Source: Lachnospiraceae bacterium (GTDB taxonomy: Bacteria; Bacillota; Clostridia; Lachnospirales; Lachnospiraceae). From it: a stretch of 64,000 bases of DNA. How positions within the stretch are numbered: position 1 is the first letter of the stretch; each line of letters starts with the position of its first letter. Below the pieces are notes generated by a model, which was not told where the DNA came from, made no database searches, and was given only the letters and a program-made list of their open reading frames with translations. The position numbers and the translations under genes were made by a program. Of this stretch, positions 1 to 64,000 are shown piece after piece. The stretch lies in the NCBI GenBank assembly GCA_022791755.1, contig JAAVZR010000043.1, forward strand, positions 160,930-224,929. The letters are read 5' to 3'.

Positions 1-216
1 AGGTTTTTTGACGCTAAATTTAGGCATACTCTCTTCTCTCCTTCTGTCGCCGCTTTCCTGAATTACAAAAAACTTTATTGGTGTTATTGTAAAACCAAAC
101 CTGTCTTTCTGCAATAGTCAATCTTCAACAGAATGTTGAGTACAAAACAGAGGTTTATTGACATCCCCGCCCCGGGATGATAAACTGAACAAAAATCGTT
201 GGAGGATAATATCGCT

Positions 217-858
217 ATGGGAAAGAAGCCGGCGCAGTCCGCTGCCACCAGACAGAAGCTCATGTGTGCATTCTGGGAGCTGTACACACAAAAAGGAATC
301 GAACAGATCTCCATCCGGGAGGTCACCGACCTGGCCGGCTGTAACCGTGGAACCTTCTATATTCATTTCCGGGATATCTATGACATTCTTAACCAGATCG
401 AAGACTCCTTCTTTCCGGCCGGAACCTTCCCTTTTCTGCCCGGAAACAGCTCTCCCAATATGACCGTCCGCCAAATGATCCGGAAAATGGCCTCCCTGTA
501 TGAGCACTACGGCAAATATGTGACGGTTCTGCTGGGGGATCACGGAGATCCCCGCTTCGTCCAGCGTCTGAAGGAGCAGTATATGCTGATCCTGTCCAGT
601 CTGCCCCGGGTAATCCAAATGGACGAAAAGATACGCCCTTACTTTATCGAATACTGCTGCTGCGGGGTGATGGCCATGATCCATTTCTGGCTCAATCAAA
701 AACCTCAGCCGCCGGCGGAAGACTTTATTCTCATTGCCATTCAGATTCTGATGCCGGAGTCCGCCCAGAAGCTTCTGACCCGTCTCGACGAGCCTCTCTC
801 TGCCTTCATCGACACCGAAGCGCTCAAAAGGCTCCGGGAACTTTCAGAAAGCTCTTGA
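217..858 (+). CDS. TetR/AcrR family transcriptional regulator
   Basis: N-terminal HTH typical of TetR (QKLMCAFWELYTQKGIEQISIREVTDLAGCNRGTFYIHFRDIYDIL). ATG at 217 preferred over the TTG at 199 that the track uses; GGAGG upstream. Confidence 0.9.
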   Translation: MGKKPAQSAATRQKLMCAFWELYTQKGIEQISIREVTDLAGCNRGTFYIHFRDIYDILNQIEDSFFPAGTFPFLPGNSSPNMTVRQMIRKMASLYEHYGKYVTVLLGDHGDPRFVQRLKEQYMLILSSLPRVIQMDEKIRPYFIEYCCCGVMAMIHFWLNQKPQPPAEDFILIAIQILMPESAQKLLTRLDEPLSAFIDTEALKRLRELSESS

Positions 859-874
859 CAACAATCCCGTTTTG

Positions 875-890
875 CAGTATTACAATACTG
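875..890. promoter_or_regulatory. Perfect dyad CAGTATT-AC-AATACTG, candidate TetR operator over the -10 of the downstream operon
   Basis: TTGACA at 855-860, then a 17 nt spacer into TATTAC, which lies inside the palindrome. Confidence 0.55.
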
Positions 891-947
891 TCATAAAGGC
901 CGGGGCCGGCCCGTGACCAATCTAATATTTATCAGGGAGGATTTATT

Positions 948-1298
948 ATGCACGAAAAAGCCTTGCTGGTCGTGGTACTCAACAAAGTCGAGCTGCTCGA
1001 TAAGCTTTTATCCGCTTTAAACAACGCCGGTATCCGGGGCGCCACCGTCTTACATTCCATCGGAATGGCTCACGAGCTGGCCGATCTGGAGGATAGCTAT
1101 GTCATCGGCTCTCTGCGGGCCATGTTCACCTCCGGACACCGGGAAAACCGCACCATCTTCATGGTCATCGATTCCGCACACATCACCGATGCCACGCAGG
1201 TCATCGACGATGTGATCGACCTGCAAAAGCCGGATACCGGTATTTTGTTTGCGCTGCCGGTGCTTTTCGCCGCCGGTATCACGGAGAAAGAGAGGTAA
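948..1298 (+). CDS. PII-like (GlnB/CutA-fold) small regulatory protein
   Basis: 116 aa; LLVVVLNKVELLDKLLSALNNAGIRGATVLHSIGM and the overall length fit PII-like proteins; RBS GGGAGG; directly precedes the antiporter gene. Confidence 0.6.
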   Translation: MHEKALLVVVLNKVELLDKLLSALNNAGIRGATVLHSIGMAHELADLEDSYVIGSLRAMFTSGHRENRTIFMVIDSAHITDATQVIDDVIDLQKPDTGILFALPVLFAAGITEKER

Positions 1299-1303
1299 GA
1301 CCG

Positions 1304-2485
1304 ATGCCGCAACTGAATATCATGATGTATCTGTCCTTCCTGCTTTTAGGCGGCCTGTTCTGCGGCAGGATGGTCAAGCATATCAAACTTCCCAATGTGA
1401 CCGGCTATCTTCTGGCCGGCCTCCTTATGGGCCCCTGCGTCCTGAAAATCATCCCCGGGGAAATCATCGACAGCTTTGACCTGATCTCCCAGATGGCGCT
1501 GGCTTTCATCGCTTTCACCATCGGCCTCTCTTTCAAGGCCAGCTATTTCAAGCGGGTCGGCATCGCCCCTGTGGTCATCGCCGTCTTTGAGGCTCTGGCG
1601 GCCGTCTTCTTCGTCCAGGCCGTCCTGATCCTGTGCGGCTTTGAACCTGCCTTCTCCATCGTCCTGGGAGCCATCGCCGCCGCCACGGCGCCGGCGGCCA
1701 CCATCATGGTCATCAAGCAATACCGGGCAAAAGGACCTCTCACGGACACCCTGTTGAGCGTGGTGGCCATAGACGATGCCGTGGCTCTCGTCGCTTTCGG
1801 TTTCGCCATCACCATCGCAAAGGGAATGGGGGATACCGGACAGACAAATCTGCTTCTGTCCCTGGCGCAGCCTTTCCTTGAAGTCATCCTGGCTCTGGCC
1901 ACCGGCTCTGTCCTGGGACTTCTGATGATCCTTCCCCTGAAGCATTTTAAGAAGCAGGGAAACCGCCTGGTGATTCTGATCGCCTTCGTCTTCTTAAACA
2001 GTGCTCTGGCTTCCCTCTTCGGCGTATCGGAGCTTCTGACCTGTATGATGGCGGGAGCTGCCTTCTGCAATGTCTCTCCGGAGTCCGACCGCATGGCGGA
2101 CCTGGCGGATCAGATTACGCCGCCTCTGTTTCTGATGTTTTTCGTGGTCTCCGGCGCAGGACTCGATCTGACGATCCTTCCGTCCATCGGTGTCATCGGG
2201 CTGATCTATGTGATTCTGCGTGTCGCCGGCAAGATCGCCGGAGCCTATCTGGGAGCCAGAATCATGAAAGCGCCGTCCCAGGTGGCCCGTTATCTGGGCC
2301 CCACGCTGATTCCTCAGGCCGGCGTCGCCATCGGTCTCACCATCGTAGCCCAGAGCGTCGTCCCGGAATATGCCGGTACGATTCGGGCCGTCGTCCTGTG
2401 CGGTACTCTGATCTATGAGCTCACCGGCCCGGTCATCACAAAATGGGCTCTGACCAAAGCCGGAGAGATCCGTAACGGAGCCTGA
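1304..2485 (+). CDS. CPA2/Kef-type cation:proton antiporter
   Basis: 393 aa, multi-TM; GYLLAGLLMGP near the N-terminus and AIDDAVALVAFG typical of the CPA2 core. Confidence 0.85.
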   Translation: MPQLNIMMYLSFLLLGGLFCGRMVKHIKLPNVTGYLLAGLLMGPCVLKIIPGEIIDSFDLISQMALAFIAFTIGLSFKASYFKRVGIAPVVIAVFEALAAVFFVQAVLILCGFEPAFSIVLGAIAAATAPAATIMVIKQYRAKGPLTDTLLSVVAIDDAVALVAFGFAITIAKGMGDTGQTNLLLSLAQPFLEVILALATGSVLGLLMILPLKHFKKQGNRLVILIAFVFLNSALASLFGVSELLTCMMAGAAFCNVSPESDRMADLADQITPPLFLMFFVVSGAGLDLTILPSIGVIGLIYVILRVAGKIAGAYLGARIMKAPSQVARYLGPTLIPQAGVAIGLTIVAQSVVPEYAGTIRAVVLCGTLIYELTGPVITKWALTKAGEIRNGA

Positions 2486-2500
2486 GCCCACCGGTCCTGC

Positions 2501-3376
2501 TCAGTCCGGCTCCCGGACCGCCAGGATCAGCCGCCGGTATCGCTTTTGATAGCAGGTGGACAGCACCAGCGTCTGCCTTTCTTCTCCGGCGGCGATCCCC
2601 ACTCCCGTATCATAGAGGCTTTGCTCCATAAACCGGTCATAGTATGCCTGTGCCCTCTCCCGGCAGGAGAAACCATATTGATACCACTCCTCCTCCACCC
2701 CATCGGTCAGAATGCAGGCCGCAATGCGGTACTGCCTCACCGAACCGTCAGGCATATGGAGATAAACATACGGGTACCTCCTGTAAAAATCCTCGTTTTT
2801 ATAGGAGTGAAGGGAAGCGAACATGCTCCCGTCCAGCTGGCTGTGGCCGTAGATCAGGATATTCCTGCTCTCGATCCCTTTCTCTGCCAGCCCGTCAATA
2901 TGGATCGCCCCCTGTCTCCCCTTCGTCCCATCTGCCCGGTGAGTCAGATAATAGCCGGAATCACCGGCCCGAAACAGGACCGGATAGCTGACTGCCGTGC
3001 CGGGAATTTCGATCCATGCCGCCACATCGGAATTCATTTCCCACAGGATCTCGAAATCCACCGCTGCAATCCGGCTGTCACCGGATCTGTCCTCTGCCTC
3101 TGTCTTCTCCTCATCCGGCCTGCGGATCCCGGAGAGATCCTGAAGCGTCCTCTCATCCCTGTGACCGTCTTCCTCATATACGACCTGCGGGGCCTGCGTC
3201 TCCTTCGTTTTACGGCTCTCCTCCTCTTGTCCCTGTCCGTCCAGATATGCCGCCCACTCATTCGCCAGAAGAGCTGCTCCCGCCGCCATCAGCAGAGGGC
3301 CGAGGACGGCCGCCACCGCGGCCGCCCTCCTTGCTTTTCTCATGGGGAATGCCTCTGTCCTGTTTTGCTCATTCAT
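2501..3376 (-). CDS. Class B sortase
   Basis: NSDVAAWIEIPGTAVSYPVL, ILIYGHSQLDGSMFASLHSYKNEDFYRRYPYVYLHMPDG and TLVLSTCYQKRYRRLILAVRE; N-terminal TM. Start MNEQNRTEAF overlaps the end of the upstream surface protein gene. Confidence 0.9.
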   Translation of the reverse strand: MNEQNRTEAFPMRKARRAAAVAAVLGPLLMAAGAALLANEWAAYLDGQGQEEESRKTKETQAPQVVYEEDGHRDERTLQDLSGIRRPDEEKTEAEDRSGDSRIAAVDFEILWEMNSDVAAWIEIPGTAVSYPVLFRAGDSGYYLTHRADGTKGRQGAIHIDGLAEKGIESRNILIYGHSQLDGSMFASLHSYKNEDFYRRYPYVYLHMPDGSVRQYRIAACILTDGVEEEWYQYGFSCRERAQAYYDRFMEQSLYDTGVGIAAGEERQTLVLSTCYQKRYRRLILAVREPD

Positions 3377-6300
3377 CCCCGGCCTCTTTTTCTTTTGCTC
3401 CATCTCTGCGGAGGCTTTTGTCCTTTTTCCGGCCCGCCATTCCCAGGAACACCGCACCCAGACAGGCCATTCCCATGGCAGGGTATACCATACCGGCGTC
3501 GCCGGTATCGATATCGCCGTCTCCGTATCCGTCCTCTTCCGGTTCCCATATTCTTGACGGCAGGTCAGGAACCGGTGTGTCTTCCATGATAATCTCCTGG
3601 GTCTGCCAGTCGTCTGTCACCACAAACCGAAGAGGCTGTGCCGTCTGATATCCGGCCGGAGCCTCAAGCTCTGTCAGCAGATACCAGCCGGGAAGCAGTC
3701 CTTCCCATATCTTCTCCTCCTTCCCGGTCGTAAACTGCTCCACTACCACCGGTCCGCCGTCCTCTGGCAGATAGGCAAGCTCCAGAACGGCCCCGGCCAG
3801 CAAAGCGCCGGTTCCGGCGGCCACCTTCTTCACCGACAGACGGATCCTGTCGTTTTTCATCTCCACCTCCTGTAGCTCCTCCGTGTCCTCCACCGTAAAG
3901 GGGACACTCTCCGCCACCGAATAGACAGAGCCCTCCGGCGCCCGTTCCTCGATCAGGATATACTGTCCCACCGGCAGCTTTTCTATATAGTGGGGTTCCC
4001 TTCCGGTGATCCAGGACTCCATCACCGTGCCTTCTTCATTCCGGATTGTCAATACGGCGCCCTCCACCGGCTCTCCGGTGGCAATATCTGTCTTCGTGAT
4101 CACAAGCTTCGTGCGGCCGTCATACATGATGGCCCCAGGTGTCTCCGAGGGAACCCACTCCGTGACCGTGCCGCTTCCCTTTTGTGTCTTCTCCGTCTGT
4201 GTTCTCTCCGTCAGCATCGTGATATCCGGCAGCAGTCCTCCCGCCTCATCTGTCTTCTGCGCCAGCCGAAACCTTAGATCCGGCGCCGTCACATATCCCG
4301 CGGGCGGCGACAGCTCCGAAAGCGTATAGACCGTATCCAGTCTCAGAAAACGTATCTCATGGGCAGAGCCGTCCGAGACCCATTCTTCCACCACATTTCC
4401 CGCCTCGTCCGTCACCTGAAGTCTGGCTCCGGAAAGGCCTGCATGATCCGCACTGTCTCTCTTTTCCACATGGACCGAAAAAGGTTCGTCGTAGAAATCA
4501 AACGCAAATTCCAACACCGCCGGCGAATCTGGTCCCCGGTAGGACGCATCCAGCATGATCTCCTCCTCCGAGAGCAAATATCCGTCAGGAGCCTCCAGCT
4601 CACGCAGATAGTATATGCCGCAGGGCAGATCGCCGGCGAAGCGGGCCGTACCGTCCATTTTGCTGGGAATCCGTTCCAAGAGCGTATCCGCCGCTACCAG
4701 CGCATCAGGATTTTCCGACAGAATCCCGGTCAGCGGATCCACAATAAAACCATAGATCGCCTCTTTGTTATACAGGCCAAAGACAGCCCCGGGAATCACC
4801 CGTTCCCTGGCCGGCTCCTCTTTGCCGTCACCGAAGGAGGGCTCACCGGCTCCGGTCTCCCGCGCCTTCTTTGTCACCACCAGCGAAACTCTCTGACGTT
4901 CATTTACATAACGCTCCCCTTCATGTACCACCACCGGCACCTGCTGCCCCTGATAGGCCAGGACAATCTCCGCAATCCTTTGATTTCTTACAAATTCTCC
5001 GTCTCCGGCTCCTGTTTCCGTGACGTAGTAGCTGCCCAGAGGCAGTCCTTCCAGCCTGGCATAGCCGTCCGCCCCTGTCTCGATCACCGCCACCAGCCGG
5101 TCCTTATAAAGCTCCACCGGTTCACCGCCGTCTGCATACACGGCGATCTGCCCTGTCTGATCCGGTGAGTAGATATCCTCCCGGACCCGGATCTCAAACC
5201 GGGCCTTTGCCACCCGCCCCATGACATAGTCAAAGACGGTCTCAAAGAATCCTCTGACAGCGTCCCGGACCCGTACTGTCGTACCGGTCAGCACCTCTCC
5301 TTCCTTGGTGATGATCAGATTCCCGCAGACTCTCTGGTCCTTCATCTCATGTCCGGCAATGATATTGCTGTTTTCCACGGTAAAACGGATCTCCTCCGTG
5401 GCCAGATTCTCCTCCCGGCAGGCCTCCCGCACTTCCTGCGCCGACCACCGGTAGCCCACATATCCTTCGGGAGCGGCTGTCTCCCGAAAAATATACTGCC
5501 GCCCTTCCTTCAGGCCCTCGATCAGATGCCCCTGCCGGACGATCAGTGTCTTTCCTTCCGGCAGCTCCTCCGGCGACGACAGCTCCACATAGAACGGTCT
5601 CTCTGCTTCTGCCTCCTGCTCATAAAAATAGTGCACCTCCTCTTTGTCCGAGATCCAGCTCTCCACCAAAACAGTCTCATACTCCCCTGCCGGATTTCGC
5701 AGCGGAACCCCGTTTTCATCCACACAGATCTCCCGCACTTCCAAAAGCGCGCCGTCCAGCAGAACTCCGCTGCTAAAGTCTGTCTTGGTAAAGATATGCT
5801 TCGTCTTCTGATTGACAAAGACAGCGTCCTCACCCTCTGTCGTTCTACCGGCTTTGGCTGCCTCGCGAATTACAGCATCTTTATTTGCCGGGTCCGTATT
5901 TATTCTCTCATTCCTCTGCAAGGTATAGCCTTCCGGAGCCTCCAGCTCTGCGATATCATATCGTCCCAGAGGAAGATCCACATCAAAGCGGGCCACCCCG
6001 TCCTCCCCCGTCACGGCTGTGGCGATCAGGGTATCCGCGCCTAACAGCTGCCGGCCTGCCGGATCCGGCAGCCAGGAATCCGACACAGGATCATAACGGA
6101 TACAGGATACCACCGGATCCCTGTTGTACAGACCGAAGACCGCTCCCGCCACGGGAAGGCCGCTGTCCGCGTCCCTCTTCACCGACGACAGCTCCAGGCG
6201 CTTCCGCTCATTCTCATAAAAGCTCTCATGCACCTGAAAGCTCTGAGACGGCTCCATCGCCGTGATCGCGAACTCCTCCTCATAGGGATTGAGCACAAAG

Positions 6301-9300
6301 CCCTCCCCGGCTTCCACCTCCCGGATATAATATCTTCCGATAGAGAGGCCGCTCAGATACCCGTAGCCGGTCTCATCCGTGGTAATCCGCCCGGCCAGCT
6401 GGTCTTTTTTCAGCACCAGGTAATGGTCCGTTCCGCCGGCGTACCGTTCCTCCTGCCCTGGCTCAATCTGGCAGGTATAGATATCCTCTGCCGCATAGAC
6501 CTCGAACACGGCATCCTTCACCGGAGCCAGCTTATAAATAAATACCTGATCCGCCACCGTGTACTCTTCTGTCCGCATAATGGGGCGAAAGCTTCCTTCT
6601 CCCAGCCGGTCTTTGAGGCTCTTCCCCGACGCTGTCGTATCCGCCAGCTGTTCTCCTTCTTTGCGGATCTCCACGATCCCTTTCTGCTCTTTATTTTCCT
6701 GCTCGATTGTGATAATAAGTCTGCCGTACTCATCCCTGTTGGCCTCCCCCGCCTGTCCGTCAGGATAGACCGTATCGTTAGAGATCTCGAAGATGAGCTT
6801 TTCTGACGGGGCGTCTGTGATCTCATAGCTGTTTATGCCCCCGGAGGAGGTATCGTTTAAGATCTGTTCTCTGCCGTTTAGCACAAAGCCCTCCGGCGCT
6901 TTGATCTCGGTGAGCTCATAGCGCCCCACAGGCAGCAGCTGATCCAACTCCACATAGGCGTCCGCGATTTTACCGTCTCTGTAAACACAGCTTATCGCAA
7001 AGGGATTCTCCTTCGTCCCCTGCTCTGCCCGCAGGGAAGAATTGTAGTACCAGATAAAACCGTCCTCGTCCACCTGCCAGATCCGGCTGTCAAAGTCCTC
7101 CCGGCTTCCAAACAGGCGAATCCGGTAGGAGGCTCCCGGTTTCAGCACCGTATCCCAGCCTTCCTCCACACGGTCGCAGTCCGTTTTTCTGATCCGGATA
7201 TAGGTCTCCGTGGTCTCATTCCCGATATAGCGAAGAGGCTGTGCTGTGGCCGAGTCCCGGCTGACGGTCACCAGCACCGGCGCCGCCCTGCGCTTTCCCT
7301 CCGGCACCGTAGTCTCAACCAGAATATACTGGCCCGTGGGAAGCTGCGGCGTGCAAAAATACCCGTTCTCATCGCTCCACATTTCTGTCACACGGTATTC
7401 GTCCGGGCGTTCCCCCGTGGCTGCGAGCCACCTCTCGTCGCCGTCGCTCCAGGGCTCCGACTGTCTCTTATAGACGAGCGCCGTCTTCTCCTGTGTGAAA
7501 TCATAGGAAGAAAATTTTTCCATATCTGCCGCCGTCCACACTGTGCCCTCCGGCGCGATCTCTCCTTTTGCCACCACGGCCAGGCTTCCCAGCCGGTAAA
7601 TGGAAAATCCCGCCCTCAGGGGCTTTTGCTCCGTGTCGGTATTTTTATTCTCCAGCTTTACAAACTGCGCCGCCTGCTTCCAGACAAAATCCCCGCTGAA
7701 AATATCGTGAGACCCGTTTGCGTCGTCAATGGTCAGGCTGTTGGTATCCCCTTTCGCCTGCTCCTGTCTGAGCATCACCGCCTCGTTCTCTTTGCCGTAG
7801 CGAAACGTGACATAGTACCGTGTCTTTTCCTGCCCACGGTACTGCGTCGTGTCAGGCAGATAACCGTCCGCAGGCGTAATCTCTTCCACATAGTAGCTGC
7901 CGGCCTCCACCTGCTTAAAGGCCGTCGTCCCCGGCGTCGTCTCCCAGGCCGGTTCCCGACCGGATTCCACACAGCGCTCTCCCTCTTCATCCAGCAGGTA
8001 TCCCTGCCCGTCAGACACCGGCGTCCTGCCCACCGTAGCAGAGGCCGCCAATGCGCCTCGTTCATAGAGAAGTCCTGTGACTCCGTCGGGGTGATACACC
8101 GGCGAAGCCGCATAGAGACCGTAGACGGCTCCGTCCAACGTCACTTTGTCTCCCTGTGTTACCCGGCCGCCCTCCTCATGGTCCGCCTGGGCCTCGCTGT
8201 CATATTTATGCAGGACCACCTGACCAAAGATATGCTCATTCCAGAAGGTCTCCCCTGCGCCGTCGTTGGTCACCGTCAGGATCCGGCCATGGTTGCTGAG
8301 GTCTCCCTCTACGGTAAATGCGTAACGCACCTTGTTTTCTGCCGATCCGGCTGTCTTTTCCCCTTCATCGTTATCCCAGTCGCCGTAATATCCCTCAGGG
8401 GCCTCCAGCTCCACCAGATAAAATCTTCCGTAATTGGCATGATCCAGCGTATCCGCGTAGTAGATCTCTCCGGAGAGATAGCTTCCGTCCGCCTGCTTTT
8501 CAAAGAGCACGGTCCCGGTCAGGCTTCCTGTTGCCGCGTATACGCCGAAACGGGCGTCCTCCGAAATCGGATTTTCCGTATAGCGGTCCGTCTTCGGAAT
8601 CCGGATCCTCACATGGGCCGGCTGATTGGCAAAAAGATCGTTATCTCCTGCGGCGTATTCCTGAGGCGACGCGTTTCCGATGGAAAACACCTGATCCTCC
8701 GCCGTGATCCGGAAATAGCTGGGCTTCGTATCCCGGATATAGCCCGCAGGCGCCGCTGTCTCCTGAATATAGAAACGGCCTTCGTTCTTCTGCGTATAGT
8801 AGACATACCCCTGTTTCGCGCCGGGAAGGGAGGAGGCCACGGTGTAGGTCCCGTCTGTCAGCCGGATCACACTGTAGTCCCGGCTCAGAACGTAATCGCT
8901 GCCGTCCCACTCCCACAGGGCAAAAGCCGCATCCTCCCTCAGGCGGGACCCTGTCTGGCCGTCCACCTTATCTAAGGTCACCCTTGCCTTCCATGGACTG
9001 TTTTTTACAGAGACCGTAAGACTGTCCTCTCCGGAGAGAGTCCCGGACTGTTCCGATTCCCCGGTGAGCTGAAACCCCGGCGGCGCCGTGCTCTCCTTCA
9101 CCGTAACGCTCCTCTCAGCCCCGGCCGCCGCGTCTGCCTGAGCCTGAGCCTGGGAAGACGCCTCCTGCTGAGCCGCCTTATAGGCTTCGTCACGACTTCG
9201 GTATGTGTCCACCGAAGCCTTCGTCTCTTCATCCAGGTCATCGTAATTGCTGCAATAGCGCTTTGTCACGGTGGCGCTTCCCGTGCCGCTCACCTCCCAG

Positions 9301-10685
9301 GACAGGCTTCCCTTTCCCTCCCTGTCCGTGATGATACTTCCCTTTTTATCTCCGTCCTCATAAACCTCAAAGACAACACCTTTCAGATTTTCTCCGGTGA
9401 CTTGTGCATACTTTCTGTCGATCTTCACCTGATGGCTTCGGCTGGCCTGACGATTCTCCGTCGCCGACACCTCATCATACTGCGGCTCCACCGGCTCCGG
9501 TTCCGGATCCGGCCCTGGTCCCGGTTCTTCCGTGTAGACCCCTTCATACAGAGTCGCAAAGCGCTGATGGCCCGACGGGCCCCTGAAAACATATACCGTA
9601 TCCAGCCCAGCGGCGGATGCCGAGGTGATCGCCCGGTATGAGCTGCCAAGTCTCAGGGCATAGGGGCGGTCCATGGCCAGAAGCGCCCCGTTTTTCTCCA
9701 GGTCATCCATGGAAGAAAGCTTCTCCGGCGTGTAGGCCGCCATATCATGCTTGGAAAGGGCATAGTCAAATATCGTCGTCACATAGGATGCTCCACTGCC
9801 CCCGCACCAGATGTACATCTGCGCAAACTCATAATTCTCTCTGGTGGGATTGGCCATGTAGAAGGCAATCGCCTGACGGACCACGCCGTCGTCCGTCGTG
9901 CCGGTCCTGGTATAGGTCTTCCCCGATGTGGCACGCAGATGGACATCCAGGCAAAACACATCATTGCCGTCCAAAAGCAGCTTCCACACATCCATACCGT
10001 TTCGGTTGAGAACAGGCAGATTCACCGTGTTCCCCAGCGTATACAGCCCGCTGGTGGCCCGGTAGGTCCCGCTTCCTGCCCTTACGGCAAACCGTGTCAG
10101 GCCGTCATTCTCTGTCACGGCGTCCGGTTTTGCTGTCGCAGGTCCATAAGCGCCGCCTACTTCTCTCCGATACCGTTCCGGCTCCCAGACCGAAACGCTT
10201 TTCTTCACATAGTCCTCCAGCTGCCTGAACTCTTCCTCACTGAGCCGTGCATTCAGTGCCGGCGCGAAGATCACCCAGTAAAAATCCCGATCCTCCAAAG
10301 CCATGGCGTCAAAGATCTCCCGGCAAAACGCCAGCTCGCCTCCTTCGCCGGCGGGAGGCTGAGGATCGGGAGCCAACGTTTTCTCCGGCGCCGCCTGTTC
10401 CTCGTCCGGGACCGGTTCCGTCTCCGGCGCTGCCTGCCCCTCTTCCGGGACCGGTTCTGTCTCCGGTATTGCCTGCTCCTCGTCCGGGACCGGTTCCGTC
10501 TCCGGCGCTGCCTGCCCTTCATCCGGGAGCGGTTTTGTCTCCGGCGTCGCCTGCCCTTCCTGCCGGACAGGCTCTTCCTCCCCGGCCAGCACGGTCACCG
10601 GCGTATAAATACCGGTAAACAGTATGCTCAGGATCAAACCGGCGCTCAACCAGCTTCTCCAATATCTTTTGATTGCGTATTTCGT
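3369..10685 (-). CDS. Giant multi-CnaB/SpaA-domain surface protein with thioester-domain-like N-terminus and C-terminal sorting signal; start codon uncertain (ACG at 10685 or TTG at 10649)
   Basis: About 14 E-box-like motifs (YxLxExxAPxGY type); N-terminal FCLD and AQMYIW motifs; C-terminal DTGD + hydrophobic stretch + RKKDK tail; cotranscribed with a sortase. Confidence 0.9.
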   Translation of the reverse strand, partial: TKYAIKRYWRSWLSAGLILSILFTGIYTPVTVLAGEEEPVRQEGQATPETKPLPDEGQAAPETEPVPDEEQAIPETEPVPEEGQAAPETEPVPDEEQAAPEKTLAPDPQPPAGEGGELAFCREIFDAMALEDRDFYWVIFAPALNARLSEEEFRQLEDYVKKSVSVWEPERYRREVGGAYGPATAKPDAVTENDGLTRFAVRAGSGTYRATSGLYTLGNTVNLPVLNRNGMDVWKLLLDGNDVFCLDVHLRATSGKTYTRTGTTDDGVVRQAIAFYMANPTRENYEFAQMYIWCGGSGASYVTTIFDYALSKHDMAAYTPEKLSSMDDLEKNGALLAMDRPYALRLGSSYRAITSASAAGLDTVYVFRGPSGHQRFATLYEGVYTEEPGPGPDPEPEPVEPQYDEVSATENRQASRSHQVKIDRKYAQVTGENLKGVVFEVYEDGDKKGSIITDREGKGSLSWEVSGTGSATVTKRYCSNYDDLDEETKASVDTYRSRDEAYKAAQQEASSQAQAQADAAAGAERSVTVKESTAPPGFQLTGESEQSGTLSGEDSLTVSVKNSPWKARVTLDKVDGQTGSRLREDAAFALWEWDGSDYVLSRDYSVIRLTDGTYTVASSLPGAKQGYVYYTQKNEGRFYIQETAAPAGYIRDTKPSYFRITAEDQVFSIGNASPQEYAAGDNDLFANQPAHVRIRIPKTDRYTENPISEDARFGVYAATGSLTGTVLFEKQADGSYLSGEIYYADTLDHANYGRFYLVELEAPEGYYGDWDNDEGEKTAGSAENKVRYAFTVEGDLSNHGRILTVTNDGAGETFWNEHIFGQVVLHKYDSEAQADHEEGGRVTQGDKVTLDGAVYGLYAASPVYHPDGVTGLLYERGALAASATVGRTPVSDGQGYLLDEEGERCVESGREPAWETTPGTTAFKQVEAGSYYVEEITPADGYLPDTTQYRGQEKTRYYVTFRYGKENEAVMLRQEQAKGDTNSLTIDDANGSHDIFSGDFVWKQAAQFVKLENKNTDTEQKPLRAGFSIYRLGSLAVVAKGEIAPEGTVWTAADMEKFSSYDFTQEKTALVYKRQSEPWSDGDERWLAATGERPDEYRVTEMWSDENGYFCTPQLPTGQYILVETTVPEGKRRAAPVLVTVSRDSATAQPLRYIGNETTETYIRIRKTDCDRVEEGWDTVLKPGASYRIRLFGSREDFDSRIWQVDEDGFIWYYNSSLRAEQGTKENPFAISCVYRDGKIADAYVELDQLLPVGRYELTEIKAPEGFVLNGREQILNDTSSGGINSYEITDAPSEKLIFEISNDTVYPDGQAGEANRDEYGRLIITIEQENKEQKGIVEIRKEGEQLADTTASGKSLKDRLGEGSFRPIMRTEEYTVADQVFIYKLAPVKDAVFEVYAAEDIYTCQIEPGQEERYAGGTDHYLVLKKDQLAGRITTDETGYGYLSGLSIGRYYIREVEAGEGFVLNPYEEEFAITAMEPSQSFQVHESFYENERKRLELSSVKRDADSGLPVAGAVFGLYNRDPVVSCIRYDPVSDSWLPDPAGRQLLGADTLIATAVTGEDGVARFDVDLPLGRYDIAELEAPEGYTLQRNERINTDPANKDAVIREAAKAGRTTEGEDAVFVNQKTKHIFTKTDFSSGVLLDGALLEVREICVDENGVPLRNPAGEYETVLVESWISDKEEVHYFYEQEAEAERPFYVELSSPEELPEGKTLIVRQGHLIEGLKEGRQYIFRETAAPEGYVGYRWSAQEVREACREENLATEEIRFTVENSNIIAGHEMKDQRVCGNLIITKEGEVLTGTTVRVRDAVRGFFETVFDYVMGRVAKARFEIRVREDIYSPDQTGQIAVYADGGEPVELYKDRLVAVIETGADGYARLEGLPLGSYYVTETGAGDGEFVRNQRIAEIVLAYQGQQVPVVVHEGERYVNERQRVSLVVTKKARETGAGEPSFGDGKEEPARERVIPGAVFGLYNKEAIYGFIVDPLTGILSENPDALVAADTLLERIPSKMDGTARFAGDLPCGIYYLRELEAPDGYLLSEEEIMLDASYRGPDSPAVLEFAFDFYDEPFSVHVEKRDSADHAGLSGARLQVTDEAGNVVEEWVSDGSAHEIRFLRLDTVYTLSELSPPAGYVTAPDLRFRLAQKTDEAGGLLPDITMLTERTQTEKTQKGSGTVTEWVPSETPGAIMYDGRTKLVITKTDIATGEPVEGAVLTIRNEEGTVMESWITGREPHYIEKLPVGQYILIEERAPEGSVYSVAESVPFTVEDTEELQEVEMKNDRIRLSVKKVAAGTGALLAGAVLELAYLPEDGGPVVVEQFTTGKEEKIWEGLLPGWYLLTELEAPAGYQTAQPLRFVVTDDWQTQEIIMEDTPVPDLPSRIWEPEEDGYGDGDIDTGDAGMVYPAMGMACLGAVFLGMAGRKKDKSLRRDGAKEKEAGDE
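10382..10606 (-). repeat. PET-rich tandem repeat (xAxPETxPxPDEEQ) in the surface protein N-terminus
   Basis: Protein EGQATPETKPLPDEGQAAPETEPVPDEEQAIPETEPVPEEGQAAPETEPVPDEEQAAPEK, with matching near-identical DNA units. Boundaries approximate. Confidence 0.85.
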
Positions 10686-10859
10686 TTTTGTACCTCCTTG
10701 ATAATAAAATAAAACTCATGGGATTTCCGGTCAGATTATGCACGGAAAAGAACAAAACAGATGTTGCCGCAGAGCTTGATTACGGATACCGGCACAGGCC
10801 GGAAGAATCAGACGGGTCTCTTGCGGTAATAGTACCACATGTTTTACTAAAACGCAACA

Positions 10860-10901
10860 GGCTGAAAGTGAGGGTTATCTGTAAAACCCTCGCTTTCAGC
10901 C
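10860..10901. repeat. Long near-perfect hairpin GGCTGAAAGTGAGGGTT-atctgtaa-AACCCTCGCTTTCAGCC
   Basis: 17-bp arms with one T/G position; in the intergenic region upstream of the surface protein gene. Confidence 0.85.
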
Positions 10902-11028
10902 CGTATTTACAAAATATTTAACTCTCTTTTCGAAAAAGTGTTCCTGATGTATAAATTTTGAAATATGAAGTATATTTCTACACAGATTACATAATCTTCG
11001 ACAATTTAACAGTTCTATAAACTGGAAA

Positions 11029-11250
11029 TTACTTATCTTCCTTCAAGGCTTTGGCTGCGACAACTATTCCTATAACGGCGAGAACATAGAAAAAAAGAAT
11101 AATATAACATTCAATGCCACCAAAATCAAATACATTTAAAACTGTTGACCACGCTCCTTCCTGAATGATAAATGCGCTTGCGATCAGCCAACCAGTTCCG
11201 CCAATAATTCCACATAGCATTAAGGTACAACCAAAAATCAGCTTTTTCAT
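11029..11250 (-). CDS. Small membrane protein, two predicted TM segments
   Basis: MKKLIFGCTLMLCGIIGGTGWLIASAFI...; good RBS (AAAGGAGTG) ahead of the ATG at 11250. Confidence 0.7.
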   Translation of the reverse strand: MKKLIFGCTLMLCGIIGGTGWLIASAFIIQEGAWSTVLNVFDFGGIECYIILFFYVLAVIGIVVAAKALKEDK

Positions 11251-11387
11251 GCAGTCACACTCCTTTATGAAATTCCAGTTTATATATTTAATTATAAAAT
11301 CTTTATCTTCCATTTACAATGTATATTAATAAGTCATTTTCCAATGGGTACACAATTCCGAAAAGGGAGATATTTAAAAAAGATATG

Positions 11388-12242
11388 CTACCGGTCCAGG
11401 CTTCTTCTCGCCGCCTCCGCCACATGGCTGATTAGCACTGCCGTCGTCACAGCTCCCACGCCGCCCGGTACGGGCGTCAATGCAGCCACCCGATCCATGG
11501 CCTCTTCCATGACCACGTCGCCGCACATGCGCCCTTCATCATCAAAATGAATCCCCACATCCAGCACCGTCTGACCCTCGTTTAAATACTCCCGGCCAAA
11601 CATCTGTCTCTGCCCGGCGGCCGCAATTACGATATCCCCCTCCCGCATCTGACCGGCCAGATCCTGCGTCCGGCTATGGCAGAGAGTCACCGTGGCATTC
11701 CGATGAAGCAGGAGCATGGCCAGAGGACGGCCCACCACCAGGCTCCTCCCTGTCACCACTGCCTTCTTCCCACCGCAGCTGATCCCGTAATAATCCAGAA
11801 TTTCCATACAGGCCTGGGCCGTGCATGGCGCAAATCCCGTCCTCTTTCCGGTGAAAACCCCGGTCAGAGAGCCGTCCGTGATCCCGTCCACATCCTTCCG
11901 GGGAGAGAGAAGGTTCACCAGACGCTCCTCATCCATATATTTGGGAAGGGGACGCAGAAGAAGAACTCCGTGGATCCGCGGATCTTCGTTTACCATCATG
12001 ATCGTATCGGCCAGCTCCTGCTGCGGGGCGTTCTGTGAAAGCGTAAACGTAAGCGCCGCCACGCCCGCTGCCTCCGCTCTGCGGCAGGCTCCGTTTTCAT
12101 AGGAAATATCATCCGGCCTCTCCCCCACGCGAAGGATCGCCAGAGTGGGGATCACACCGGCTTCTTTCAGATCCTGTACCTGTTTTTCCGTCTTTTCTCT
12201 GAGGGCTGCCGCCACAGGCGCTCCCTTTAATAACTGTGTCAT
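11388..12242 (-). CDS. folD: Bifunctional methylenetetrahydrofolate dehydrogenase/methenyltetrahydrofolate cyclohydrolase
   Basis: PLPKYMDEERLVNLLSPRKDVDGI, VVTGRSLVVGRPLAMLLLHRNATVTLCHSRT, TPVPGGVGAVTTAVL. Confidence 0.97.
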   Translation of the reverse strand: MTQLLKGAPVAAALREKTEKQVQDLKEAGVIPTLAILRVGERPDDISYENGACRRAEAAGVAALTFTLSQNAPQQELADTIMMVNEDPRIHGVLLLRPLPKYMDEERLVNLLSPRKDVDGITDGSLTGVFTGKRTGFAPCTAQACMEILDYYGISCGGKKAVVTGRSLVVGRPLAMLLLHRNATVTLCHSRTQDLAGQMREGDIVIAAAGQRQMFGREYLNEGQTVLDVGIHFDDEGRMCGDVVMEEAMDRVAALTPVPGGVGAVTTAVLISHVAEAARRSLDR

Positions 12243-12265
12243 AATTATCTTTGCCTCCGGCTAAT

Positions 12266-12910
12266 TTACAGCTTTTCCAAAGCTCTCCGATAGATCTCGT
12301 CTGCCAGCGCCTCTCCCGTTACCAGCTTCGCCTCCATCCGGTCAAGAATCTCCTTCGCCCTCTCTCTGTCTTCCATGGAACGGGCGTTGATCCGCAGATT
12401 CAAAGCCGCCGCCATCAGAGCGCCCTTACCTAAAAGAGCCGCCGCCGCCGCATCGCTGACTGCCATGACCGAGCCCTTTTTTTCATAGATATCAACCAGG
12501 TCCAGCGTCTCCATGCAGCAGTCCATAATCTGCTCCGGTACGATACAGGCATCAAAAAGGGCTCTCTGAAGCCGTCTGTTCTTCTCTGCCTTCTCCTCAT
12601 CGGTTCCCGACGGCAGACGGTATACCGCCGCCAGCGGAGCAAAGCTATCGCCGTCCTCCTGGATCAGCTCCAGAAAGCGAAGACGCAGGCGGCCGGCTCT
12701 TTCATTGGCCTCTGTGATCTCCTCCTCATACGCCGCATATTTTTTCTTTCCCACCGTCAGGTTGCCCACCATGTTTCCCAGCGATACGGCCAGCGCCCCT
12801 GCGAGAGCGCTGGCGCCGCCGCCCCCCGGCGCCGGCTCCTTCGATGCCAGGACACGGCAGAATTCCTCACACGATATCTTTGCAAAAGCAGTCTGATCCA
12901 TTATTCCCAT
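12266..12910 (-). CDS. fchA: Methenyltetrahydrofolate cyclohydrolase (cyclodeaminase family)
   Basis: EFCRVLASKEPAPGGGGASALAGALAVSLGNMVGNLTVGKKKYA; position between folD and fhs. Confidence 0.92.
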   Translation of the reverse strand: MGIMDQTAFAKISCEEFCRVLASKEPAPGGGGASALAGALAVSLGNMVGNLTVGKKKYAAYEEEITEANERAGRLRLRFLELIQEDGDSFAPLAAVYRLPSGTDEEKAEKNRRLQRALFDACIVPEQIMDCCMETLDLVDIYEKKGSVMAVSDAAAAALLGKGALMAAALNLRINARSMEDRERAKEILDRMEAKLVTGEALADEIYRRALEKL

Positions 12911-12918
12911 ACCCTTTC

Positions 12919-14592
12919 CTAAAACAGTCCGCTGATCCTGCCGTTTTCATCCACATCGATCTTCTCGGCGGCCGGAGCCTTCGGAAGTCCCGGCATGGTC
13001 ATAATATCACCGGTCAATGCCACAATAAATCCGGCCCCGGCCGACACCTTCAGATTGCGCACCGTCACCGTAAATCCCTTCGGCGCGCCCAGAAGAGCTG
13101 CGTTATCCGAGAAGCTGTACTGTGTCTTGGCCACGCAGATCGGGCATTTGTCAAAGCCCAGACCGGCCAGCTTCGCCGCCTGCTTCTTCGCTGCCGGTGT
13201 CAGCGCCACGCCGTCGCCGTGATAGATCCGCTTTACGATCGCATCCAGCTTCTCCTCGATGGAGAGCTCCAGCCCGTAGCTGGGCGTAAATCCGGAGGGC
13301 TCTTCACACAGGCGCACCACTTCCCGCGCCAGTGCCTCGCCGCCCTCGCCGCCCTTGGCCCACACCTCGGACAGCGCCACATTTACCCCCAGCTCATGAC
13401 ACTTTTCTTCCACCAGGGAAAGCTCTGCCTTCGTGTCGGTGGGGAAGGCATTGATGGCCACCACGCAGGGCAGGTGATAGACGTCCCGGATATTCGAGAC
13501 ATGCTGTAAAAGATTCGGGAGTCCCTTTAACAGGGCATCCAGATTTTCCGTATTCAGCTCGGTCTTCGGCACGCCTCCGTGCAGCTTAAGCGCCCGGACC
13601 GTGGCCACCACCACCACGGCCGACGGCGTGAGCCCCGCCATACGGCACTTGATGTCCAGAAACTTTTCCGCCCCCAGATCCGCGCCGAAGCCTGCCTCCG
13701 TCACCACATAGTCCCCCAGCTTTAAGGCCATGCGGGTAGCCATGACCGAATTGCAGCCATGGGCGATATTGGCAAAGGGACCGCCGTGAACAATGGCCGG
13801 CGTGTGCTCCAGCGTCTGAACCAGATTCGGTTTCAGAGCATCCTTCAAAAGAGCCGTCATGGCTCCGGCGGCGTTCAGATCCCCCGCCGTCACCGGCTCC
13901 TCCTCATAGGTATATCCCACGATGATACGGCCCAGACGCTCCTTCAGATCCGTGATGTCGGAGGCCAGACACAGGACTGCCATGATCTCCGAGGCTACCG
14001 TGATATCATAGCCGTCCTCTCTGGGAACCCCGTTGACGCGGCCTCCCAGCCCATCCGTCACAAACCGCAGCTGACGGTCATTCATATCCACGCAGCGCCT
14101 CCATGTAATGCGGCGGGGGTCGATATTCAGGCGGTTTCCCTGATAAATATGATTATCCAGCATGGCGGCCAACAGATTATTGGCGGCGCCGATGGCATGC
14201 ATATCGCCGGTAAAATGCAGATTGATATCTTCCATGGGAACCACCTGGGCATAACCGCCTCCGGCTGCCCCGCCCTTCACTCCAAAGACAGGTCCCAGCG
14301 AAGGCTCCCGCAGAGCCACCACCACGTTTTTGCCGATCCGCTTCATCCCATCGGCCAGCCCCACTGTCGTGGTTGTCTTCCCCTCACCCGCCGGCGTAGG
14401 AGTAATCGCCGTCACCAGAATCAGCCTGCCATCCGCAGCTTTGCTTTCTTTTAACAGGTTATAATCGATCTTGGCCTTATACCTGCCATACTGCTCCACA
14501 TAGCGCTCCTCGATCCCGGCCGCAGCAGCGATGCGCCCGATCGGTTCCATTACCGTCTCCTGTGCGATTTCAATGTCGGATTTGTAGCCCAT
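12919..14592 (-). CDS. fhs: Formate--tetrahydrofolate ligase
   Basis: [68 protein letters not shown] at 14592 gives 557 aa, so the longer ORF in the track is over-extended. Confidence 0.98.
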
Positions 14593-14805
14593 TGGTTTTT
14601 CTCCTCGTCTTTCTACCAGATCATTGTAAGGTTCCGTATTTACTATATAATATTCTTCCGGTTTCTTCAACACCTTTCCCTGTTTTTTCATGTGAATAAA
14701 TAAACAATGGTTGCCAATCATTTTTTTTCCATTTATACTAGACTCTTGTTCAGAGGTCCGGATGAAAGGAACCTCTGTCTTATCAAGCAGAAAGAGGTGA
14801 GTTCC

Positions 14806-15828
14806 ATGTATTCCTTCCAAAACGATTACAGCGAATGCTGTCATCCCTCCATTACAGAACGGCTGAGCCTCCTGGGAAACGAGGCGTTCCGCGGCTATGG
14901 CGCCGACCGCCTCTGCGAGAGCGCCGCCGCCAAAATCCGCCGGGCCATCGCCTGTCCCGAAGCCTCCATACACTTTCTCACCGGCGGCACCCAGACGAAT
15001 CTCACGGTCATCGCCTCCGTCCTCAGACCTTTCGAGGCTGTGATCGCTGCCGAAACCGGACACATCAATGTCCACGAGACCGGCGCCATCGAGGGCACCG
15101 GACATAAGGTACTGACCGCCGCCAGTTCAGACGGAAAGCTGACTCCGGAAATGATTCTGGCGCTCCTCGCTTCCCATACCGACGAACATATGGTAAAACC
15201 GCGTCTGGTCTATATCTCCGACTCCACTGAGCTGGGAACCGTCTACACCAAAGCGGAGCTGACGGCCATCTATGCCCTGTGCCGTCAGAGGGAGCTGATT
15301 CTGTATCTGGACGGAGCCCGGCTGGGAGCGGCTCTCTGCGCGTCCTGCAACGATCTGTCTCTGAGTGATCTCCCCCGCCTCTGCGATATCTTCTACATCG
15401 GCGGCACCAAAAACGGAGCTTTGCTGGGAGAAGCCCTCGTGATCTCCCGCCCGGAGTTAGCCGAAGATTTCCGCTATGAGATGAAACACCGGGGCGCCAT
15501 GATGGCCAAGGGCTTCCTGCTGGGTCTGAATTTCGACACTCTGTTTACGGACGGTCTCTATCTCCGGCTGGCCGAGGCGGCCGGGCAGCAGGCCGCAAGA
15601 CTTCGCCAGGGGCTCATGGACCTGGGAATTCCCCTGATGGTGGACTCTCCCACCAATCAGCTCTTCCCTGTCCTGCCAAACCATGCGTTACCCTGCCTGC
15701 GCCGCGATTTCGCCTTTGAAATCTGGGGGCCTGTGGATGAGGAGCATACCTGCATCCGCCTGGTGACCTCCTGGGCCACCACCGGCGAAGCGGTGGATCA
15801 TCTGCTCACCGCCCTTGAGTCTTTCTGA
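14806..15828 (+). CDS. Threonine aldolase family / beta-eliminating lyase
   Basis: [46 protein letters not shown] and [11 protein letters not shown]...[15 protein letters not shown] (PLP lysine). Confidence 0.93.
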
Positions 15829-15867
15829 TCACTCTGACATTTTTACCATACTACAGGAGGAACTGCC

Positions 15868-17241
15868 ATGTCACAACCAACAAGCGCACCCGCGGAAAAC
15901 AAGATGGGCGTTATGCCGGTCAATAAGCTTATCATTAATATGTCGCTTCCCATGATTATCTCCATGCTGGTACAGGCTCTGTATAACGTGGTGGACAGCG
16001 TCTTCGTCGTCCGGGTATCCCAGGACGCGCTGACCGCCGTATCCTTAGCCTTTCCCGTCCAGAACCTGATGATCGCCGTGGGAGCCGGAACCGGCGTGGG
16101 AATTAATTCATACCTGTCCAAGTCTCTGGGCGAAAAAAAGTATAAGGAGGCCAACCGGACAGCCTTAAACGGTCTGTTTGTCATCTTTCTCAGCTACCTG
16201 TTGTTCGCCATATTCGGTCTGTTTTTCTCAAACCTGTATTTTACCAGCCAGACCGATATCCCTCAAATCATCAAATACGGCAACGACTATATGTTCTACG
16301 TGACGGTTTTCTCCTTCGGCCTGTTTTTTGCCATGACTCTCGAACGGCTTTTGCAGGCCACCGGCATCACGATCTATTCCATGATTGCCCAGACAGCCGG
16401 AGCCGTGACCAATATCGTCCTGGACCCGATCCTGATCTTCGGCCTGTTTGGCCTCCCCCGTCTGGAGGTGGCCGGCGCCGCCATCGCCACGGTCATCGGA
16501 CAGATCGTCGGCATGTGTGTGGGACTCTATTTTAATCTGACGAAAAACAGGGATCTGAACCTGTCCTTCAAAGGGTTCCGCCCGCATCTGCCTACCATAG
16601 GGGCCATCTACAGCGTAGGGCTGCCCTCCATCATCATGCAGTCCATCGGCTCCGTCATGACCTATGGTATGAACCGGATTCTCCTTATGTTTACTTCCAC
16701 TGCCGTCAGCGTATTCGGAGCTTATTTCAAGCTGCAGAGCTTTATATTTATGCCGATCTTCGGCCTGAATAACGGCCTGATCCCTATCATCGCCTACAAT
16801 TACGGAGCCCGCAAGAAGGAGAGAATCATTCAAACCATCAAGACCGGCTGTGTCATCGCCGTGGGGGTCATGCTGATAGGCCTTTTGCTCTTCCAGCTCA
16901 TCCCGGGGCCTCTTTTATCCCTGTTCAGTGCCGACGACAGCGCTGCCGATATGGCGGCCATCGGTGTTCCGGCTCTGCGGATCATCAGTCTGAGCTTTCT
17001 GTTCGCCGGCTTCTGCATCATCGCCTCTGCCGCCTTCCAGGCTCTGGGAAAGGGAATGTACAGTCTCCTCACCTCTCTGGTACGCCAGATTTTCGTGATC
17101 CTGCCGGTGGCCTACCTCTTTGCCACGACGCTGGGGCTTGACGCCGTATGGTTTTCCTTCCCCATCGCCGAGCTGTTCTCCACGACTCTGTGCGTCCTTT
17201 TGCTGAAGCGGACTTATGACAAGCTGATCAAAAACCTGTAA
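15868..17241 (+). CDS. MATE family efflux transporter
   Basis: 457 aa, 12 TM; NVVDSVFVVRVSQDALTAVSLAFPVQNLMIAVGAGTGVGINSYLSKSLG. Confidence 0.95.
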   Translation: MSQPTSAPAENKMGVMPVNKLIINMSLPMIISMLVQALYNVVDSVFVVRVSQDALTAVSLAFPVQNLMIAVGAGTGVGINSYLSKSLGEKKYKEANRTALNGLFVIFLSYLLFAIFGLFFSNLYFTSQTDIPQIIKYGNDYMFYVTVFSFGLFFAMTLERLLQATGITIYSMIAQTAGAVTNIVLDPILIFGLFGLPRLEVAGAAIATVIGQIVGMCVGLYFNLTKNRDLNLSFKGFRPHLPTIGAIYSVGLPSIIMQSIGSVMTYGMNRILLMFTSTAVSVFGAYFKLQSFIFMPIFGLNNGLIPIIAYNYGARKKERIIQTIKTGCVIAVGVMLIGLLLFQLIPGPLLSLFSADDSAADMAAIGVPALRIISLSFLFAGFCIIASAAFQALGKGMYSLLTSLVRQIFVILPVAYLFATTLGLDAVWFSFPIAELFSTTLCVLLLKRTYDKLIKNL

Positions 17242-17283
17242 TACCGCAAACGCGCCTGACGGCGCGGCATTCGTCCGGACAGA

Positions 17284-17340
17284 AAATCCGGCTGACGCAG
17301 GGAACAAAACGCTTCCCTTTCGCCAGCCGGATTTTTATTG
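17284..17340. terminator. Bidirectional terminator between MATE and metQ
   Basis: AAATCCGGCTG...GGGAA-caaaacgc-TTCCC...CAGCCGGATTTTT. Confidence 0.75.
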
Positions 17341-17380
17341 GGTCGATCCGGTCCGTTTTCTGCTTTCCTGCTGCTCTCCC

Positions 17381-18199
17381 TTAAAACACCGGAACCACAG
17401 CGCCGTCATATTTTTCATTGATAAAGTCTCTCACCGTATCGCTGGTCATCGCCTTTATGAGAGCCTTCACCGCCTCGTTGTCTTCATTGCCCTCCTTGAC
17501 TGCCAGGACATTGACATAGTAGCTGCGGATCACATCCGAATCCTTGTCTTCTATCGCCAGGGCATCGCTGCTGGCATTTAATCCCTCCTGGATCGCGTAG
17601 TTTCCGTTGACCACGGCGATATCCACATCGGAGAGCACCTTGGGAACCTGGGCCGCTTCCATCTCCACAAACTGAAGATTCTTTGGATTGGAGATAATGT
17701 CGATCACGGTGGCCTCCACCCCCACATCCTCCGGCAGCTCGATCAGTCCCAGCTCCTGCAAAAGCAACAGTGCTCTCGCCTCATTGGTGGTGTCATTGGG
17801 AACCGCCACCGAAGCGCCGTCCGGCAGCGCATCCAGAGAAGACGTCTTACCGGGATATACGCCCAGAGGCTCATAGTGGACGTCAGCCACTCCCACCAGA
17901 TGAGTACCGTTCTCCTCATTGAACTGCCCCAGATATTTCTGATGCTGGAAATAATTCGCATCCAGATCTCCGCTCTCCACGTTCAGATTCGGCTGCACAT
18001 AATCGGTAAATTCCACGATCTCCAGGGTATAGCCCTCTTCCTTCAGTACCTCTTCCACGGCCTTCAGAATCTCCGCATGGGGAGTCACGCTGGCACCCAC
18101 ACGGATGACCTTATCCTCGGCGCCATCCTTTTGCCCGCAGCCGCCTAAAAAGCCAGCCGACAGAGCCAGTACCAGAAACAATGCTGTGAGTTTCTTCAT
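17381..18199 (-). CDS. metQ: MetQ/NlpA family methionine-binding lipoprotein
   Basis: Lipobox LGGCGQ; VRVGASVTPHAEIL...DLDANYFQHQKYL; downstream of metNI. Confidence 0.95.
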   Translation of the reverse strand: MKKLTALFLVLALSAGFLGGCGQKDGAEDKVIRVGASVTPHAEILKAVEEVLKEEGYTLEIVEFTDYVQPNLNVESGDLDANYFQHQKYLGQFNEENGTHLVGVADVHYEPLGVYPGKTSSLDALPDGASVAVPNDTTNEARALLLLQELGLIELPEDVGVEATVIDIISNPKNLQFVEMEAAQVPKVLSDVDIAVVNGNYAIQEGLNASSDALAIEDKDSDVIRSYYVNVLAVKEGNEDNEAVKALIKAMTSDTVRDFINEKYDGAVVPVF

Positions 18200-18252
18200 A
18201 ATATAATATCCTCCTCTGAAATGTTTTGTTATAGAAAAGACCAAAGTCTCTG

Positions 18253-18912
18253 CTATCGAATTCTCTTATCCACCAGACGGGACAGACGCATTCCCACTTC
18301 CTGGAACACCTGGACGATCGCCACCAGGATGATAATCATCACCCACATGATGGTATCTTCTCCGCGGTAATACCCGTAATTGATCGCCACGGCGCCCAGG
18401 CCGCCTCCTCCTACGATGCCTGCCATGGCCGAATAGCCCAGGATCGTCGTAATGGAAATCGCCGCTCCCACTAACAGAGAGGCTCTGGCCTCGGGCAGGA
18501 GTACCTTCATAATGATCTGCATGGTACTGGCTCCCATGGACTGGGAGGCCTCGACGACTCCGGGGTCCACCTCCTTTAAGGAGGATTCCACCATCCTGGC
18601 GATGAAGGGAGCCGCGGCCACAAACAGGGCCACGATGACTGCCCTGGCTCCGTAGGCCCGGCCTACGACAGCGCTGGTCACTCCCCGCAGGGCGATGAAC
18701 AGGATCAGAAACGGCACGGAGCGCAGCAGATTTACGATCGTTCCCAATGCCGCGTTGAGCGCCGGTATGGGGCGAATCCCGTTTTTATCCGTCACCACCA
18801 GCAAAATACCCAAAGGCAGTCCCACCACATAGGCTAACGCGGCGGATAGCAGCGTCATATATAAGCTCTCCCAGGTGCTGGGTAAAATCAACTGAAACAA
18901 TTCCGGTCTCAC
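18253..18912 (-). CDS. metI: Methionine ABC transporter permease
   Basis: ESLYMTLLSAALAYVVGLPLGILLVVT and GYSAMAGIVGGGGLGAVAINYGYYR. Confidence 0.96.
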   Translation of the reverse strand: MRPELFQLILPSTWESLYMTLLSAALAYVVGLPLGILLVVTDKNGIRPIPALNAALGTIVNLLRSVPFLILFIALRGVTSAVVGRAYGARAVIVALFVAAAPFIARMVESSLKEVDPGVVEASQSMGASTMQIIMKVLLPEARASLLVGAAISITTILGYSAMAGIVGGGGLGAVAINYGYYRGEDTIMWVMIIILVAIVQVFQEVGMRLSRLVDKRIR

Positions 18913-19925
18913 AGTTCTTTCACCTCCTCAAAACGAACCTTATGGGTATTCAGATAGGCATACATGCGATGAACGGCTCTCTCGTCGTCCGGAAGGGCCA
19001 GAATGATCTGTCCCATGGCCTTTCCGTCGATATCTCTGGTGTCGGCAAACATGATATTCACCGGATATCCGCATTCCAGTACCATGCCGGAGATCACCGG
19101 CTCATAGGAGGACATCCCGTCGAAGACAATGCGCAGGAACCGCCCGTCCTTTCCGAATTTGAATTCTTTCCTGCCGCCGGGGAAGAGCAGCTGTCTGGCG
19201 ATGCGGGACTGGGGCTTCACAAAGATATCTTCCACCTTCCCCATCTCCACGATATGGCTCTGGTCGATGATCGCCACCCGGCCGCAGATCTCTTCGATGA
19301 CGCTCATCTCATGGGTGATTACCACTATGGTCACTCCCAGCTTTCTGTTAATATCTTTTAACAGGGCCAGAATCGCCCGGGTCGTGTTCGGATCCAGTGC
19401 GCTGGTGGCTTCGTCGCACAGCAGGACCTTCGGATTCGTGGCCAGGGCTCTGGCGATGGCCACTCTCTGCTTCTGACCGCCGGAGAGCTGAGCGGGATAG
19501 GCGTTTTCCTTATCCTCCAGACTGACGATCTGCAAGAGCTCTCTGGCTCTCTCCCTGGCTTTCGCTTTGGGCGTACCGGTCAGCTCCAACGGAAAACAGA
19601 TATTTTGCAGTGCGGTCCTCTGCATCAGCAGATTAAAGCTCTGAAAAATCATACCAATGGAATGGCGCTCTTCGTTTAATTCCTTTGCGCTCAGGCCGCC
19701 CAGATCCTTTCCGTCAAAGTATACATGGCCCCGGGTGGGCTTTTCTAACAGATTCATGCAGCGCACCAGCGTGCTCTTCCCGGCTCCGCTGAGGCCGATG
19801 ATGCCAAATATCTCTCCCTCACGGATCGCCAGATTCACCTGATCCAGCGCTGTCACATCTGCGTCCTTCGTATGAAAGGTCTTGTTCAGATCCTCGATAC
19901 GGATGATCTCTTTCTCACTGCCCAT
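18909..19925 (-). CDS. metN: Methionine ABC transporter ATP-binding protein with NIL domain
   Basis: Walker A GLSGAGKSTLVRC, signature LSGGQKQRVAIARAL, C-terminal NIL domain. Confidence 0.97.
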   Translation of the reverse strand: MGSEKEIIRIEDLNKTFHTKDADVTALDQVNLAIREGEIFGIIGLSGAGKSTLVRCMNLLEKPTRGHVYFDGKDLGGLSAKELNEERHSIGMIFQSFNLLMQRTALQNICFPLELTGTPKAKARERARELLQIVSLEDKENAYPAQLSGGQKQRVAIARALATNPKVLLCDEATSALDPNTTRAILALLKDINRKLGVTIVVITHEMSVIEEICGRVAIIDQSHIVEMGKVEDIFVKPQSRIARQLLFPGGRKEFKFGKDGRFLRIVFDGMSSYEPVISGMVLECGYPVNIMFADTRDIDGKAMGQIILALPDDERAVHRMYAYLNTHKVRFEEVKEL

Positions 19926-19991
19926 GCTATCCTTTTCCTCTCAATGGTTTTGTGCCGTTTCAATTGGCCGGCGCACTGCTCATTGTCTGCG

Positions 19992-20275
19992 CGCAAAAAA
20001 ACTCCCGTCCTGTAAAAGGACGAGAGCCAAATCGCTTCGTGATACCACCTTTGTTCGCCTGTCCCTCACGGGACAGACCTCATCAAGTACGGGACAGAGT
20101 CCGATACTTTTGTGCTGTAATGGGCACTCCCATCGCAGCCTATCCCGTCCGGCAGTCGGCTGCGCTGCTCCGAGACCATCTTCTGCCATAACCGCCGTGC
20201 TTCCTCTCACCATACGAAGCTCTCTGGGACTTTGTTTATGACGTACTCTTCTCTTCACCGCGTTTGCTGTTTCTA
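19992..20275 (-). promoter_or_regulatory. T-box leader upstream of metNIQ (putative Met specifier)
   Basis: Minus strand: AGAGAGCTTCGTATGGTGAGAGGAAGC (stem I-like), GAAGATGG (candidate ATG specifier), AAAGGTGGTATCACGAAGC (T-box motif), then CTCTCGTCCTTTTACAGGACGGGAGTTTTTTT terminator. Confidence 0.92.
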
Positions 20276-20377
20276 TGATTCCCGATTATACCGCAGGTTT
20301 TTTCCGCTGTCAACCTGAAATTTTACAAATCCGGACCGGAGATTGTATCCGGCTGCCGGCCGCTTTCAGAAAAACCG

Positions 20378-21508
20378 TCACTTTGCGCAGGAGTACGCCC
20401 ACAGATTTTTGATCTGTCCCTGTATCTCATCGTAGGTCCATCTCTTCTCGCTGTTATCAATGCTGTTGGGGTCGTTGACCGTAAAGGCTCCCTCTTCGTA
20501 TCCCGTCAGCACGATGAAATGGCCGGTATCGGTAAAATCTCCCGGGCGCATACTGCAGATAATCGGGCAGCCCTCCGAAAGCGCCTGTGCCATACGGCCC
20601 TCGTCCAGGGGAAGCTCGACGCCGGAAAGCCCCAGCTGCTTTGCCCCCAGAGTCATCAGATCCCAGGAGGTCCCCACCTCTGTCACATACCCGTTTTTCT
20701 CGCTGAGCGCCGCCACCGTGCCCGGATCTGCCGAGGTGTCCTTCGTCAGTCCCAGGGCCACCATGGACAGGCAGGTGGGACCGCAGCCGGAGAGAGCCAC
20801 GATGCTGTCTCCGTAACGGTCGTATCCCCACCGGCCGTCCCACTGATACAGCCGGGGCACGATCCCTTCCCCGATCTCACCGCTCAGGTCTACCTGTTCT
20901 TTTACATTTTTCTTCTGCGGATAGTTTCTGACAAAATCAAGAGTCTCCGGGCGCTTTAACAAAAGAGCCAGAAGGTCGTCGGGGTAATTCTCCGGATGTG
21001 CCAGGATATCCGCCGCCGCCGGGTTCCCTCCATACTGCTGCCGAAGCTGGTCTAGCAAAAGTGCGCCGGCATTCCCCTGGGGCAGGGCCGCCACCTGATC
21101 CGCCGCCACGGTCTCCCGGCTCTGCCAGTCCCCGTGGGCATCCGGTCCCTCATCTGTTTTCTCCGTGGCCGATGCGGTCAGCCAGGATCTCAGGCCGCTG
21201 CTCAGATCCAGCACAAAAACCGTGATCCGCGGAACCAGAAAAATAAGTCCTGCCATCATCATCACCAGAAGAAGAATCCGGCGGTTTCTCCTTTTTCTTT
21301 GCAGCTGCCTTCTCCGCCTCCTGGCCCTGTCATAGCCGGGATCGTATTGTCTTTTTGAATCGCTTCGCCTCCCAGTCTCCTCCTCCCGGCTCCGGGGCCG
21401 TTTCCGATACATATCGCTGTCCGGTCCTGCCGCTCTCCGGACCGGTCTGTTTGTCTCTGCCCGGCGGCCTCCTTCCATCCTTCTTCTCTGATTTGCCGGC
21501 TGTCCCAT
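20378..21508 (-). CDS. C39-like (papain-fold) peptidase domain protein, membrane-anchored
   Basis: VPRLYQWDGRWGYDRYGDSIVALSGCGPTCLSMVALGLT...GHFIVLTGYEEGAFTVNDPNS; N-terminal basic region + TM. Start MGQPANQ preferred (AGGGAAACAAGGAAATG). Confidence 0.88.
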   Translation of the reverse strand: MGQPANQRRRMEGGRRAETNRPVRRAAGPDSDMYRKRPRSREEETGRRSDSKRQYDPGYDRARRRRRQLQRKRRNRRILLLVMMMAGLIFLVPRITVFVLDLSSGLRSWLTASATEKTDEGPDAHGDWQSRETVAADQVAALPQGNAGALLLDQLRQQYGGNPAAADILAHPENYPDDLLALLLKRPETLDFVRNYPQKKNVKEQVDLSGEIGEGIVPRLYQWDGRWGYDRYGDSIVALSGCGPTCLSMVALGLTKDTSADPGTVAALSEKNGYVTEVGTSWDLMTLGAKQLGLSGVELPLDEGRMAQALSEGCPIICSMRPGDFTDTGHFIVLTGYEEGAFTVNDPNSIDNSEKRWTYDEIQGQIKNLWAYSCAK

Positions 21509-21542
21509 TTCCTTGTTTCCCTCTCTTCCTCTTGCCGTATTC

Positions 21543-22724
21543 TCAGGGTATGACAGGGAGCTCATGGCCGTCTTCTGCTTTCGTCCCCTGTGCCGGATCC
21601 GGCAGCCACACGCTGAAGACTGTGGCGCCTCCATCGCTGTCTGCCCAGATTCTCCCTCCGTGTTCCTTCACGATCTCCTTTGCGATGGCCAGCCCCAGAC
21701 CGGAACCGCCGGTGTCGCTGTTTCGCGAATGGTCCAGACGATAAAACTGCTCAAATATCCTCTCCAGCTGCTCCCCGGGTATCTCCTGCCCTCTGTTACA
21801 GATCCGGATCTCCACCCCCGGAACCGGCGCCGCCTCCTGCCCTGTCATTTTTCCGGGACTGTTCTCACAGGCCCTGGCTTCTATGGAAATCTCCGTGTTC
21901 TTATCTCCATAAGCAATCGCATTTTTCAGGATATTGTTAAAGACCCTGGCAATCTTATCCGCGTCGGCACAGATAAACAGCTCCCTGGGCACGTCCACCC
22001 GAATCGTCCTTTTGCTGGCCTCCGCCATGGGATAAAACTCATCCGCCAGCTGCTCCATCATGTAAGACAGGCACACCGATTGTTTCGACAAAGGCACCTT
22101 CCCCAGATTAAAGCGCGTTAATTCAAAAAACTCATTGACCAGATTCTCCAGCCGGTACGCCTTCTTAAGTGTCAGGGAAATATATTTCTTTTGCACCGGC
22201 TCCGGCAGACTCTCTGTCTCGTCCAGCAGACACAGATATCCGATGACCGAGGCCAAAGGCGTCTTGATGTCATGGGCCAGATAAGTGATGATGTCAAATC
22301 TCTTTCTCGTATCCTGCCGCATCATCTGTTCGCTTTTCATACGCTCCTGTTTGAGCCGGTTCAGATCCTGTTCCAAAAGCGCAAAGTCCTCATCCAGCGT
22401 CAGAAAGCTGTCATCCTCCTGAAACAGGGTTCCGATATTGCGGAAAATCCGGTCCATCTTCGCTAACAGAAAGCTCTCGATGGCAAAGAAGCTGGCAAAG
22501 ATCACCAACCCGATAAACGCAATGACAAAGCCGGTCTCATGGCGCATGACCCAGGTGGCTGCCTCCAGACCCCAGTGCTTCTCCACCGTGTCGATGATGA
22601 CGCCGTTAAACAGGCTGTCCACAAAAAACAAAAGCAGCAGCACCGCCACGGCGCAGATCAGCGCAGCCGCCATGTGCAGGCGAAAGATCTTATGCCGGAA
22701 TTCCCTGAAATACTGCTTACCCAA
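21543..22724 (-). CDS. Sensor histidine kinase (VanS-like)
   Basis: Two TM; H-box YLAHDIKTPLASVIGYL; N-box NNILKNAIAYGDKN; GSGLGLAIAKEIVKEHGG. Confidence 0.93.
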   Translation of the reverse strand: MGKQYFREFRHKIFRLHMAAALICAVAVLLLLFFVDSLFNGVIIDTVEKHWGLEAATWVMRHETGFVIAFIGLVIFASFFAIESFLLAKMDRIFRNIGTLFQEDDSFLTLDEDFALLEQDLNRLKQERMKSEQMMRQDTRKRFDIITYLAHDIKTPLASVIGYLCLLDETESLPEPVQKKYISLTLKKAYRLENLVNEFFELTRFNLGKVPLSKQSVCLSYMMEQLADEFYPMAEASKRTIRVDVPRELFICADADKIARVFNNILKNAIAYGDKNTEISIEARACENSPGKMTGQEAAPVPGVEIRICNRGQEIPGEQLERIFEQFYRLDHSRNSDTGGSGLGLAIAKEIVKEHGGRIWADSDGGATVFSVWLPDPAQGTKAEDGHELPVIP

Positions 22725-23424
22725 TCCTGTACCCCACTCCCCAGACAGTCTTTATGTATTTCGGATGCTCTGCGTCCTCCCCCATTTTTTCCCGCAGATG
22801 CCGGATATGTACCATGATGGTGCTGCTGGAATTGGAATAATATTTCTCCCCCCAGATCTCCGCAAACATCTTCTCCGCACTGACCACCTGTCCCCGATGA
22901 CTGCACAGCGTCCAGAGGATCTCGAATTCCGTGGGAGTCAGAGACAGCTTCTTATCGTTCAGAAAGCATTCGTGATTGGTCCGGTCTATGAAGAGACCTG
23001 AGATCTGAATGACCTTTCCCTCTTCCGTCTCCCTGATATTCCCCGTATTATACCGGGTGTAACGGCGCAGCTGTGCCTTCACTCTCGCCATGACCTCCAA
23101 CGGGCGGAAGGGTTTCGTGATATAGTCGTCCGCCCCGATCGTCAGGCCGGTGACCTTGTCTAACTCCTCCTCCCTGGCCGTCAGCATGATAATCGGAAAA
23201 GAGTGATCCTTCCGAATCCGGCGGCACAGCTCAAATCCGTCGATATCCGGAAGCATCACATCCAAAAGCGCCAGATCAATCCTCGTGGTATCCACACAGT
23301 CAAGCGCATTTTGTCCGTTATAGTATTTAAACACCTGATAGCCGTCACTTTTGAGATAAAACTCAATCAAATCGGCCAGATCGGCCTCATCATCCACAAT
23401 CAGGACATTCTTCGTGGTATCCAT
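22717..23424 (-). CDS. OmpR-family response regulator (VanR-like)
   Basis: VLIVDDEADLADLIEFYLKSDGY...LLDVMLPDIDGFELC and winged-helix LTPTEFEILWTLCSHRGQVVS. ATG at 23424. Confidence 0.95.
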   Translation of the reverse strand: MDTTKNVLIVDDEADLADLIEFYLKSDGYQVFKYYNGQNALDCVDTTRIDLALLDVMLPDIDGFELCRRIRKDHSFPIIMLTAREEELDKVTGLTIGADDYITKPFRPLEVMARVKAQLRRYTRYNTGNIRETEEGKVIQISGLFIDRTNHECFLNDKKLSLTPTEFEILWTLCSHRGQVVSAEKMFAEIWGEKYYSNSSSTIMVHIRHLREKMGEDAEHPKYIKTVWGVGYRIG

Positions 23425-23445
23425 CTTTCCTCCATAACTCAAAAA

Positions 23446-23512
23446 ACGATATACGGTTCCCCACGGTCCGGAGCTGTCATCTGCTCCGGAGCATGTATCA
23501 CCAGTATATCGT
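23446..23512. promoter_or_regulatory. Nested inverted repeats in the response-regulator leader
   Basis: ACGATATAC (23446-23454) pairs with GTATATCGT (23504-23512); inside, CCGGAGC (23468-23474) pairs with GCTCCGG (23483-23489). Confidence 0.6.
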
Positions 23513-23558
23513 ATCTGTGTTTCAAAGTCTTTAACAATTCCTAAAGATTTACGATCAA

Positions 23559-24335
23559 TTAGCGAACCGTATTAAATGCGCTGATTCCGATAATCACCAC
23601 CATCAGCACCATAAACAGTTTATCCACCATCTCCGTACTCATCTTCTTGTTGCAGACACGCCCGGCCATACCTCCCGTGATTCCTCCTGCTATCATCAGC
23701 CCCAGTGCCAGGGGATCGAAAGCCGGCACCGTATGGGTCAAAAGCGTCGTGATAAACGACGCCAGCTGGCTGAACAGAATCGTGTACAGACTGTTCTGGG
23801 CCGCCGTCTTGGTATCCATACTGAAAAAGTAGTAAAACACCACCAGATTGATCGGACCTCCTCCGATCCCCAAAAAGCTGGACATCACTCCCAGAACCAG
23901 ACCAATGATCACACAGGCCATGACTCCTTTGACCTGCCTTGTGCGGATTCTGGCCCGGTACACCATGTATATCAGCGTACCTATGGTCACACACATCAGG
24001 CAAAAGGCCTGCACCTTTCCCACAAAGGCCGGATCGACTGCCGATTCTTTGATGAATGAGAAGAGCTGCTTCCCTGCCACACCGCCCACGCAGGCTCCCA
24101 GCGCCAGAGGGGTGGCCGTACCGTAATCAACGCTGTTTTCCTTATCCGACGCTCCGCAGATCACATTGTAGGCGCTCATGGCCAGTACGGTACAGCCGGA
24201 CAGGAAACTGATCGTGGCCGCGTCCGCCAGGGCTAAAAAGTCCAGTGTCGGCTTGATGATTACGCCTCCGCCGATTCCGCAGATCGCTCCCACCAGGGAT
24301 GTAAGAAAGCTGATTACCAGATAAAATACCGCCAT
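23559..24335 (-). CDS. TauE/SafE family permease
   Basis: GAICGIGGGVIIKP and SSFLGIGGGPINLVVFYYFFSMDTKTAAQNSL. Confidence 0.95.
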   Translation of the reverse strand: MAVFYLVISFLTSLVGAICGIGGGVIIKPTLDFLALADAATISFLSGCTVLAMSAYNVICGASDKENSVDYGTATPLALGACVGGVAGKQLFSFIKESAVDPAFVGKVQAFCLMCVTIGTLIYMVYRARIRTRQVKGVMACVIIGLVLGVMSSFLGIGGGPINLVVFYYFFSMDTKTAAQNSLYTILFSQLASFITTLLTHTVPAFDPLALGLMIAGGITGGMAGRVCNKKMSTEMVDKLFMVLMVVIIGISAFNTVR

Positions 24336-24361
24336 AATTTTCTCCTTTGTATCGTAACTGA

Positions 24362-24874
24362 CTATACCCGGCCTTCAAAGGCGATCCTTCTGGCTCCGTC
24401 CCGGCCCAGATAAATCACGCCCCGGCGGGTAAAACCGTTTTTCTCCAGCATACGCTGCATGGAACGGTTATCCTCGTGGGTATCGATTCTTAAGCTGCCT
24501 GCGCCCCGCTCACGGCACATGTCCCGGGCATGGGATATAAGGATTCCTGCCAGTCCCTGCCCCTTATGATCCGGAGACACCGCCACCCGGTGTACCACGC
24601 CGTAGGGATATTCCCACTGCCAGCTGCCTTCAAATATCTCCCGGTAGTCCGGCTCCGGAGCCAGGCTGATATAGGCTGTGGCCAGGATACGGCCGGTGTG
24701 GGAGTCCTCCAGCACATAACTCTCTCCGCTCCTTATGTCCTCCTTAAGAGTCTCTATGTCAGGATAGCCGTCCTGCCACTGATCGATCCTTTGTTCCTTA
24801 AAATACTCCCGGGCCTGCTGCCACAGGCTTACCACCTGCTCCCGGTCACTCTTTTGCGTCTTTCTGAAAATCAT
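24362..24874 (-). CDS. GNAT family N-acetyltransferase
   Basis: VVHRVAVSPDHKGQGLAGILISHARDMCRERGAGSLRIDTHEDNRSMQRMLEKNGF. Confidence 0.95.
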   Translation of the reverse strand: MIFRKTQKSDREQVVSLWQQAREYFKEQRIDQWQDGYPDIETLKEDIRSGESYVLEDSHTGRILATAYISLAPEPDYREIFEGSWQWEYPYGVVHRVAVSPDHKGQGLAGILISHARDMCRERGAGSLRIDTHEDNRSMQRMLEKNGFTRRGVIYLGRDGARRIAFEGRV

Positions 24875-24913
24875 CTTTCGTCTTCCTCTGTCTGTACCTC
24901 ACCGGCCGGCCCT

Positions 24914-25699
24914 TCAGCTGCCCAGATAATTCCTCATGCTCTTTAAAGCGTTCTTTTCCAGACGGCTGACCTGAGCCTGACTGATTCCGATCTCGTCTGC
25001 CACCTCCATCTGCGTTTTTCCGTCGAAAAACCGCATATGGATGATATTCTGCTCCCGGTCCGGCAGCCGGTCTATGGCCTCCTTTAAGGCGATCTCTTCC
25101 ACCCAGTTCTCTTCCCGGTTCTTCTTATCGCTGATCTGGTCCATCACATACAGCGTATCTCCGCCCTCCGTGTAGACCGGATCGTACAGGCTCACCGGGC
25201 TCTGGATCGCATCCATGGCAAAGACGATCTCCTCCCTGGTGATTCCCACCTCATCGGCGATTTCATTGAGCGTGGGCTCCTTGCAGTTTTTCTTCATGAG
25301 ATTTTCCTTGGCATAAATCGCTTTATAGGCCGTATCCCGCAGAGAGCGGCTGACCCGGACGCTGCTGACGGAATCTCTCAGGTAACGCTTAACTTCCCCC
25401 ACAATCATAGGAACCGCATAGGTGGAAAATTTTACATCATAGACATCCGGCTGAAAATTATCAATCGCCTTCATCAGACCGATACAGCCGATCTGAAACA
25501 GATCGTCCAGGTTTTCATTGCCGCCCGAAAACCGCTGTATCACGCTGAGCACCAGGCGAAGGTTTCCTTTGATATAGAGCTCCCTGGCCTGCGCGTCTCC
25601 TTTTTGTATCCGGCGAAACAGTTCCGTCTTCTCCGTCTCGTTTAACACCGGCAAAGACGCCGTGTTTACCCCGCATATTTCCACCTTGTATACTGCCAT
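24914..25699 (-). CDS. sigG: Sporulation sigma factor SigG
   Basis: KVEICGVNTASLPVLNETEKTELF N-terminus; region 2/4 motifs; position after spoIIGA-sigE. Confidence 0.96.
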   Translation of the reverse strand: MAVYKVEICGVNTASLPVLNETEKTELFRRIQKGDAQARELYIKGNLRLVLSVIQRFSGGNENLDDLFQIGCIGLMKAIDNFQPDVYDVKFSTYAVPMIVGEVKRYLRDSVSSVRVSRSLRDTAYKAIYAKENLMKKNCKEPTLNEIADEVGITREEIVFAMDAIQSPVSLYDPVYTEGGDTLYVMDQISDKKNREENWVEEIALKEAIDRLPDREQNIIHMRFFDGKTQMEVADEIGISQAQVSRLEKNALKSMRNYLGS

Positions 25700-25891
25700 G
25701 CCAACTACCTCCGCGCATCATCTTGTAATCAAATCATGCACGGTTTTGAAGCGGTTTATACAGCAAAAATGCAGGGGATTTTTACCTGTGTTTTATGCAG
25801 ATTTGGGCCTTGACAAGCCTTGTATTCCCATCGAAAATCCGTTTCATTAAATTATAGAAGGTTTGAAAGAGAATGTCAAGTGTCCGCTTTC

Positions 25892-26629
25892 TCAGCCAAA
25901 CTTAACGATTTCCCGCCGCAGCCGTTTCATGATCTTTTTTTCCAGCCGGGAAATATAAGACTGGGAAATCCCTAAAAGGTCTGCCACCTCCTTCTGTGTC
26001 ATCTCCTCCCCATCCTCTTTATTCAGTCCGAAACGCAGTTCCACGATTTTTTTTTCCCGCTCATCGAGACGGTCGATGGCCAGTTTGAGCATCTCCTTCT
26101 CTGCCTCGTCCTCGATATCCTGCCCGATGACGTCGCCGTCAGTTCCCAGGATATCCGACAGGAGCAGCTCGTTGCCGTCCCAGTCCACATTGAGCGGTTC
26201 GTCGATGGATACCTCCACCCTGGTCTTACTGCTGCGGCGCAGATACATCAGAATCTCATTCTCGATACAGCGGGACGCATAGGTGGCCAGCTTGATATTT
26301 TTCACCGGATTAAAGGTATTGATCGCCTTGATCAGGCCGATGGTGCCGATGGAGATCAGATCCTCCACACCGATGCCCGTATTGTCAAACTTCTTGGCTA
26401 TGTAAACTACCAGGCGCAGGTTTCTCTCGATCAGAACAGCCCTTGCCTCCTCGTCTCCCTCTCCCAGAAGGCGAAGATACACGGCCTCCTCCTCCGGCTC
26501 CAACGGCGATGGCAGGATGTCGCTGCCGCCGATATAGTGTACCTCGTTCTGACCGGCAAACAGACAGTTGCGCATGGTAGGCAATATTCTGAATTTAAAT
26601 TGCCCTGGTACTGAAACTTTAATGATCAT
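25892..26629 (-). CDS. sigE: Sporulation sigma factor SigE (pro-SigE)
   Basis: [56 protein letters not shown]; overlaps the end of spoIIGA. Confidence 0.97.
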
Positions 26630-27527
26630 CTGGGTTCCTCCTCTTCTTGTCCGCCTGTGAATGCAGCAGCATCCGGTAGCTTGCGTCACTTGACAGCGAT
26701 GTCAGGCAAAATCCCACCAGAGGACTCTCTGTCCTCTCGGTGTGGACGCCGGTCATACGGTCCAGTTCCATCACCGGCAGCAGACCATGGGCATTCCCCA
26801 GGCTGCGGCAGGGTATCAGGCGGACGCTGGCCGGTCCGGTCCCCGGTTCCGCGGGACGGCCCCGGGCCAGCGCGGCGATCCTTTGGCAGGCTTCCTCCCC
26901 CAGCAAATCCCTGCAGGCAGAAAGTTCCAGGATATGTACCGCCCTTCCCGTAAACGGATCACAGAGCTGATTTCCGCTGTCCCACAGCGCGGCCACTGTC
27001 AGCTGTCTTCCCCTGTAATACAGGGTCACATCCCAAATCATCTCCCGGCTTCTCCCCGCCTCTCTCAGACGCAGAGCGCACTCCGCCGCCGCCATCCACC
27101 CGCCGGCGGCAAGGGCCAGAAGCCACACGGAGACCGCCCCTCTTTTGCTGCCTGTCAGCCACAGCCGCAGAAAATGCCCGAAGGCCGTACTCTCTAAAGC
27201 CAGGTGGAGCGTCCCTCCCAGGATTACCGCCGCCAGATACAGGTGCAGCCAGGAACGCAATAGCTGCCGCCCGCCCTTAGAGGGATAGGCCATCCACACC
27301 ATCAGCGCGGCCGCCGGCCCCAGGGTCAGGACATACATCCCCCGGCCATAAAACGAGGCAGCCGCACACAGGCACGCCCAGAGGGCCCCCGCGGCTGCCG
27401 CCACGCTCAGACGTGCCGGACGGATCCGGCGTTTCAGCATCCGGCCGGTCACGAACAGAAGAGCTGAGTCCATCATCCAGTTGACCAGAAAAAAAATGTC
27501 TATGTAGAGTACGGGACCCATGTTCAC
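26619..27527 (-). CDS. spoIIGA: Sigma-E processing peptidase SpoIIGA
   Basis: [24 protein letters not shown]; five-TM N-terminus; [19 protein letters not shown] aspartic-protease-like motif; upstream of sigE. Confidence 0.95.
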
Positions 27528-27614
27528 CTCTGTTCGCTTCCGGTTGGTGAGATCTGTCTTGGAACATAGTACCGATTATAGATAAGAGTGGTCTAAAAGA
27601 CTGTCGAACGATGG

Positions 27615-27690
27615 GACAGGAGAAAAAAATCTGAACGCACAGACAGCCGCTCTCCCGGTCTCTCGACCGAAAGGGCGGCTGCCCGAAGAT
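27615..27690 (-). terminator. Rho-independent terminator downstream of the SPFH/RHH pair
   Basis: Minus strand CAGCCGCCCTTTCGGTC-gaga-GACCGGGAGAGCGGCTG followed by a TTTTTTT run. Confidence 0.7.
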
Positions 27691-27714
27691 TTCAGACGCC
27701 GGTATGCCGGCGCT

Positions 27715-27933
27715 TCAGATATCCAGATTGGGAGGGATATCCAACTCCTCCGATACATATTTCCCGTTCTTCTTTCTCTGCCTGACACACTCGGTCAGAA
27801 GATACTCGATCTGCCCGTTTACCGACCGGAAATCATCCTCAGCCCAGGCTGCAATCGCATTGTAAAGCTTCGCGGACAAGCGCAGCGGCACCTGCTTCTT
27901 CTGGGCATCTGCTTTTTTCTGGTTATCAGCCAT
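27715..27933 (-). CDS. Arc-type ribbon-helix-helix protein
   Basis: [42 protein letters not shown]. Confidence 0.85.
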
Positions 27934-27934
27934 A

Positions 27935-28957
27935 CTAATACAGGCTTCCCGAGTTCACCACGGGCTGGGCGTCGTGATTGCCGCAGAGGACCACTAAAAG
28001 GTTTGACACCATGGCAGCCTTGCGCTCTTCATCCAACGTCACCACATTATGTTCATTCAGGCGCTCCAGAGCCATCTCCACCATGCCTACCGCTCCGTCC
28101 ACGATCATCTTTCTGGCATCAATAATCGCGGAAGCCTGCTGGCGCTGCAGCATGACGGCGGCGATCTCCGTCGCATAGGCGAGATAGGTGATACGGGCCT
28201 CCACTATCTCGATCCCGGCCTCATTTACTCGTTTCTGAATCTCCTCGCGGATCCGGGCCGCCACCACTTCGCTGGAGCCTCTCAGGCTTCCCTCATCCGC
28301 AACCCCATCCCCGGTGGTATCCACATTGGGAGCCACATCGTAGGGGTAGAGACGTACTATGTTGCGCAGGGCACTGTCGCACTGTAAGGACAGAAACTCC
28401 TTGTAATTATCCACATTAAAGACAGCCTTGGCCGTATCCACGATCTTCCAGGTCACAGCGATGCCGATCTCCACCGGATTACCCAGGCAGTCATTGATCT
28501 TCTGCTTGTTATTATTGAGCGTCATGATCTTCATCGACAGTTTCTTACTGACCATATCTGAGGACATGGATATGCCTTCCGCGCCGGTGAAGACGGCCCT
28601 CACGGAATGGGTCTTCACGTCACCGCTCTGATTCAGCTGGGTCTTCGCCGCCGGGTTTACGCTGATGCAAAAGGGATTTACAAAATAAAATCCGTCCCCT
28701 CTGAGAGTGCCTATATACTTGCCAAACAGCGTCAGAACCAGCGCCTCCTGCGGCTTTAATACCTTTAATCCCATCAGAGGAATCCACGCCACCAGAATCA
28801 CCAGAATGCCGCCAATGAGCAGCGCCGGACTCCCGCCCGCCTCCACCATAAAGCTTCCCCCTATCACTCCCGCCAATGCCAGGATATATGCCAGTATCAC
28901 AAGAAGCAGCACCAGCATCCCGTTCTTTCTTCCCTTTAGTACAATCTCTTTCATCAC
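27935..28957 (-). CDS. SPFH/Band 7 domain membrane protein
   Basis: [25 protein letters not shown]...[47 protein letters not shown]...[15 protein letters not shown]. Confidence 0.95.
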
Positions 28958-29296
28958 TCAATGTCTCCTATCTTTTTGATATCAAAATCATATCATATCA
29001 ATCTGTTTTTGTCAACAGAGTCTTTCCCGTATTTTTCAAACTGCCCCTTCCTTTTCCGGAGATTCTATGCTACACTAGAGCGTGTTTGCAAATTACTTTC
29101 TGACGGCTGCCTTCTCTGTGCAGCCATAAAACGGAGGATATTGTTATAAAACTGGAAATTGAGCCTTAATACCAAGAAAAAGGACAAGGCATGAAAGAAT
29201 GTCCTGTCCTTTCTGAAATGTGGAGGATTGGTAAAGATTTTTGGTGCAGGCGTATATAATATTAGAGAATATGGATGCGACGGAGTGTTTAATAAT

Positions 29297-30139
29297 ATGA
29301 GTGTATATAAATACGATATTACTAAAGAGCTTGTATACAAAACAGTAGACTCATCATTAAAGATGCCAATGGCTAAAATGGAAAGAGACATGATTGTAAA
29401 AGCGTTTTCGCTATACAAAAAAGTAACATATTTTAATGCAAAAACAGTAAGGCTTGAAAATATAGAAGATCAAAATGAAAAGTCGATAATAAAATTGTCA
29501 CTGATAGATTTTTTCGATTTTCTGGTAATTAATATTGTATCACTACAATTAGATGATTTTATTCAATATATAAAGTCTAATGATATGTACCATGATTTAC
29601 ATGATGTTATCAATAGACTTAAGCACTATTGTATGGAGATGAGAAAGGTAGACGACTTTAAAACACTAATCTACAGGGGGATGTCCTCTAATGCACTTGC
29701 AGTAAGCGTTTTGCTCTCGGATGATAATGGCGATTATTTGCTTACTCAAAGAAGCAAAAAAGTGGGAATAAGCGAAAAATTTCATAGTGTTTCCGCAACC
29801 GGAACTGTAGATGAAGTCGATTACTGTAGTGCAGATCCATTGAAGAATTGTGTAGTCAGAGAACTGCATGAAGAATTAAATATACATGTAAACAACGAAA
29901 ATCTTCAAATGCATTCAATTGTTGCTGGGAAAAATAAATTACAACCTATAGTAATAATAAATGGAAGAATAGAAGGCATATTTAGTGAATTATTGAATAG
30001 AGCAAACGAGGCAAAAGATTTCACATATGAAGTAGATAAGTTGTGCATAGCGAATAGAGAATTATTAAAAACAATCTTAACTAATAACAAATTTACAGAG
30101 GCAGTAGAGTATCATATAAAAACTGTAGCAGAATTGTAG
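29297..30139 (+). CDS. Atypical Nudix-domain protein with conserved N-terminal extension (paralog 1)
   Basis: SVSATGTVDEVDYCSADPLKNCVVRELHEELNI; ATG at 29297 preferred over the TTG at 29228. AT-rich. Confidence 0.8.
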   Translation: MSVYKYDITKELVYKTVDSSLKMPMAKMERDMIVKAFSLYKKVTYFNAKTVRLENIEDQNEKSIIKLSLIDFFDFLVINIVSLQLDDFIQYIKSNDMYHDLHDVINRLKHYCMEMRKVDDFKTLIYRGMSSNALAVSVLLSDDNGDYLLTQRSKKVGISEKFHSVSATGTVDEVDYCSADPLKNCVVRELHEELNIHVNNENLQMHSIVAGKNKLQPIVIINGRIEGIFSELLNRANEAKDFTYEVDKLCIANRELLKTILTNNKFTEAVEYHIKTVAEL

Positions 30140-30150
30140 TTGCGAGAAAG

Positions 30151-31200
30151 ATGTGGGCAATGGGGCTGTATTTGTGTGAAATACTAAAGGATTTGTTGAC
30201 AAATTTAATAAAAGTAACTATAACTGGCGGAGTACTATGGGGTGTTGTTTTATTAAATTATTATTTAAAGAGAAACCAGTTGTTTATTTGCAAGGGAATC
30301 AAACCTTCCAATAGAGTATTTCGTTGTATGAACATAGCTTTCGAAGAAATACGAATTGAGGAGGATGAAAAGAAGTTTAAGAATATATTTGATGAAAAAG
30401 AAAAGAAACAGTTATTGGCACATTCAGCCGGAAAGAAAATCTTTGATGGAGATATGGTAAGGTTATCAAAAGTTAATAATAATATTTGTTTTGTACAAAA
30501 AATAAAATATTTTGATTTTTTAACAACAAATCTTATATTTAAACCAGCCAGTTCAAAATTATTATCGCCTAAAGATGCCTTGTGGCATATGATTTTTGAT
30601 GAAGAATTTCGAGTTAGAAATAAGCTGGAAAATCGTCTTAAATCTAAAGTGGCATGGTATGGAAAATTAAAATCATTTGATGCTATTCTTAATGTTGATG
30701 AATTCGCAAATGCAATTGCTACCAGTGTAGTATTACGAGATAATCAGGACAGGATTCTTATTGTAAAGCGTAGCAATAAAAATGCAATATCTTCAGGAGA
30801 TTTTGCTGTTAGTGCCACAGGCAGCCTTAAAATCGAAGATTTGGAGAAAGAAAACCCATTTATTTGTGCAGGCTTGCGCGAGGTAAAGGAAGAACTTAAC
30901 TTAGATGTTCCATTAAAAATAACTGATATTATTATTGTAAAACAAAAATATCAACCGGTTATTTTGATGGAGGGTAAGATAGAACAAAACTTTAGCGAAC
31001 TAGTGGAAACAATAAAAAAAGCAATAGATTATAATAATGAAAATACTAAAATTTATGCTGTACCCTGTAAGGAAATAAGAGGAATCGCAAGAAAATATAA
31101 GTTTACAGATACAAGTATTTATCAATTAGCGGGGACATGTAATGCTTTATCTTGGTTTTTTACTAAAAAGCGGAATATACATAAATACGAACTCAAATAA
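30151..31200 (+). CDS. Atypical Nudix-domain protein with N-terminal TM segment (paralog 2)
   Basis: N-terminal TM LLTNLIKVTITGGVLWGVVLLNYYL; AVSATGSLKIEDLEKENPFICAGLREVKEELNL; homologous to 29297..30139 in both halves. Confidence 0.8.
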   Translation: MWAMGLYLCEILKDLLTNLIKVTITGGVLWGVVLLNYYLKRNQLFICKGIKPSNRVFRCMNIAFEEIRIEEDEKKFKNIFDEKEKKQLLAHSAGKKIFDGDMVRLSKVNNNICFVQKIKYFDFLTTNLIFKPASSKLLSPKDALWHMIFDEEFRVRNKLENRLKSKVAWYGKLKSFDAILNVDEFANAIATSVVLRDNQDRILIVKRSNKNAISSGDFAVSATGSLKIEDLEKENPFICAGLREVKEELNLDVPLKITDIIIVKQKYQPVILMEGKIEQNFSELVETIKKAIDYNNENTKIYAVPCKEIRGIARKYKFTDTSIYQLAGTCNALSWFFTKKRNIHKYELK

Positions 31201-31282
31201 TTATATACAATGATGGCTATTTTCTTTGAAACCGCTTTATGAAGCTAAACAAATTGATATCTTGTTGAAAGGAGCTTTTACT

Positions 31283-31391
31283 ATGGATAAAATCGGATAT
31301 TGATTTTGGTAATTGTACTTTGACGATTAGTCGGTCAAGCCCATTTACCGATGATGCAGCAGATATACTGTGCAAGCAGAAGCAGAAATAA
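31283..31391 (+). pseudogene. Short frameshifted ORF remnant
   Basis: AAAGGAG RBS and ATG GAT AAA, then a one-base shift into SDIDFGNCTLTISRSSPFTDDAADILCKQKQK-stop. Confidence 0.35.
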
Positions 31392-31448
31392 CTCTGAGAG
31401 ACGAAAACCCTATAAAATATAGAAAAACCAAAGGAGATTAAGATAAAA

Positions 31449-32546
31449 ATGAAACTAGGCATCGTAGGGTTACCCAATGTAGGAAAAAGCACTTTATTTA
31501 ACTCGTTGACAAAAGCCGGCGCCGAATCGGCCAACTATCCTTTCTGTACCATAGATCCCAATGTAGGTGTGGTGGCCGTGCCGGATTTCCGCCTGAAGCT
31601 TCTGACCGATATGTACCATTCCAGAAAAACCACCCCTGCCGTGGTCGAATTCGTCGATATCGCCGGTCTGGTAAAGGGCGCTTCCAAAGGAGAGGGGCTG
31701 GGGAACCAGTTTCTGGCCAATATCCGCGAGGTGGACGCCATCCTTCATGTCGTGCGCTGCTTTGAGGACGGCAATATCGTCCATGTGGACGGCAGTATCA
31801 ATCCCCTGCGGGATATCGAAACCATCAATCTGGAGCTGATCTTCTCCGATCTGGAGGTGCTGGAGCGCCGGATTTCCAAGACGAACCGGGCCGCCATGAA
31901 CGATAAGACTATGGCCTGGGAGCTGGCCATCCTCAGGGAAATAAAGGCCTATCTGGAGGAAGGCAAGCTGGCGAAGACCATGACCTTCGATAATGAGGAT
32001 ACGCTTGCCTTTGTACAGAGCCTGAATCTCCTGACCTGGAAACCGATGATCTTCGCCGCCAATGTGGCCGAGGACGAGATCGCCGACGATGCCGCCTCCA
32101 ATCCCTTCGTACAGGAGGTCCGCCGCTATGCCTGCGAAAACGGCAGCGAGGTCTTCGCTGTCTGCGCCCAGATCGAGGAAGAGCTCTCGGAGCTGGAAGA
32201 GGAAGAAAAGCAGATGTTTCTGGAGGACCTGGGCCTTAAGGAATCCGGCCTGGATAAGCTCATAAAGGCCAGCTACTCTCTTTTGGGTCTCATCAGCTAC
32301 CTGACGGCCGGCGAACAGGAAACCCGCGCCTGGACCATCAAAAAAGGAACAAAGGCCCCCCAGGCTGCCGGTAAGATCCACTCCGATTTCGAGAGAGGCT
32401 TCATCCGTGCCGAGGTGGTGGGCTATCAGGAGCTCCTGGACGCCGGCGCCTATGCGGCGGCCAGAGAAAAAGGACTGATCCGGCTGGAGGGCAAGGATTA
32501 TGTGGTGCAGGACGGCGATGTGATTTTGTTCCGTTTTAACGTCTGA
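31449..32546 (+). CDS. ychF: Redox-regulated ATPase YchF (Obg-like)
   Basis: [43 protein letters not shown]-terminal TGS domain. Confidence 0.98.
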
Positions 32547-32614
32547 CCTCCTTCCTGATGTCCTAAAAGCTTTCTGACAGAGATAAATCAAAACTACAAA
32601 CCGGGAGGAATACC

Positions 32615-32812
32615 ATGGACTCCAAAAAAATCAACCGGATATGGACCGCCAGCCTGCTTGTACTAGGCGTCGTAACCGTCATATTGACCGGGGCTGAGAC
32701 GGTAAATATCCATCTGTCCGATGAGGCGGTACGAACACTGGGAATCCTTGATCTGGGTGCATTTTCGGTATTGCTGTATTCCACCATAATGAGACTGAAC
32801 CAGCCAAAATAA
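32615..32812 (+). CDS. Small membrane protein, two TM
   Basis: 65 codons; RBS GGGAGGA before the ATG; hydrophobic segments. Confidence 0.6.
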   Translation: MDSKKINRIWTASLLVLGVVTVILTGAETVNIHLSDEAVRTLGILDLGAFSVLLYSTIMRLNQPK

Positions 32813-32885
32813 AATCAGGCTGACATGTGGACACTTTTTGCTTCCTGTACATACGATATAGTAAAAGTTCAGGAATGTTTGTATC

Positions 32886-33779
32886 ATGTATTTTTTTATC
32901 GGCTTTCTGGTCGTCATATGTCTGATTTTCGTCTGTCTGCGTGCCCGCAAAAGACCCTGTTGTCTTAAGCGGACATGCAGCCTATCTCATGAAGAAAAAT
33001 GTGAGAAGCTGGCCGGGCTCATCGAGCCCTCCGGCTTTGACTACGAGCCCTGCCAGGACATCTTTGTCTCCCGCACCGACGCCTGGCAGCGCCGTTTCGG
33101 CTACTGCTCTTTTTTCGACCGCACAGCCCCCCTGTTTCAGATGGTTTTTGACTGTGAGACCGTTTATTTTGATTATGACGGGCAAACCTGGCTGCTGGAG
33201 CTCTGGAAAGGGCAGTACGGGATCAATACCGGCTGCGAGATAGGTCTTTACACCGCCGGCCGCCTCTTAGCGCCCCATGAACGAAAGAACGCGCTTTTTC
33301 AGGTTCCTGAGGAGTTTCTGCTCCCCATGCGTGTCTCTCTCCATCGGGAGGGACATCAGCTCTTTGCCCTCTCCCGGTGTCACTGGTGGCTGGCCGGTTT
33401 TACCATGGGTCTTTTTTCGGAGCCTTCCCATCTGCAGATGATCGCCTCCGTGACCTTTCCCGAAGACGGGATGCTGTGCGCCTGCACCGGCGCTCTCCGG
33501 GAGCTGGGCTATGGGCACGGAGACCTCTGTGTGGAAGGAAGAACTGTGACGATCTGCTTCTGCCGTCCCCGCACCCCGCAGCCACAGCGCCATTTCCCGC
33601 TCACCTGCGCTTTCTCCCAGTGGAAAAACCGCCTGTTCTGCCGGATCTATGTCTATGTCACGCGGCCCTTTACACGAAACCTGGATCGTCTTGTGTATCT
33701 GTGTTGTTTCCTGCCCTTTGCTTTCAGAAAAACCATCTGTATCCGCAGACCCAGAAAGAGAAGGGGGCGTTTTGCATGA
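32886..33779 (+). CDS. DUF4474-like protein with N-terminal TM
   Basis: GFDYEPCQDIFVSRTDAWQRRFGYCSFFDRTAPLFQMVFDCETVYFDYDGQTWLLELWKGQYGINTGCEIGLY. Confidence 0.75.
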   Translation: MYFFIGFLVVICLIFVCLRARKRPCCLKRTCSLSHEEKCEKLAGLIEPSGFDYEPCQDIFVSRTDAWQRRFGYCSFFDRTAPLFQMVFDCETVYFDYDGQTWLLELWKGQYGINTGCEIGLYTAGRLLAPHERKNALFQVPEEFLLPMRVSLHREGHQLFALSRCHWWLAGFTMGLFSEPSHLQMIASVTFPEDGMLCACTGALRELGYGHGDLCVEGRTVTICFCRPRTPQPQRHFPLTCAFSQWKNRLFCRIYVYVTRPFTRNLDRLVYLCCFLPFAFRKTICIRRPRKRRGRFA

Positions 33780-34666
33780 ATTACCGGCGGCGTCTCTGTC
33801 GGGCTTTTCGGGATGCCCCCTGTCTGCCTCTTAATGAGCATTCCCGCTATCTTCTGATCAGCGACTGTCACCGCGGAAACGGCAGCTCCAACGATAATTT
33901 TCTGAAAAACCAGCACCTGTATGCGGCGGCGCTGGAATACTACTACCGTCACGGCTATACCTGTATCGAGTTGGGGGACGGGGATGAGCTGTGGGAAAAC
34001 CGCTCCATGCAGCAGATCATCGAGGTACACAGCCATATTTTCCGCATCCTGGCACGGTTTTACCATGAGGGGCGGTTCTATTCCCTGTATGGAAACCACG
34101 ATATCGTCAAAAAGTCCCCCCAGGCTGCCCGCTGGTTCGCCGAGGACCGCTCCGGCCTGCGGCCTGAGCCTCTCTTTGCGGATATCACCTTCTACTCCGG
34201 GCTGATTCTGAAGGACAGCCAGGAGGTAAAAGACCTGTACCTGACCCACGGTCATCAGACCGATTTTCTTAACAGCACGCTGTGGCGCTGCAGTCGTTTT
34301 CTGGTCCGTTATCTCTGGGGGCCTGCCGAACGCATGGGCTTTCTCGATCCCACCAGCGCCGCCAAAAATAATAAAAAGAAGCGTCATACCGAAGAGAAGC
34401 TTACGCAATGGGCCATCGAGGAGGGGCATATCCTGGTCACCGGCCATACTCACCGGCCCATGATCGGCACCCCCCAGGCCCCCTACTGCAATACCGGCAG
34501 CTGCGTCCATCCCCAGGGCATCACCTGCATAGAGGTCTGCCGCCGCTGTCTGACACTGGTAAAATGGTCGCTCTCAACAAGGCCCGACCAAAGTCTCTAT
34601 GTCTCCAGAGAGGTGCTGGCCGAACCGGTCTGCATCGATGAATATCAAAACGGCAAGACACGGTGA
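33776..34666 (+). CDS. Metallophosphoesterase
   Basis: ISDCHRGNG, LGDGDELWENR, YGNHD, VTGHTHRP metal-site motifs; ATG at 33776 overlaps the upstream stop (ATGA). Confidence 0.92.
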   Translation: MNYRRRLCRAFRDAPCLPLNEHSRYLLISDCHRGNGSSNDNFLKNQHLYAAALEYYYRHGYTCIELGDGDELWENRSMQQIIEVHSHIFRILARFYHEGRFYSLYGNHDIVKKSPQAARWFAEDRSGLRPEPLFADITFYSGLILKDSQEVKDLYLTHGHQTDFLNSTLWRCSRFLVRYLWGPAERMGFLDPTSAAKNNKKKRHTEEKLTQWAIEEGHILVTGHTHRPMIGTPQAPYCNTGSCVHPQGITCIEVCRRCLTLVKWSLSTRPDQSLYVSREVLAEPVCIDEYQNGKTR

Positions 34667-34858
34667 ATCGCCTGTCAGGATAACGGAGGACATACGGGAA
34701 TGAGATAAAACGGTACGCAAAAGTCTGATCTTCGATAATACAAAAAATGTATCAAAAACAGTGAAAAAACAGGATTACAAAACGCCGGAATAATGTTATA
34801 ATAGAAGGACTACCTGCTACACGCAAACTACACTATTTTGAACCGCGGAGGAAGTAAG

Positions 34859-36529
34859 ATGAAAGAAAGCCAAACGTCCCAAAACGGACAAAATGCAAAG
34901 TACAGACGAATCGGGCAGAAGGTCGGCAATGTTGTCATTATTATGCAGATCATCTCAATCGTACTGGCCGTGACCGTCTGTATCTTAATGTTCCGCTCCC
35001 TGATCACCAAGATGCACAGGGAGCGCTGCACCAACGGCACCAATATGCTGGCTCTGGAACTCAGCCGGGCGTCCGGGGACGAGGACATGAACCAGATACT
35101 GGATGAATTAAAGAGCCGTATGGGTTGTGAGTTCACCATTTTTGAGGGGGATACCCGCGCCTACAGCACAGTAATTCAGGATGGCCGCCGGGCAGTGGGA
35201 ACAAAGCTTTCTGCCGATCTGAGCGCCATCGTATTGCAGCAGGGGCAGAGCTATGTGGGAGAGACTACCATCCTGGGAGAAAGCTATCTCTGCTCCTATG
35301 TCCCCGTCAAAGGACCTGACGGCAAAATCAGCGGCCTGATCTTCGCCGGCATCTCCACTGCGGAGGCCAAGCGAGAGACGATTATCGTGATTGCTCTGGC
35401 CGCTCTGATGAGTCTCATCACTATTGGAGGCTGCATCCTGTTCCTGTCTTCTTATCTCAAGAAGCAGGTTTCGGCTCCGTTAAGAAAGATCACTCAGGCA
35501 GCCCAGCAGCTGGAAAAAGGAGAACTGGGACTGTCCGGCGGCGGAGACGTCCGCGTCGATATCCACTCCAATGATGAGATCGGTACTCTGGGACGAATCT
35601 TTGAGGATACGATCCGCCGGCTTCAATCTTACATCGGCGAAATCACCACCATATTAAGCGCCATTGCCGGCAGCGACCTGACAGTTTCCACCAGCCAGGA
35701 TTATATAGGCGATTTCCAGTCCATCAAGCAGTCCCTGGAGCAGATCCTCAGGGCATTAAACAGCACCATGAGCCAGATCGCCACCAGCGCCAGCCATGTC
35801 GCCGAAGGCTCTGAGGGCGTATCCGGCAGCGCCCAGTCCCTGGCTCAGGGCGCCACCGAGCAGGCCAGCTCTGTCGAGGAGATTTCCGCCACTCTGGCAG
35901 ATATCTCTGCCAACGCCCGCAGCACTTCCACCGCCGCTGTGGAAGCCGGCAGTTTCGTCAATCAGGCCGGCGCTCAGTTAGGCACCAGCATCGAGTATGT
36001 CAAGGATCTGAATGTGGCTATGGAAAATATTTCCAATTCTTCCAGTGAGATCAGCACCATCATCGCCACCATCGAGAATATTGCGTTCCAGATCAATATC
36101 CTCTCCCTGAATGCTTCCGTGGAAGCCGCCCGGGCCGGCTCCGCCGGTAAGGGCTTTGCGGTGGTTGCCGATGAGGTACGCAATCTGGCCGCAAAATCTG
36201 ACCAGGCCGCCAAGGCTACCAAGGAGCTGATCGACAACTCCATCGCCGCCATCGCCGAGGGCGCCCGCGCCGTGGAGCAGGTCACCGATTCCCTGGAACG
36301 GACCAGCCAGATCGCCGGCAATGTGACCACTCAGGTGGCTCTGGTCGTGGAATCCGTGGAGAAACAGACTGTGGCCATTTCTCAGGTCGCCGAAGGCGTG
36401 GATCAGATCTCCACCGTGGTGCAGACCAACTCCGCCACCAGCGAAGAGTGCGCGGCCGCCAGCGAGGAGCTGTCCTCTCAGGCCGGGCTGCTTAAGAATC
36501 TGATTGGGGCGTTTCGGTTGAAGAGATAG
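34859..36529 (+). CDS. Methyl-accepting chemotaxis protein
   Basis: N-terminal TM, single cache-like sensor, HAMP, and [48 protein letters not shown] hairpin. Confidence 0.97.
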
Positions 36530-36594
36530 GCGGGACACGGGAGATGGATTCCGCTTTGACGGAGTATATCGGTCATTACATGTAGCATGAAAAA

Positions 36595-36645
36595 GGCCCT
36601 GAGATCGTCCGCGTGAAGGCGGAGATGCCCAGGGTCTTTTATTCT
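36595..36645 (+). terminator. Probable terminator after the MCP gene
   Basis: GGCCCTGAGATCgTCCGC-gtgaa-GGCGGAgATgCCCAGGGTCTTTTATT. Confidence 0.5.
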
Positions 36646-36728
36646 TGGCTGTCATTTCTCTGCAAATTGCTTATTTTTGTGCGGTATAAAAAAGAAGGAT
36701 GTGTTGCACATGCTTAATCTCTCAATTC

Positions 36729-37499
36729 TCAGTTACTTAATCTACAGATTTGCCGGGCCTCTTCATAAACTCTCATTAATCCAGCATCTGCATTACAATA
36801 ATAAGAATGCAGATATTGCATCATCGCAAAGTCTTCTTCTGAGTCAATGTCTAAAACCAGATAATCGGGCATTACAGAAATACCACAATTATAGTCAAGA
36901 ATTGTTTTCTCTATCTTCTCATTAAGAAACATGGGATTATAAGCATATATGCTTGCATTCATCTCGTAAGACTTTTGAGCTTGTTGTCGTGCAGTATAGT
37001 CTGATATACATATTTTTCTGTAATATCCATCCGGCTTATTTTCGACCATATTAAAATATGGGCTTCTTCTGGCTTCAACAACACTGAAAACCAAATCATA
37101 TCGGTCTTTGTTGTACTCTGCCACTATATTTTCAACATCTTCTACTCTTCGCACTGGTGAAGTAATATCCAGGTCAATCACTATATCTGCATTTGCGTCA
37201 AAGCAAGTTAAATATGTGTCTTTAATTACATCCACCTTCGGAACAACATCACCGGCAAGTTCTTCTTTTCGCTTAACATATCGCACCGGTATAGTCGTCT
37301 GTTTTTTTATAATTTCAACCAACGGCTCACTATCCGTATTCAAAGCAACCGTCACATTGTCCTCTGGATGCTCTTTCATGTAGCCCGTAATTGCCGCCAG
37401 AGTATAATAAGCCAAGGGAACTCCTCTCATCTCTTTCAAGTTTTTATTTTTAAAGCCCTTGGAACCAGCCCTTCCACAAATTGTAAATAATATGTTCAT
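36729..37499 (-). CDS. legF: Acylneuraminate/legionaminate cytidylyltransferase
   Basis: MNILFTICGRAGSKGFKNKNLKEMRGVPLAYYTL; NeuA/LegF-type; end of a nonulosonate operon. Confidence 0.85.
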   Translation of the reverse strand: MNILFTICGRAGSKGFKNKNLKEMRGVPLAYYTLAAITGYMKEHPEDNVTVALNTDSEPLVEIIKKQTTIPVRYVKRKEELAGDVVPKVDVIKDTYLTCFDANADIVIDLDITSPVRRVEDVENIVAEYNKDRYDLVFSVVEARRSPYFNMVENKPDGYYRKICISDYTARQQAQKSYEMNASIYAYNPMFLNEKIEKTILDYNCGISVMPDYLVLDIDSEEDFAMMQYLHSYYCNADAGLMRVYEEARQICRLSN

Positions 37500-37501
37500 A
37501 A

Positions 37502-38452
37502 TTATCTCCGTTTCATGTTTCCCTGAGTAATATTAAGTATATCCAGCCCATGACGATAGCTATCCTCAAGTTCGGTCTTTCCTGAAATCATGTCAAGGAA
37601 GTGTTCCAGTTCCCGTTTTTGATAGTCATCTCGCTCTTCATTAAAGTTAATCGTATTACCTGAACAAAGGAAGGATATCTTATTATTAACTATATCTCCC
37701 AGAATCGTTTCCTCTTTCGTGAACAGCTCTACCTCACGGATAGTCTTCCTTCCAAAATAATCCAGATGCAATTCCACAATCTTATCGGCATATTCCGCAA
37801 TATAAATCGCATAATCATCACTGTCTATCTCCAAATCAGACTTTTTTCCAACCATACTTTTTACTTTTTGGGGCCATCCAAAAAGATATGTTAAGTAATC
37901 CCATTCATGGATAAGATCAATACTGACACCACCGCCCATATCTTTATGCGCACTATAAGTTTGTCTATAGTCCTGATCCCGACGCCAATCCGGAAGAAAG
38001 CTGGATGAGATACTACGGACAGAAATCACTTCATCAGCTGAAATATAGTCCTTAATATACCGTATCACCGCATTGTAACGTAACGGACAGGCGACATAAT
38101 AAACACCATTGGGGCGGCGTTCAAATTCTTTTGCCGCTTCAAGTTGCGTCAGCGATACTACGGGCTTTTCGATAAAGAAATTATTACTTTTATTATGAAA
38201 TTGTTTCAGAGTATCAAGATGCTGCTCAGTAGGATTCGTTATAAAAACAACGTCATAATTACATGGCACATCTAACAGTTTTGTGTACTCTTTATTAATG
38301 CCCTCTGCCAAAACAGTGCCTGGAGTTCGCCTGAAAGCATCTATGGTTACAGATATTCCTTTCTTCGGCGCAATCATATGAAGATTGCGGATGTGTCTTT
38401 TTGCTATTGACCCAACCCCGACAAACAGTACCTTCAGCTCATTCATTCCCAT
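37502..38452 (-). CDS. Gfo/Idh/MocA family oxidoreductase
   Basis: KVLFVGVGSIAKRHIRNLH...FIEKPVV...DMGGGVSIDLIHEWDYLTYLFG. Confidence 0.88.
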   Translation of the reverse strand: MGMNELKVLFVGVGSIAKRHIRNLHMIAPKKGISVTIDAFRRTPGTVLAEGINKEYTKLLDVPCNYDVVFITNPTEQHLDTLKQFHNKSNNFFIEKPVVSLTQLEAAKEFERRPNGVYYVACPLRYNAVIRYIKDYISADEVISVRSISSSFLPDWRRDQDYRQTYSAHKDMGGGVSIDLIHEWDYLTYLFGWPQKVKSMVGKKSDLEIDSDDYAIYIAEYADKIVELHLDYFGRKTIREVELFTKEETILGDIVNNKISFLCSGNTINFNEERDDYQKRELEHFLDMISGKTELEDSYRHGLDILNITQGNMKRR

Positions 38453-39420
38453 TATGCTCCCAAAATATCTATCAAATCCAGAATCTTCCGATCCTGCTCA
38501 AACCCATATAAAGGTATCTTTCCAGTCAATACAACATCAAAAAATTCTTTTATCTCGTTCTTATACGCGTTTTCTACGACAAAAGAGCTATACCCTTCTA
38601 TATGCTCTGTCTGCTCTGTCAAAGTAACTGGTATTAACTTCTTTGATATGGAATCAAACTCACAAATACTCTCAGGTGTTCCATTCCACGAAATATAGCA
38701 GCCTTCTGCATATACTTCAAGGTTTCTAACCGCAACAGGCGAAACAACATCAATAATAAGAGTTCCTTTATTTCCGTTTTCATGGGTCAGTTGAATCATG
38801 TAATTATCGTCGAATCCAATATTTAATCCTGTCATCTTATCGGATATTACATTTGATTTTATAACACTTCCAAATGCGGCAATGAGCCACGGCAACTCGA
38901 TAGCCATGATCTCACGGCAACCGTTTGTTCGTTTGTCTCCGATGAAAAAATCCTTATAGTTCTCCCACGGATGCCAATCGGGAAGATACTGCCCGATGTG
39001 ATAAATATAATTCCACTTCTTGTCCCCGGTTATCTTTGACCTGATATATTTGATCTCTTCCCTGTAAAAAAATGTAGCGGAAAGAAACAGAACACAGCCA
39101 TTGTCTTTTGCTGTCTGTATATTTTCCGAATATCCGGCATCCATAAGATTTAGCTCTGTGAACACATGCCATTTTCTCTCAAGACAATCTTTTATGATCG
39201 GAGCATGGGACAGAGGAGATGTGCAAATAAAGGCACAGTCTATCTTCCTGTCAATCTCTTCAATTAAGGCGAAGGTGTCTATGTCAAGCTTCTCTGTCGC
39301 CTCGGTTCTTCTGTCCTCTCTTGCGTCCACACCAATGACAGAATAATCCGGATACATTTCCCTTATGAGACGAATCCTTCTCTTTCCCATCGAACCTAAA
39401 CCAATAACAACGATGTTCAT
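38452..39420 (-). CDS. Gfo/Idh/MocA family oxidoreductase
   Basis: MNIVVIGLGSMGKRRIRLIREMYPDYSVIGVD Rossmann start; ATG at 39420. Confidence 0.85.
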   Translation of the reverse strand: MNIVVIGLGSMGKRRIRLIREMYPDYSVIGVDAREDRRTEATEKLDIDTFALIEEIDRKIDCAFICTSPLSHAPIIKDCLERKWHVFTELNLMDAGYSENIQTAKDNGCVLFLSATFFYREEIKYIRSKITGDKKWNYIYHIGQYLPDWHPWENYKDFFIGDKRTNGCREIMAIELPWLIAAFGSVIKSNVISDKMTGLNIGFDDNYMIQLTHENGNKGTLIIDVVSPVAVRNLEVYAEGCYISWNGTPESICEFDSISKKLIPVTLTEQTEHIEGYSSFVVENAYKNEIKEFFDVVLTGKIPLYGFEQDRKILDLIDILGA

Positions 39421-39424
39421 ATGT

Positions 39425-40585
39425 TTATCCTTCCAAATCGTAAAACTTTTTCTGGAGATTAATATCTCCATTCATAACTGCTTCAACTGTTTTTCGGGCA
39501 ATTTGTTCTGCCGCATGTCCTTTTCCATACGGACTAACCACCCTTTTACAGGTCTCTCTATACTCTGCGCTCATAGCTTTCTTAATCGCATGTTGGATGC
39601 TGTCGCTAGCCGTTCCACAATTGATTATGCTTTTTGACTGAAGTCTTCCTTTTTGCCTGTCTCCTATATTAATGGAAGGGATATGAAACGCTGGTGCTTC
39701 AATAATACCGCTGGATGAATTCCCCAGAACAAATTCAGCATATTTCATCAGCGAAAGATATCGTCTTACACCAAGAGAAGCAAACACATGGAGATGGGCG
39801 ATCCTGCCTTCGGCCTCATCCAACAGTTCATTAATCCGCCCACCACCCTGATCTGCATTTGACTTTGTGACAATAAACCGGATCTCAGGATATGCTTTGA
39901 CTGCTCCCAGAAATTCTGCAATCTCTTTATCCACATTACCTCCCTTCATTGTGGCCGGGTGGTATGTACAGACAGCATAACGGCAGTCATCAAGTCCAAT
40001 ACTTGCCAAAGCCTCTGTTTTGCTCATATCTGCAACTCGCATAATATTATCAATGCTGGTAGATCCATAATTAAATACTCTTTTAGGGGCTTCTCCCAGC
40101 TGAATAACCCTCTTCTTACTCCCCTCATTCGTAACAAAATGAAGAAAACTAATCTTTGTGATGGAATGACGAATCCATTCATCCAGGGCCCCTTCTGTCG
40201 TATCTCCTCCACAAAGATGAAATACAGGAGTCCTGGTGTTTCCTGCTGCTATGGCTATGGCGAGAGTCTCATATCTGTCACCAAGAAGCAGGACAGCATT
40301 ATATTGTTCTTCCAGAAACAATTCGGTGAACTTCGTAAGGACTTCCGCTTGATTTGCCGAAATATCTATTTCGGAATTCGACTGAACGGATACCGGAATG
40401 CGATGGTCAACTCTGACATCAATTTCATTAACAGTCATGCCATAGCTGTCGCTCAAATGCGTTCCTGTAACAATCAGCTCTATCCCTAATCCGCCACCAC
40501 GCTCATATTTTCTAAGCTCCCTAATCACAGGAGCCAACAGCCCATATTCAGCTCTTGTGGCCGTTACAACCGCAATTTTCTTCAT
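39425..40585 (-). CDS. legG: Hydrolysing UDP/GDP-N-acetylhexosamine 2-epimerase (NeuC/LegG type)
   Basis: KKIAVVTATRAEYGLLAPVIREL...LLGDRYETLAIAIAA...HLCGGDTTEGALDEWIRHSITK. Confidence 0.88.
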   Translation of the reverse strand: MKKIAVVTATRAEYGLLAPVIRELRKYERGGGLGIELIVTGTHLSDSYGMTVNEIDVRVDHRIPVSVQSNSEIDISANQAEVLTKFTELFLEEQYNAVLLLGDRYETLAIAIAAGNTRTPVFHLCGGDTTEGALDEWIRHSITKISFLHFVTNEGSKKRVIQLGEAPKRVFNYGSTSIDNIMRVADMSKTEALASIGLDDCRYAVCTYHPATMKGGNVDKEIAEFLGAVKAYPEIRFIVTKSNADQGGGRINELLDEAEGRIAHLHVFASLGVRRYLSLMKYAEFVLGNSSSGIIEAPAFHIPSINIGDRQKGRLQSKSIINCGTASDSIQHAIKKAMSAEYRETCKRVVSPYGKGHAAEQIARKTVEAVMNGDINLQKKFYDLEG

Positions 40586-41574
40586 AGTTCTATTAATTCA
40601 TCCTCATCAAAATCTCTAACTGCTTTTGTTCCAAGGACTTCGTTCCATTTCATCGGACTAATGCCAGTTCCCGGACGTTTCACTGTGATATTCTCCACGG
40701 TAAGCTCATCTCCGGCTTTTATGCCGACCCTTGCCACTATGCTTTTCCGGGCAATGATAATGTTTTTCTTTTCTGACAGCGACGGTGCCTTATCGCCTGC
40801 CCCTATCGCCTTTTCAATATGCCGGATGCCTGAAACCATGGCAGCAAGCTCGTCAGGCTCAAGACTGGCTTTATGGTCAGGACCTTCCATATTGCGATCC
40901 AATGTAAAATGTTTTTCAATAATGGCAGCTCCCAAAGCAGCGGCAGCTACCGGCACTTCAATACCTTTTGTATGATCCGAATACCCCACTTCAAGGTCAA
41001 ATGTATCTCTCATGGTCTGCATCGCCTTCAGATTCACATCTTCAAATGGCGTGGGATACTCCGTATTACAATGAAGAAGCTTTATCTGCTTTGTCCCATT
41101 CTCACAAAGCACCTTAATGGCTGCTTCAATTTCACTCATCTCACACATTCCTGTAGACATCACAACAGGTTTACCCGTCTTTGCAAGTGCAAAAAGATAT
41201 GGATAATTGGTGACTTCTCCGGACGGAATCTTCCAGAAAGGCATATCTATAGTATTTAAAAAATCAATGCTCTCAAAATCAAATGGTGTGGACAAAAAAC
41301 AGATTCCAATCTTATCACAATAAGCCTTTAACGCAACGAATTCCTCGTATGTGAGTTCCAGCTTCCTCAGCATATCAGCCTGGGAACCTTCACCGGTTGT
41401 ATCCTTTTGGTATTCAGCTTTTTGAGCACTGCAAGAAACCAGATTCTTCGATTTAAAAGTTTGAAACTTTATGCAGTCAACGCCTGCTTTTTTTGCCTCT
41501 TCAGCAAGCTTGCATGCAAGCTCCAAACTGCCGTTATGATTTACGCCTGCCTCGGCTATAATATAAACGCTCAT
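40582..41574 (-). CDS. legI: N-acetylneuraminate/legionaminate synthase (NeuB/LegI type)
   Basis: YIIAEAGVNHNGSLELACKLAEEAKKAGVDCIKFQTFKSKNLVS; C-terminal SAF domain. Confidence 0.93.
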   Translation of the reverse strand: MSVYIIAEAGVNHNGSLELACKLAEEAKKAGVDCIKFQTFKSKNLVSCSAQKAEYQKDTTGEGSQADMLRKLELTYEEFVALKAYCDKIGICFLSTPFDFESIDFLNTIDMPFWKIPSGEVTNYPYLFALAKTGKPVVMSTGMCEMSEIEAAIKVLCENGTKQIKLLHCNTEYPTPFEDVNLKAMQTMRDTFDLEVGYSDHTKGIEVPVAAAALGAAIIEKHFTLDRNMEGPDHKASLEPDELAAMVSGIRHIEKAIGAGDKAPSLSEKKNIIIARKSIVARVGIKAGDELTVENITVKRPGTGISPMKWNEVLGTKAVRDFDEDELIEL

Positions 41575-42204
41575 TTATTCGACCACCATACACGGATTCC
41601 CGTATGCTTTTACATGTCCCGCAATATCTTTTACAACGACGCTCCCGGCTCCTATCAGCGAGGATTCGCCAACTGTTATCTGCTGTCTCACCACTGACCC
41701 GGCTCCGATATGAGAATCAGAACCAACCCTGACCTGTCCGCAAAGAGTTGTTCCGGGACTAATATGTGCAAACGCTCCTATTTTACAATCATGTTCAATA
41801 ATTGCTCCTGTATTGATAATGCAGCACTCATTTATGACCGCCCCTGTGTTAACAACAGCTCTTTTCCCTATAAAACACCCATTTTTAATAAGGACTCCTT
41901 TTGCAATAATTGCTGTCGGATCAATAATGGAAGGAATGGTAAACCCCAGCCGCTGTATCATCTCATATAAGCGTCTACGCATTTTCGTGTTTCCGACGCT
42001 CCCTACTGTGACTATCGCACAGTTCCACCCGTCTTTAACCAGCACAGGAAGATCATTATCCGTACCGATAACAGGAACGCCAAGGCAAGAACTCTCTATG
42101 TTATCAATAACTCCCAGTTCATCGTATATATCTAAAGCTATCGCACTGTCCAGTACAGAATGGCAGTGACCGCCTCCGCCGATTAACAACAATTTTCTTC
42201 TCAA
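41575..42204 (-). CDS. NeuD/PglD-type sugar O/N-acetyltransferase
   Basis: N-terminal Rossmann-like half plus left-handed beta-helix hexapeptides (GAVINECCIINTGAIIEHDCKIGAFAHISPG). Confidence 0.9.
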   Translation of the reverse strand: MRRKLLLIGGGGHCHSVLDSAIALDIYDELGVIDNIESSCLGVPVIGTDNDLPVLVKDGWNCAIVTVGSVGNTKMRRRLYEMIQRLGFTIPSIIDPTAIIAKGVLIKNGCFIGKRAVVNTGAVINECCIINTGAIIEHDCKIGAFAHISPGTTLCGQVRVGSDSHIGAGSVVRQQITVGESSLIGAGSVVVKDIAGHVKAYGNPCMVVE

Positions 42205-42220
42205 CTCAGCTTCCTCCGGT

Positions 42221-43267
42221 TCATTCTCCGTAAAGCTTTATCCTCATTTTTTCAAGTTCGGGCAACTGTCCCATATCCATCCAGTCATTTTCACTTACCG
42301 GGAATACAGCAACCCTTTTCCCTTTCTGTCTTTCCCTCTCCACAATATCAGGAAATCCAATCGGAACATCATCGATGATATCGTCTATAACTTCTGGTTC
42401 GACAATATAAATTCCTGTATTTGTCAAGAACGACATCAAAGGCTTTTCGCGCATGCTTTCTATAATGCCATTCTCACCCATCTCAACGACACCATAAGGT
42501 ATATTGAGATTTTTATAGGCACAAATCATAGTTATGACGTTTCCATTCTCCTTATGAAATTTCAACATACTCTCATAATTTGCTGTTAACAATGCGTCAC
42601 AATTTGCAAAGAAAAAAGTATTTTTAAGCTTTCCCCGAAGAAGGCTCAGCCCTCCGCCTGTTCCCAACGGCTTTTCTTCATCGTACCAGGTAATATTGTA
42701 ATAATTATCATTATCAGCAAAATATGCTTTCATCAGATCACGCTTATAATTTACAATAACATGAAACTCATTACAGCTATAGGTCTGATATTCCTTCATG
42801 ATATGTTCTATAATAGGAAGATCCCCAACAGGAATCAGCGGCTTTGGCAGAACCCTTGTAAAAGGATCCAGTCGCGTCCCTTTCCCCCCTGCATTGATAA
42901 CAACCGGAACATTAATTGGATTGTGCTGTCTCTTAAAAACGCCTGACTCACCGCCATACAAGTCAACCACAACGCCATTCTTGTCCAATACCGGAATTAC
43001 GATAAAATTTTTTTTATGATATAAATGCCTGGCTTCTTCAAGTGTACTGGCGAATCGCGGGTTCTTATTGGCCGCATCGAGGACTACGCCAGACATCTTC
43101 CCGCCCGAAAGAAGAAAACGCCTTATGTCACCATCTGTAATGCAGCCAACCAACTTTTGCTCTGCATTCGTAATGAACAAAATCCCGGACTGATTATGGT
43201 CAATCTTTTGCATTGCTTCCGAAACGGTTAATACTTCTCGACCGGTAAATTTTTCAATATTATCCAT
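42221..43267 (-). CDS. CBS-domain + nucleotidyltransferase (PtmE-like guanylyltransferase)
   Basis: N-terminal CBS pair (LVGCITDGDIRRFLL) fused to VVINAGGKGTRLDPFTRVLPKPLIPVGDLPIIEHI. Confidence 0.85.
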   Translation of the reverse strand: MDNIEKFTGREVLTVSEAMQKIDHNQSGILFITNAEQKLVGCITDGDIRRFLLSGGKMSGVVLDAANKNPRFASTLEEARHLYHKKNFIVIPVLDKNGVVVDLYGGESGVFKRQHNPINVPVVINAGGKGTRLDPFTRVLPKPLIPVGDLPIIEHIMKEYQTYSCNEFHVIVNYKRDLMKAYFADNDNYYNITWYDEEKPLGTGGGLSLLRGKLKNTFFFANCDALLTANYESMLKFHKENGNVITMICAYKNLNIPYGVVEMGENGIIESMREKPLMSFLTNTGIYIVEPEVIDDIIDDVPIGFPDIVERERQKGKRVAVFPVSENDWMDMGQLPELEKMRIKLYGE

Positions 43268-44438
43268 CTGCCAGTGACCTAAGCAATCGCTTCACCTCTT
43301 CAGCCACATACTTTATTTCTTCTTCCGTAATTTGCGTAGTGGAAGGAATATTCAAAATGCGGCTTGCATAATAAGGCGCTTTCTCCAGTTTATAGATTTC
43401 TTCATCCTCATAAGGTTTCTGCTCATTGATCAAACCCCAGATGGCGCGTGTTTCAATGCCTCTGTCATGGAGAGCAAGGATAATCTCCCTCATAGATGTG
43501 GTGATGCAAGAGCGTTTTATTTTAATTGAATAAAACCATTTATTGGAGCTCGTCCCCTCACGAAACGGCATCAGGGTTCCATAATCAAAACCATCAAATA
43601 AATTCTTGTACCGCTCATAGTTTTGTTGCTTTCGCCGGATGAATTCCGGAAGTTCTTCCATCTGCGCCACGCCGAGGGCTGCTTGAAGATTTGTCATCCG
43701 ATAGTTATACCCAATCTCATCATGAATATAGTAGTGAGGATCGGTCTTTGCCTGAGTTGAAAGAAAACGAAGATGATCAACTACCGCAGGATCATTAGCA
43801 GTTACAGCTCCACCGCCGCCAGTTGTGATAATCTTATTGCCATTGAAGCTGTAGCATCCGAAATCGCCAATGGTGCCGGCATATTTATCCTGATACTTTC
43901 CCCGCGTATATTTTGTGCCCAGAGCCTCTGTCGCATCCTCGATAACCTTCAGATTATATTGTTCAGCAATATCCATGATAGATTCCATATCTGCCATATT
44001 GCCAAAAACATGAACAACCACAATAGCTTTCACGATAACACCATTATGCTTCAGAGCTACTCCATCCCACCTGCACTTTTCTTCACAAAAGCTTTTCAAC
44101 TTGATGGGATCCATGCAGAAGCTATCGTCGCAGTCCATAAACACAGGTGTAGCAAACTGATATTTTACAGGGTTTATTGCCGCAATGAAGGTTAATGATG
44201 GAACGATAACTATATCGCCAGGTCCTACCCCGGCCTCAATCAGGGAAAGATGAAGCGCGCAGGTGCCACTCTGGCAAACCGCCACATTCTTAACATTAAG
44301 AAATACCGCTAATTCCTTTTCTAGTTTTGATACATATCCACCCACGGTTGACACATAAGTTGAGGCAATCGCATCTACAACATACTTTTTTTCATTTCCC
44401 TCAAAATTGGGAATCGACAGAGGAATAAACTTGCCCAT
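43260..44438 (-). CDS. legC: LegC-type PLP-dependent aminotransferase (DegT family)
   Basis: VAVCQSGTCALHLSLIEAGVGPGDIVIVPSLTFIA...GCYSFNGNKIITTGGGGAV. Confidence 0.87.
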   Translation of the reverse strand: MGKFIPLSIPNFEGNEKKYVVDAIASTYVSTVGGYVSKLEKELAVFLNVKNVAVCQSGTCALHLSLIEAGVGPGDIVIVPSLTFIAAINPVKYQFATPVFMDCDDSFCMDPIKLKSFCEEKCRWDGVALKHNGVIVKAIVVVHVFGNMADMESIMDIAEQYNLKVIEDATEALGTKYTRGKYQDKYAGTIGDFGCYSFNGNKIITTGGGGAVTANDPAVVDHLRFLSTQAKTDPHYYIHDEIGYNYRMTNLQAALGVAQMEELPEFIRRKQQNYERYKNLFDGFDYGTLMPFREGTSSNKWFYSIKIKRSCITTSMREIILALHDRGIETRAIWGLINEQKPYEDEEIYKLEKAPYYASRILNIPSTTQITEEEIKYVAEEVKRLLRSLADG

Positions 44439-44477
44439 CTTTGCTACCCTTTCTTCTTTTACTGCCCTATAGCAATT

Positions 44478-45686
44478 TTACATTTTGCTGTCAAGAGATT
44501 TACCAGCTTCGATATGCCGGAAGTTAGGCAGATACTCTTTCATTATGGCGACAACTTCTTCTTTTGTGGTCTGCTCTTTGTTAAAAACCGCATTCAGCTT
44601 CCTGAAAAGAGTAATTACTTTTTCTTTGTCCGGTATCTTTTTACCTGTAATAATACCTAACGACGCAAATCTGCCCATATCGGTTGTCTCTGTGTCCGTC
44701 ACAAATTCTTCAAAAGGTTTCTCACCTGAAGTGTCAGATTCAGAATAATAGACCGGATAAAGGTTGCTTCCGTTCTTCAATTCCTCCCCCCTGTCAATCG
44801 CCTCCTCGTCGGAACTACACTCCAGAACTTCATATCCATGAGCCTTCAACAGCTCTGTTCCAATTGCGTCAAATGTCATCATCTGCGCCTTGGCAAGCTT
44901 AGGGAAAAATATAGCTCTGTTCTCTCCCAGGATGCAGGAAAGCAGGCAAATCTGTCCTGATTCCTCCGGTGAAACAAAGTACCTGCGAACATCAGACGGT
45001 GCGGACAAGGGCTGTAGCTTTTGAATGCGCGTCAGGAATCCGGCAGGAAGCGAACCATTGGAGAAGGCTACATTAGCGAAACGAGCCGTCTTCACAGGAA
45101 ACTTATCAGAATAAGAGAAAATCACATCTTCCATGATCCTCTTGCTTGCTCCCATAATATTCACCGGGTTAGCTGCCTTGTCTGTGGACACGCAGAAGTA
45201 CTCCTCCGGGGGAAACTCCGATAGAAGGTCCAGCAACCTTTTGGCATGAAGAACATTATTCTGAAGCAGAGCCTCTACCGAATAGATATCCTTCTCAGAT
45301 CGAACATGCTTGTGCGCCGAGAAGTTTCCCACGATATCAAACCCACCACGATTGCGGAACATCTTCTCGAACACAGGAGAAGCAAAGTCCATCGGGTAAG
45401 GAATATAATTCTCGGGAATATACATACCCTTTGTGGAACGCAAATCCCTTGTAAGCTCCGCCAGCCCATTCTCGTTCGTATCAACCACTACCAGTACAGC
45501 CGGTCTAAATGGAAGGACAGCCTTGATGAAAGAAGATCCAATGGACCCTGCACCGCCAATTACCAGAACAGACCGTCCTGCAATCTTATCACTAAGAATA
45601 TTCCTGTTAGCTTCAATATCCGAACAGAACATAGAAGAAGAACGTTTTGTGACATATTGATTTATAAACTGATCTAATCTGAACAT
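44478..45686 (-). CDS. legB: Nucleotide-sugar 4,6-dehydratase (LegB/PseB/CapD-like)
   Basis: GRSVLVIGGAGSIGSSFIKAVLPF...FCVSTDKAANPVNIMGASKRIME; ATG at 45686. Confidence 0.8.
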   Translation of the reverse strand: MFRLDQFINQYVTKRSSSMFCSDIEANRNILSDKIAGRSVLVIGGAGSIGSSFIKAVLPFRPAVLVVVDTNENGLAELTRDLRSTKGMYIPENYIPYPMDFASPVFEKMFRNRGGFDIVGNFSAHKHVRSEKDIYSVEALLQNNVLHAKRLLDLLSEFPPEEYFCVSTDKAANPVNIMGASKRIMEDVIFSYSDKFPVKTARFANVAFSNGSLPAGFLTRIQKLQPLSAPSDVRRYFVSPEESGQICLLSCILGENRAIFFPKLAKAQMMTFDAIGTELLKAHGYEVLECSSDEEAIDRGEELKNGSNLYPVYYSESDTSGEKPFEEFVTDTETTDMGRFASLGIITGKKIPDKEKVITLFRKLNAVFNKEQTTKEEVVAIMKEYLPNFRHIEAGKSLDSKM

Positions 45687-45688
45687 AA

Positions 45689-46804
45689 TTACTCTTCCCA
45701 CACAGGATGCTTCAACACCCATTTATCAAAATCATTTTTCTCAAAGAGCTCTCTATTATACAAGGAATCAATGATGCTCCAAAATTCTGTTTCCGTATAG
45801 CCGCAGAATTCACAAAAATCTCTTACGCACAACGGATCCAGATTTCCATCACGATCTTTTACAAGCTTCTTAGCCTCCTCCCTGGTTAAATAACCGTATC
45901 TCACCATGCGTGCAGCATAGTCTGTTGCAGAGGCATGTCCGAATTTCGGATATTTCATCCAGGAATGAACAAGGTACGCTCTGCTGTCAATCTGATCAAA
46001 GTTCTCCACATGGTGAGTTCTGTCCCATTCATGGGTAAGATCATGAAAGCCATGTTTCCTTGCAAACTCATAATTCCTGAAGCTGTTCCAGGGCATAAAG
46101 TACGAAATGTAGATTGGATCAAGTTTATCCAGTTCATATTGTTTGGGGGCTCTGGTTAAAAATAAATCCTGTACTGTCACTCCAGCACCTTCAATCAGTT
46201 CTTTCTCACTGATTCCCGTAGCTACGCCATTGCTCAACTGTTCTTTTGCAGAGTATGTTTCTTTCGCATCCGATCCTCCGTACTCATAGCTAACATTTTC
46301 ACCATAAACAAGTAATGGCGTATTAAACTTGGCTGCCATAATCAGCGGATATGTATAAATGAGACGGTCAATATACCATGTAGGCTTTCCGTATTTTTCA
46401 AACATGTACCGCATCAGCTTTTTCTGTGCTCTGATGTCCGGCTTCATACTGATGATGCCACATCCAAACTCCTCTGAAATGTTTTTCAGGTTATGCTTAC
46501 CGGCCTCCGTCATCGGAAAATTGTCTTCAACAGAGAAAAGAATCGGATTCATATGCATTACATTCTTCATAAGATGCACCTGATAATGAGAATCCTTACC
46601 TCCCGATACGGCAATGGCGCAGTCCGGCCCATCCCCATTCATCCCACGGTACTTATCACAGATCGCCTCAAATTCCTTCCAGCGTGCATCCCAGTCAATG
46701 GATTTCCGGCGTTCGTATGACTGGCAAGCCGAACAGATTCCATCCCCGTTAAAAGTAATACCGGGCCTTGTATTGGGCATCACGCATTTTTTACAGTAAA
46801 ACAT
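45689..46804 (-). CDS. N-acetyl sugar amidotransferase (PseA/WbpG-like)
   Basis: MFYCKKCVMPNTRPGITFNGDGICSACQSYE and PP-loop-like AIAVSGGKDSHYQVHLM. Confidence 0.9.
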   Translation of the reverse strand: MFYCKKCVMPNTRPGITFNGDGICSACQSYERRKSIDWDARWKEFEAICDKYRGMNGDGPDCAIAVSGGKDSHYQVHLMKNVMHMNPILFSVEDNFPMTEAGKHNLKNISEEFGCGIISMKPDIRAQKKLMRYMFEKYGKPTWYIDRLIYTYPLIMAAKFNTPLLVYGENVSYEYGGSDAKETYSAKEQLSNGVATGISEKELIEGAGVTVQDLFLTRAPKQYELDKLDPIYISYFMPWNSFRNYEFARKHGFHDLTHEWDRTHHVENFDQIDSRAYLVHSWMKYPKFGHASATDYAARMVRYGYLTREEAKKLVKDRDGNLDPLCVRDFCEFCGYTETEFWSIIDSLYNRELFEKNDFDKWVLKHPVWEE

Positions 46805-46849
46805 GCTTATTTTTCTCCTTTCGCTGTTCGGATTATTATAGTTATCTTT

Positions 46850-48340
46850 CTATTTTCTTTTTAACAGATGATACAGACTTCTCACCTTCTCATATCCCCC
46901 TCCGGGTAACTTTCTGAGAAATGAATACATTGCATTTCTACTTTTTCTCCTTAATGTTTGCACCATAGTAATTACTATCCTTCTTATCATATGTTTGTTT
47001 TCCAGATAGTCATTAATAAGAGCTATATCTTCTCTATCTTTTACCGTATTTCTATTCTTCTTAAATTGAACAAGTGTTTGCAATGAGATAATCTTAAGTC
47101 CTGCATAGTAAATGTAATTGACAGGATTAAAAACCAAATCACTCACAGAATTTCCGTAATATTCAACCTCGCCAATATGGTTTGTTATAGATTTATCGTT
47201 AAAATCCACCTCACTTTTTCCCACAAAAAGGTAATCCAGATCATCAGGTTTTCTCATCCCGTACAACCCCATAATAGAACTCGAGTCTATCAGATAGTCA
47301 TTAATATTTCCTCCCACTTCTTTGATAGATTCTCTATATTGATATATTCTCCGGTTAAGATGTACATAATAGAAAGGATTCGCTTTATTCAGAAAATCAA
47401 CCGTATTCTTATTTAAAAGCATTTGAGCTATGAACAGAGTTTCATCAGGATAATCCGTAATATGAAGAGAATGCTCATCAATCCCAAATATTGATCTCAT
47501 CTGATCTTTAATCTGCTTTACATGGACTAAACTATCTGATCGAAAAAGAAAAACTTCCAGATTTCCATTCCCACTGACTCCTTCTATCTTTGGCGCAGCT
47601 GATATAAACCGATTATCAATACTACCAACCCACTCATGACTCAGATAAATCTGTGGGATCAGATTGCTTAAACCATTCATTGACATTTCTATGACCTTAT
47701 TGTATAGCAAGTCTGCCTCATCTTTTAAGATATCAACAGCCATTTTTCTTTTTGTAGAGTCAGCTGCCGGCCACATACAGCATAGATAGAGATTATCGTT
47801 CCACTTGCACATTTCTGTTAAGGCAAACTCAATATCAGCATTACTTGCCAATCTTTTTCTGTAAAGCTCAGCTCCCATAGCCGGACTGGATACATCAAAT
47901 CGAATAATCGGAACTTTTATCCCTAAAAAAGCTGCTATCGCTGTCCTGTGTGCACCATCCATTATGATTCCGTTGCAATCAACCGGAATAACGCCCTCCT
48001 CGCGAAAGCCATTTGTTACAATATCATCAATAAGAACCTTAAATACGTTGCAATAGTCCTTGAATTTGTTTTTTGTTTCATTTCCATATTCATTAAATGT
48101 GCCCATTGTGCAGACTTCAAGATCTCTTTTATAGAACTCAATTGCAAACTCCCCTTCGCGCTGATTATAACAATAATCTGTATATATTATTTTAGATATC
48201 AAATCCAGCCTTTCCGGGACAACCAGTTCTTTTGCATCCACCCACTCAATGTTGTAATTGCCTATGGGGTCGATTTGATATATATTGCAGACAGTGGTTA
48301 ATCCGTACTCTCTTAAATCCATAGCTCCATTCTCCTCCAT
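46850..48340 (-). CDS. Unknown protein: ParB-like fold region plus nucleotidyltransferase-like C-terminal region
   Basis: VIPVDCNGIIMDGAHRTAIAAFLGIKVPIIRFDV (ParB-like); SSSIMGLYGMRKPDDLDYLFVGKSEVD (GS..G..DLDY NTase-like). Start MEENGAM with GGGAGGAG RBS. Confidence 0.55.
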   Translation of the reverse strand: MEENGAMDLREYGLTTVCNIYQIDPIGNYNIEWVDAKELVVPERLDLISKIIYTDYCYNQREGEFAIEFYKRDLEVCTMGTFNEYGNETKNKFKDYCNVFKVLIDDIVTNGFREEGVIPVDCNGIIMDGAHRTAIAAFLGIKVPIIRFDVSSPAMGAELYRKRLASNADIEFALTEMCKWNDNLYLCCMWPAADSTKRKMAVDILKDEADLLYNKVIEMSMNGLSNLIPQIYLSHEWVGSIDNRFISAAPKIEGVSGNGNLEVFLFRSDSLVHVKQIKDQMRSIFGIDEHSLHITDYPDETLFIAQMLLNKNTVDFLNKANPFYYVHLNRRIYQYRESIKEVGGNINDYLIDSSSIMGLYGMRKPDDLDYLFVGKSEVDFNDKSITNHIGEVEYYGNSVSDLVFNPVNYIYYAGLKIISLQTLVQFKKNRNTVKDREDIALINDYLENKHMIRRIVITMVQTLRRKSRNAMYSFLRKLPGGGYEKVRSLYHLLKRK

Positions 48341-48353
48341 CGTACTCCTCCCA

Positions 48354-49595
48354 TTATTCATTGCTTTGCATAAACTTTCTTTCCTTGTAGAATCCAAAAT
48401 ACATGGATACCAGGAAATATAGAAAATAACAGGCCAGAGTAGAATAGAACAAGATGTTCACACCCATACTTTCTATCGTAAACCAGTTAACAATAAACTT
48501 TGCAAATCCTAATACAGATAAACAGATTACATTAATTAGTGTATTTTTCATAAAAGACTGATATGTTATAAGTATTGATCCCCACTGTCTAAACATCTCA
48601 GCCATAGCCAAATAACAGAACATCCATCTCATGTCAATATATTGAGATGCCCCCATTATCCAATATAATTGTTTACTTAATATTACAGTTCCAAGGCAAA
48701 GTACGGTAACTACGCCAAGGAACAACATTTTCATTATCCTGACAGCAGAGTATTCCATCTTTTCCATTCTCTCAAAATAAAATCTTGGCCAATATTCCAT
48801 TATGACTCCCACGCCTATTCTTATAACATTTATAATTCTGAAACCGACAGAATAATATGTGAGAGTAAGCGGATCCATAAAATTATCTATAAGCATTTGG
48901 TCTGCTGCACCAAGAACCCATACCACAATAGCATTAAAAGACAGTGGTAAGGCATACTTAATGATTTCACTTGTCTTTACAGCAGATAAATCATCTGTTT
49001 CTGCAGTGATGCTTTTAGCCTTCCGGTTAAAAGTATACAACACAGAAACAAAAACATATGATAATCCAATCCCTATAAGCACAGTCTCGTGATTCAGTGA
49101 TTCCGTTACAACCAGCCCGCCGATGATAAAAATCGAAACGACATACTGTATTACTTTAATCCGGCCATATGTGGTAATATCCATTTTGGAACGAAAAAAG
49201 TACAGCCTTTCTCTCATCCACATGTACCCGGCAAAAAGCACATAAAACGGAGAATCAAAGAAAACAAAGACTGTTATGCTAAACAGCACAGAGGCGATAA
49301 AGAGAATCCTCCTAACCAGTTTTAGAAGATATTCCTCATTATTGATACCAATAAATCGCAAATAGGCACTGTAGGCCTCCATAGAATAAACACTGGTAAA
49401 CAGTACAAGAAGAGACTGCGTATAAGAATATTGCCCCAATAAGTCCGTAGGCATGTAATGGTTGATTAACACATTTTGAGCATACAATAACACATAAGCA
49501 ATCGCATTATTATAAAAAAACTTCCAAATAACCAAGAATTCACTACGCAAAGACTTGTTTGTCAATCTTCCTTTTAATCTGTCTAACCTGCCCAT
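48354..49595 (-). CDS. Oligosaccharide flippase (Wzx-like)
   Basis: About 12 TM; FYNNAIAYVLLYAQNVLINHYMPTDLLGQYSYTQSL and GAADQMLIDNFMDPLTLTYYSVGFRI. Confidence 0.85.
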   Translation of the reverse strand: MGRLDRLKGRLTNKSLRSEFLVIWKFFYNNAIAYVLLYAQNVLINHYMPTDLLGQYSYTQSLLVLFTSVYSMEAYSAYLRFIGINNEEYLLKLVRRILFIASVLFSITVFVFFDSPFYVLFAGYMWMRERLYFFRSKMDITTYGRIKVIQYVVSIFIIGGLVVTESLNHETVLIGIGLSYVFVSVLYTFNRKAKSITAETDDLSAVKTSEIIKYALPLSFNAIVVWVLGAADQMLIDNFMDPLTLTYYSVGFRIINVIRIGVGVIMEYWPRFYFERMEKMEYSAVRIMKMLFLGVVTVLCLGTVILSKQLYWIMGASQYIDMRWMFCYLAMAEMFRQWGSILITYQSFMKNTLINVICLSVLGFAKFIVNWFTIESMGVNILFYSTLACYFLYFLVSMYFGFYKERKFMQSNE

Positions 49596-49610
49596 ATCCT
49601 GTCTTATCCT

Positions 49611-51230
49611 CTATTCGTAGAACCGTGAAAAATCCATAGGCTCCTTGTTCGTTATCTTATTAAACATATCATCAAACACCGGATCTTTGTTCATTTCATC
49701 TTCGTTTGTAATCAGATATCCCCGGGGAATTGTATCTTTAATGTCCACCAAGGTCTGAGGCATCGTCCTCATAAAAAAGAAATAATGCAAATATTTAAAA
49801 AGACGATCTTTTCGCTCCTTTGTTACAACCAACTCACCTTTCACCCCACAATCAAGAAGTCTGTTGTAATCATCCACACAGGTAATATCGAAGACTACAT
49901 TTTTATCCTTAAATGGCGGACACCCACATAAAATAACAGGTACTCCCAAATAGGTAAGTTCAAGAGAAACCGTCGAACTGTATGCTATTCCAAAATTACA
50001 GTTCTCCCCCAGCGTATAACTGTTAATCTTGTTCCTGGGATCAAGAATATATACATTTTCAGGGATTACCGAATACAACTCCCGGATAATCGATTCTGTT
50101 GTTTCCCTGCCTGCATCCGTACCAATATTGACCTCCGCGGGATGGGATCTGAAGATCAATGCAACATCGCTTCGTCTTCTGAAATACTCAACTGTATAAT
50201 GTAGCCATTCTCTGTATCGCGGGAATACGGTGGAGCCGCCGGTAACCTGTCCATCCCATGGAATATTAGGAAATACTCCGATCAGCTTTTTACCTGGATC
50301 AATCCCAATCATGTCGCATATTTGCCGTCTGTCATAATGTGCTTTGTTATTTTTATTATAGTCGAATGCAACCTTTTCATCTGAAATCCTGCCTAAGCGT
50401 TCATCAAGGAATCTTTTTACTCTTCCAATCTCCTGTTCTGTCAGAATCTTTTCAGCCCATTTATTCTCAGTATCATTGAGCACGCCGGTAAGATAAGAAT
50501 CATCATATGTAAACTCAAGACCACAATGATTGTAGTTTTGACCATAGGTAATTACATATACGTTATGGGCTTTACAATATTCGACCACGGCCCCCCACGT
50601 CGAATACGTCCCATGAGAAGACATTACATACTTCGGATTTATTTTTTTGCATAGCTTATCCATTACAATCAGGGTAGAGAAAATAGTAGATAAAAATCCA
50701 CGGGTAACTCTGTCATTTTTAATTTCCGGTTCAGCAATCAGATAGAATCGCTGCAATGCCGAATAAAGAATTTTTTCAATGTCAACGTCTAAAAAAACGC
50801 GAAGTCCCTTATTAAAGTAGTCCTCAACGCTACTGTTAACAAGCCTTACATCTTTAGAATCGATATAATCTTTATAAGGGCAGTCAACACCGCCAAACGC
50901 ACTTATAAAATTTTCCTGCTGCGCCTGACACTGAATACAGCGAATGCCTCTGTGTTTTAACTCAACAGGATTCGCGTCACAATATTTAAGATAATTCCCA
51001 CATCTAAGAATATAAGGCGTATAGCCATTTATCGCTGCTTTTCTTGTATAAAGTCCCTCAAACAGATGGCCATAAGCACCTCCAATGATAGTTATAAGAA
51101 TGTTTCCCTTTGATTCTGTATTTTCCTTATCTAAATCTATACTACGCACAATCTTGGCATATTTTTTATATGGATCGTAACGCTTTGAATACGCTTTTAT
51201 AATCTCATTAATTAATGTAACTGTACTCAT
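49611..51230 (-). CDS. Putative surface-polysaccharide glycosyltransferase (GT-B / capsule-export-like)
   Basis: GGAYGHLFEGLYTRKAAINGYTPYILRCGNYLKYC; ALIFRSHPAEVN and GIAYSSTVSLELTYLGVPVILCG resemble KpsS/polysialyltransferase-type GT-B folds. Confidence 0.6.
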   Translation of the reverse strand: MSTVTLINEIIKAYSKRYDPYKKYAKIVRSIDLDKENTESKGNILITIIGGAYGHLFEGLYTRKAAINGYTPYILRCGNYLKYCDANPVELKHRGIRCIQCQAQQENFISAFGGVDCPYKDYIDSKDVRLVNSSVEDYFNKGLRVFLDVDIEKILYSALQRFYLIAEPEIKNDRVTRGFLSTIFSTLIVMDKLCKKINPKYVMSSHGTYSTWGAVVEYCKAHNVYVITYGQNYNHCGLEFTYDDSYLTGVLNDTENKWAEKILTEQEIGRVKRFLDERLGRISDEKVAFDYNKNNKAHYDRRQICDMIGIDPGKKLIGVFPNIPWDGQVTGGSTVFPRYREWLHYTVEYFRRRSDVALIFRSHPAEVNIGTDAGRETTESIIRELYSVIPENVYILDPRNKINSYTLGENCNFGIAYSSTVSLELTYLGVPVILCGCPPFKDKNVVFDITCVDDYNRLLDCGVKGELVVTKERKDRLFKYLHYFFFMRTMPQTLVDIKDTIPRGYLITNEDEMNKDPVFDDMFNKITNKEPMDFSRFYE

Positions 51231-52588
51231 ATTTGCATCTCCTCTCTTTGTAAAGGTAAAAATAAATATATTATCATGGCTACAATCGAAACATACGAGT
51301 AGGTTGCAATAGAGTAAAAGTTACCGAAAACTGCCAGAGCGCCGAATGCCATAAGATACGCGTAATGTCCATCCGCTTTCTCCTTCCGGGCAATCAATCC
51401 AAAGAAGCCCACCTGCATTGCAAGAAGTACCGCCTGAATTATATAAAGCTCGCCCATTTCGTAAACCATAGGTCCAAACATCGTAGATGCATTAAAACCA
51501 TTCAAAGCTTTAATGTGATAGACGGCATCCTGATATTCAGAAAGAGCAGAATATCCAAAGAGCACACGGATATATGGGCTAAAGATACTATATAAGGACA
51601 TTGGATGATCTGCAGAAGTCATCGTCTGAAGCATAACATCATAGTTTATCGCGGTGTATCCATATATCCAGTTGAGCGCTCCATTGGAAGTATTAGATTG
51701 AAGCAAATATTCAATTGTATTTCCAGGATTTTTCCACCCTCTCATTCTTTGTCTGTAATTTCCAAAAACCGTAAATGCTATGAGCATTAAGACAATAACA
51801 ACAAAAATATGTCTTATTACCTTCTTATTAATTAAGAGCTTATCTCTCTTCGAAATTGCAAAAAGTAATACAAGATATGTAAATATCATCATTGCATTAT
51901 TTCTGCTGATAGCAAGAATTACTTCAAAAAAAACAGAGATGGCTACCGTTATGATTTTGTTTTTCTTATTTAATCTTGGAAGCAAAATCAGCAATGTCCA
52001 TATACATATTTGGTATATACCAGACAATCCTCCTACTGTGTATTGATCACCCGTTCCTCCACCAATCCAATTTGCATCCAGTAATCTAATCCCGGTTTGC
52101 ATTATTATTAATGTTTTTATAAACAGAATGACACATATTAATGCCGTACCTATAGTATCTGGTTTAAATTTCAATTTTCCTGTAATATAAACATTCATTT
52201 TCTGATTGTCAAAAAATCTAACAATAATCCAAAATAGAATAGGACCTGCAAGAAGATAGTATGACTCAACGATCCCTTTCTCAATCTGCAATCTGCTAAT
52301 ATTGAGATTATTTATGGCCAAGAAAAAGAAATAGCAAACAAGAAAAACGTTATTAATCTTAACTCCTTTATTTAAAATATCCAGGATACCATATGAGATT
52401 AAAAAAGCGGAAACGAAAAACAAGAAAACGTTTCCTATCCCTATATTCATCTGAGGTAAAAATAAGGAATAAATAATAAAAAGGACAGAGACCAAAAAGA
52501 CAGCAGCCAATATTTTCTGCCTTACGCTACTTTTTTGCCTTATAATTCTTTTTTTTATTAGATCCCGATCATTTTGTATAAAATTCAT
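51227..52588 (-). CDS. O-antigen/capsule polymerase (Wzy-like)
   Basis: Multi-TM, about 453 aa, large loop; between the GT and flippase genes. Confidence 0.75.
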   Translation of the reverse strand: MNFIQNDRDLIKKRIIRQKSSVRQKILAAVFLVSVLFIIYSLFLPQMNIGIGNVFLFFVSAFLISYGILDILNKGVKINNVFLVCYFFFLAINNLNISRLQIEKGIVESYYLLAGPILFWIIVRFFDNQKMNVYITGKLKFKPDTIGTALICVILFIKTLIIMQTGIRLLDANWIGGGTGDQYTVGGLSGIYQICIWTLLILLPRLNKKNKIITVAISVFFEVILAISRNNAMMIFTYLVLLFAISKRDKLLINKKVIRHIFVVIVLMLIAFTVFGNYRQRMRGWKNPGNTIEYLLQSNTSNGALNWIYGYTAINYDVMLQTMTSADHPMSLYSIFSPYIRVLFGYSALSEYQDAVYHIKALNGFNASTMFGPMVYEMGELYIIQAVLLAMQVGFFGLIARKEKADGHYAYLMAFGALAVFGNFYSIATYSYVSIVAMIIYLFLPLQREEMQI

Positions 52589-52608
52589 TTTTCTAAAGCC
52601 ATCCTAAA

Positions 52609-53802
52609 TTATAAATTAACATCTGACAATGATTGAAATAGTCTAATATATTCTAAATATCTTTTTTTCTTTTCATAATTACTTGCCTGCAAGATACATG
52701 CATCTTCAGATACTCTAACATCGTCTGCCAGTATAGCTTCTTTCAATGCATTTACATTGCCTTGTTCGATCACAGCCCCGCAATCTCCAATCGCTTCTCC
52801 GCTTCCTCCCGTATCAAATGTAATAACCGGGGTTCCACATGCTAAGGACTCAAGGTTAACTGTAGGAAAGTTATCCCCCATTGTAGGGTTTATAAACAAA
52901 TCAGCGACCGTATACCATTGAGCAAGTTGTTTTCTGTTTGTAGTATGTTCAATATGTATGATTCTATGATTTTCTTTTAACTCCCTGTCTCGATTCTCTC
53001 CGATCATAACAAATGCAAATCTGTCATCCATTATTTTAGTCAACTGATATATATATTCCGCCCCTTTGTTCTTAGTCCAAACACCGGCAACAGAAAGCAA
53101 TATTATTTTATTTTGCAGATTATATTGGCTTCGTATTTCACTTTGAATCGGTTTAAAAATATTTAAGTCAATGCCGTTAGGGATAACATGGATGCCGTAT
53201 TGGTTCATAAATGTATCACTCACCAGATTGGCAAGCCACTTTGAAGGCGAGACCAACCGAAGGTTTGGTACATTGCTGAAGCATTCACATTTACGAATAC
53301 GATTTTTTTTTGACCTGTCAAATATAAAGCTGGCAGGATATTCTTTCTTATTGGGACATCTTCCACATCCTTCTTTCCAATGACTGCACATGCCTGTTAT
53401 GCAATGCCCTGTAATACTCCAAACGTCATGTATAGTCCAAACAACAGGGAGCGCAGATTTCTTAAAAAAGTCAAATAGAATGCCAATGTTCATGGTATAG
53501 CCCAGAGGATTGTGGAGATTTATAACATCAGGTTTAAAATTATTAATATCCTCAATTAAATTTCGTGTTGATTTTTTTGTTACAAAGCCTGCATTGTCAA
53601 AAATCATAGAACCTGCTGCATGTATATATGGGGTTATTGAAGTCCCAATTTTATAACTATTGACATCTTCAGGAATCGTCTCTCTGCCATATGCAAAACG
53701 GCACTCCCAGCCTTCTTCGCCGGCCACTCTATATAGATCGGCAGCAATGCCCCCGGGACCACCTTTCCCCCAATTAGCAGTCAAGATATACAGCCGCATC
53801 AT
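52609..53802 (-). CDS. Glycosyltransferase family 4/1
   Basis: GGPGGIAADLYR; NLHNPLGY; ADLFINPTMGDNFPTVNLESLACGTPVITFDTGGSGEAI. Confidence 0.93.
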   Translation of the reverse strand: MMRLYILTANWGKGGPGGIAADLYRVAGEEGWECRFAYGRETIPEDVNSYKIGTSITPYIHAAGSMIFDNAGFVTKKSTRNLIEDINNFKPDVINLHNPLGYTMNIGILFDFFKKSALPVVWTIHDVWSITGHCITGMCSHWKEGCGRCPNKKEYPASFIFDRSKKNRIRKCECFSNVPNLRLVSPSKWLANLVSDTFMNQYGIHVIPNGIDLNIFKPIQSEIRSQYNLQNKIILLSVAGVWTKNKGAEYIYQLTKIMDDRFAFVMIGENRDRELKENHRIIHIEHTTNRKQLAQWYTVADLFINPTMGDNFPTVNLESLACGTPVITFDTGGSGEAIGDCGAVIEQGNVNALKEAILADDVRVSEDACILQASNYEKKKRYLEYIRLFQSLSDVNL

Positions 53803-53816
53803 TCCATCATCCTCTT

Positions 53817-54944
53817 TTAGAATTTTCTCCAGACCATCTTATTTACGATACCAACATAACTCTGAATAATCTTGATTACTTTTGTGCTGACATTCTCGTC
53901 CTGATAAGCAGGAACTGTCAGCCCGTCATCTCCATTAGCATGCATTGAGACTGCCAGATCCACTGCCTGGAGAACATAGTCAGACGTAATAGAGCCAATG
54001 ACAAAGATACCTTTATCCATCGCCTCCGGACGCTCTGTGGAAGTGCGAATCGATACCGCAGGAAACTGGAAGTAGGAGCCCTCTTCCGGAATCGTACCGC
54101 TGTCGGAAACCACGCAGAAAGCGTTCTGCTGAAGCCTGTTATAATCGAAAAAACCCAAGGGTTTATGTTGAATGACGCGAGAATCAAATTTAACTCCACG
54201 TGCTTCAATATACTTTTTGCTTCTTGGGTGACAAGAATACAGGATTGGCATGTCATACTTTTCGGCCATGGCATTGATCGCACTCATTAAACTAAAAAAG
54301 TTCTTCTCGATATCAATGTTTTCCTCACGATGAGCCGAGAGAAGAATGTATTTCCCTTTCTCCAGATTGAGCCGGTCCAGAATCGTACTGTTGTTAATTT
54401 TATCAATATTGGCCGTTAAGACCTCAGCCATAGTAGAGCCAACCACATAAGTGTTCTCAGGACGGACACCTGTATCCAGGATGTATCTGCGAGCATTTTC
54501 AGAGTAACAGAGGTTCACATCGCTGGTTACATCAACAATCCGGCGGATAACCTCTTCAGGAAGATTTTCATCCTTGCAACGATTACCGGCTTCCAGATGA
54601 AATACAGGAATTTTCAAGCGCTTTGCAGAAATCACACAAAGACAGGAATTGGTATCGCCAAGAACCAGAACAGCATCCGGCTTCTCCCGGTCAAATAATT
54701 CATACGATCTGGCAATGACATTCCCCATGGTCTGTCCCAGGTTATCACCTACAACGCCCAGATAAAAATCAGGCTCACGCAATCCAAGCTCCTCAAAGAA
54801 AAGCCGGTTCAGCTCATAATCATAGTTCTGACCAGTATGAACCAGCTTCAAGTCAAAATATTTGTCTGCCTTCTTTGCAATCTCAGAAAGTTTAATTATT
54901 TCCGGCCGAGTACCCATGATAATCATCAGTTTCAATTTGCTCAT
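53817..54944 (-). CDS. UDP-N-acetylhexosamine 2-epimerase (WecB/FnlC/CapG/WbvD type)
   Basis: LKLMIIMGTRPEIIKLSEIAKKADKYFDLKLVHTGQNYDYELNRLFFEEL; follows FnlA- and FnlB-like genes. Confidence 0.9.
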   Translation of the reverse strand: MSKLKLMIIMGTRPEIIKLSEIAKKADKYFDLKLVHTGQNYDYELNRLFFEELGLREPDFYLGVVGDNLGQTMGNVIARSYELFDREKPDAVLVLGDTNSCLCVISAKRLKIPVFHLEAGNRCKDENLPEEVIRRIVDVTSDVNLCYSENARRYILDTGVRPENTYVVGSTMAEVLTANIDKINNSTILDRLNLEKGKYILLSAHREENIDIEKNFFSLMSAINAMAEKYDMPILYSCHPRSKKYIEARGVKFDSRVIQHKPLGFFDYNRLQQNAFCVVSDSGTIPEEGSYFQFPAVSIRTSTERPEAMDKGIFVIGSITSDYVLQAVDLAVSMHANGDDGLTVPAYQDENVSTKVIKIIQSYVGIVNKMVWRKF

Positions 54945-54980
54945 TGTTTGATTTCCTCTATTTTTATACCATTTCATTTC

Positions 54981-55835
54981 TTACAGATCATAATGCGGAT
55001 ACAAAGCTTTGTGTGCCCTCATCCAATCAGCAAGCTCAACAACCATTTGCTCATAGTCCGGAATTCTATAGCTAAAATTATAACGAGTGCGTTTCAGGGA
55101 TTTATCTGCTGCCATCTTATCCACCGGAACAACAATCGCCTTCTCCTTACGAATATACTTGTTAAAAAGACCAAGAAGATCATATTTGGAAATGCTCGTG
55201 TCCGGAACTGTGTTATATAAACCGTATGCTTTTTCCATCGCAGCAACTTCCATTGTTTTTGCAAGCTGAAGAGTCGTCTGACCGGTCCACATAGCCTTTA
55301 TATATCCAGTCACCTCTCCATATTGCTGCATAAACCAGTTCAGTAATCCAATTCCATTGGGATTTATATCAGGTCCAACAATAGAGTTGCGCAGTGTAAT
55401 ATTTTTATCATCATCCAATTCACCGAGGGCTTTGGAACGATCATAAAAAGTAGCGCCGTCCCTCAAATCATCCTCAGCATACTGCCCTCTTTTTCCGCTG
55501 AACACACAGTCCGTACTCATATGGATAATCTGGGTGCCAGTTCCTTCCGTAAGTCTGGCAAGCTGATGTGGAAAATAAGAATTCAAATATACGGCACTTG
55601 CCTTATTATTCTCAGCAAACTGATTAAGCAGGCCAATACAATTGATGATGCTGTCAAACTTATTGACTCCTATGATTTCTTTCATAAAAGCAGCATCCAT
55701 AGCATCGCCTACGACAGAGTTAACAAAAGCAGATTTAGAAAGCGCAAATCCAAGAACATCATGCCCCTGCTCTTTCAGATAAAGACTAATCATATGGCCT
55801 GCCATACCATTACAGCCCAAAACTAAGAATTTCAT
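54981..55835 (-). CDS. RmlD-like sugar nucleotide reductase (short, no cupin domain)
   Basis: MKFLVLGCNGMAGHMISLYLKEQGHDVLGF...IIHMSTDCVFSGKRGQYAEDDLRD; 284 aa. Confidence 0.85.
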   Translation of the reverse strand: MKFLVLGCNGMAGHMISLYLKEQGHDVLGFALSKSAFVNSVVGDAMDAAFMKEIIGVNKFDSIINCIGLLNQFAENNKASAVYLNSYFPHQLARLTEGTGTQIIHMSTDCVFSGKRGQYAEDDLRDGATFYDRSKALGELDDDKNITLRNSIVGPDINPNGIGLLNWFMQQYGEVTGYIKAMWTGQTTLQLAKTMEVAAMEKAYGLYNTVPDTSISKYDLLGLFNKYIRKEKAIVVPVDKMAADKSLKRTRYNFSYRIPDYEQMVVELADWMRAHKALYPHYDL

Positions 55836-56888
55836 TTACCTTCCCTTTACTTCTCTGTTTTTCAACTGTTCCTGCACATAATCTGTTGTAAGCAATTTCT
55901 CCACAGTACCTTTCACACTCAGCCTAAAAGTATTATGACTTGTATACCCCTCACTGGTTTGAGGCTGAACTTGCCCTTTGATAAAATACTTGTCATAATT
56001 CAGATCTCGGTTATCTGCAGATACCCTAAAGTAGTTACCCATATCTTCGGAGCGAAGTCTTTCTTCTGTTGTTAACAGGGTCTCGTACAGCTTCTCACCA
56101 TGACGGGTGCCAATAATACAGGTACCCGTATCACCAAATAACTGCTGTACGGCTTCTGCAAGATCACCTATTGTACTGGCATCTGCCTTCTGAATAAACA
56201 AATCACCAGGCTTTGCATGTTCAAATGCAAACTGCACTAAGTCTACAGCTTCATCCAGATTCATCAAAAAACGAGTCATATCCGGATTGGTAATCGTAAT
56301 AGGATCACCTGCGCGAATCTGATCAATAAACAGAGGAATAACCGAACCGCGTGAACACATTACATTGCCATAGCGGGTACAACAGATAATGGTATCTCCA
56401 CGTTCTGCGGCCACACGGGCATTTGCGGTAATGATATGCTCCATCATAGCCTTGCTGATTCCCATAGCATTGATGGGATAAGCCGCTTTATCTGTGGAAA
56501 GGCACACTACTTTCTTCACACCAGCTTCAATAGCGGCATGTAGAATATTGTCTGTTCCCTCCACATTCGTCTTAACAGCCTGCATTGGAAAGAATTCACA
56601 GGATGGAACTTGCTTTAAGGCTGCTGCATGAAAAATATAATCCACGCCTGGCATAGCGTCTTTAACAGACTGCGGGTCTCTCACATCTCCAATATAAAAT
56701 TTAACTTTTGCTGCATAGTCCGGGTATTTGGCTTGAAGCTCATGACGCATATCATCTTGTTTCTTTTCATCACGGCTGAAGATACGGATCTGTCCTATAT
56801 CGCTCTCCAGAAAATGTTTAAGAACTGTGTTTCCAAACGATCCTGTCCCCCCTGTGATTAATAATGTAGCTCCGTTATATATAGACAT
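55836..56888 (-). CDS. UDP-GlcNAc 4,6-dehydratase/5-epimerase (FnlA/CapE/WbvB type)
   Basis: GATLLITGGTGSFGNTVLKHFLESDIGQIRIFSRDEKKQDDMRH...STDKAAYPINAMGISKAMMEH. Confidence 0.93.
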   Translation of the reverse strand: MSIYNGATLLITGGTGSFGNTVLKHFLESDIGQIRIFSRDEKKQDDMRHELQAKYPDYAAKVKFYIGDVRDPQSVKDAMPGVDYIFHAAALKQVPSCEFFPMQAVKTNVEGTDNILHAAIEAGVKKVVCLSTDKAAYPINAMGISKAMMEHIITANARVAAERGDTIICCTRYGNVMCSRGSVIPLFIDQIRAGDPITITNPDMTRFLMNLDEAVDLVQFAFEHAKPGDLFIQKADASTIGDLAEAVQQLFGDTGTCIIGTRHGEKLYETLLTTEERLRSEDMGNYFRVSADNRDLNYDKYFIKGQVQPQTSEGYTSHNTFRLSVKGTVEKLLTTDYVQEQLKNREVKGR

Positions 56889-56893
56889 CTAAT

Positions 56894-58123
56894 TTATACC
56901 TCCAGCTCTTTTCCAAATATTTGAATGTATCGCTCTACCGCCGCGTCCCGTGTCAAATGATTGCAGATATATTCACGGCCTCGTTCGCCCATCTTTTTCA
57001 TCTCTTCCCTATCTGACAGCATCTTTCTTATTGTCTTCTCCATACCATCCACATCATTTGGTTCAACACAGTATCCCGTTTTGTTTTCCTTTACTATGTT
57101 ACACAGACCACTGTATAAGTCTATTTCACATAAAACTGCCCGACCTGCTGACATAATGTCCCACGTTTTTGACGGTAAGGCGATTTTTGTAACTCCCGGT
57201 TGAAGTGAAACCAATCCTATATCTCCAAGACTGTACACATAGGCGATGTCTTCAGTCGGCTGCATTGGAAAACAAAATACATTACTGTGATCCCCTGCCT
57301 CCAATATCCGGTCCAATTCTGTTTTCCAAGAGCCATCGCCAATTATGACAAATCCAAGCTCCGGATTAGATTCCTTGAATCTTTCCGAAACCAGAACTAT
57401 CGTTTTCAGATTTTGTAAAAGACCTATATTCCCACCATAAACTATATATAATTTACTGCGATCCAGATTGAACTTATCAAAAAGGAAGTTAGCCTCTCTG
57501 TTAACCGGCAGGCACTTATTCTCATCGATCCAATCATAAATCACCGATATTTTTTCTTCAGGTACATTTCTACTCAGAAGTGTTTTCTTAAGATCGTCGG
57601 ATACTGTGCATATCCTGGAAACCTTACGATATATCCAACTTTCAAGTTTTCTGAAGAATTTGACCGTGAAAGCTTTTTCATTCATATTCTTCGTATGTAT
57701 TAGACTGTCCGGGAAAGCATCCTGTAATTTGTAAATGACTTTTTTCTTTTTTGACAACAATGCCGCAATATAGCCCAAAGTAGGGGGCGTGCTTACTATG
57801 AAACAAATATCAGACTCCATCTTCTTCGCAATCTTATACAGTTGAAACGATTTTATGAGAAATACAATGCCTCGTTTCACTATCCCTTGCTTATATTTCT
57901 TTGGTTTTCCTACCCTGTAGATTTCAAGATGATCGTTGATTTTCTCATACTTCTTATTCAGATATTCTTTTTGTACCTTCTCAGAGACTCCGCGTGATGG
58001 AAACGGAACGATCAGTGTTACATCCTCGCCTCTTTTCGCCAGACTTTCCACCAGATCCTGATTCAGTCTTGTATCTGCGCTCTGTTCAGGCGGATAATAA
58101 CCTGCTATTACAGTAATTTTCAT
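56894..58123 (-). CDS. Glycosyltransferase family 4 (WbuB-like)
   Basis: ITVIAGYYPPEQSADTRLNQDLVESLAKRGEDVTLIVPFPSRG...IALPSKTWDIMSAGRAVLCEID; ATG at 58123. Confidence 0.88.
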   Translation of the reverse strand: MKITVIAGYYPPEQSADTRLNQDLVESLAKRGEDVTLIVPFPSRGVSEKVQKEYLNKKYEKINDHLEIYRVGKPKKYKQGIVKRGIVFLIKSFQLYKIAKKMESDICFIVSTPPTLGYIAALLSKKKKVIYKLQDAFPDSLIHTKNMNEKAFTVKFFRKLESWIYRKVSRICTVSDDLKKTLLSRNVPEEKISVIYDWIDENKCLPVNREANFLFDKFNLDRSKLYIVYGGNIGLLQNLKTIVLVSERFKESNPELGFVIIGDGSWKTELDRILEAGDHSNVFCFPMQPTEDIAYVYSLGDIGLVSLQPGVTKIALPSKTWDIMSAGRAVLCEIDLYSGLCNIVKENKTGYCVEPNDVDGMEKTIRKMLSDREEMKKMGERGREYICNHLTRDAAVERYIQIFGKELEV

Positions 58124-58140
58124 ACGTTCTCTCCACACGC

Positions 58141-58986
58141 TTAAACGCTTTCTCTGATGGATTCCTTTGTATCGATTACGCAATAAGAATAGTCAAATTC
58201 TTCTGTTCCCGAATAAGTTAAGTTGGTAAACGCTTTCTTCATTACACCAGACATATTTCTAAATAAATATACCATTCCACCAAGCATCCAGCTCATATAT
58301 ATCTTCTTTCCTAATGTCTCAGCTACTCCTTTAGCAATTTCACAAGTACCCACTTCCTCTGCATTTTTTGGAAAGTAGATACCACTTAGTTGTTTATCTA
58401 TCGCCATTTTCACGAAAGAGCTCAGATTATCTATATAAATTAAAGATCTCTGATTACGGACTCTGGGAAACACTGGTGATCTCTTAACAATTTTAATGAT
58501 TTCCTGAAAATTCCCTTCACAGTTTTTTCCATATACCATAAGAGGTCTGAGTATTGCCACTCTGAATTTTTTATCTTCAAGCTTCCTTAATTCTTTTTCT
58601 GCCTCTGCTTTTGACTTTCCATAGCTAGTCCTCGCATTTAACGGAGTTTCTTTTGTAATTATTCCAGACTCCATCCCATAAACACTTCCTGAACTAAGGA
58701 ATATAAACTGTTTAACACCCTCTGCTTTTGCTTTTTTTGCAACACTTATAGAAAGATCTCTGTTGATTTCAAAATACTCATTTGCATTTTCAGCTGTTTC
58801 TTTTCTATGTGCAATTCCAGCTACATGATAGATTGAATCAAAAAAACCAAAATCCTTTTCCTTCCATGTATCTGTTTTCAAATCTACAAAATCAACTTCA
58901 TATTGTTCTGGCCATTGAGATACGAACCGGGCAAATGAATTGCCAAGATAACTATGCATACCCGTCACGAGTATTCGTTTCATCAT
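58141..58986 (-). CDS. NAD-dependent epimerase/dehydratase
   Basis: RILVTGMHSYLGNSFARFVSQW; SSGSVYG...SYGKSKAEAEKEL. Confidence 0.87.
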   Translation of the reverse strand: MMKRILVTGMHSYLGNSFARFVSQWPEQYEVDFVDLKTDTWKEKDFGFFDSIYHVAGIAHRKETAENANEYFEINRDLSISVAKKAKAEGVKQFIFLSSGSVYGMESGIITKETPLNARTSYGKSKAEAEKELRKLEDKKFRVAILRPLMVYGKNCEGNFQEIIKIVKRSPVFPRVRNQRSLIYIDNLSSFVKMAIDKQLSGIYFPKNAEEVGTCEIAKGVAETLGKKIYMSWMLGGMVYLFRNMSGVMKKAFTNLTYSGTEEFDYSYCVIDTKESIRESV

Positions 58987-58995
58987 AATCTCCTG

Positions 58996-59784
58996 CTATA
59001 TTAGTTTTTTCCCTTTGGCCCTGAATTCTCTTGCTTGTTCTACTGTCGGCCAAGTGAAATATCTGCCTTTATCTGTTTCGTTCTTTTTTCTAACCGCTGT
59101 CCCATTTTGAATATCTTGAATCGCCTTAACCATCAGATTGCCACCAAGTAGTTTTGTTTTCTTCATTACCTGAAACATAGATTTGCAATCTGAAAGATCA
59201 ACCTCTCCCTGCTCAATAATATCGCCATCATCAATCAATGCACTCATATAGTGTACTGTCGCCCCGCCTTTCCTTTCATCACAGTAGAGATACCAAAATG
59301 ACGGAAGGCACCCGCGAAAATCCGGCAGTAATGATCCGTGAACGTTAATAATGCCATACTTTGGAGTATTTAAGAGTTCTTCTTTTATAATCTGTGGCGC
59401 AGAATAAGAAACAATCAGATCCACATTCAAATCCTTAATATGTTTCACATACTCCGGGTCATTGCTCTTTGTAATTACACGATGAGGGATACCATTTGCC
59501 TTAGCTACATCTTTTACAGAGCAATAACCATGCATAATTTTATAACCACTGATACGATCCAAATACTTTTCACACTCTCTTCCAATCGTAACAAATCCCA
59601 TCTTTGCACACTGAAAGAGTCCAAACCATTTAAAGTAATTTCCTACTTGATTATCTAACGAGTATTTAGAGTCCACCTCAACTATCTCAAGAATATCGCA
59701 TACCTCTGACGCTTTTTTTATATTCTTCGGTATAAAAAATCTGTCATTCTGCGTCATAACGACAACGCGAAGCTTATTGTCCAT
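58996..59784 (-). CDS. Formyltransferase-family protein (sugar N-formyltransferase-like)
   Basis: GIINVHGSLLPDFRGCLPSFWYLYCDERKGGATVHYMSALIDDGDIIEQGEV, with the HxSLLPxxRG motif. Confidence 0.88.
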   Translation of the reverse strand: MDNKLRVVVMTQNDRFFIPKNIKKASEVCDILEIVEVDSKYSLDNQVGNYFKWFGLFQCAKMGFVTIGRECEKYLDRISGYKIMHGYCSVKDVAKANGIPHRVITKSNDPEYVKHIKDLNVDLIVSYSAPQIIKEELLNTPKYGIINVHGSLLPDFRGCLPSFWYLYCDERKGGATVHYMSALIDDGDIIEQGEVDLSDCKSMFQVMKKTKLLGGNLMVKAIQDIQNGTAVRKKNETDKGRYFTWPTVEQAREFRAKGKKLI

Positions 59785-59785
59785 C

Positions 59786-60451
59786 TCAATCCTCCACAGT
59801 ATTCGCTGATTTTATCAGATTGTTTAATATTCTCTTCCTCTGGCTATGTGTAAGTATACTCAAGACGGTCCACCAGATCATTTTGATATCATAGCAAAAG
59901 TTCCTGGCCTTCAGATAATAGAGGTCCAGATTCAGACGAGTGGGAAGTACAAGATTCTCATACTCAGCTTCGTCTGTGATTCCATCTCCGTATATATAAT
60001 CATATAAAGCTGACGGGCCGGACAGTCCCGGTTTCAGTTGACTCGTTGCCGCATACTTTCCTCCCCTGGTTATTTCAACCTGATCAACACTTGCAGGTCT
60101 GGGCCCTATCACACTCATATCTCCAATAAAAACATTGATAAGCTGTGGCAGTTCATCAATTTTTGTATCCCGCATAATACCACCCCAACGAAATATTCGC
60201 TCCTGATCTGGCCTTAAGCTTTTTTCATCTGCATTCTTATCCACACGCATTGAACGAAACTTAAACATGCAAAACTGCTTATTATTCTTTCCTACGCGAT
60301 TCGCCAAATAAAATACAGGACCAGGATCAGAAATAAATATCCCCACGATAGCCACAAGCCACACAGGGCTAAGAATTATCAGGGCGATTCCAGATGAGAA
60401 AATATCAAATATTCTTTTTACACAATGATATATCTTCTCCCTCATCCTCAT
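59786..60451 (-). CDS. Initiating sugar-phosphate transferase (PglC/WcaJ family)
   Basis: KRIFDIFSSGIALIILSPVWLVAIVGIFISDPGPVFYLANRVGKNNKQFCMFKFRSM...DELPQLINVFIGDMSVIGPRP. Confidence 0.95.
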   Translation of the reverse strand: MRMREKIYHCVKRIFDIFSSGIALIILSPVWLVAIVGIFISDPGPVFYLANRVGKNNKQFCMFKFRSMRVDKNADEKSLRPDQERIFRWGGIMRDTKIDELPQLINVFIGDMSVIGPRPASVDQVEITRGGKYAATSQLKPGLSGPSALYDYIYGDGITDEAEYENLVLPTRLNLDLYYLKARNFCYDIKMIWWTVLSILTHSQRKRILNNLIKSANTVED

Positions 60452-61119
60452 TCACTCCTAAAGACACATTCAAAGGCTTCCGCATATTTACATCCTGCCT
60501 GCGCCCCCCGATATGCCGCTAACCCATCCAATGCTTTGTCAGATCTGGGATGTGGATAAGGACGCATAACACCTTTATATGCTCCAAGCGCTTTGATCTT
60601 TATGGCTATCCCTTTTTCTCCTATCTCTACAAACATATTTGGGATAAAGCGATTAGCAGATAAGTCAAAAGACCATTCTGTGGAAGATGGAATTTCCATA
60701 TATACAAATTCTCTTAACTGTGGCACTCCTTTCTTTCGTTGAAATAAGTGCGATGCCGCCTGAGCAGCATAGCTTGTCATGACATGATCATTATTGGTAT
60801 CTGAAGGATGGTGTGTATAGATAGCTTCCGCCTTCCAATCCTCCACACAAGACTCTATAAACTGAACAAGCTCCAAATGTGGAACCGTATTCATCTTTAT
60901 GTTTGGAAATGACGCATGATAGACTTTCTCAACGCCTATTATTGACATTGCTTCCGCTTCATCTTCTGATAACGACAAGGACAGATTCTGTCTGGCGGCA
61001 ACTTGTCCACACATAATCGCTACAGCCACTTCATTCCCATTATTAATCAACTTATGGATAGTTGCACCCGCTCCTAACACTTCATCATCTGGATGTGCCA
61101 CCACAAATAAATACTTCAT
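60448..61119 (-). CDS. PIG-L family deacetylase
   Basis: FVVAHPDDEVLGAGATIHKLINNG and YTHHPSDTNNDHVMTSYAAQAA. Confidence 0.93.
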   Translation of the reverse strand: MKYLFVVAHPDDEVLGAGATIHKLINNGNEVAVAIMCGQVAARQNLSLSLSEDEAEAMSIIGVEKVYHASFPNIKMNTVPHLELVQFIESCVEDWKAEAIYTHHPSDTNNDHVMTSYAAQAASHLFQRKKGVPQLREFVYMEIPSSTEWSFDLSANRFIPNMFVEIGEKGIAIKIKALGAYKGVMRPYPHPRSDKALDGLAAYRGAQAGCKYAEAFECVFRSE

Positions 61120-61328
61120 TTTAAACAACCCCCATTCAAGTGATTGCATAAAATACAATATACGTATTGAAAATTCTCATAAAGATCCTTCCCCTTTGGC
61201 AATCTTACCACGATATTATTCCATTTACATTTTTCTATTTTTTATATATTTTTTAAAACCAAATAAACCATTCACCGGCGTCTCCTCTTCCCTCTTTTAC
61301 GGCTCTTCCCACGACCCTTTTCTGCTTC

Positions 61329-63947
61329 CTACCACTTCATCCCGATCGCCTCCAGCCGTGCCGTTCTCTCCTGTGACAGTACCCGGCTCCTTCCTTCTCT
61401 GTGGCATTTCCTCTGCCGTCCCAGCCACAGATCCAGGCGAAACCCATCCTCAGTGCTATGTCCCTTCTCCACATCCAGATGCCCGTATGCCCGGTAATAC
61501 TCCTGTGCCCGTATAAAGGCGTTTTCCCACGCCCGTTCCCCTGGCGTGAGCCAGTCCATACCGATGGCGGTCAGTGCGCTGATCTGCTCTTTCGTCAATC
61601 CTTCGCCCTGTCTTTCACACCGGTAGCGCTCCCGCTGCAGATACAGCCACTTTCCCAGCCAGACCCCATCCTCTGTCACATAACTCTGGGACAGATTCAG
61701 ATTACCATGCTCCTCATAATACCGGCGGGCCAGCTCCCATTTCTCCATCCAGGGATCTGTCTCCCAGATCATGCCAATGGCCGTGAGCCTTTCCTTCCGG
61801 CTGCGCCCGATCTCCGACATATTTTCTGCCATGCACTCTCCCAGAGAAGCTCTCTGCTGGTAAAGCCATCTTCCCAGAGAAAGCCCGTTCCCCGATTCAT
61901 AGTAGTACGGTACATCCAGGGATCCCTTTTCATTAAAATACGCCCGGGCTGCTTCATAATACTGCTCCCAGCGCTCTTTCTGCCGGCCTTCCCAGTTCAT
62001 CCCGATCCGGTCAAGCCTTTGGATCTGCTCCTGCGTCAGCGGCAATGCCCCTTTCTTCTCTCCCCGGCGGTTCTGGCGCTGGGCTATGAGCCAGTTTCCG
62101 AGGCGAAAGCCTTCCTCCGTCGTATACCCGGCTGGTACACTTATGTTCCCATGACGTTCGTAGTACCGTCTGGCCGCTTCATATCCCCGCTCCCATTTAT
62201 ACGAAAGCTTGTCCCAGATCATACCGATCTGCTCCAGCTGTCTTTGTCTCTGGCCGCTCAGAATCCGGCTCCCGTTCTGACGGTACTGACGGATATTGTT
62301 CAGCCACATCCCCAGGCGGAAGCCTTCCTCCGTCACATACGACGCCTTCACATCCAGATTTCCCATCCTGGCATAATAGCGGGCCGCCTGGGCGTAGTAC
62401 TGGTCCCACTGCCGGTCCGAATAGCTCTCCCAGCAAATCTCCAGCTTCTCTAGCTTCTCAATCTGCTCCCTGCTCAGCCTCCCCGGTATTTTTCCCATGT
62501 AAATCCGCCTCTGTGTCAGAATCCAGCTGCCCAGAGAAAGCCCGGAAGGCGATACGTACCCCGCCGGAACCTCCAGATTTCCTTCCTTTATATAATACTG
62601 TTCTGCCGCTCTGTAGTACTCCTCCCACCCGGCGCTCAGTTTCTCCTGAAGCTGCCTGAAAAGCTTTCCCGCCTCATGCGTCTCATCCAGGATCTGAAAA
62701 CCGGAAAACGGTACGGCTCTCTCCTCCCTGTCATTTCGAATCGCCCCCTCTGACAGCGCCTCCTCGTATTCCGCCTCAATGGAGCAGATGCTGTACAGGT
62801 TCTCGAAATTATTGACGATATCCAATACCAGCGGCGCTTCCTGCCTGCCGGATGCATTTTTTCTTCCGGCAGTCAATGCCCGGCCAATCTGCTGTTTATA
62901 GATGACCGGAGATACGGTCGGCCTCATCAGAATCACGCCGTCCACATCCTCCAGATGGATTCCCTCGTTGAGCATATCAATGCAAAACAAAAGCCTCAGA
63001 CCGGCTTTTCCATCCTCTTTAAAATCCTGAAATTCTCTTTCACTTTCGGAATAATCCGCAAACACCGTGTATATCCGATACTCCGGACAGATTGGGCCAA
63101 ACCATTCTGCCCCATGGCTCTTCATCTCCTCCAAATGTGTCACACCAGAACAGAATACGATATACTTTCCGGACGGCTGTAAATACTTTTTAAAAACTGT
63201 CTCCAGACCTCCTGCCTGTTCCAGTGCCCTCTTCAGCCGATAGAGCTGCTTTTCGGCCGCTTTGCGCCTCTTCTCGTCCTTTAAGGCCTGAACCTTTTTC
63301 TGATACCGCTTCCACTCATCCTCACAGCGATATATGGATACTACATAACGAGGTGCGCGCAAAATTCCTCTGGCGATCGCTTCACCCAAAGTCATCTCTG
63401 ATGCAATATTCCCTCCGAACAGCTCCTCCGCCATATCCCTCTGCTCATCCAGATAACGAAGTTTCGTAGCGGAGAGGCCCAGTACCTTTGCCTTCGGCCA
63501 GGCCGCCAGCAGAGCCTTCACTCCCCGGCTCCATTCTGCGGCCCCGCAGCGGTGAAACTCATCTAAAATAATATACCCTATGGGAGGAAGAGCATTTTCC
63601 GAATCAGAATTCCTATGCTTCTGAGGAGAACACTCTTTTGGTATCTGAGAAACCCGGTCCCTATTCGCCATCAGGCGGGCATATGTCATAAATATGATAT
63701 TATCCATCTGACCGTCCGGATCTGCTTTTCTGCGGTTTTCACACTGCTGAGCAAAGATATACCGACTGGGTGACAGCCAACAGACGCAGCTCTCCAAATG
63801 CTCCTCTGCCAGCTTAAATGCAATAAACGATTTACCTGTTCCTGTCGGGTGGATCACCGCAGCCTTATTGGCACGCTCCATCATGGCCAACGCTGCTTCA
63901 TATGCTTTTCTGTTATGTTCATATAAACAGAGCGCCACTTCACCCAC
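61329..63947 (-). CDS. DEAD/DEAH-type helicase with six C-terminal helicase-associated (HA) repeats
   Basis: IHPTGTGKSFIAFKLAEEHL (Walker A), ILDEFHRCGAAEW, FCIDMLNEGIHLEDVDGVILMRPTVSPVIYKQQIGRAL; six W-YY-A-YY-G-L-V...G-LG-WL-QR...L-IGM-W repeats. Start GTG at 63947 or 63938. Confidence 0.92.
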   Translation of the reverse strand: MGEVALCLYEHNRKAYEAALAMMERANKAAVIHPTGTGKSFIAFKLAEEHLESCVCWLSPSRYIFAQQCENRRKADPDGQMDNIIFMTYARLMANRDRVSQIPKECSPQKHRNSDSENALPPIGYIILDEFHRCGAAEWSRGVKALLAAWPKAKVLGLSATKLRYLDEQRDMAEELFGGNIASEMTLGEAIARGILRAPRYVVSIYRCEDEWKRYQKKVQALKDEKRRKAAEKQLYRLKRALEQAGGLETVFKKYLQPSGKYIVFCSGVTHLEEMKSHGAEWFGPICPEYRIYTVFADYSESEREFQDFKEDGKAGLRLLFCIDMLNEGIHLEDVDGVILMRPTVSPVIYKQQIGRALTAGRKNASGRQEAPLVLDIVNNFENLYSICSIEAEYEEALSEGAIRNDREERAVPFSGFQILDETHEAGKLFRQLQEKLSAGWEEYYRAAEQYYIKEGNLEVPAGYVSPSGLSLGSWILTQRRIYMGKIPGRLSREQIEKLEKLEICWESYSDRQWDQYYAQAARYYARMGNLDVKASYVTEEGFRLGMWLNNIRQYRQNGSRILSGQRQRQLEQIGMIWDKLSYKWERGYEAARRYYERHGNISVPAGYTTEEGFRLGNWLIAQRQNRRGEKKGALPLTQEQIQRLDRIGMNWEGRQKERWEQYYEAARAYFNEKGSLDVPYYYESGNGLSLGRWLYQQRASLGECMAENMSEIGRSRKERLTAIGMIWETDPWMEKWELARRYYEEHGNLNLSQSYVTEDGVWLGKWLYLQRERYRCERQGEGLTKEQISALTAIGMDWLTPGERAWENAFIRAQEYYRAYGHLDVEKGHSTEDGFRLDLWLGRQRKCHREGRSRVLSQERTARLEAIGMKW
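61332..62580 (-). repeat. Six tandem approx. 69-aa HA-domain repeats within the helicase CDS
   Basis: Repeated pattern ending (L)xxIGMxW. Approximate outer boundary. Confidence 0.8.
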
Positions 63948-64000
63948 TCCTCCTGTTATGAAGGAGAGAATTTTTCGTAAAAAAGATTATTTTACGAAAG

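Follow-up and report, generated by a model that had tools for sequence, protein, structure and literature searches.

The window analyzed here is a 64,000-nucleotide (nt) stretch of contig JAAVZR010000043.1 from a Lachnospiraceae bacterium whose draft genome comprises 3.19 Mb in 55 contigs and is an estimated 88% complete. On its minus strand, positions 3369 to 10685 form a 2438-codon frame encoding a wall-anchored surface protein composed of SpaA/CnaB repeats. Ten stretches of this adhesin match the SpaA prealbumin-like domain PF17802 of Pfam above the cut-off (375.7 bits, E 8e-115), and the protein also scores over the cut-off for the SpaH/EbpB-type pilin subfamily NF033902 of NCBIfam. A class-B-like sortase gene (2501 to 3376, minus strand; PF04203, with TIGR03064 below its cut-off) adjoins the 3' side, the neighbor expected of a gene for a wall-anchored protein. 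The likely ATG of the sortase gene (3376 to 3374) overlaps the adhesin stop codon (TGA, 3371 to 3369) by 8 nt, suggesting that the two genes are translationally coupled.

Folate one-carbon genes lie upstream of the adhesin gene, along with a small gene for a membrane protein and a strong hairpin. The hairpin (10857 to 10904, minus strand; 20-nt arms, 90%) separates the small gene from the adhesin gene, resembles a terminator, and probably is one, though it lacks a long T run. The small gene (MKKLIFGCTLML..., about 11250 to 11029, minus strand) is exactly bracketed by 15-nt inverted repeats, TATAAACTGGAAWTT, at 11016 to 11030 and 11270 to 11284. This 15-mer has no further copy in the 3.19-Mb genome, and the pair possibly delimits a small invertible cassette, represents regulator sites, or occurs by chance.

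Just past the signal peptide, 39-bp (13-codon) tandem repeats (10343 to 10576) specify a Pro/Glu-rich stalk; the copies are 60 to 88% like the reference copy, so their number may vary between strains. Positions 9525 to 10073 (minus strand) encode a putative thioester-type N-terminal domain. Thioester domains are characterized by the motifs [YFL]C-Phi-zeta, TQxx-Phi-W, and Phi-Q-zeta-Phi-Phi (PMC4450167, PMC6194298), which are fitted by FCLD, AQMYIW (with A for T), and HQRFA in the adhesin, including the Cys, the Gln, and the QxxPhiW pattern. The three motifs are conserved in three homologues, with Cys and Gln unchanged across all four sequences. The assignment is putative and made by motif: the structure model of the domain (pLDDT 46) was too poor for use, and a fold search gave no meaningful match. 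The adhesin shares with thioester/isopeptide (TIE) surface proteins and CnaB/SpaA-repeat adhesins of Gram-positive bacteria (such as SfbI, Cpa, and BaTIE) a signal peptide, thioester-like N-terminal motifs, at least 10 SpaA/CnaB repeats, a C-terminal hydrophobic anchor, and an adjacent sortase. Unlike in these proteins, its N-terminal domain has no Pfam or PDB match, alanine replaces the threonine of TQxxPhiW, and no canonical LPXTG is present, the C-terminal hydrophobic stretch being preceded by DGDIDTGD.

The codon at the place where this gene would be expected to start is ACG (10683 to 10685, minus strand). It stands behind a very strong Shine-Dalgarno (SD) sequence in A/U-rich surroundings, AAGGAGG (10693 to 10699, minus strand; computed anti-SD duplex, -12.6 kcal/mol), at a spacing of 7 nt (TACAAAA, 10692 to 10686), and it is followed on the minus strand by AAA TAC GCA ATC AAA AGA TAT TGG AGA AGC TGG TTG. 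Upstream, the frame is shut by an in-frame TGA (10718 to 10716); from ACG it is open to the stop codon at 3371 to 3369. The codons between the upstream TGA and ACG are GTT TTA TTT TAT TAT CAA GGA GGT ACA AAA, with no in-frame ATG, GTG, TTG, CTG, ATT, ATA, or ATC among them. Read from ACG, the protein begins (M)KYAIKRYWRSWLSAGLILSILFTGIYTPVTVLAG (10583 to 10685, minus strand), in which a basic n-region (KYAIKRYWR), a hydrophobic core, and a cleavage-like end (VLAG) are recognizable by inspection as a signal peptide. The sequence-only reading had described the same ACG, SD spacing, signal peptide, and lack of an upstream start, and every coordinate checked out. From loci of this genome, the chance expectation for AAGGAGG lying within the 5-position spacing range of any one codon is about 0.07% of positions, which, together with the anti-SD pairing energy, indicates that the association of SD and ACG exceeds chance. 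The gene is otherwise intact, with a non-start as the first codon positioned by its SD.

A scan of the adhesin 5' leader against Rfam returned no family, its predicted fold is no better than that of shuffled sequences (z = 0.97), and a search for the leader DNA across the genus found it in this genome alone, with no conserved leader in relatives. There is no sign that the ACG is a reversible off-switch. A start codon or promoter invertible directly at the codon was considered and rejected, no convincing inverted repeats being present on either side of it.

The first conventional in-frame start codon is a TTG at 10647 to 10649 (minus strand), and its product would be MSAGLILSILFTG..., without the basic n-region. 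This loss had been noted earlier as one objection to the TTG and stands; the other objection, that the codon is too far from any ribosome-binding site, does not, for an SD-like GGAG (10660 to 10657) lies 7 nt upstream. The predicted anti-SD pairing of this GGAG is -6.8 kcal/mol, versus -12.6 kcal/mol for the AAGGAGG before ACG. Given the GGAG, weak internal initiation at the TTG is possible and would yield a signal peptide lacking its basic end.

Clear homologues of the adhesin occur in three of the six other species of the genus (G001, G003, and G005; 44 to 47% identity), on contigs of MAGs of uncultured Lachnospiraceae. When aligned, the signal peptides of all three begin with ATG where the adhesin has ACG, their N termini reading MKIGRW, MKIRRW, and MRVKQW, versus (ACG)KYAIKRYW. 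Identity to the homologues is 54 to 57% in the N-terminal domain and 40 to 43% over the N-terminal region, and the upstream neighbors differ. Two weaker homologues, both with ordinary ATG candidates, are present in G006. Searches for a copy from the same species yielded none among proteins of the genome contigs (in collections holding one genome per species) and none by exact pattern in viral contigs, and alignment matched only the three sister-species MAGs. These alignments show ATG to be the norm of the family, in species too distant to give the immediate ancestral codon. Good support for ACG occupying the position of the ancestral start comes from the SD and its spacing, from the signal peptide, and from the ATG that homologues have at the corresponding place.

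Among 370 long frames kept from a survey of 490 kb of the same genome, 157 genes have an SD-positioned legal start (132 ATG, 17 GTG, and 8 TTG), and 24 frames have AGGAGG positioned over a non-start codon. Most of these 24 have a legal start either upstream, which makes the AGGAGG internal, or close by, and a few look on inspection like spurious antisense frames. As a matter of judgment and not of statistics, the adhesin gene is the only clear gene in the 490 kb with a strong SD directed at a non-start codon and no start upstream of it. Elsewhere in the genome, genes with SpaA repeats show ordinary ATG or TTG candidates. Another giant frame with SpaA repeats (2379 codons, from position 12580 on the minus strand of locus L030, contig C51) has an apparent TTG start with AAGGAGG 8 nt upstream, and an in-frame ATG lies further upstream. 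Genome-wide, the pattern AGGAGG-N5-9-ACGAAA has 5 matches, versus 17 for a reversed control; of the four matches outside the adhesin gene, two were characterized, one reading ATG-ACG-AAA and the other having an ATG served by an SD of its own.

No altered initiator tRNA was found. The tRNA-Thr(CGU) has an ordinary elongator-like anticodon stem without the G-C stem typical of initiators, an ordinary CAU initiator tRNA is present, and no initiator tRNA with the anticodon CGU, which would read ACG, occurs among the tRNAs of 30 loci from the 88%-complete genome. An ACG start is neither conserved in the homologues nor recurrent in the sampled loci. Of the three explanations first offered for the ACG (an off-switch mutation, a genuine ACG start, or a base-call error), these comparisons favor a lineage-specific substitution or a consensus error over use of ACG as a normal start, which was encountered in none of the homologues, paralogues, and SD-led genes checked. 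No observation speaks for a phase switch or for an ACG start that is conserved.

We favor, with a probability of roughly 0.6, the interpretation that an ancestral ATG became ACG through one substitution, either in the bacterium's lineage or in the strain that dominates the assembled population, and that the gene is now nearly silent or leaky. Ribosomes would still bind the strong SD and would initiate at ACG only a small fraction as often as at ATG. When measured with a reporter in E. coli, ACG belongs to the group of codons active at 0.1 to 1.5% of ATG (PMC6925171), and N-terminomics has revealed rare non-cognate starts (PMC13245402). Residual weak initiation at the TTG, through its own GGAG, may add a product that would be poorly exported without its basic residues. 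The net outcome would be a nearly silent or leaky adhesin allele, and sortase output would probably drop as well, given the overlap between the start of the sortase gene and the stop codon of the adhesin gene.

The 2438-codon frame is otherwise undamaged, with no other lesion. Its integrity fits a recent change or a tolerated low-level allele and would be seen, too, in a functional gene or an assembly artifact. As in the start-loss alleles of bacterial genomes, a single base of the start codon appears changed and the SD, its spacing, and the frame are otherwise intact. Unlike start-loss alleles known within species, the change in the adhesin gene is deduced from other species of the genus.

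Alternatively, the C could be an error of base calling or consensus or the product of strain mixture, with the true gene being ordinary and starting with ATG. The assembly is a draft (55 contigs, 88% complete), and its sequence is likely a population consensus; moreover, the surroundings of the ACG are those of an intact gene, and no second case like it occurs in the sampled sequence. Against such an error, no other clear start codon lesion was found in the 490 kb, and single substitutions are rare in short-read consensus sequences. Simple phasing errors after a run of five A would favor A or G, and the base here is C. We consider a real allele likelier than an error, which we regard as an unlikely, though not negligible, source of the ACG.

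Somewhat more doubtful is the possibility that the protein is made at a low but useful level from ACG, from the TTG at 10649, or from both, the weak start serving as a deliberate low dose. The ACG is preceded by a very strong SD with A/U-rich surroundings, a GGAG lies 7 nt before the TTG, and the frame is intact across its 2438 codons; reporter assays in E. coli measure some initiation at ACG (PMC6925171), and N-terminomics has picked up non-cognate starts (PMC13245402). Against this possibility, ACG is the start codon of none of the homologues and paralogues examined, and a product from the TTG would lack the positive charges of the n-region and depend on far weaker SD pairing (-6.8 versus -12.6 kcal/mol).

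Programmed recoding is very improbable. A short frame from an ATG at 10719 to 10717, one frame off, overlaps the SD and the run of five A and could in principle shift into the adhesin frame. This candidate was rejected: the ATG has no visible SD, and a +1 shift would have to occur at only five A. The ACG might otherwise be edited to AUG in the mRNA, a C-to-U change known in chloroplasts, but editing that creates a start codon has reportedly not been seen in bacteria (PMC9845219), and relatives have no conserved leader. The adhesin gene does resemble plastid rpl2, psbL, and ndhD, whose transcripts are edited to AUG, in having a genomic ACG at its start site; it differs from them in that nothing at the locus is indicative of editing. 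It is just as improbable that ACG truly starts an abundant giant surface protein by a dedicated mechanism, whether C-to-U editing or an unusually permissive context. Normal production from ACG would be a striking exception to the rules of bacterial start codons, and nothing here points to one.

For a start-loss allele, the favored reading, open reading frame callers mask the loss by selecting the downstream TTG, a choice that strips the signal peptide of its basic end. If the allele is real, the adhesin would be one more costly surface protein lost through a point change in its start codon, in this case in a gut-type commensal.

Follow-up and report, generated by a model that had tools for sequence, protein, structure and literature searches.

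Two adjacent genes between an SPFH gene and ychF in a Lachnospiraceae genome raise the question of whether a Nudix pair, one partner soluble and the other apparently bound to the membrane, forms an undescribed signalling or defence system or a set of ordinary nucleotide hydrolases. The locus was analysed within a window, the whole stretch of 64,000 nucleotides under study, and comprises the following features.

29000..31420, no strand: AT-rich, foreign-looking island; the right edge lies directly 5' of ychF and the left edge is set by composition alone
29297-30139, + strand: gene 1 (protein P0001), 280 aa, soluble N-module and Nudix protein
29402..29539, + strand: N-module core of gene 1 (aa 36-81, VRL ... 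FFDFLVIN), from the alignment and the window-free profile
29858..29875, + strand: Nudix box core RELHEE of gene 1 (aa 188-193)
30151-31200, + strand: gene 2 (protein P0002), 349 aa, hydrophobic N-terminal segment, N-module and Nudix
30178..30264, + strand: hydrophobic N-terminal segment of gene 2 (~aa 10-38), a probable single transmembrane segment (TM)
30418..30537, + strand: N-module core of gene 2 (aa 90-129, VRL ... YFDFLTTN), from the alignment and the window-free profile
30877..30894, + strand: Nudix box core REVKEE of gene 2 (aa 243-248)

The two genes share the + strand with a spacing of 11 nt, and both are full length with no internal stops. Gene 1 has a GGAG ~9 nt 5' of its ATG. The site before gene 2 is weaker, and a possible alternative ATG lies nine bases on (30160). 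The GC content of the 2.4-kb stretch is ~0.31 (0.29-0.35 per 500 nt) compared with ~0.55 outside, and GC3 is 0.27 in gene 1 and 0.24 in gene 2 compared with 0.67-0.71 in ychF, the SPFH gene and a nearby sigma-factor gene. The SPFH gene, on the - strand, was recognised by a Band_7 match. The composition and this match bear out the sequence-only reading in placing an AT-rich pair between a GC-richer SPFH gene and ychF. Low GC alone is not unusual here, since further AT-rich DNA occurs in the same window as a glycan cluster from ~36.7 kb. Comparisons with five congeneric ychF loci showed similarity to the window only from ~31413-31429 rightward, just before ychF; upstream of ychF these genomes carry other genes and the island is absent. 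Thus, the island does not belong to a conserved locus, and its absence from the five congeners together with its foreign composition supports the earlier view of a horizontally gained accessory region.

Several smaller elements accompany the locus. A 14-nt imperfect inverted repeat (AAAGGACAAGGCAT/ATGTCCTGTCCTTT, 29179-29212, + strand) forms a hairpin upstream of the pair, with a fold z-score of -3.4 and no T-run, and occurs once in the window. A possible broken small ORF (DIDFGNCTLTISRSSPFTDDAADILCKQKQK, ~31299-31392) separates gene 2 from ychF; no match to it was found in plasmids or phages. Rfam and tRNA scans returned nothing credible. Directly downstream of the SPFH gene, a 72-aa protein (27718-27933, - strand) shows a weak ribbon-helix-helix/ParD-like match.

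The proteins of the pair are homologous, with 29% identity over 246 aligned positions (BLASTP, E=5e-24), which confirms that two related Nudix partners are present. The N-halves alone align weakly (E=0.005), at a score reached by 5 of 1000 shuffles. A profile of seven relatives from which the window sequences were left out matched the N-half of the gene 1 protein with 35 bits (E=6e-9) and that of the gene 2 protein with 24 bits (E=3e-5; Z=10000 for both). Detection of both N-halves by this window-free profile indicates that the shared N-terminal module (N-module), with the approximate signature NGxxVRL ... YFDFLxTN, is real beyond the Nudix part. The module had been described as a new domain shared by the two partners; it is indeed uncatalogued, but it is not private to the pair and is found across scattered relatives. 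In the tree, the order among the two window proteins, the protein of genome G925 and the rest is unresolved, and the two window proteins as sisters are neither supported nor rejected (p-AU 0.3); the pairs G829/G127 and G098/G254 form a supported side. AlphaFold models from the two-row alignment were poor (mean pLDDT 39 and 41).

Pfam NUDIX (PF00293) matches the gene 1 protein with 25.9 bits (E=1.1e-5), above the cut-off of 21.1, and its homologue from gene 2 with 17.6 bits (E=0.0039), below that cut-off. The REuxEE core is intact in both proteins, and its R, E, E and E columns are invariant in a four-member alignment. Compared with the canonical GX5EX7REUXEEXGU, the first E is D and the final G is N in both proteins, and the spacing to RE is 12 rather than 7, the loop before RE being five residues longer. 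A strong match to a characterised housekeeping family was looked for and none was found: no curated hydrolase family and no NCBIfam family reaches its cut-off, and searches against solved structures gave nothing credible. The gene 1 protein matches the phage MutT/NUDIX family phrog_1198 (E=5e-5). A match to the PADLOC model PDC-S07 is weak (16.4 bits) and short of full length, covering 26 of 135 positions at the catalytic motif only. The intact core in both proteins and the matches of the gene 1 protein to generic NUDIX and phrog_1198 would suit ordinary accessory house-cleaning hydrolases, working in tandem to sanitise or salvage nucleotides, with one of the two tethered near the membrane and no part in signalling or defence. 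However, no curated hydrolase family is reached at cut-off, and house-cleaning Nudix enzymes are not known to carry a family-specific N-module and a TM, which counts against this possible explanation.

An N-terminal TM is absent in the gene 1 protein. That of the gene 2 protein is borderline by hydropathy (maximum 1.55), compared with ~1.7-3.2 in the relatives, of which those in G925, G706 and G976 have a clear TM near the N-terminus. The proposed division into one soluble and one membrane-anchored partner thus holds for gene 1 and is weaker for gene 2, where the segment is clear only in the relatives. Judged from its sequence, the gene 2 protein is probably membrane-anchored.

Single-sequence searches showed how isolated the pair is. 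The gene 1 protein has no relative outside its own genome among 299 same-family genomes, and the gene 2 protein no close relative among 392 same-class genomes. Plasmids and phages hold no close relative by single sequence, no relative was found in the viral contigs scanned, and the matches from a scan of genome contigs all resemble ordinary Nudix hydrolases. A plasmid protein of 281 aa from Streptomyces is weakly related (23% identity, E=8e-4). The family profile search found matches in 57 of 260 genomes, nearly all to the Nudix box alone; the only ones to extend far into the N-module are those in G127, G098 and G254, three genomes of the window's own family. Profile searches also showed single-gene proteins with TM, N-module and Nudix in G925, G706, G976 and G829, which have the architecture of gene 2 at 20-28% identity but stand unpaired, without a soluble partner. 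Broken copies occur in G897 (in two frames) and G949 (split). By these comparisons the N-module marks a scattered Bacillota family of mostly single-gene, predicted membrane-anchored N-module and Nudix proteins, of which the libraries searched contain no description.

Some relatives are fused to signalling domains. The G127 protein, from the window's own family, keeps the order of TM, N-module and Nudix (profile E=3e-23) and differs from the window proteins in having two TM helices and, at its N-terminus, a PP2C-like phosphatase; the PP2C-type match (PF13672, E=4e-5) lies 0.3 bits under the cut-off. This fusion is encoded at L063 70-2403, and no described family was found for such a PP2C-like/TM/N-module/Nudix protein. 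The G098 member has a stretch after it with a weak likeness to PP2C (E=0.008 to G127). The Nudix box is degenerate in G098 (SEIHDE) and in G254 (LEISYE), both on the Lachnospiraceae side; the fold is kept and the box residues are lost, a pattern to be expected of proteins that retain binding but not catalysis. A looser group, G1026 and G1030, has a related Nudix domain with an SVTGT-type box like that of the window family (E=5.6e-15 and 2.5e-12). These proteins differ in having no TM and in being fused to diguanylate cyclase (GGDEF) and HD domains, and their match begins at the Nudix part, so that an N-module is uncertain. The Nudix-GGDEF-HD fusions, at L027 3902-5911 and L028 742-2802, are an unusual domain joining in their own right.

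The preferred reading, to which we assign a probability of about 0.4, is that the pair is a horizontally gained operon whose two genes are diverged paralogues within an undescribed Nudix family, acting in membrane-linked nucleotide sensing with a soluble partner form. Consistent with it, the combination of TM, N-module and Nudix recurs in G925, G706, G976 and G829. Sensing is favoured over plain house-cleaning because of the signalling fusions and the decayed boxes in G098 and G254. However, ordinary hydrolases encoded in tandem are almost as likely an explanation, and the fact that most relatives stand alone, with partner genes absent, speaks for them.

Membrane-linked sensing by the pair could work as follows. 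The gene 2 protein would probably sit in the inner membrane, with its Nudix domain and N-module held at the cytoplasmic face, where the Nudix domain would bind, and probably hydrolyse, a diphosphate-linked nucleotide signal or stress metabolite. The soluble gene 1 protein, with the same module and box, may work on the same ligand or pair with the gene 2 protein, and might thereby set a threshold or end the signal. Against this mechanism, an interaction between the two proteins has no recurrence behind it, the pair being absent at other loci.

Eight related loci were inspected for neighbours (G925, G706, G897, G976, G829, G127, G098 and G254), and an adjacent second copy was found at none of them (0/8), those of G925 and G254 lying near contig ends. 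Therefore, the two genes do not recur together as a system. The expected recurrence of a fixed-order pair was not borne out, an outcome that the sequence-only reading had itself named as refuting; so far the pair is known from this genome alone, and the proposal of a two-gene system lacks support. The same loci bear on the idea that gene 1 is a dedicated antidote of a membrane effector encoded by gene 2, neutralising it as a heterodimer in a toxin-antitoxin-like order with the antidote first. Gene order, the short spacing and the paralogy agree with this, but the gene 2 relatives at all eight loci lack a soluble partner, so that the family can do without a dedicated antidote, and we hold such a role to be quite improbable. 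That the pair is a decaying or recently gained, non-functional remnant is improbable: the broken relatives in G897 and G949 and the great rarity of the pair among relatives would fit, but both window genes are full length and their box residues are intact.

Defence genes adjoin three of the eight loci, as a plain count in which two of the three fall within one family. In G706, an SMC ATPase ~2 kb away matches LmuB of Lamassu (E=1e-26) and belongs to a set that includes a SIR2-like gene, and the gene in G897, of the same family as G706, adjoins a similar LmuB-like gene (E=7e-18). In G098, the gene sits with GmrSD, BnzB-like and AbiD genes. The neighbours in these three genomes are suggestive of defence islands. 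The G829 gene lies between transposase-like genes. Two Lamassu-like three-gene sets (SIR2-like, small, SMC) were located near a TM-Nudix gene, at L029 3566-8374 and L043 7306-12000, in two genera of one family. The proposed role in defence or signalling is thus hinted at by the Lamassu-like and GmrSD/AbiD neighbours and by the PP2C-like and GGDEF-HD fusions; however, no signal-making partner enzyme was found next to the pair, and the one PADLOC match (PDC-S07) is weak. The pair itself is possibly related to defence.

TM-Nudix effectors are known from CBASS and from reverse-transcriptase-associated systems. Like gene 2, Cap16 (Sa_NUDIX, PF18167) is an accessory gene product with an N-terminal TM and a C-terminal Nudix-type domain, and this CBASS effector, which is toxic through the membrane, stays toxic when its NUDIX domain is mutated (PMC10419184). 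The gene 2 protein could similarly oligomerise on a cyclic nucleotide made by a cyclase encoded elsewhere in the genome and damage the membrane, with the gene 1 protein degrading the signal. In favour of this is the likeness in general layout to a membrane-toxic protein joining TM and NUDIX (PMC10419184). However, Sa_NUDIX has no match in the window's genome (G000) even at E<=1, nor does it appear in a Pfam scan of the two proteins at that threshold, and no CD-NTase was found among the genes around the pair. A genuine Cap16-type protein adjoining a CD-NTase is present in G207, another genome of the same family; it does not align with the window family (hhalign probability 0.8%, the match being confined to the TM region at the N-terminus), and the VRL...YFDF module of the window family was not seen in it. 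Membership of Cap16/Sa_NUDIX was rejected on these three grounds (no Sa_NUDIX match, the hhalign result and no adjacent cyclase), and a Cap16-like effector is very improbable here.

RTasNUDIX, a PADLOC model listed under DRT systems, likewise joins TM and Nudix and belongs to a defence setting. Neither window protein is matched by this model, yet it matches the G207 Cap16-type protein strongly (E=8e-57), and no reverse transcriptase was seen near the pair. Membership of RTasNUDIX (DRT) was rejected on the missing model match. By every sequence test made, the window family is separate from the CBASS and reverse-transcriptase-associated TM-Nudix effectors.

The family has an uncatalogued N-terminal module of its own and, in one relative, a fused PP2C-like phosphatase; should nucleotide sensing at the membrane prove true, it would be an independent lineage of nucleotide receptors. 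With one soluble and one membrane form, the pair lends itself to a simple two-gene test of signal sensing versus signal breaking. A broader and unlikely extension is that TM, YFDF-TN module and Nudix together define an unrecognised class of membrane-linked nucleotide receptors feeding phosphatase or effector outputs in immunity or stress, with the soluble paralogue destroying or buffering the signal as a built-in off switch.

Elsewhere in the window, the - strand at 61332-63947 encodes a DEAD/ResIII helicase of 872 aa that carries six helicase-associated (HA) repeats and matches, over part of its length, the PADLOC PbeA and type IV restriction models.
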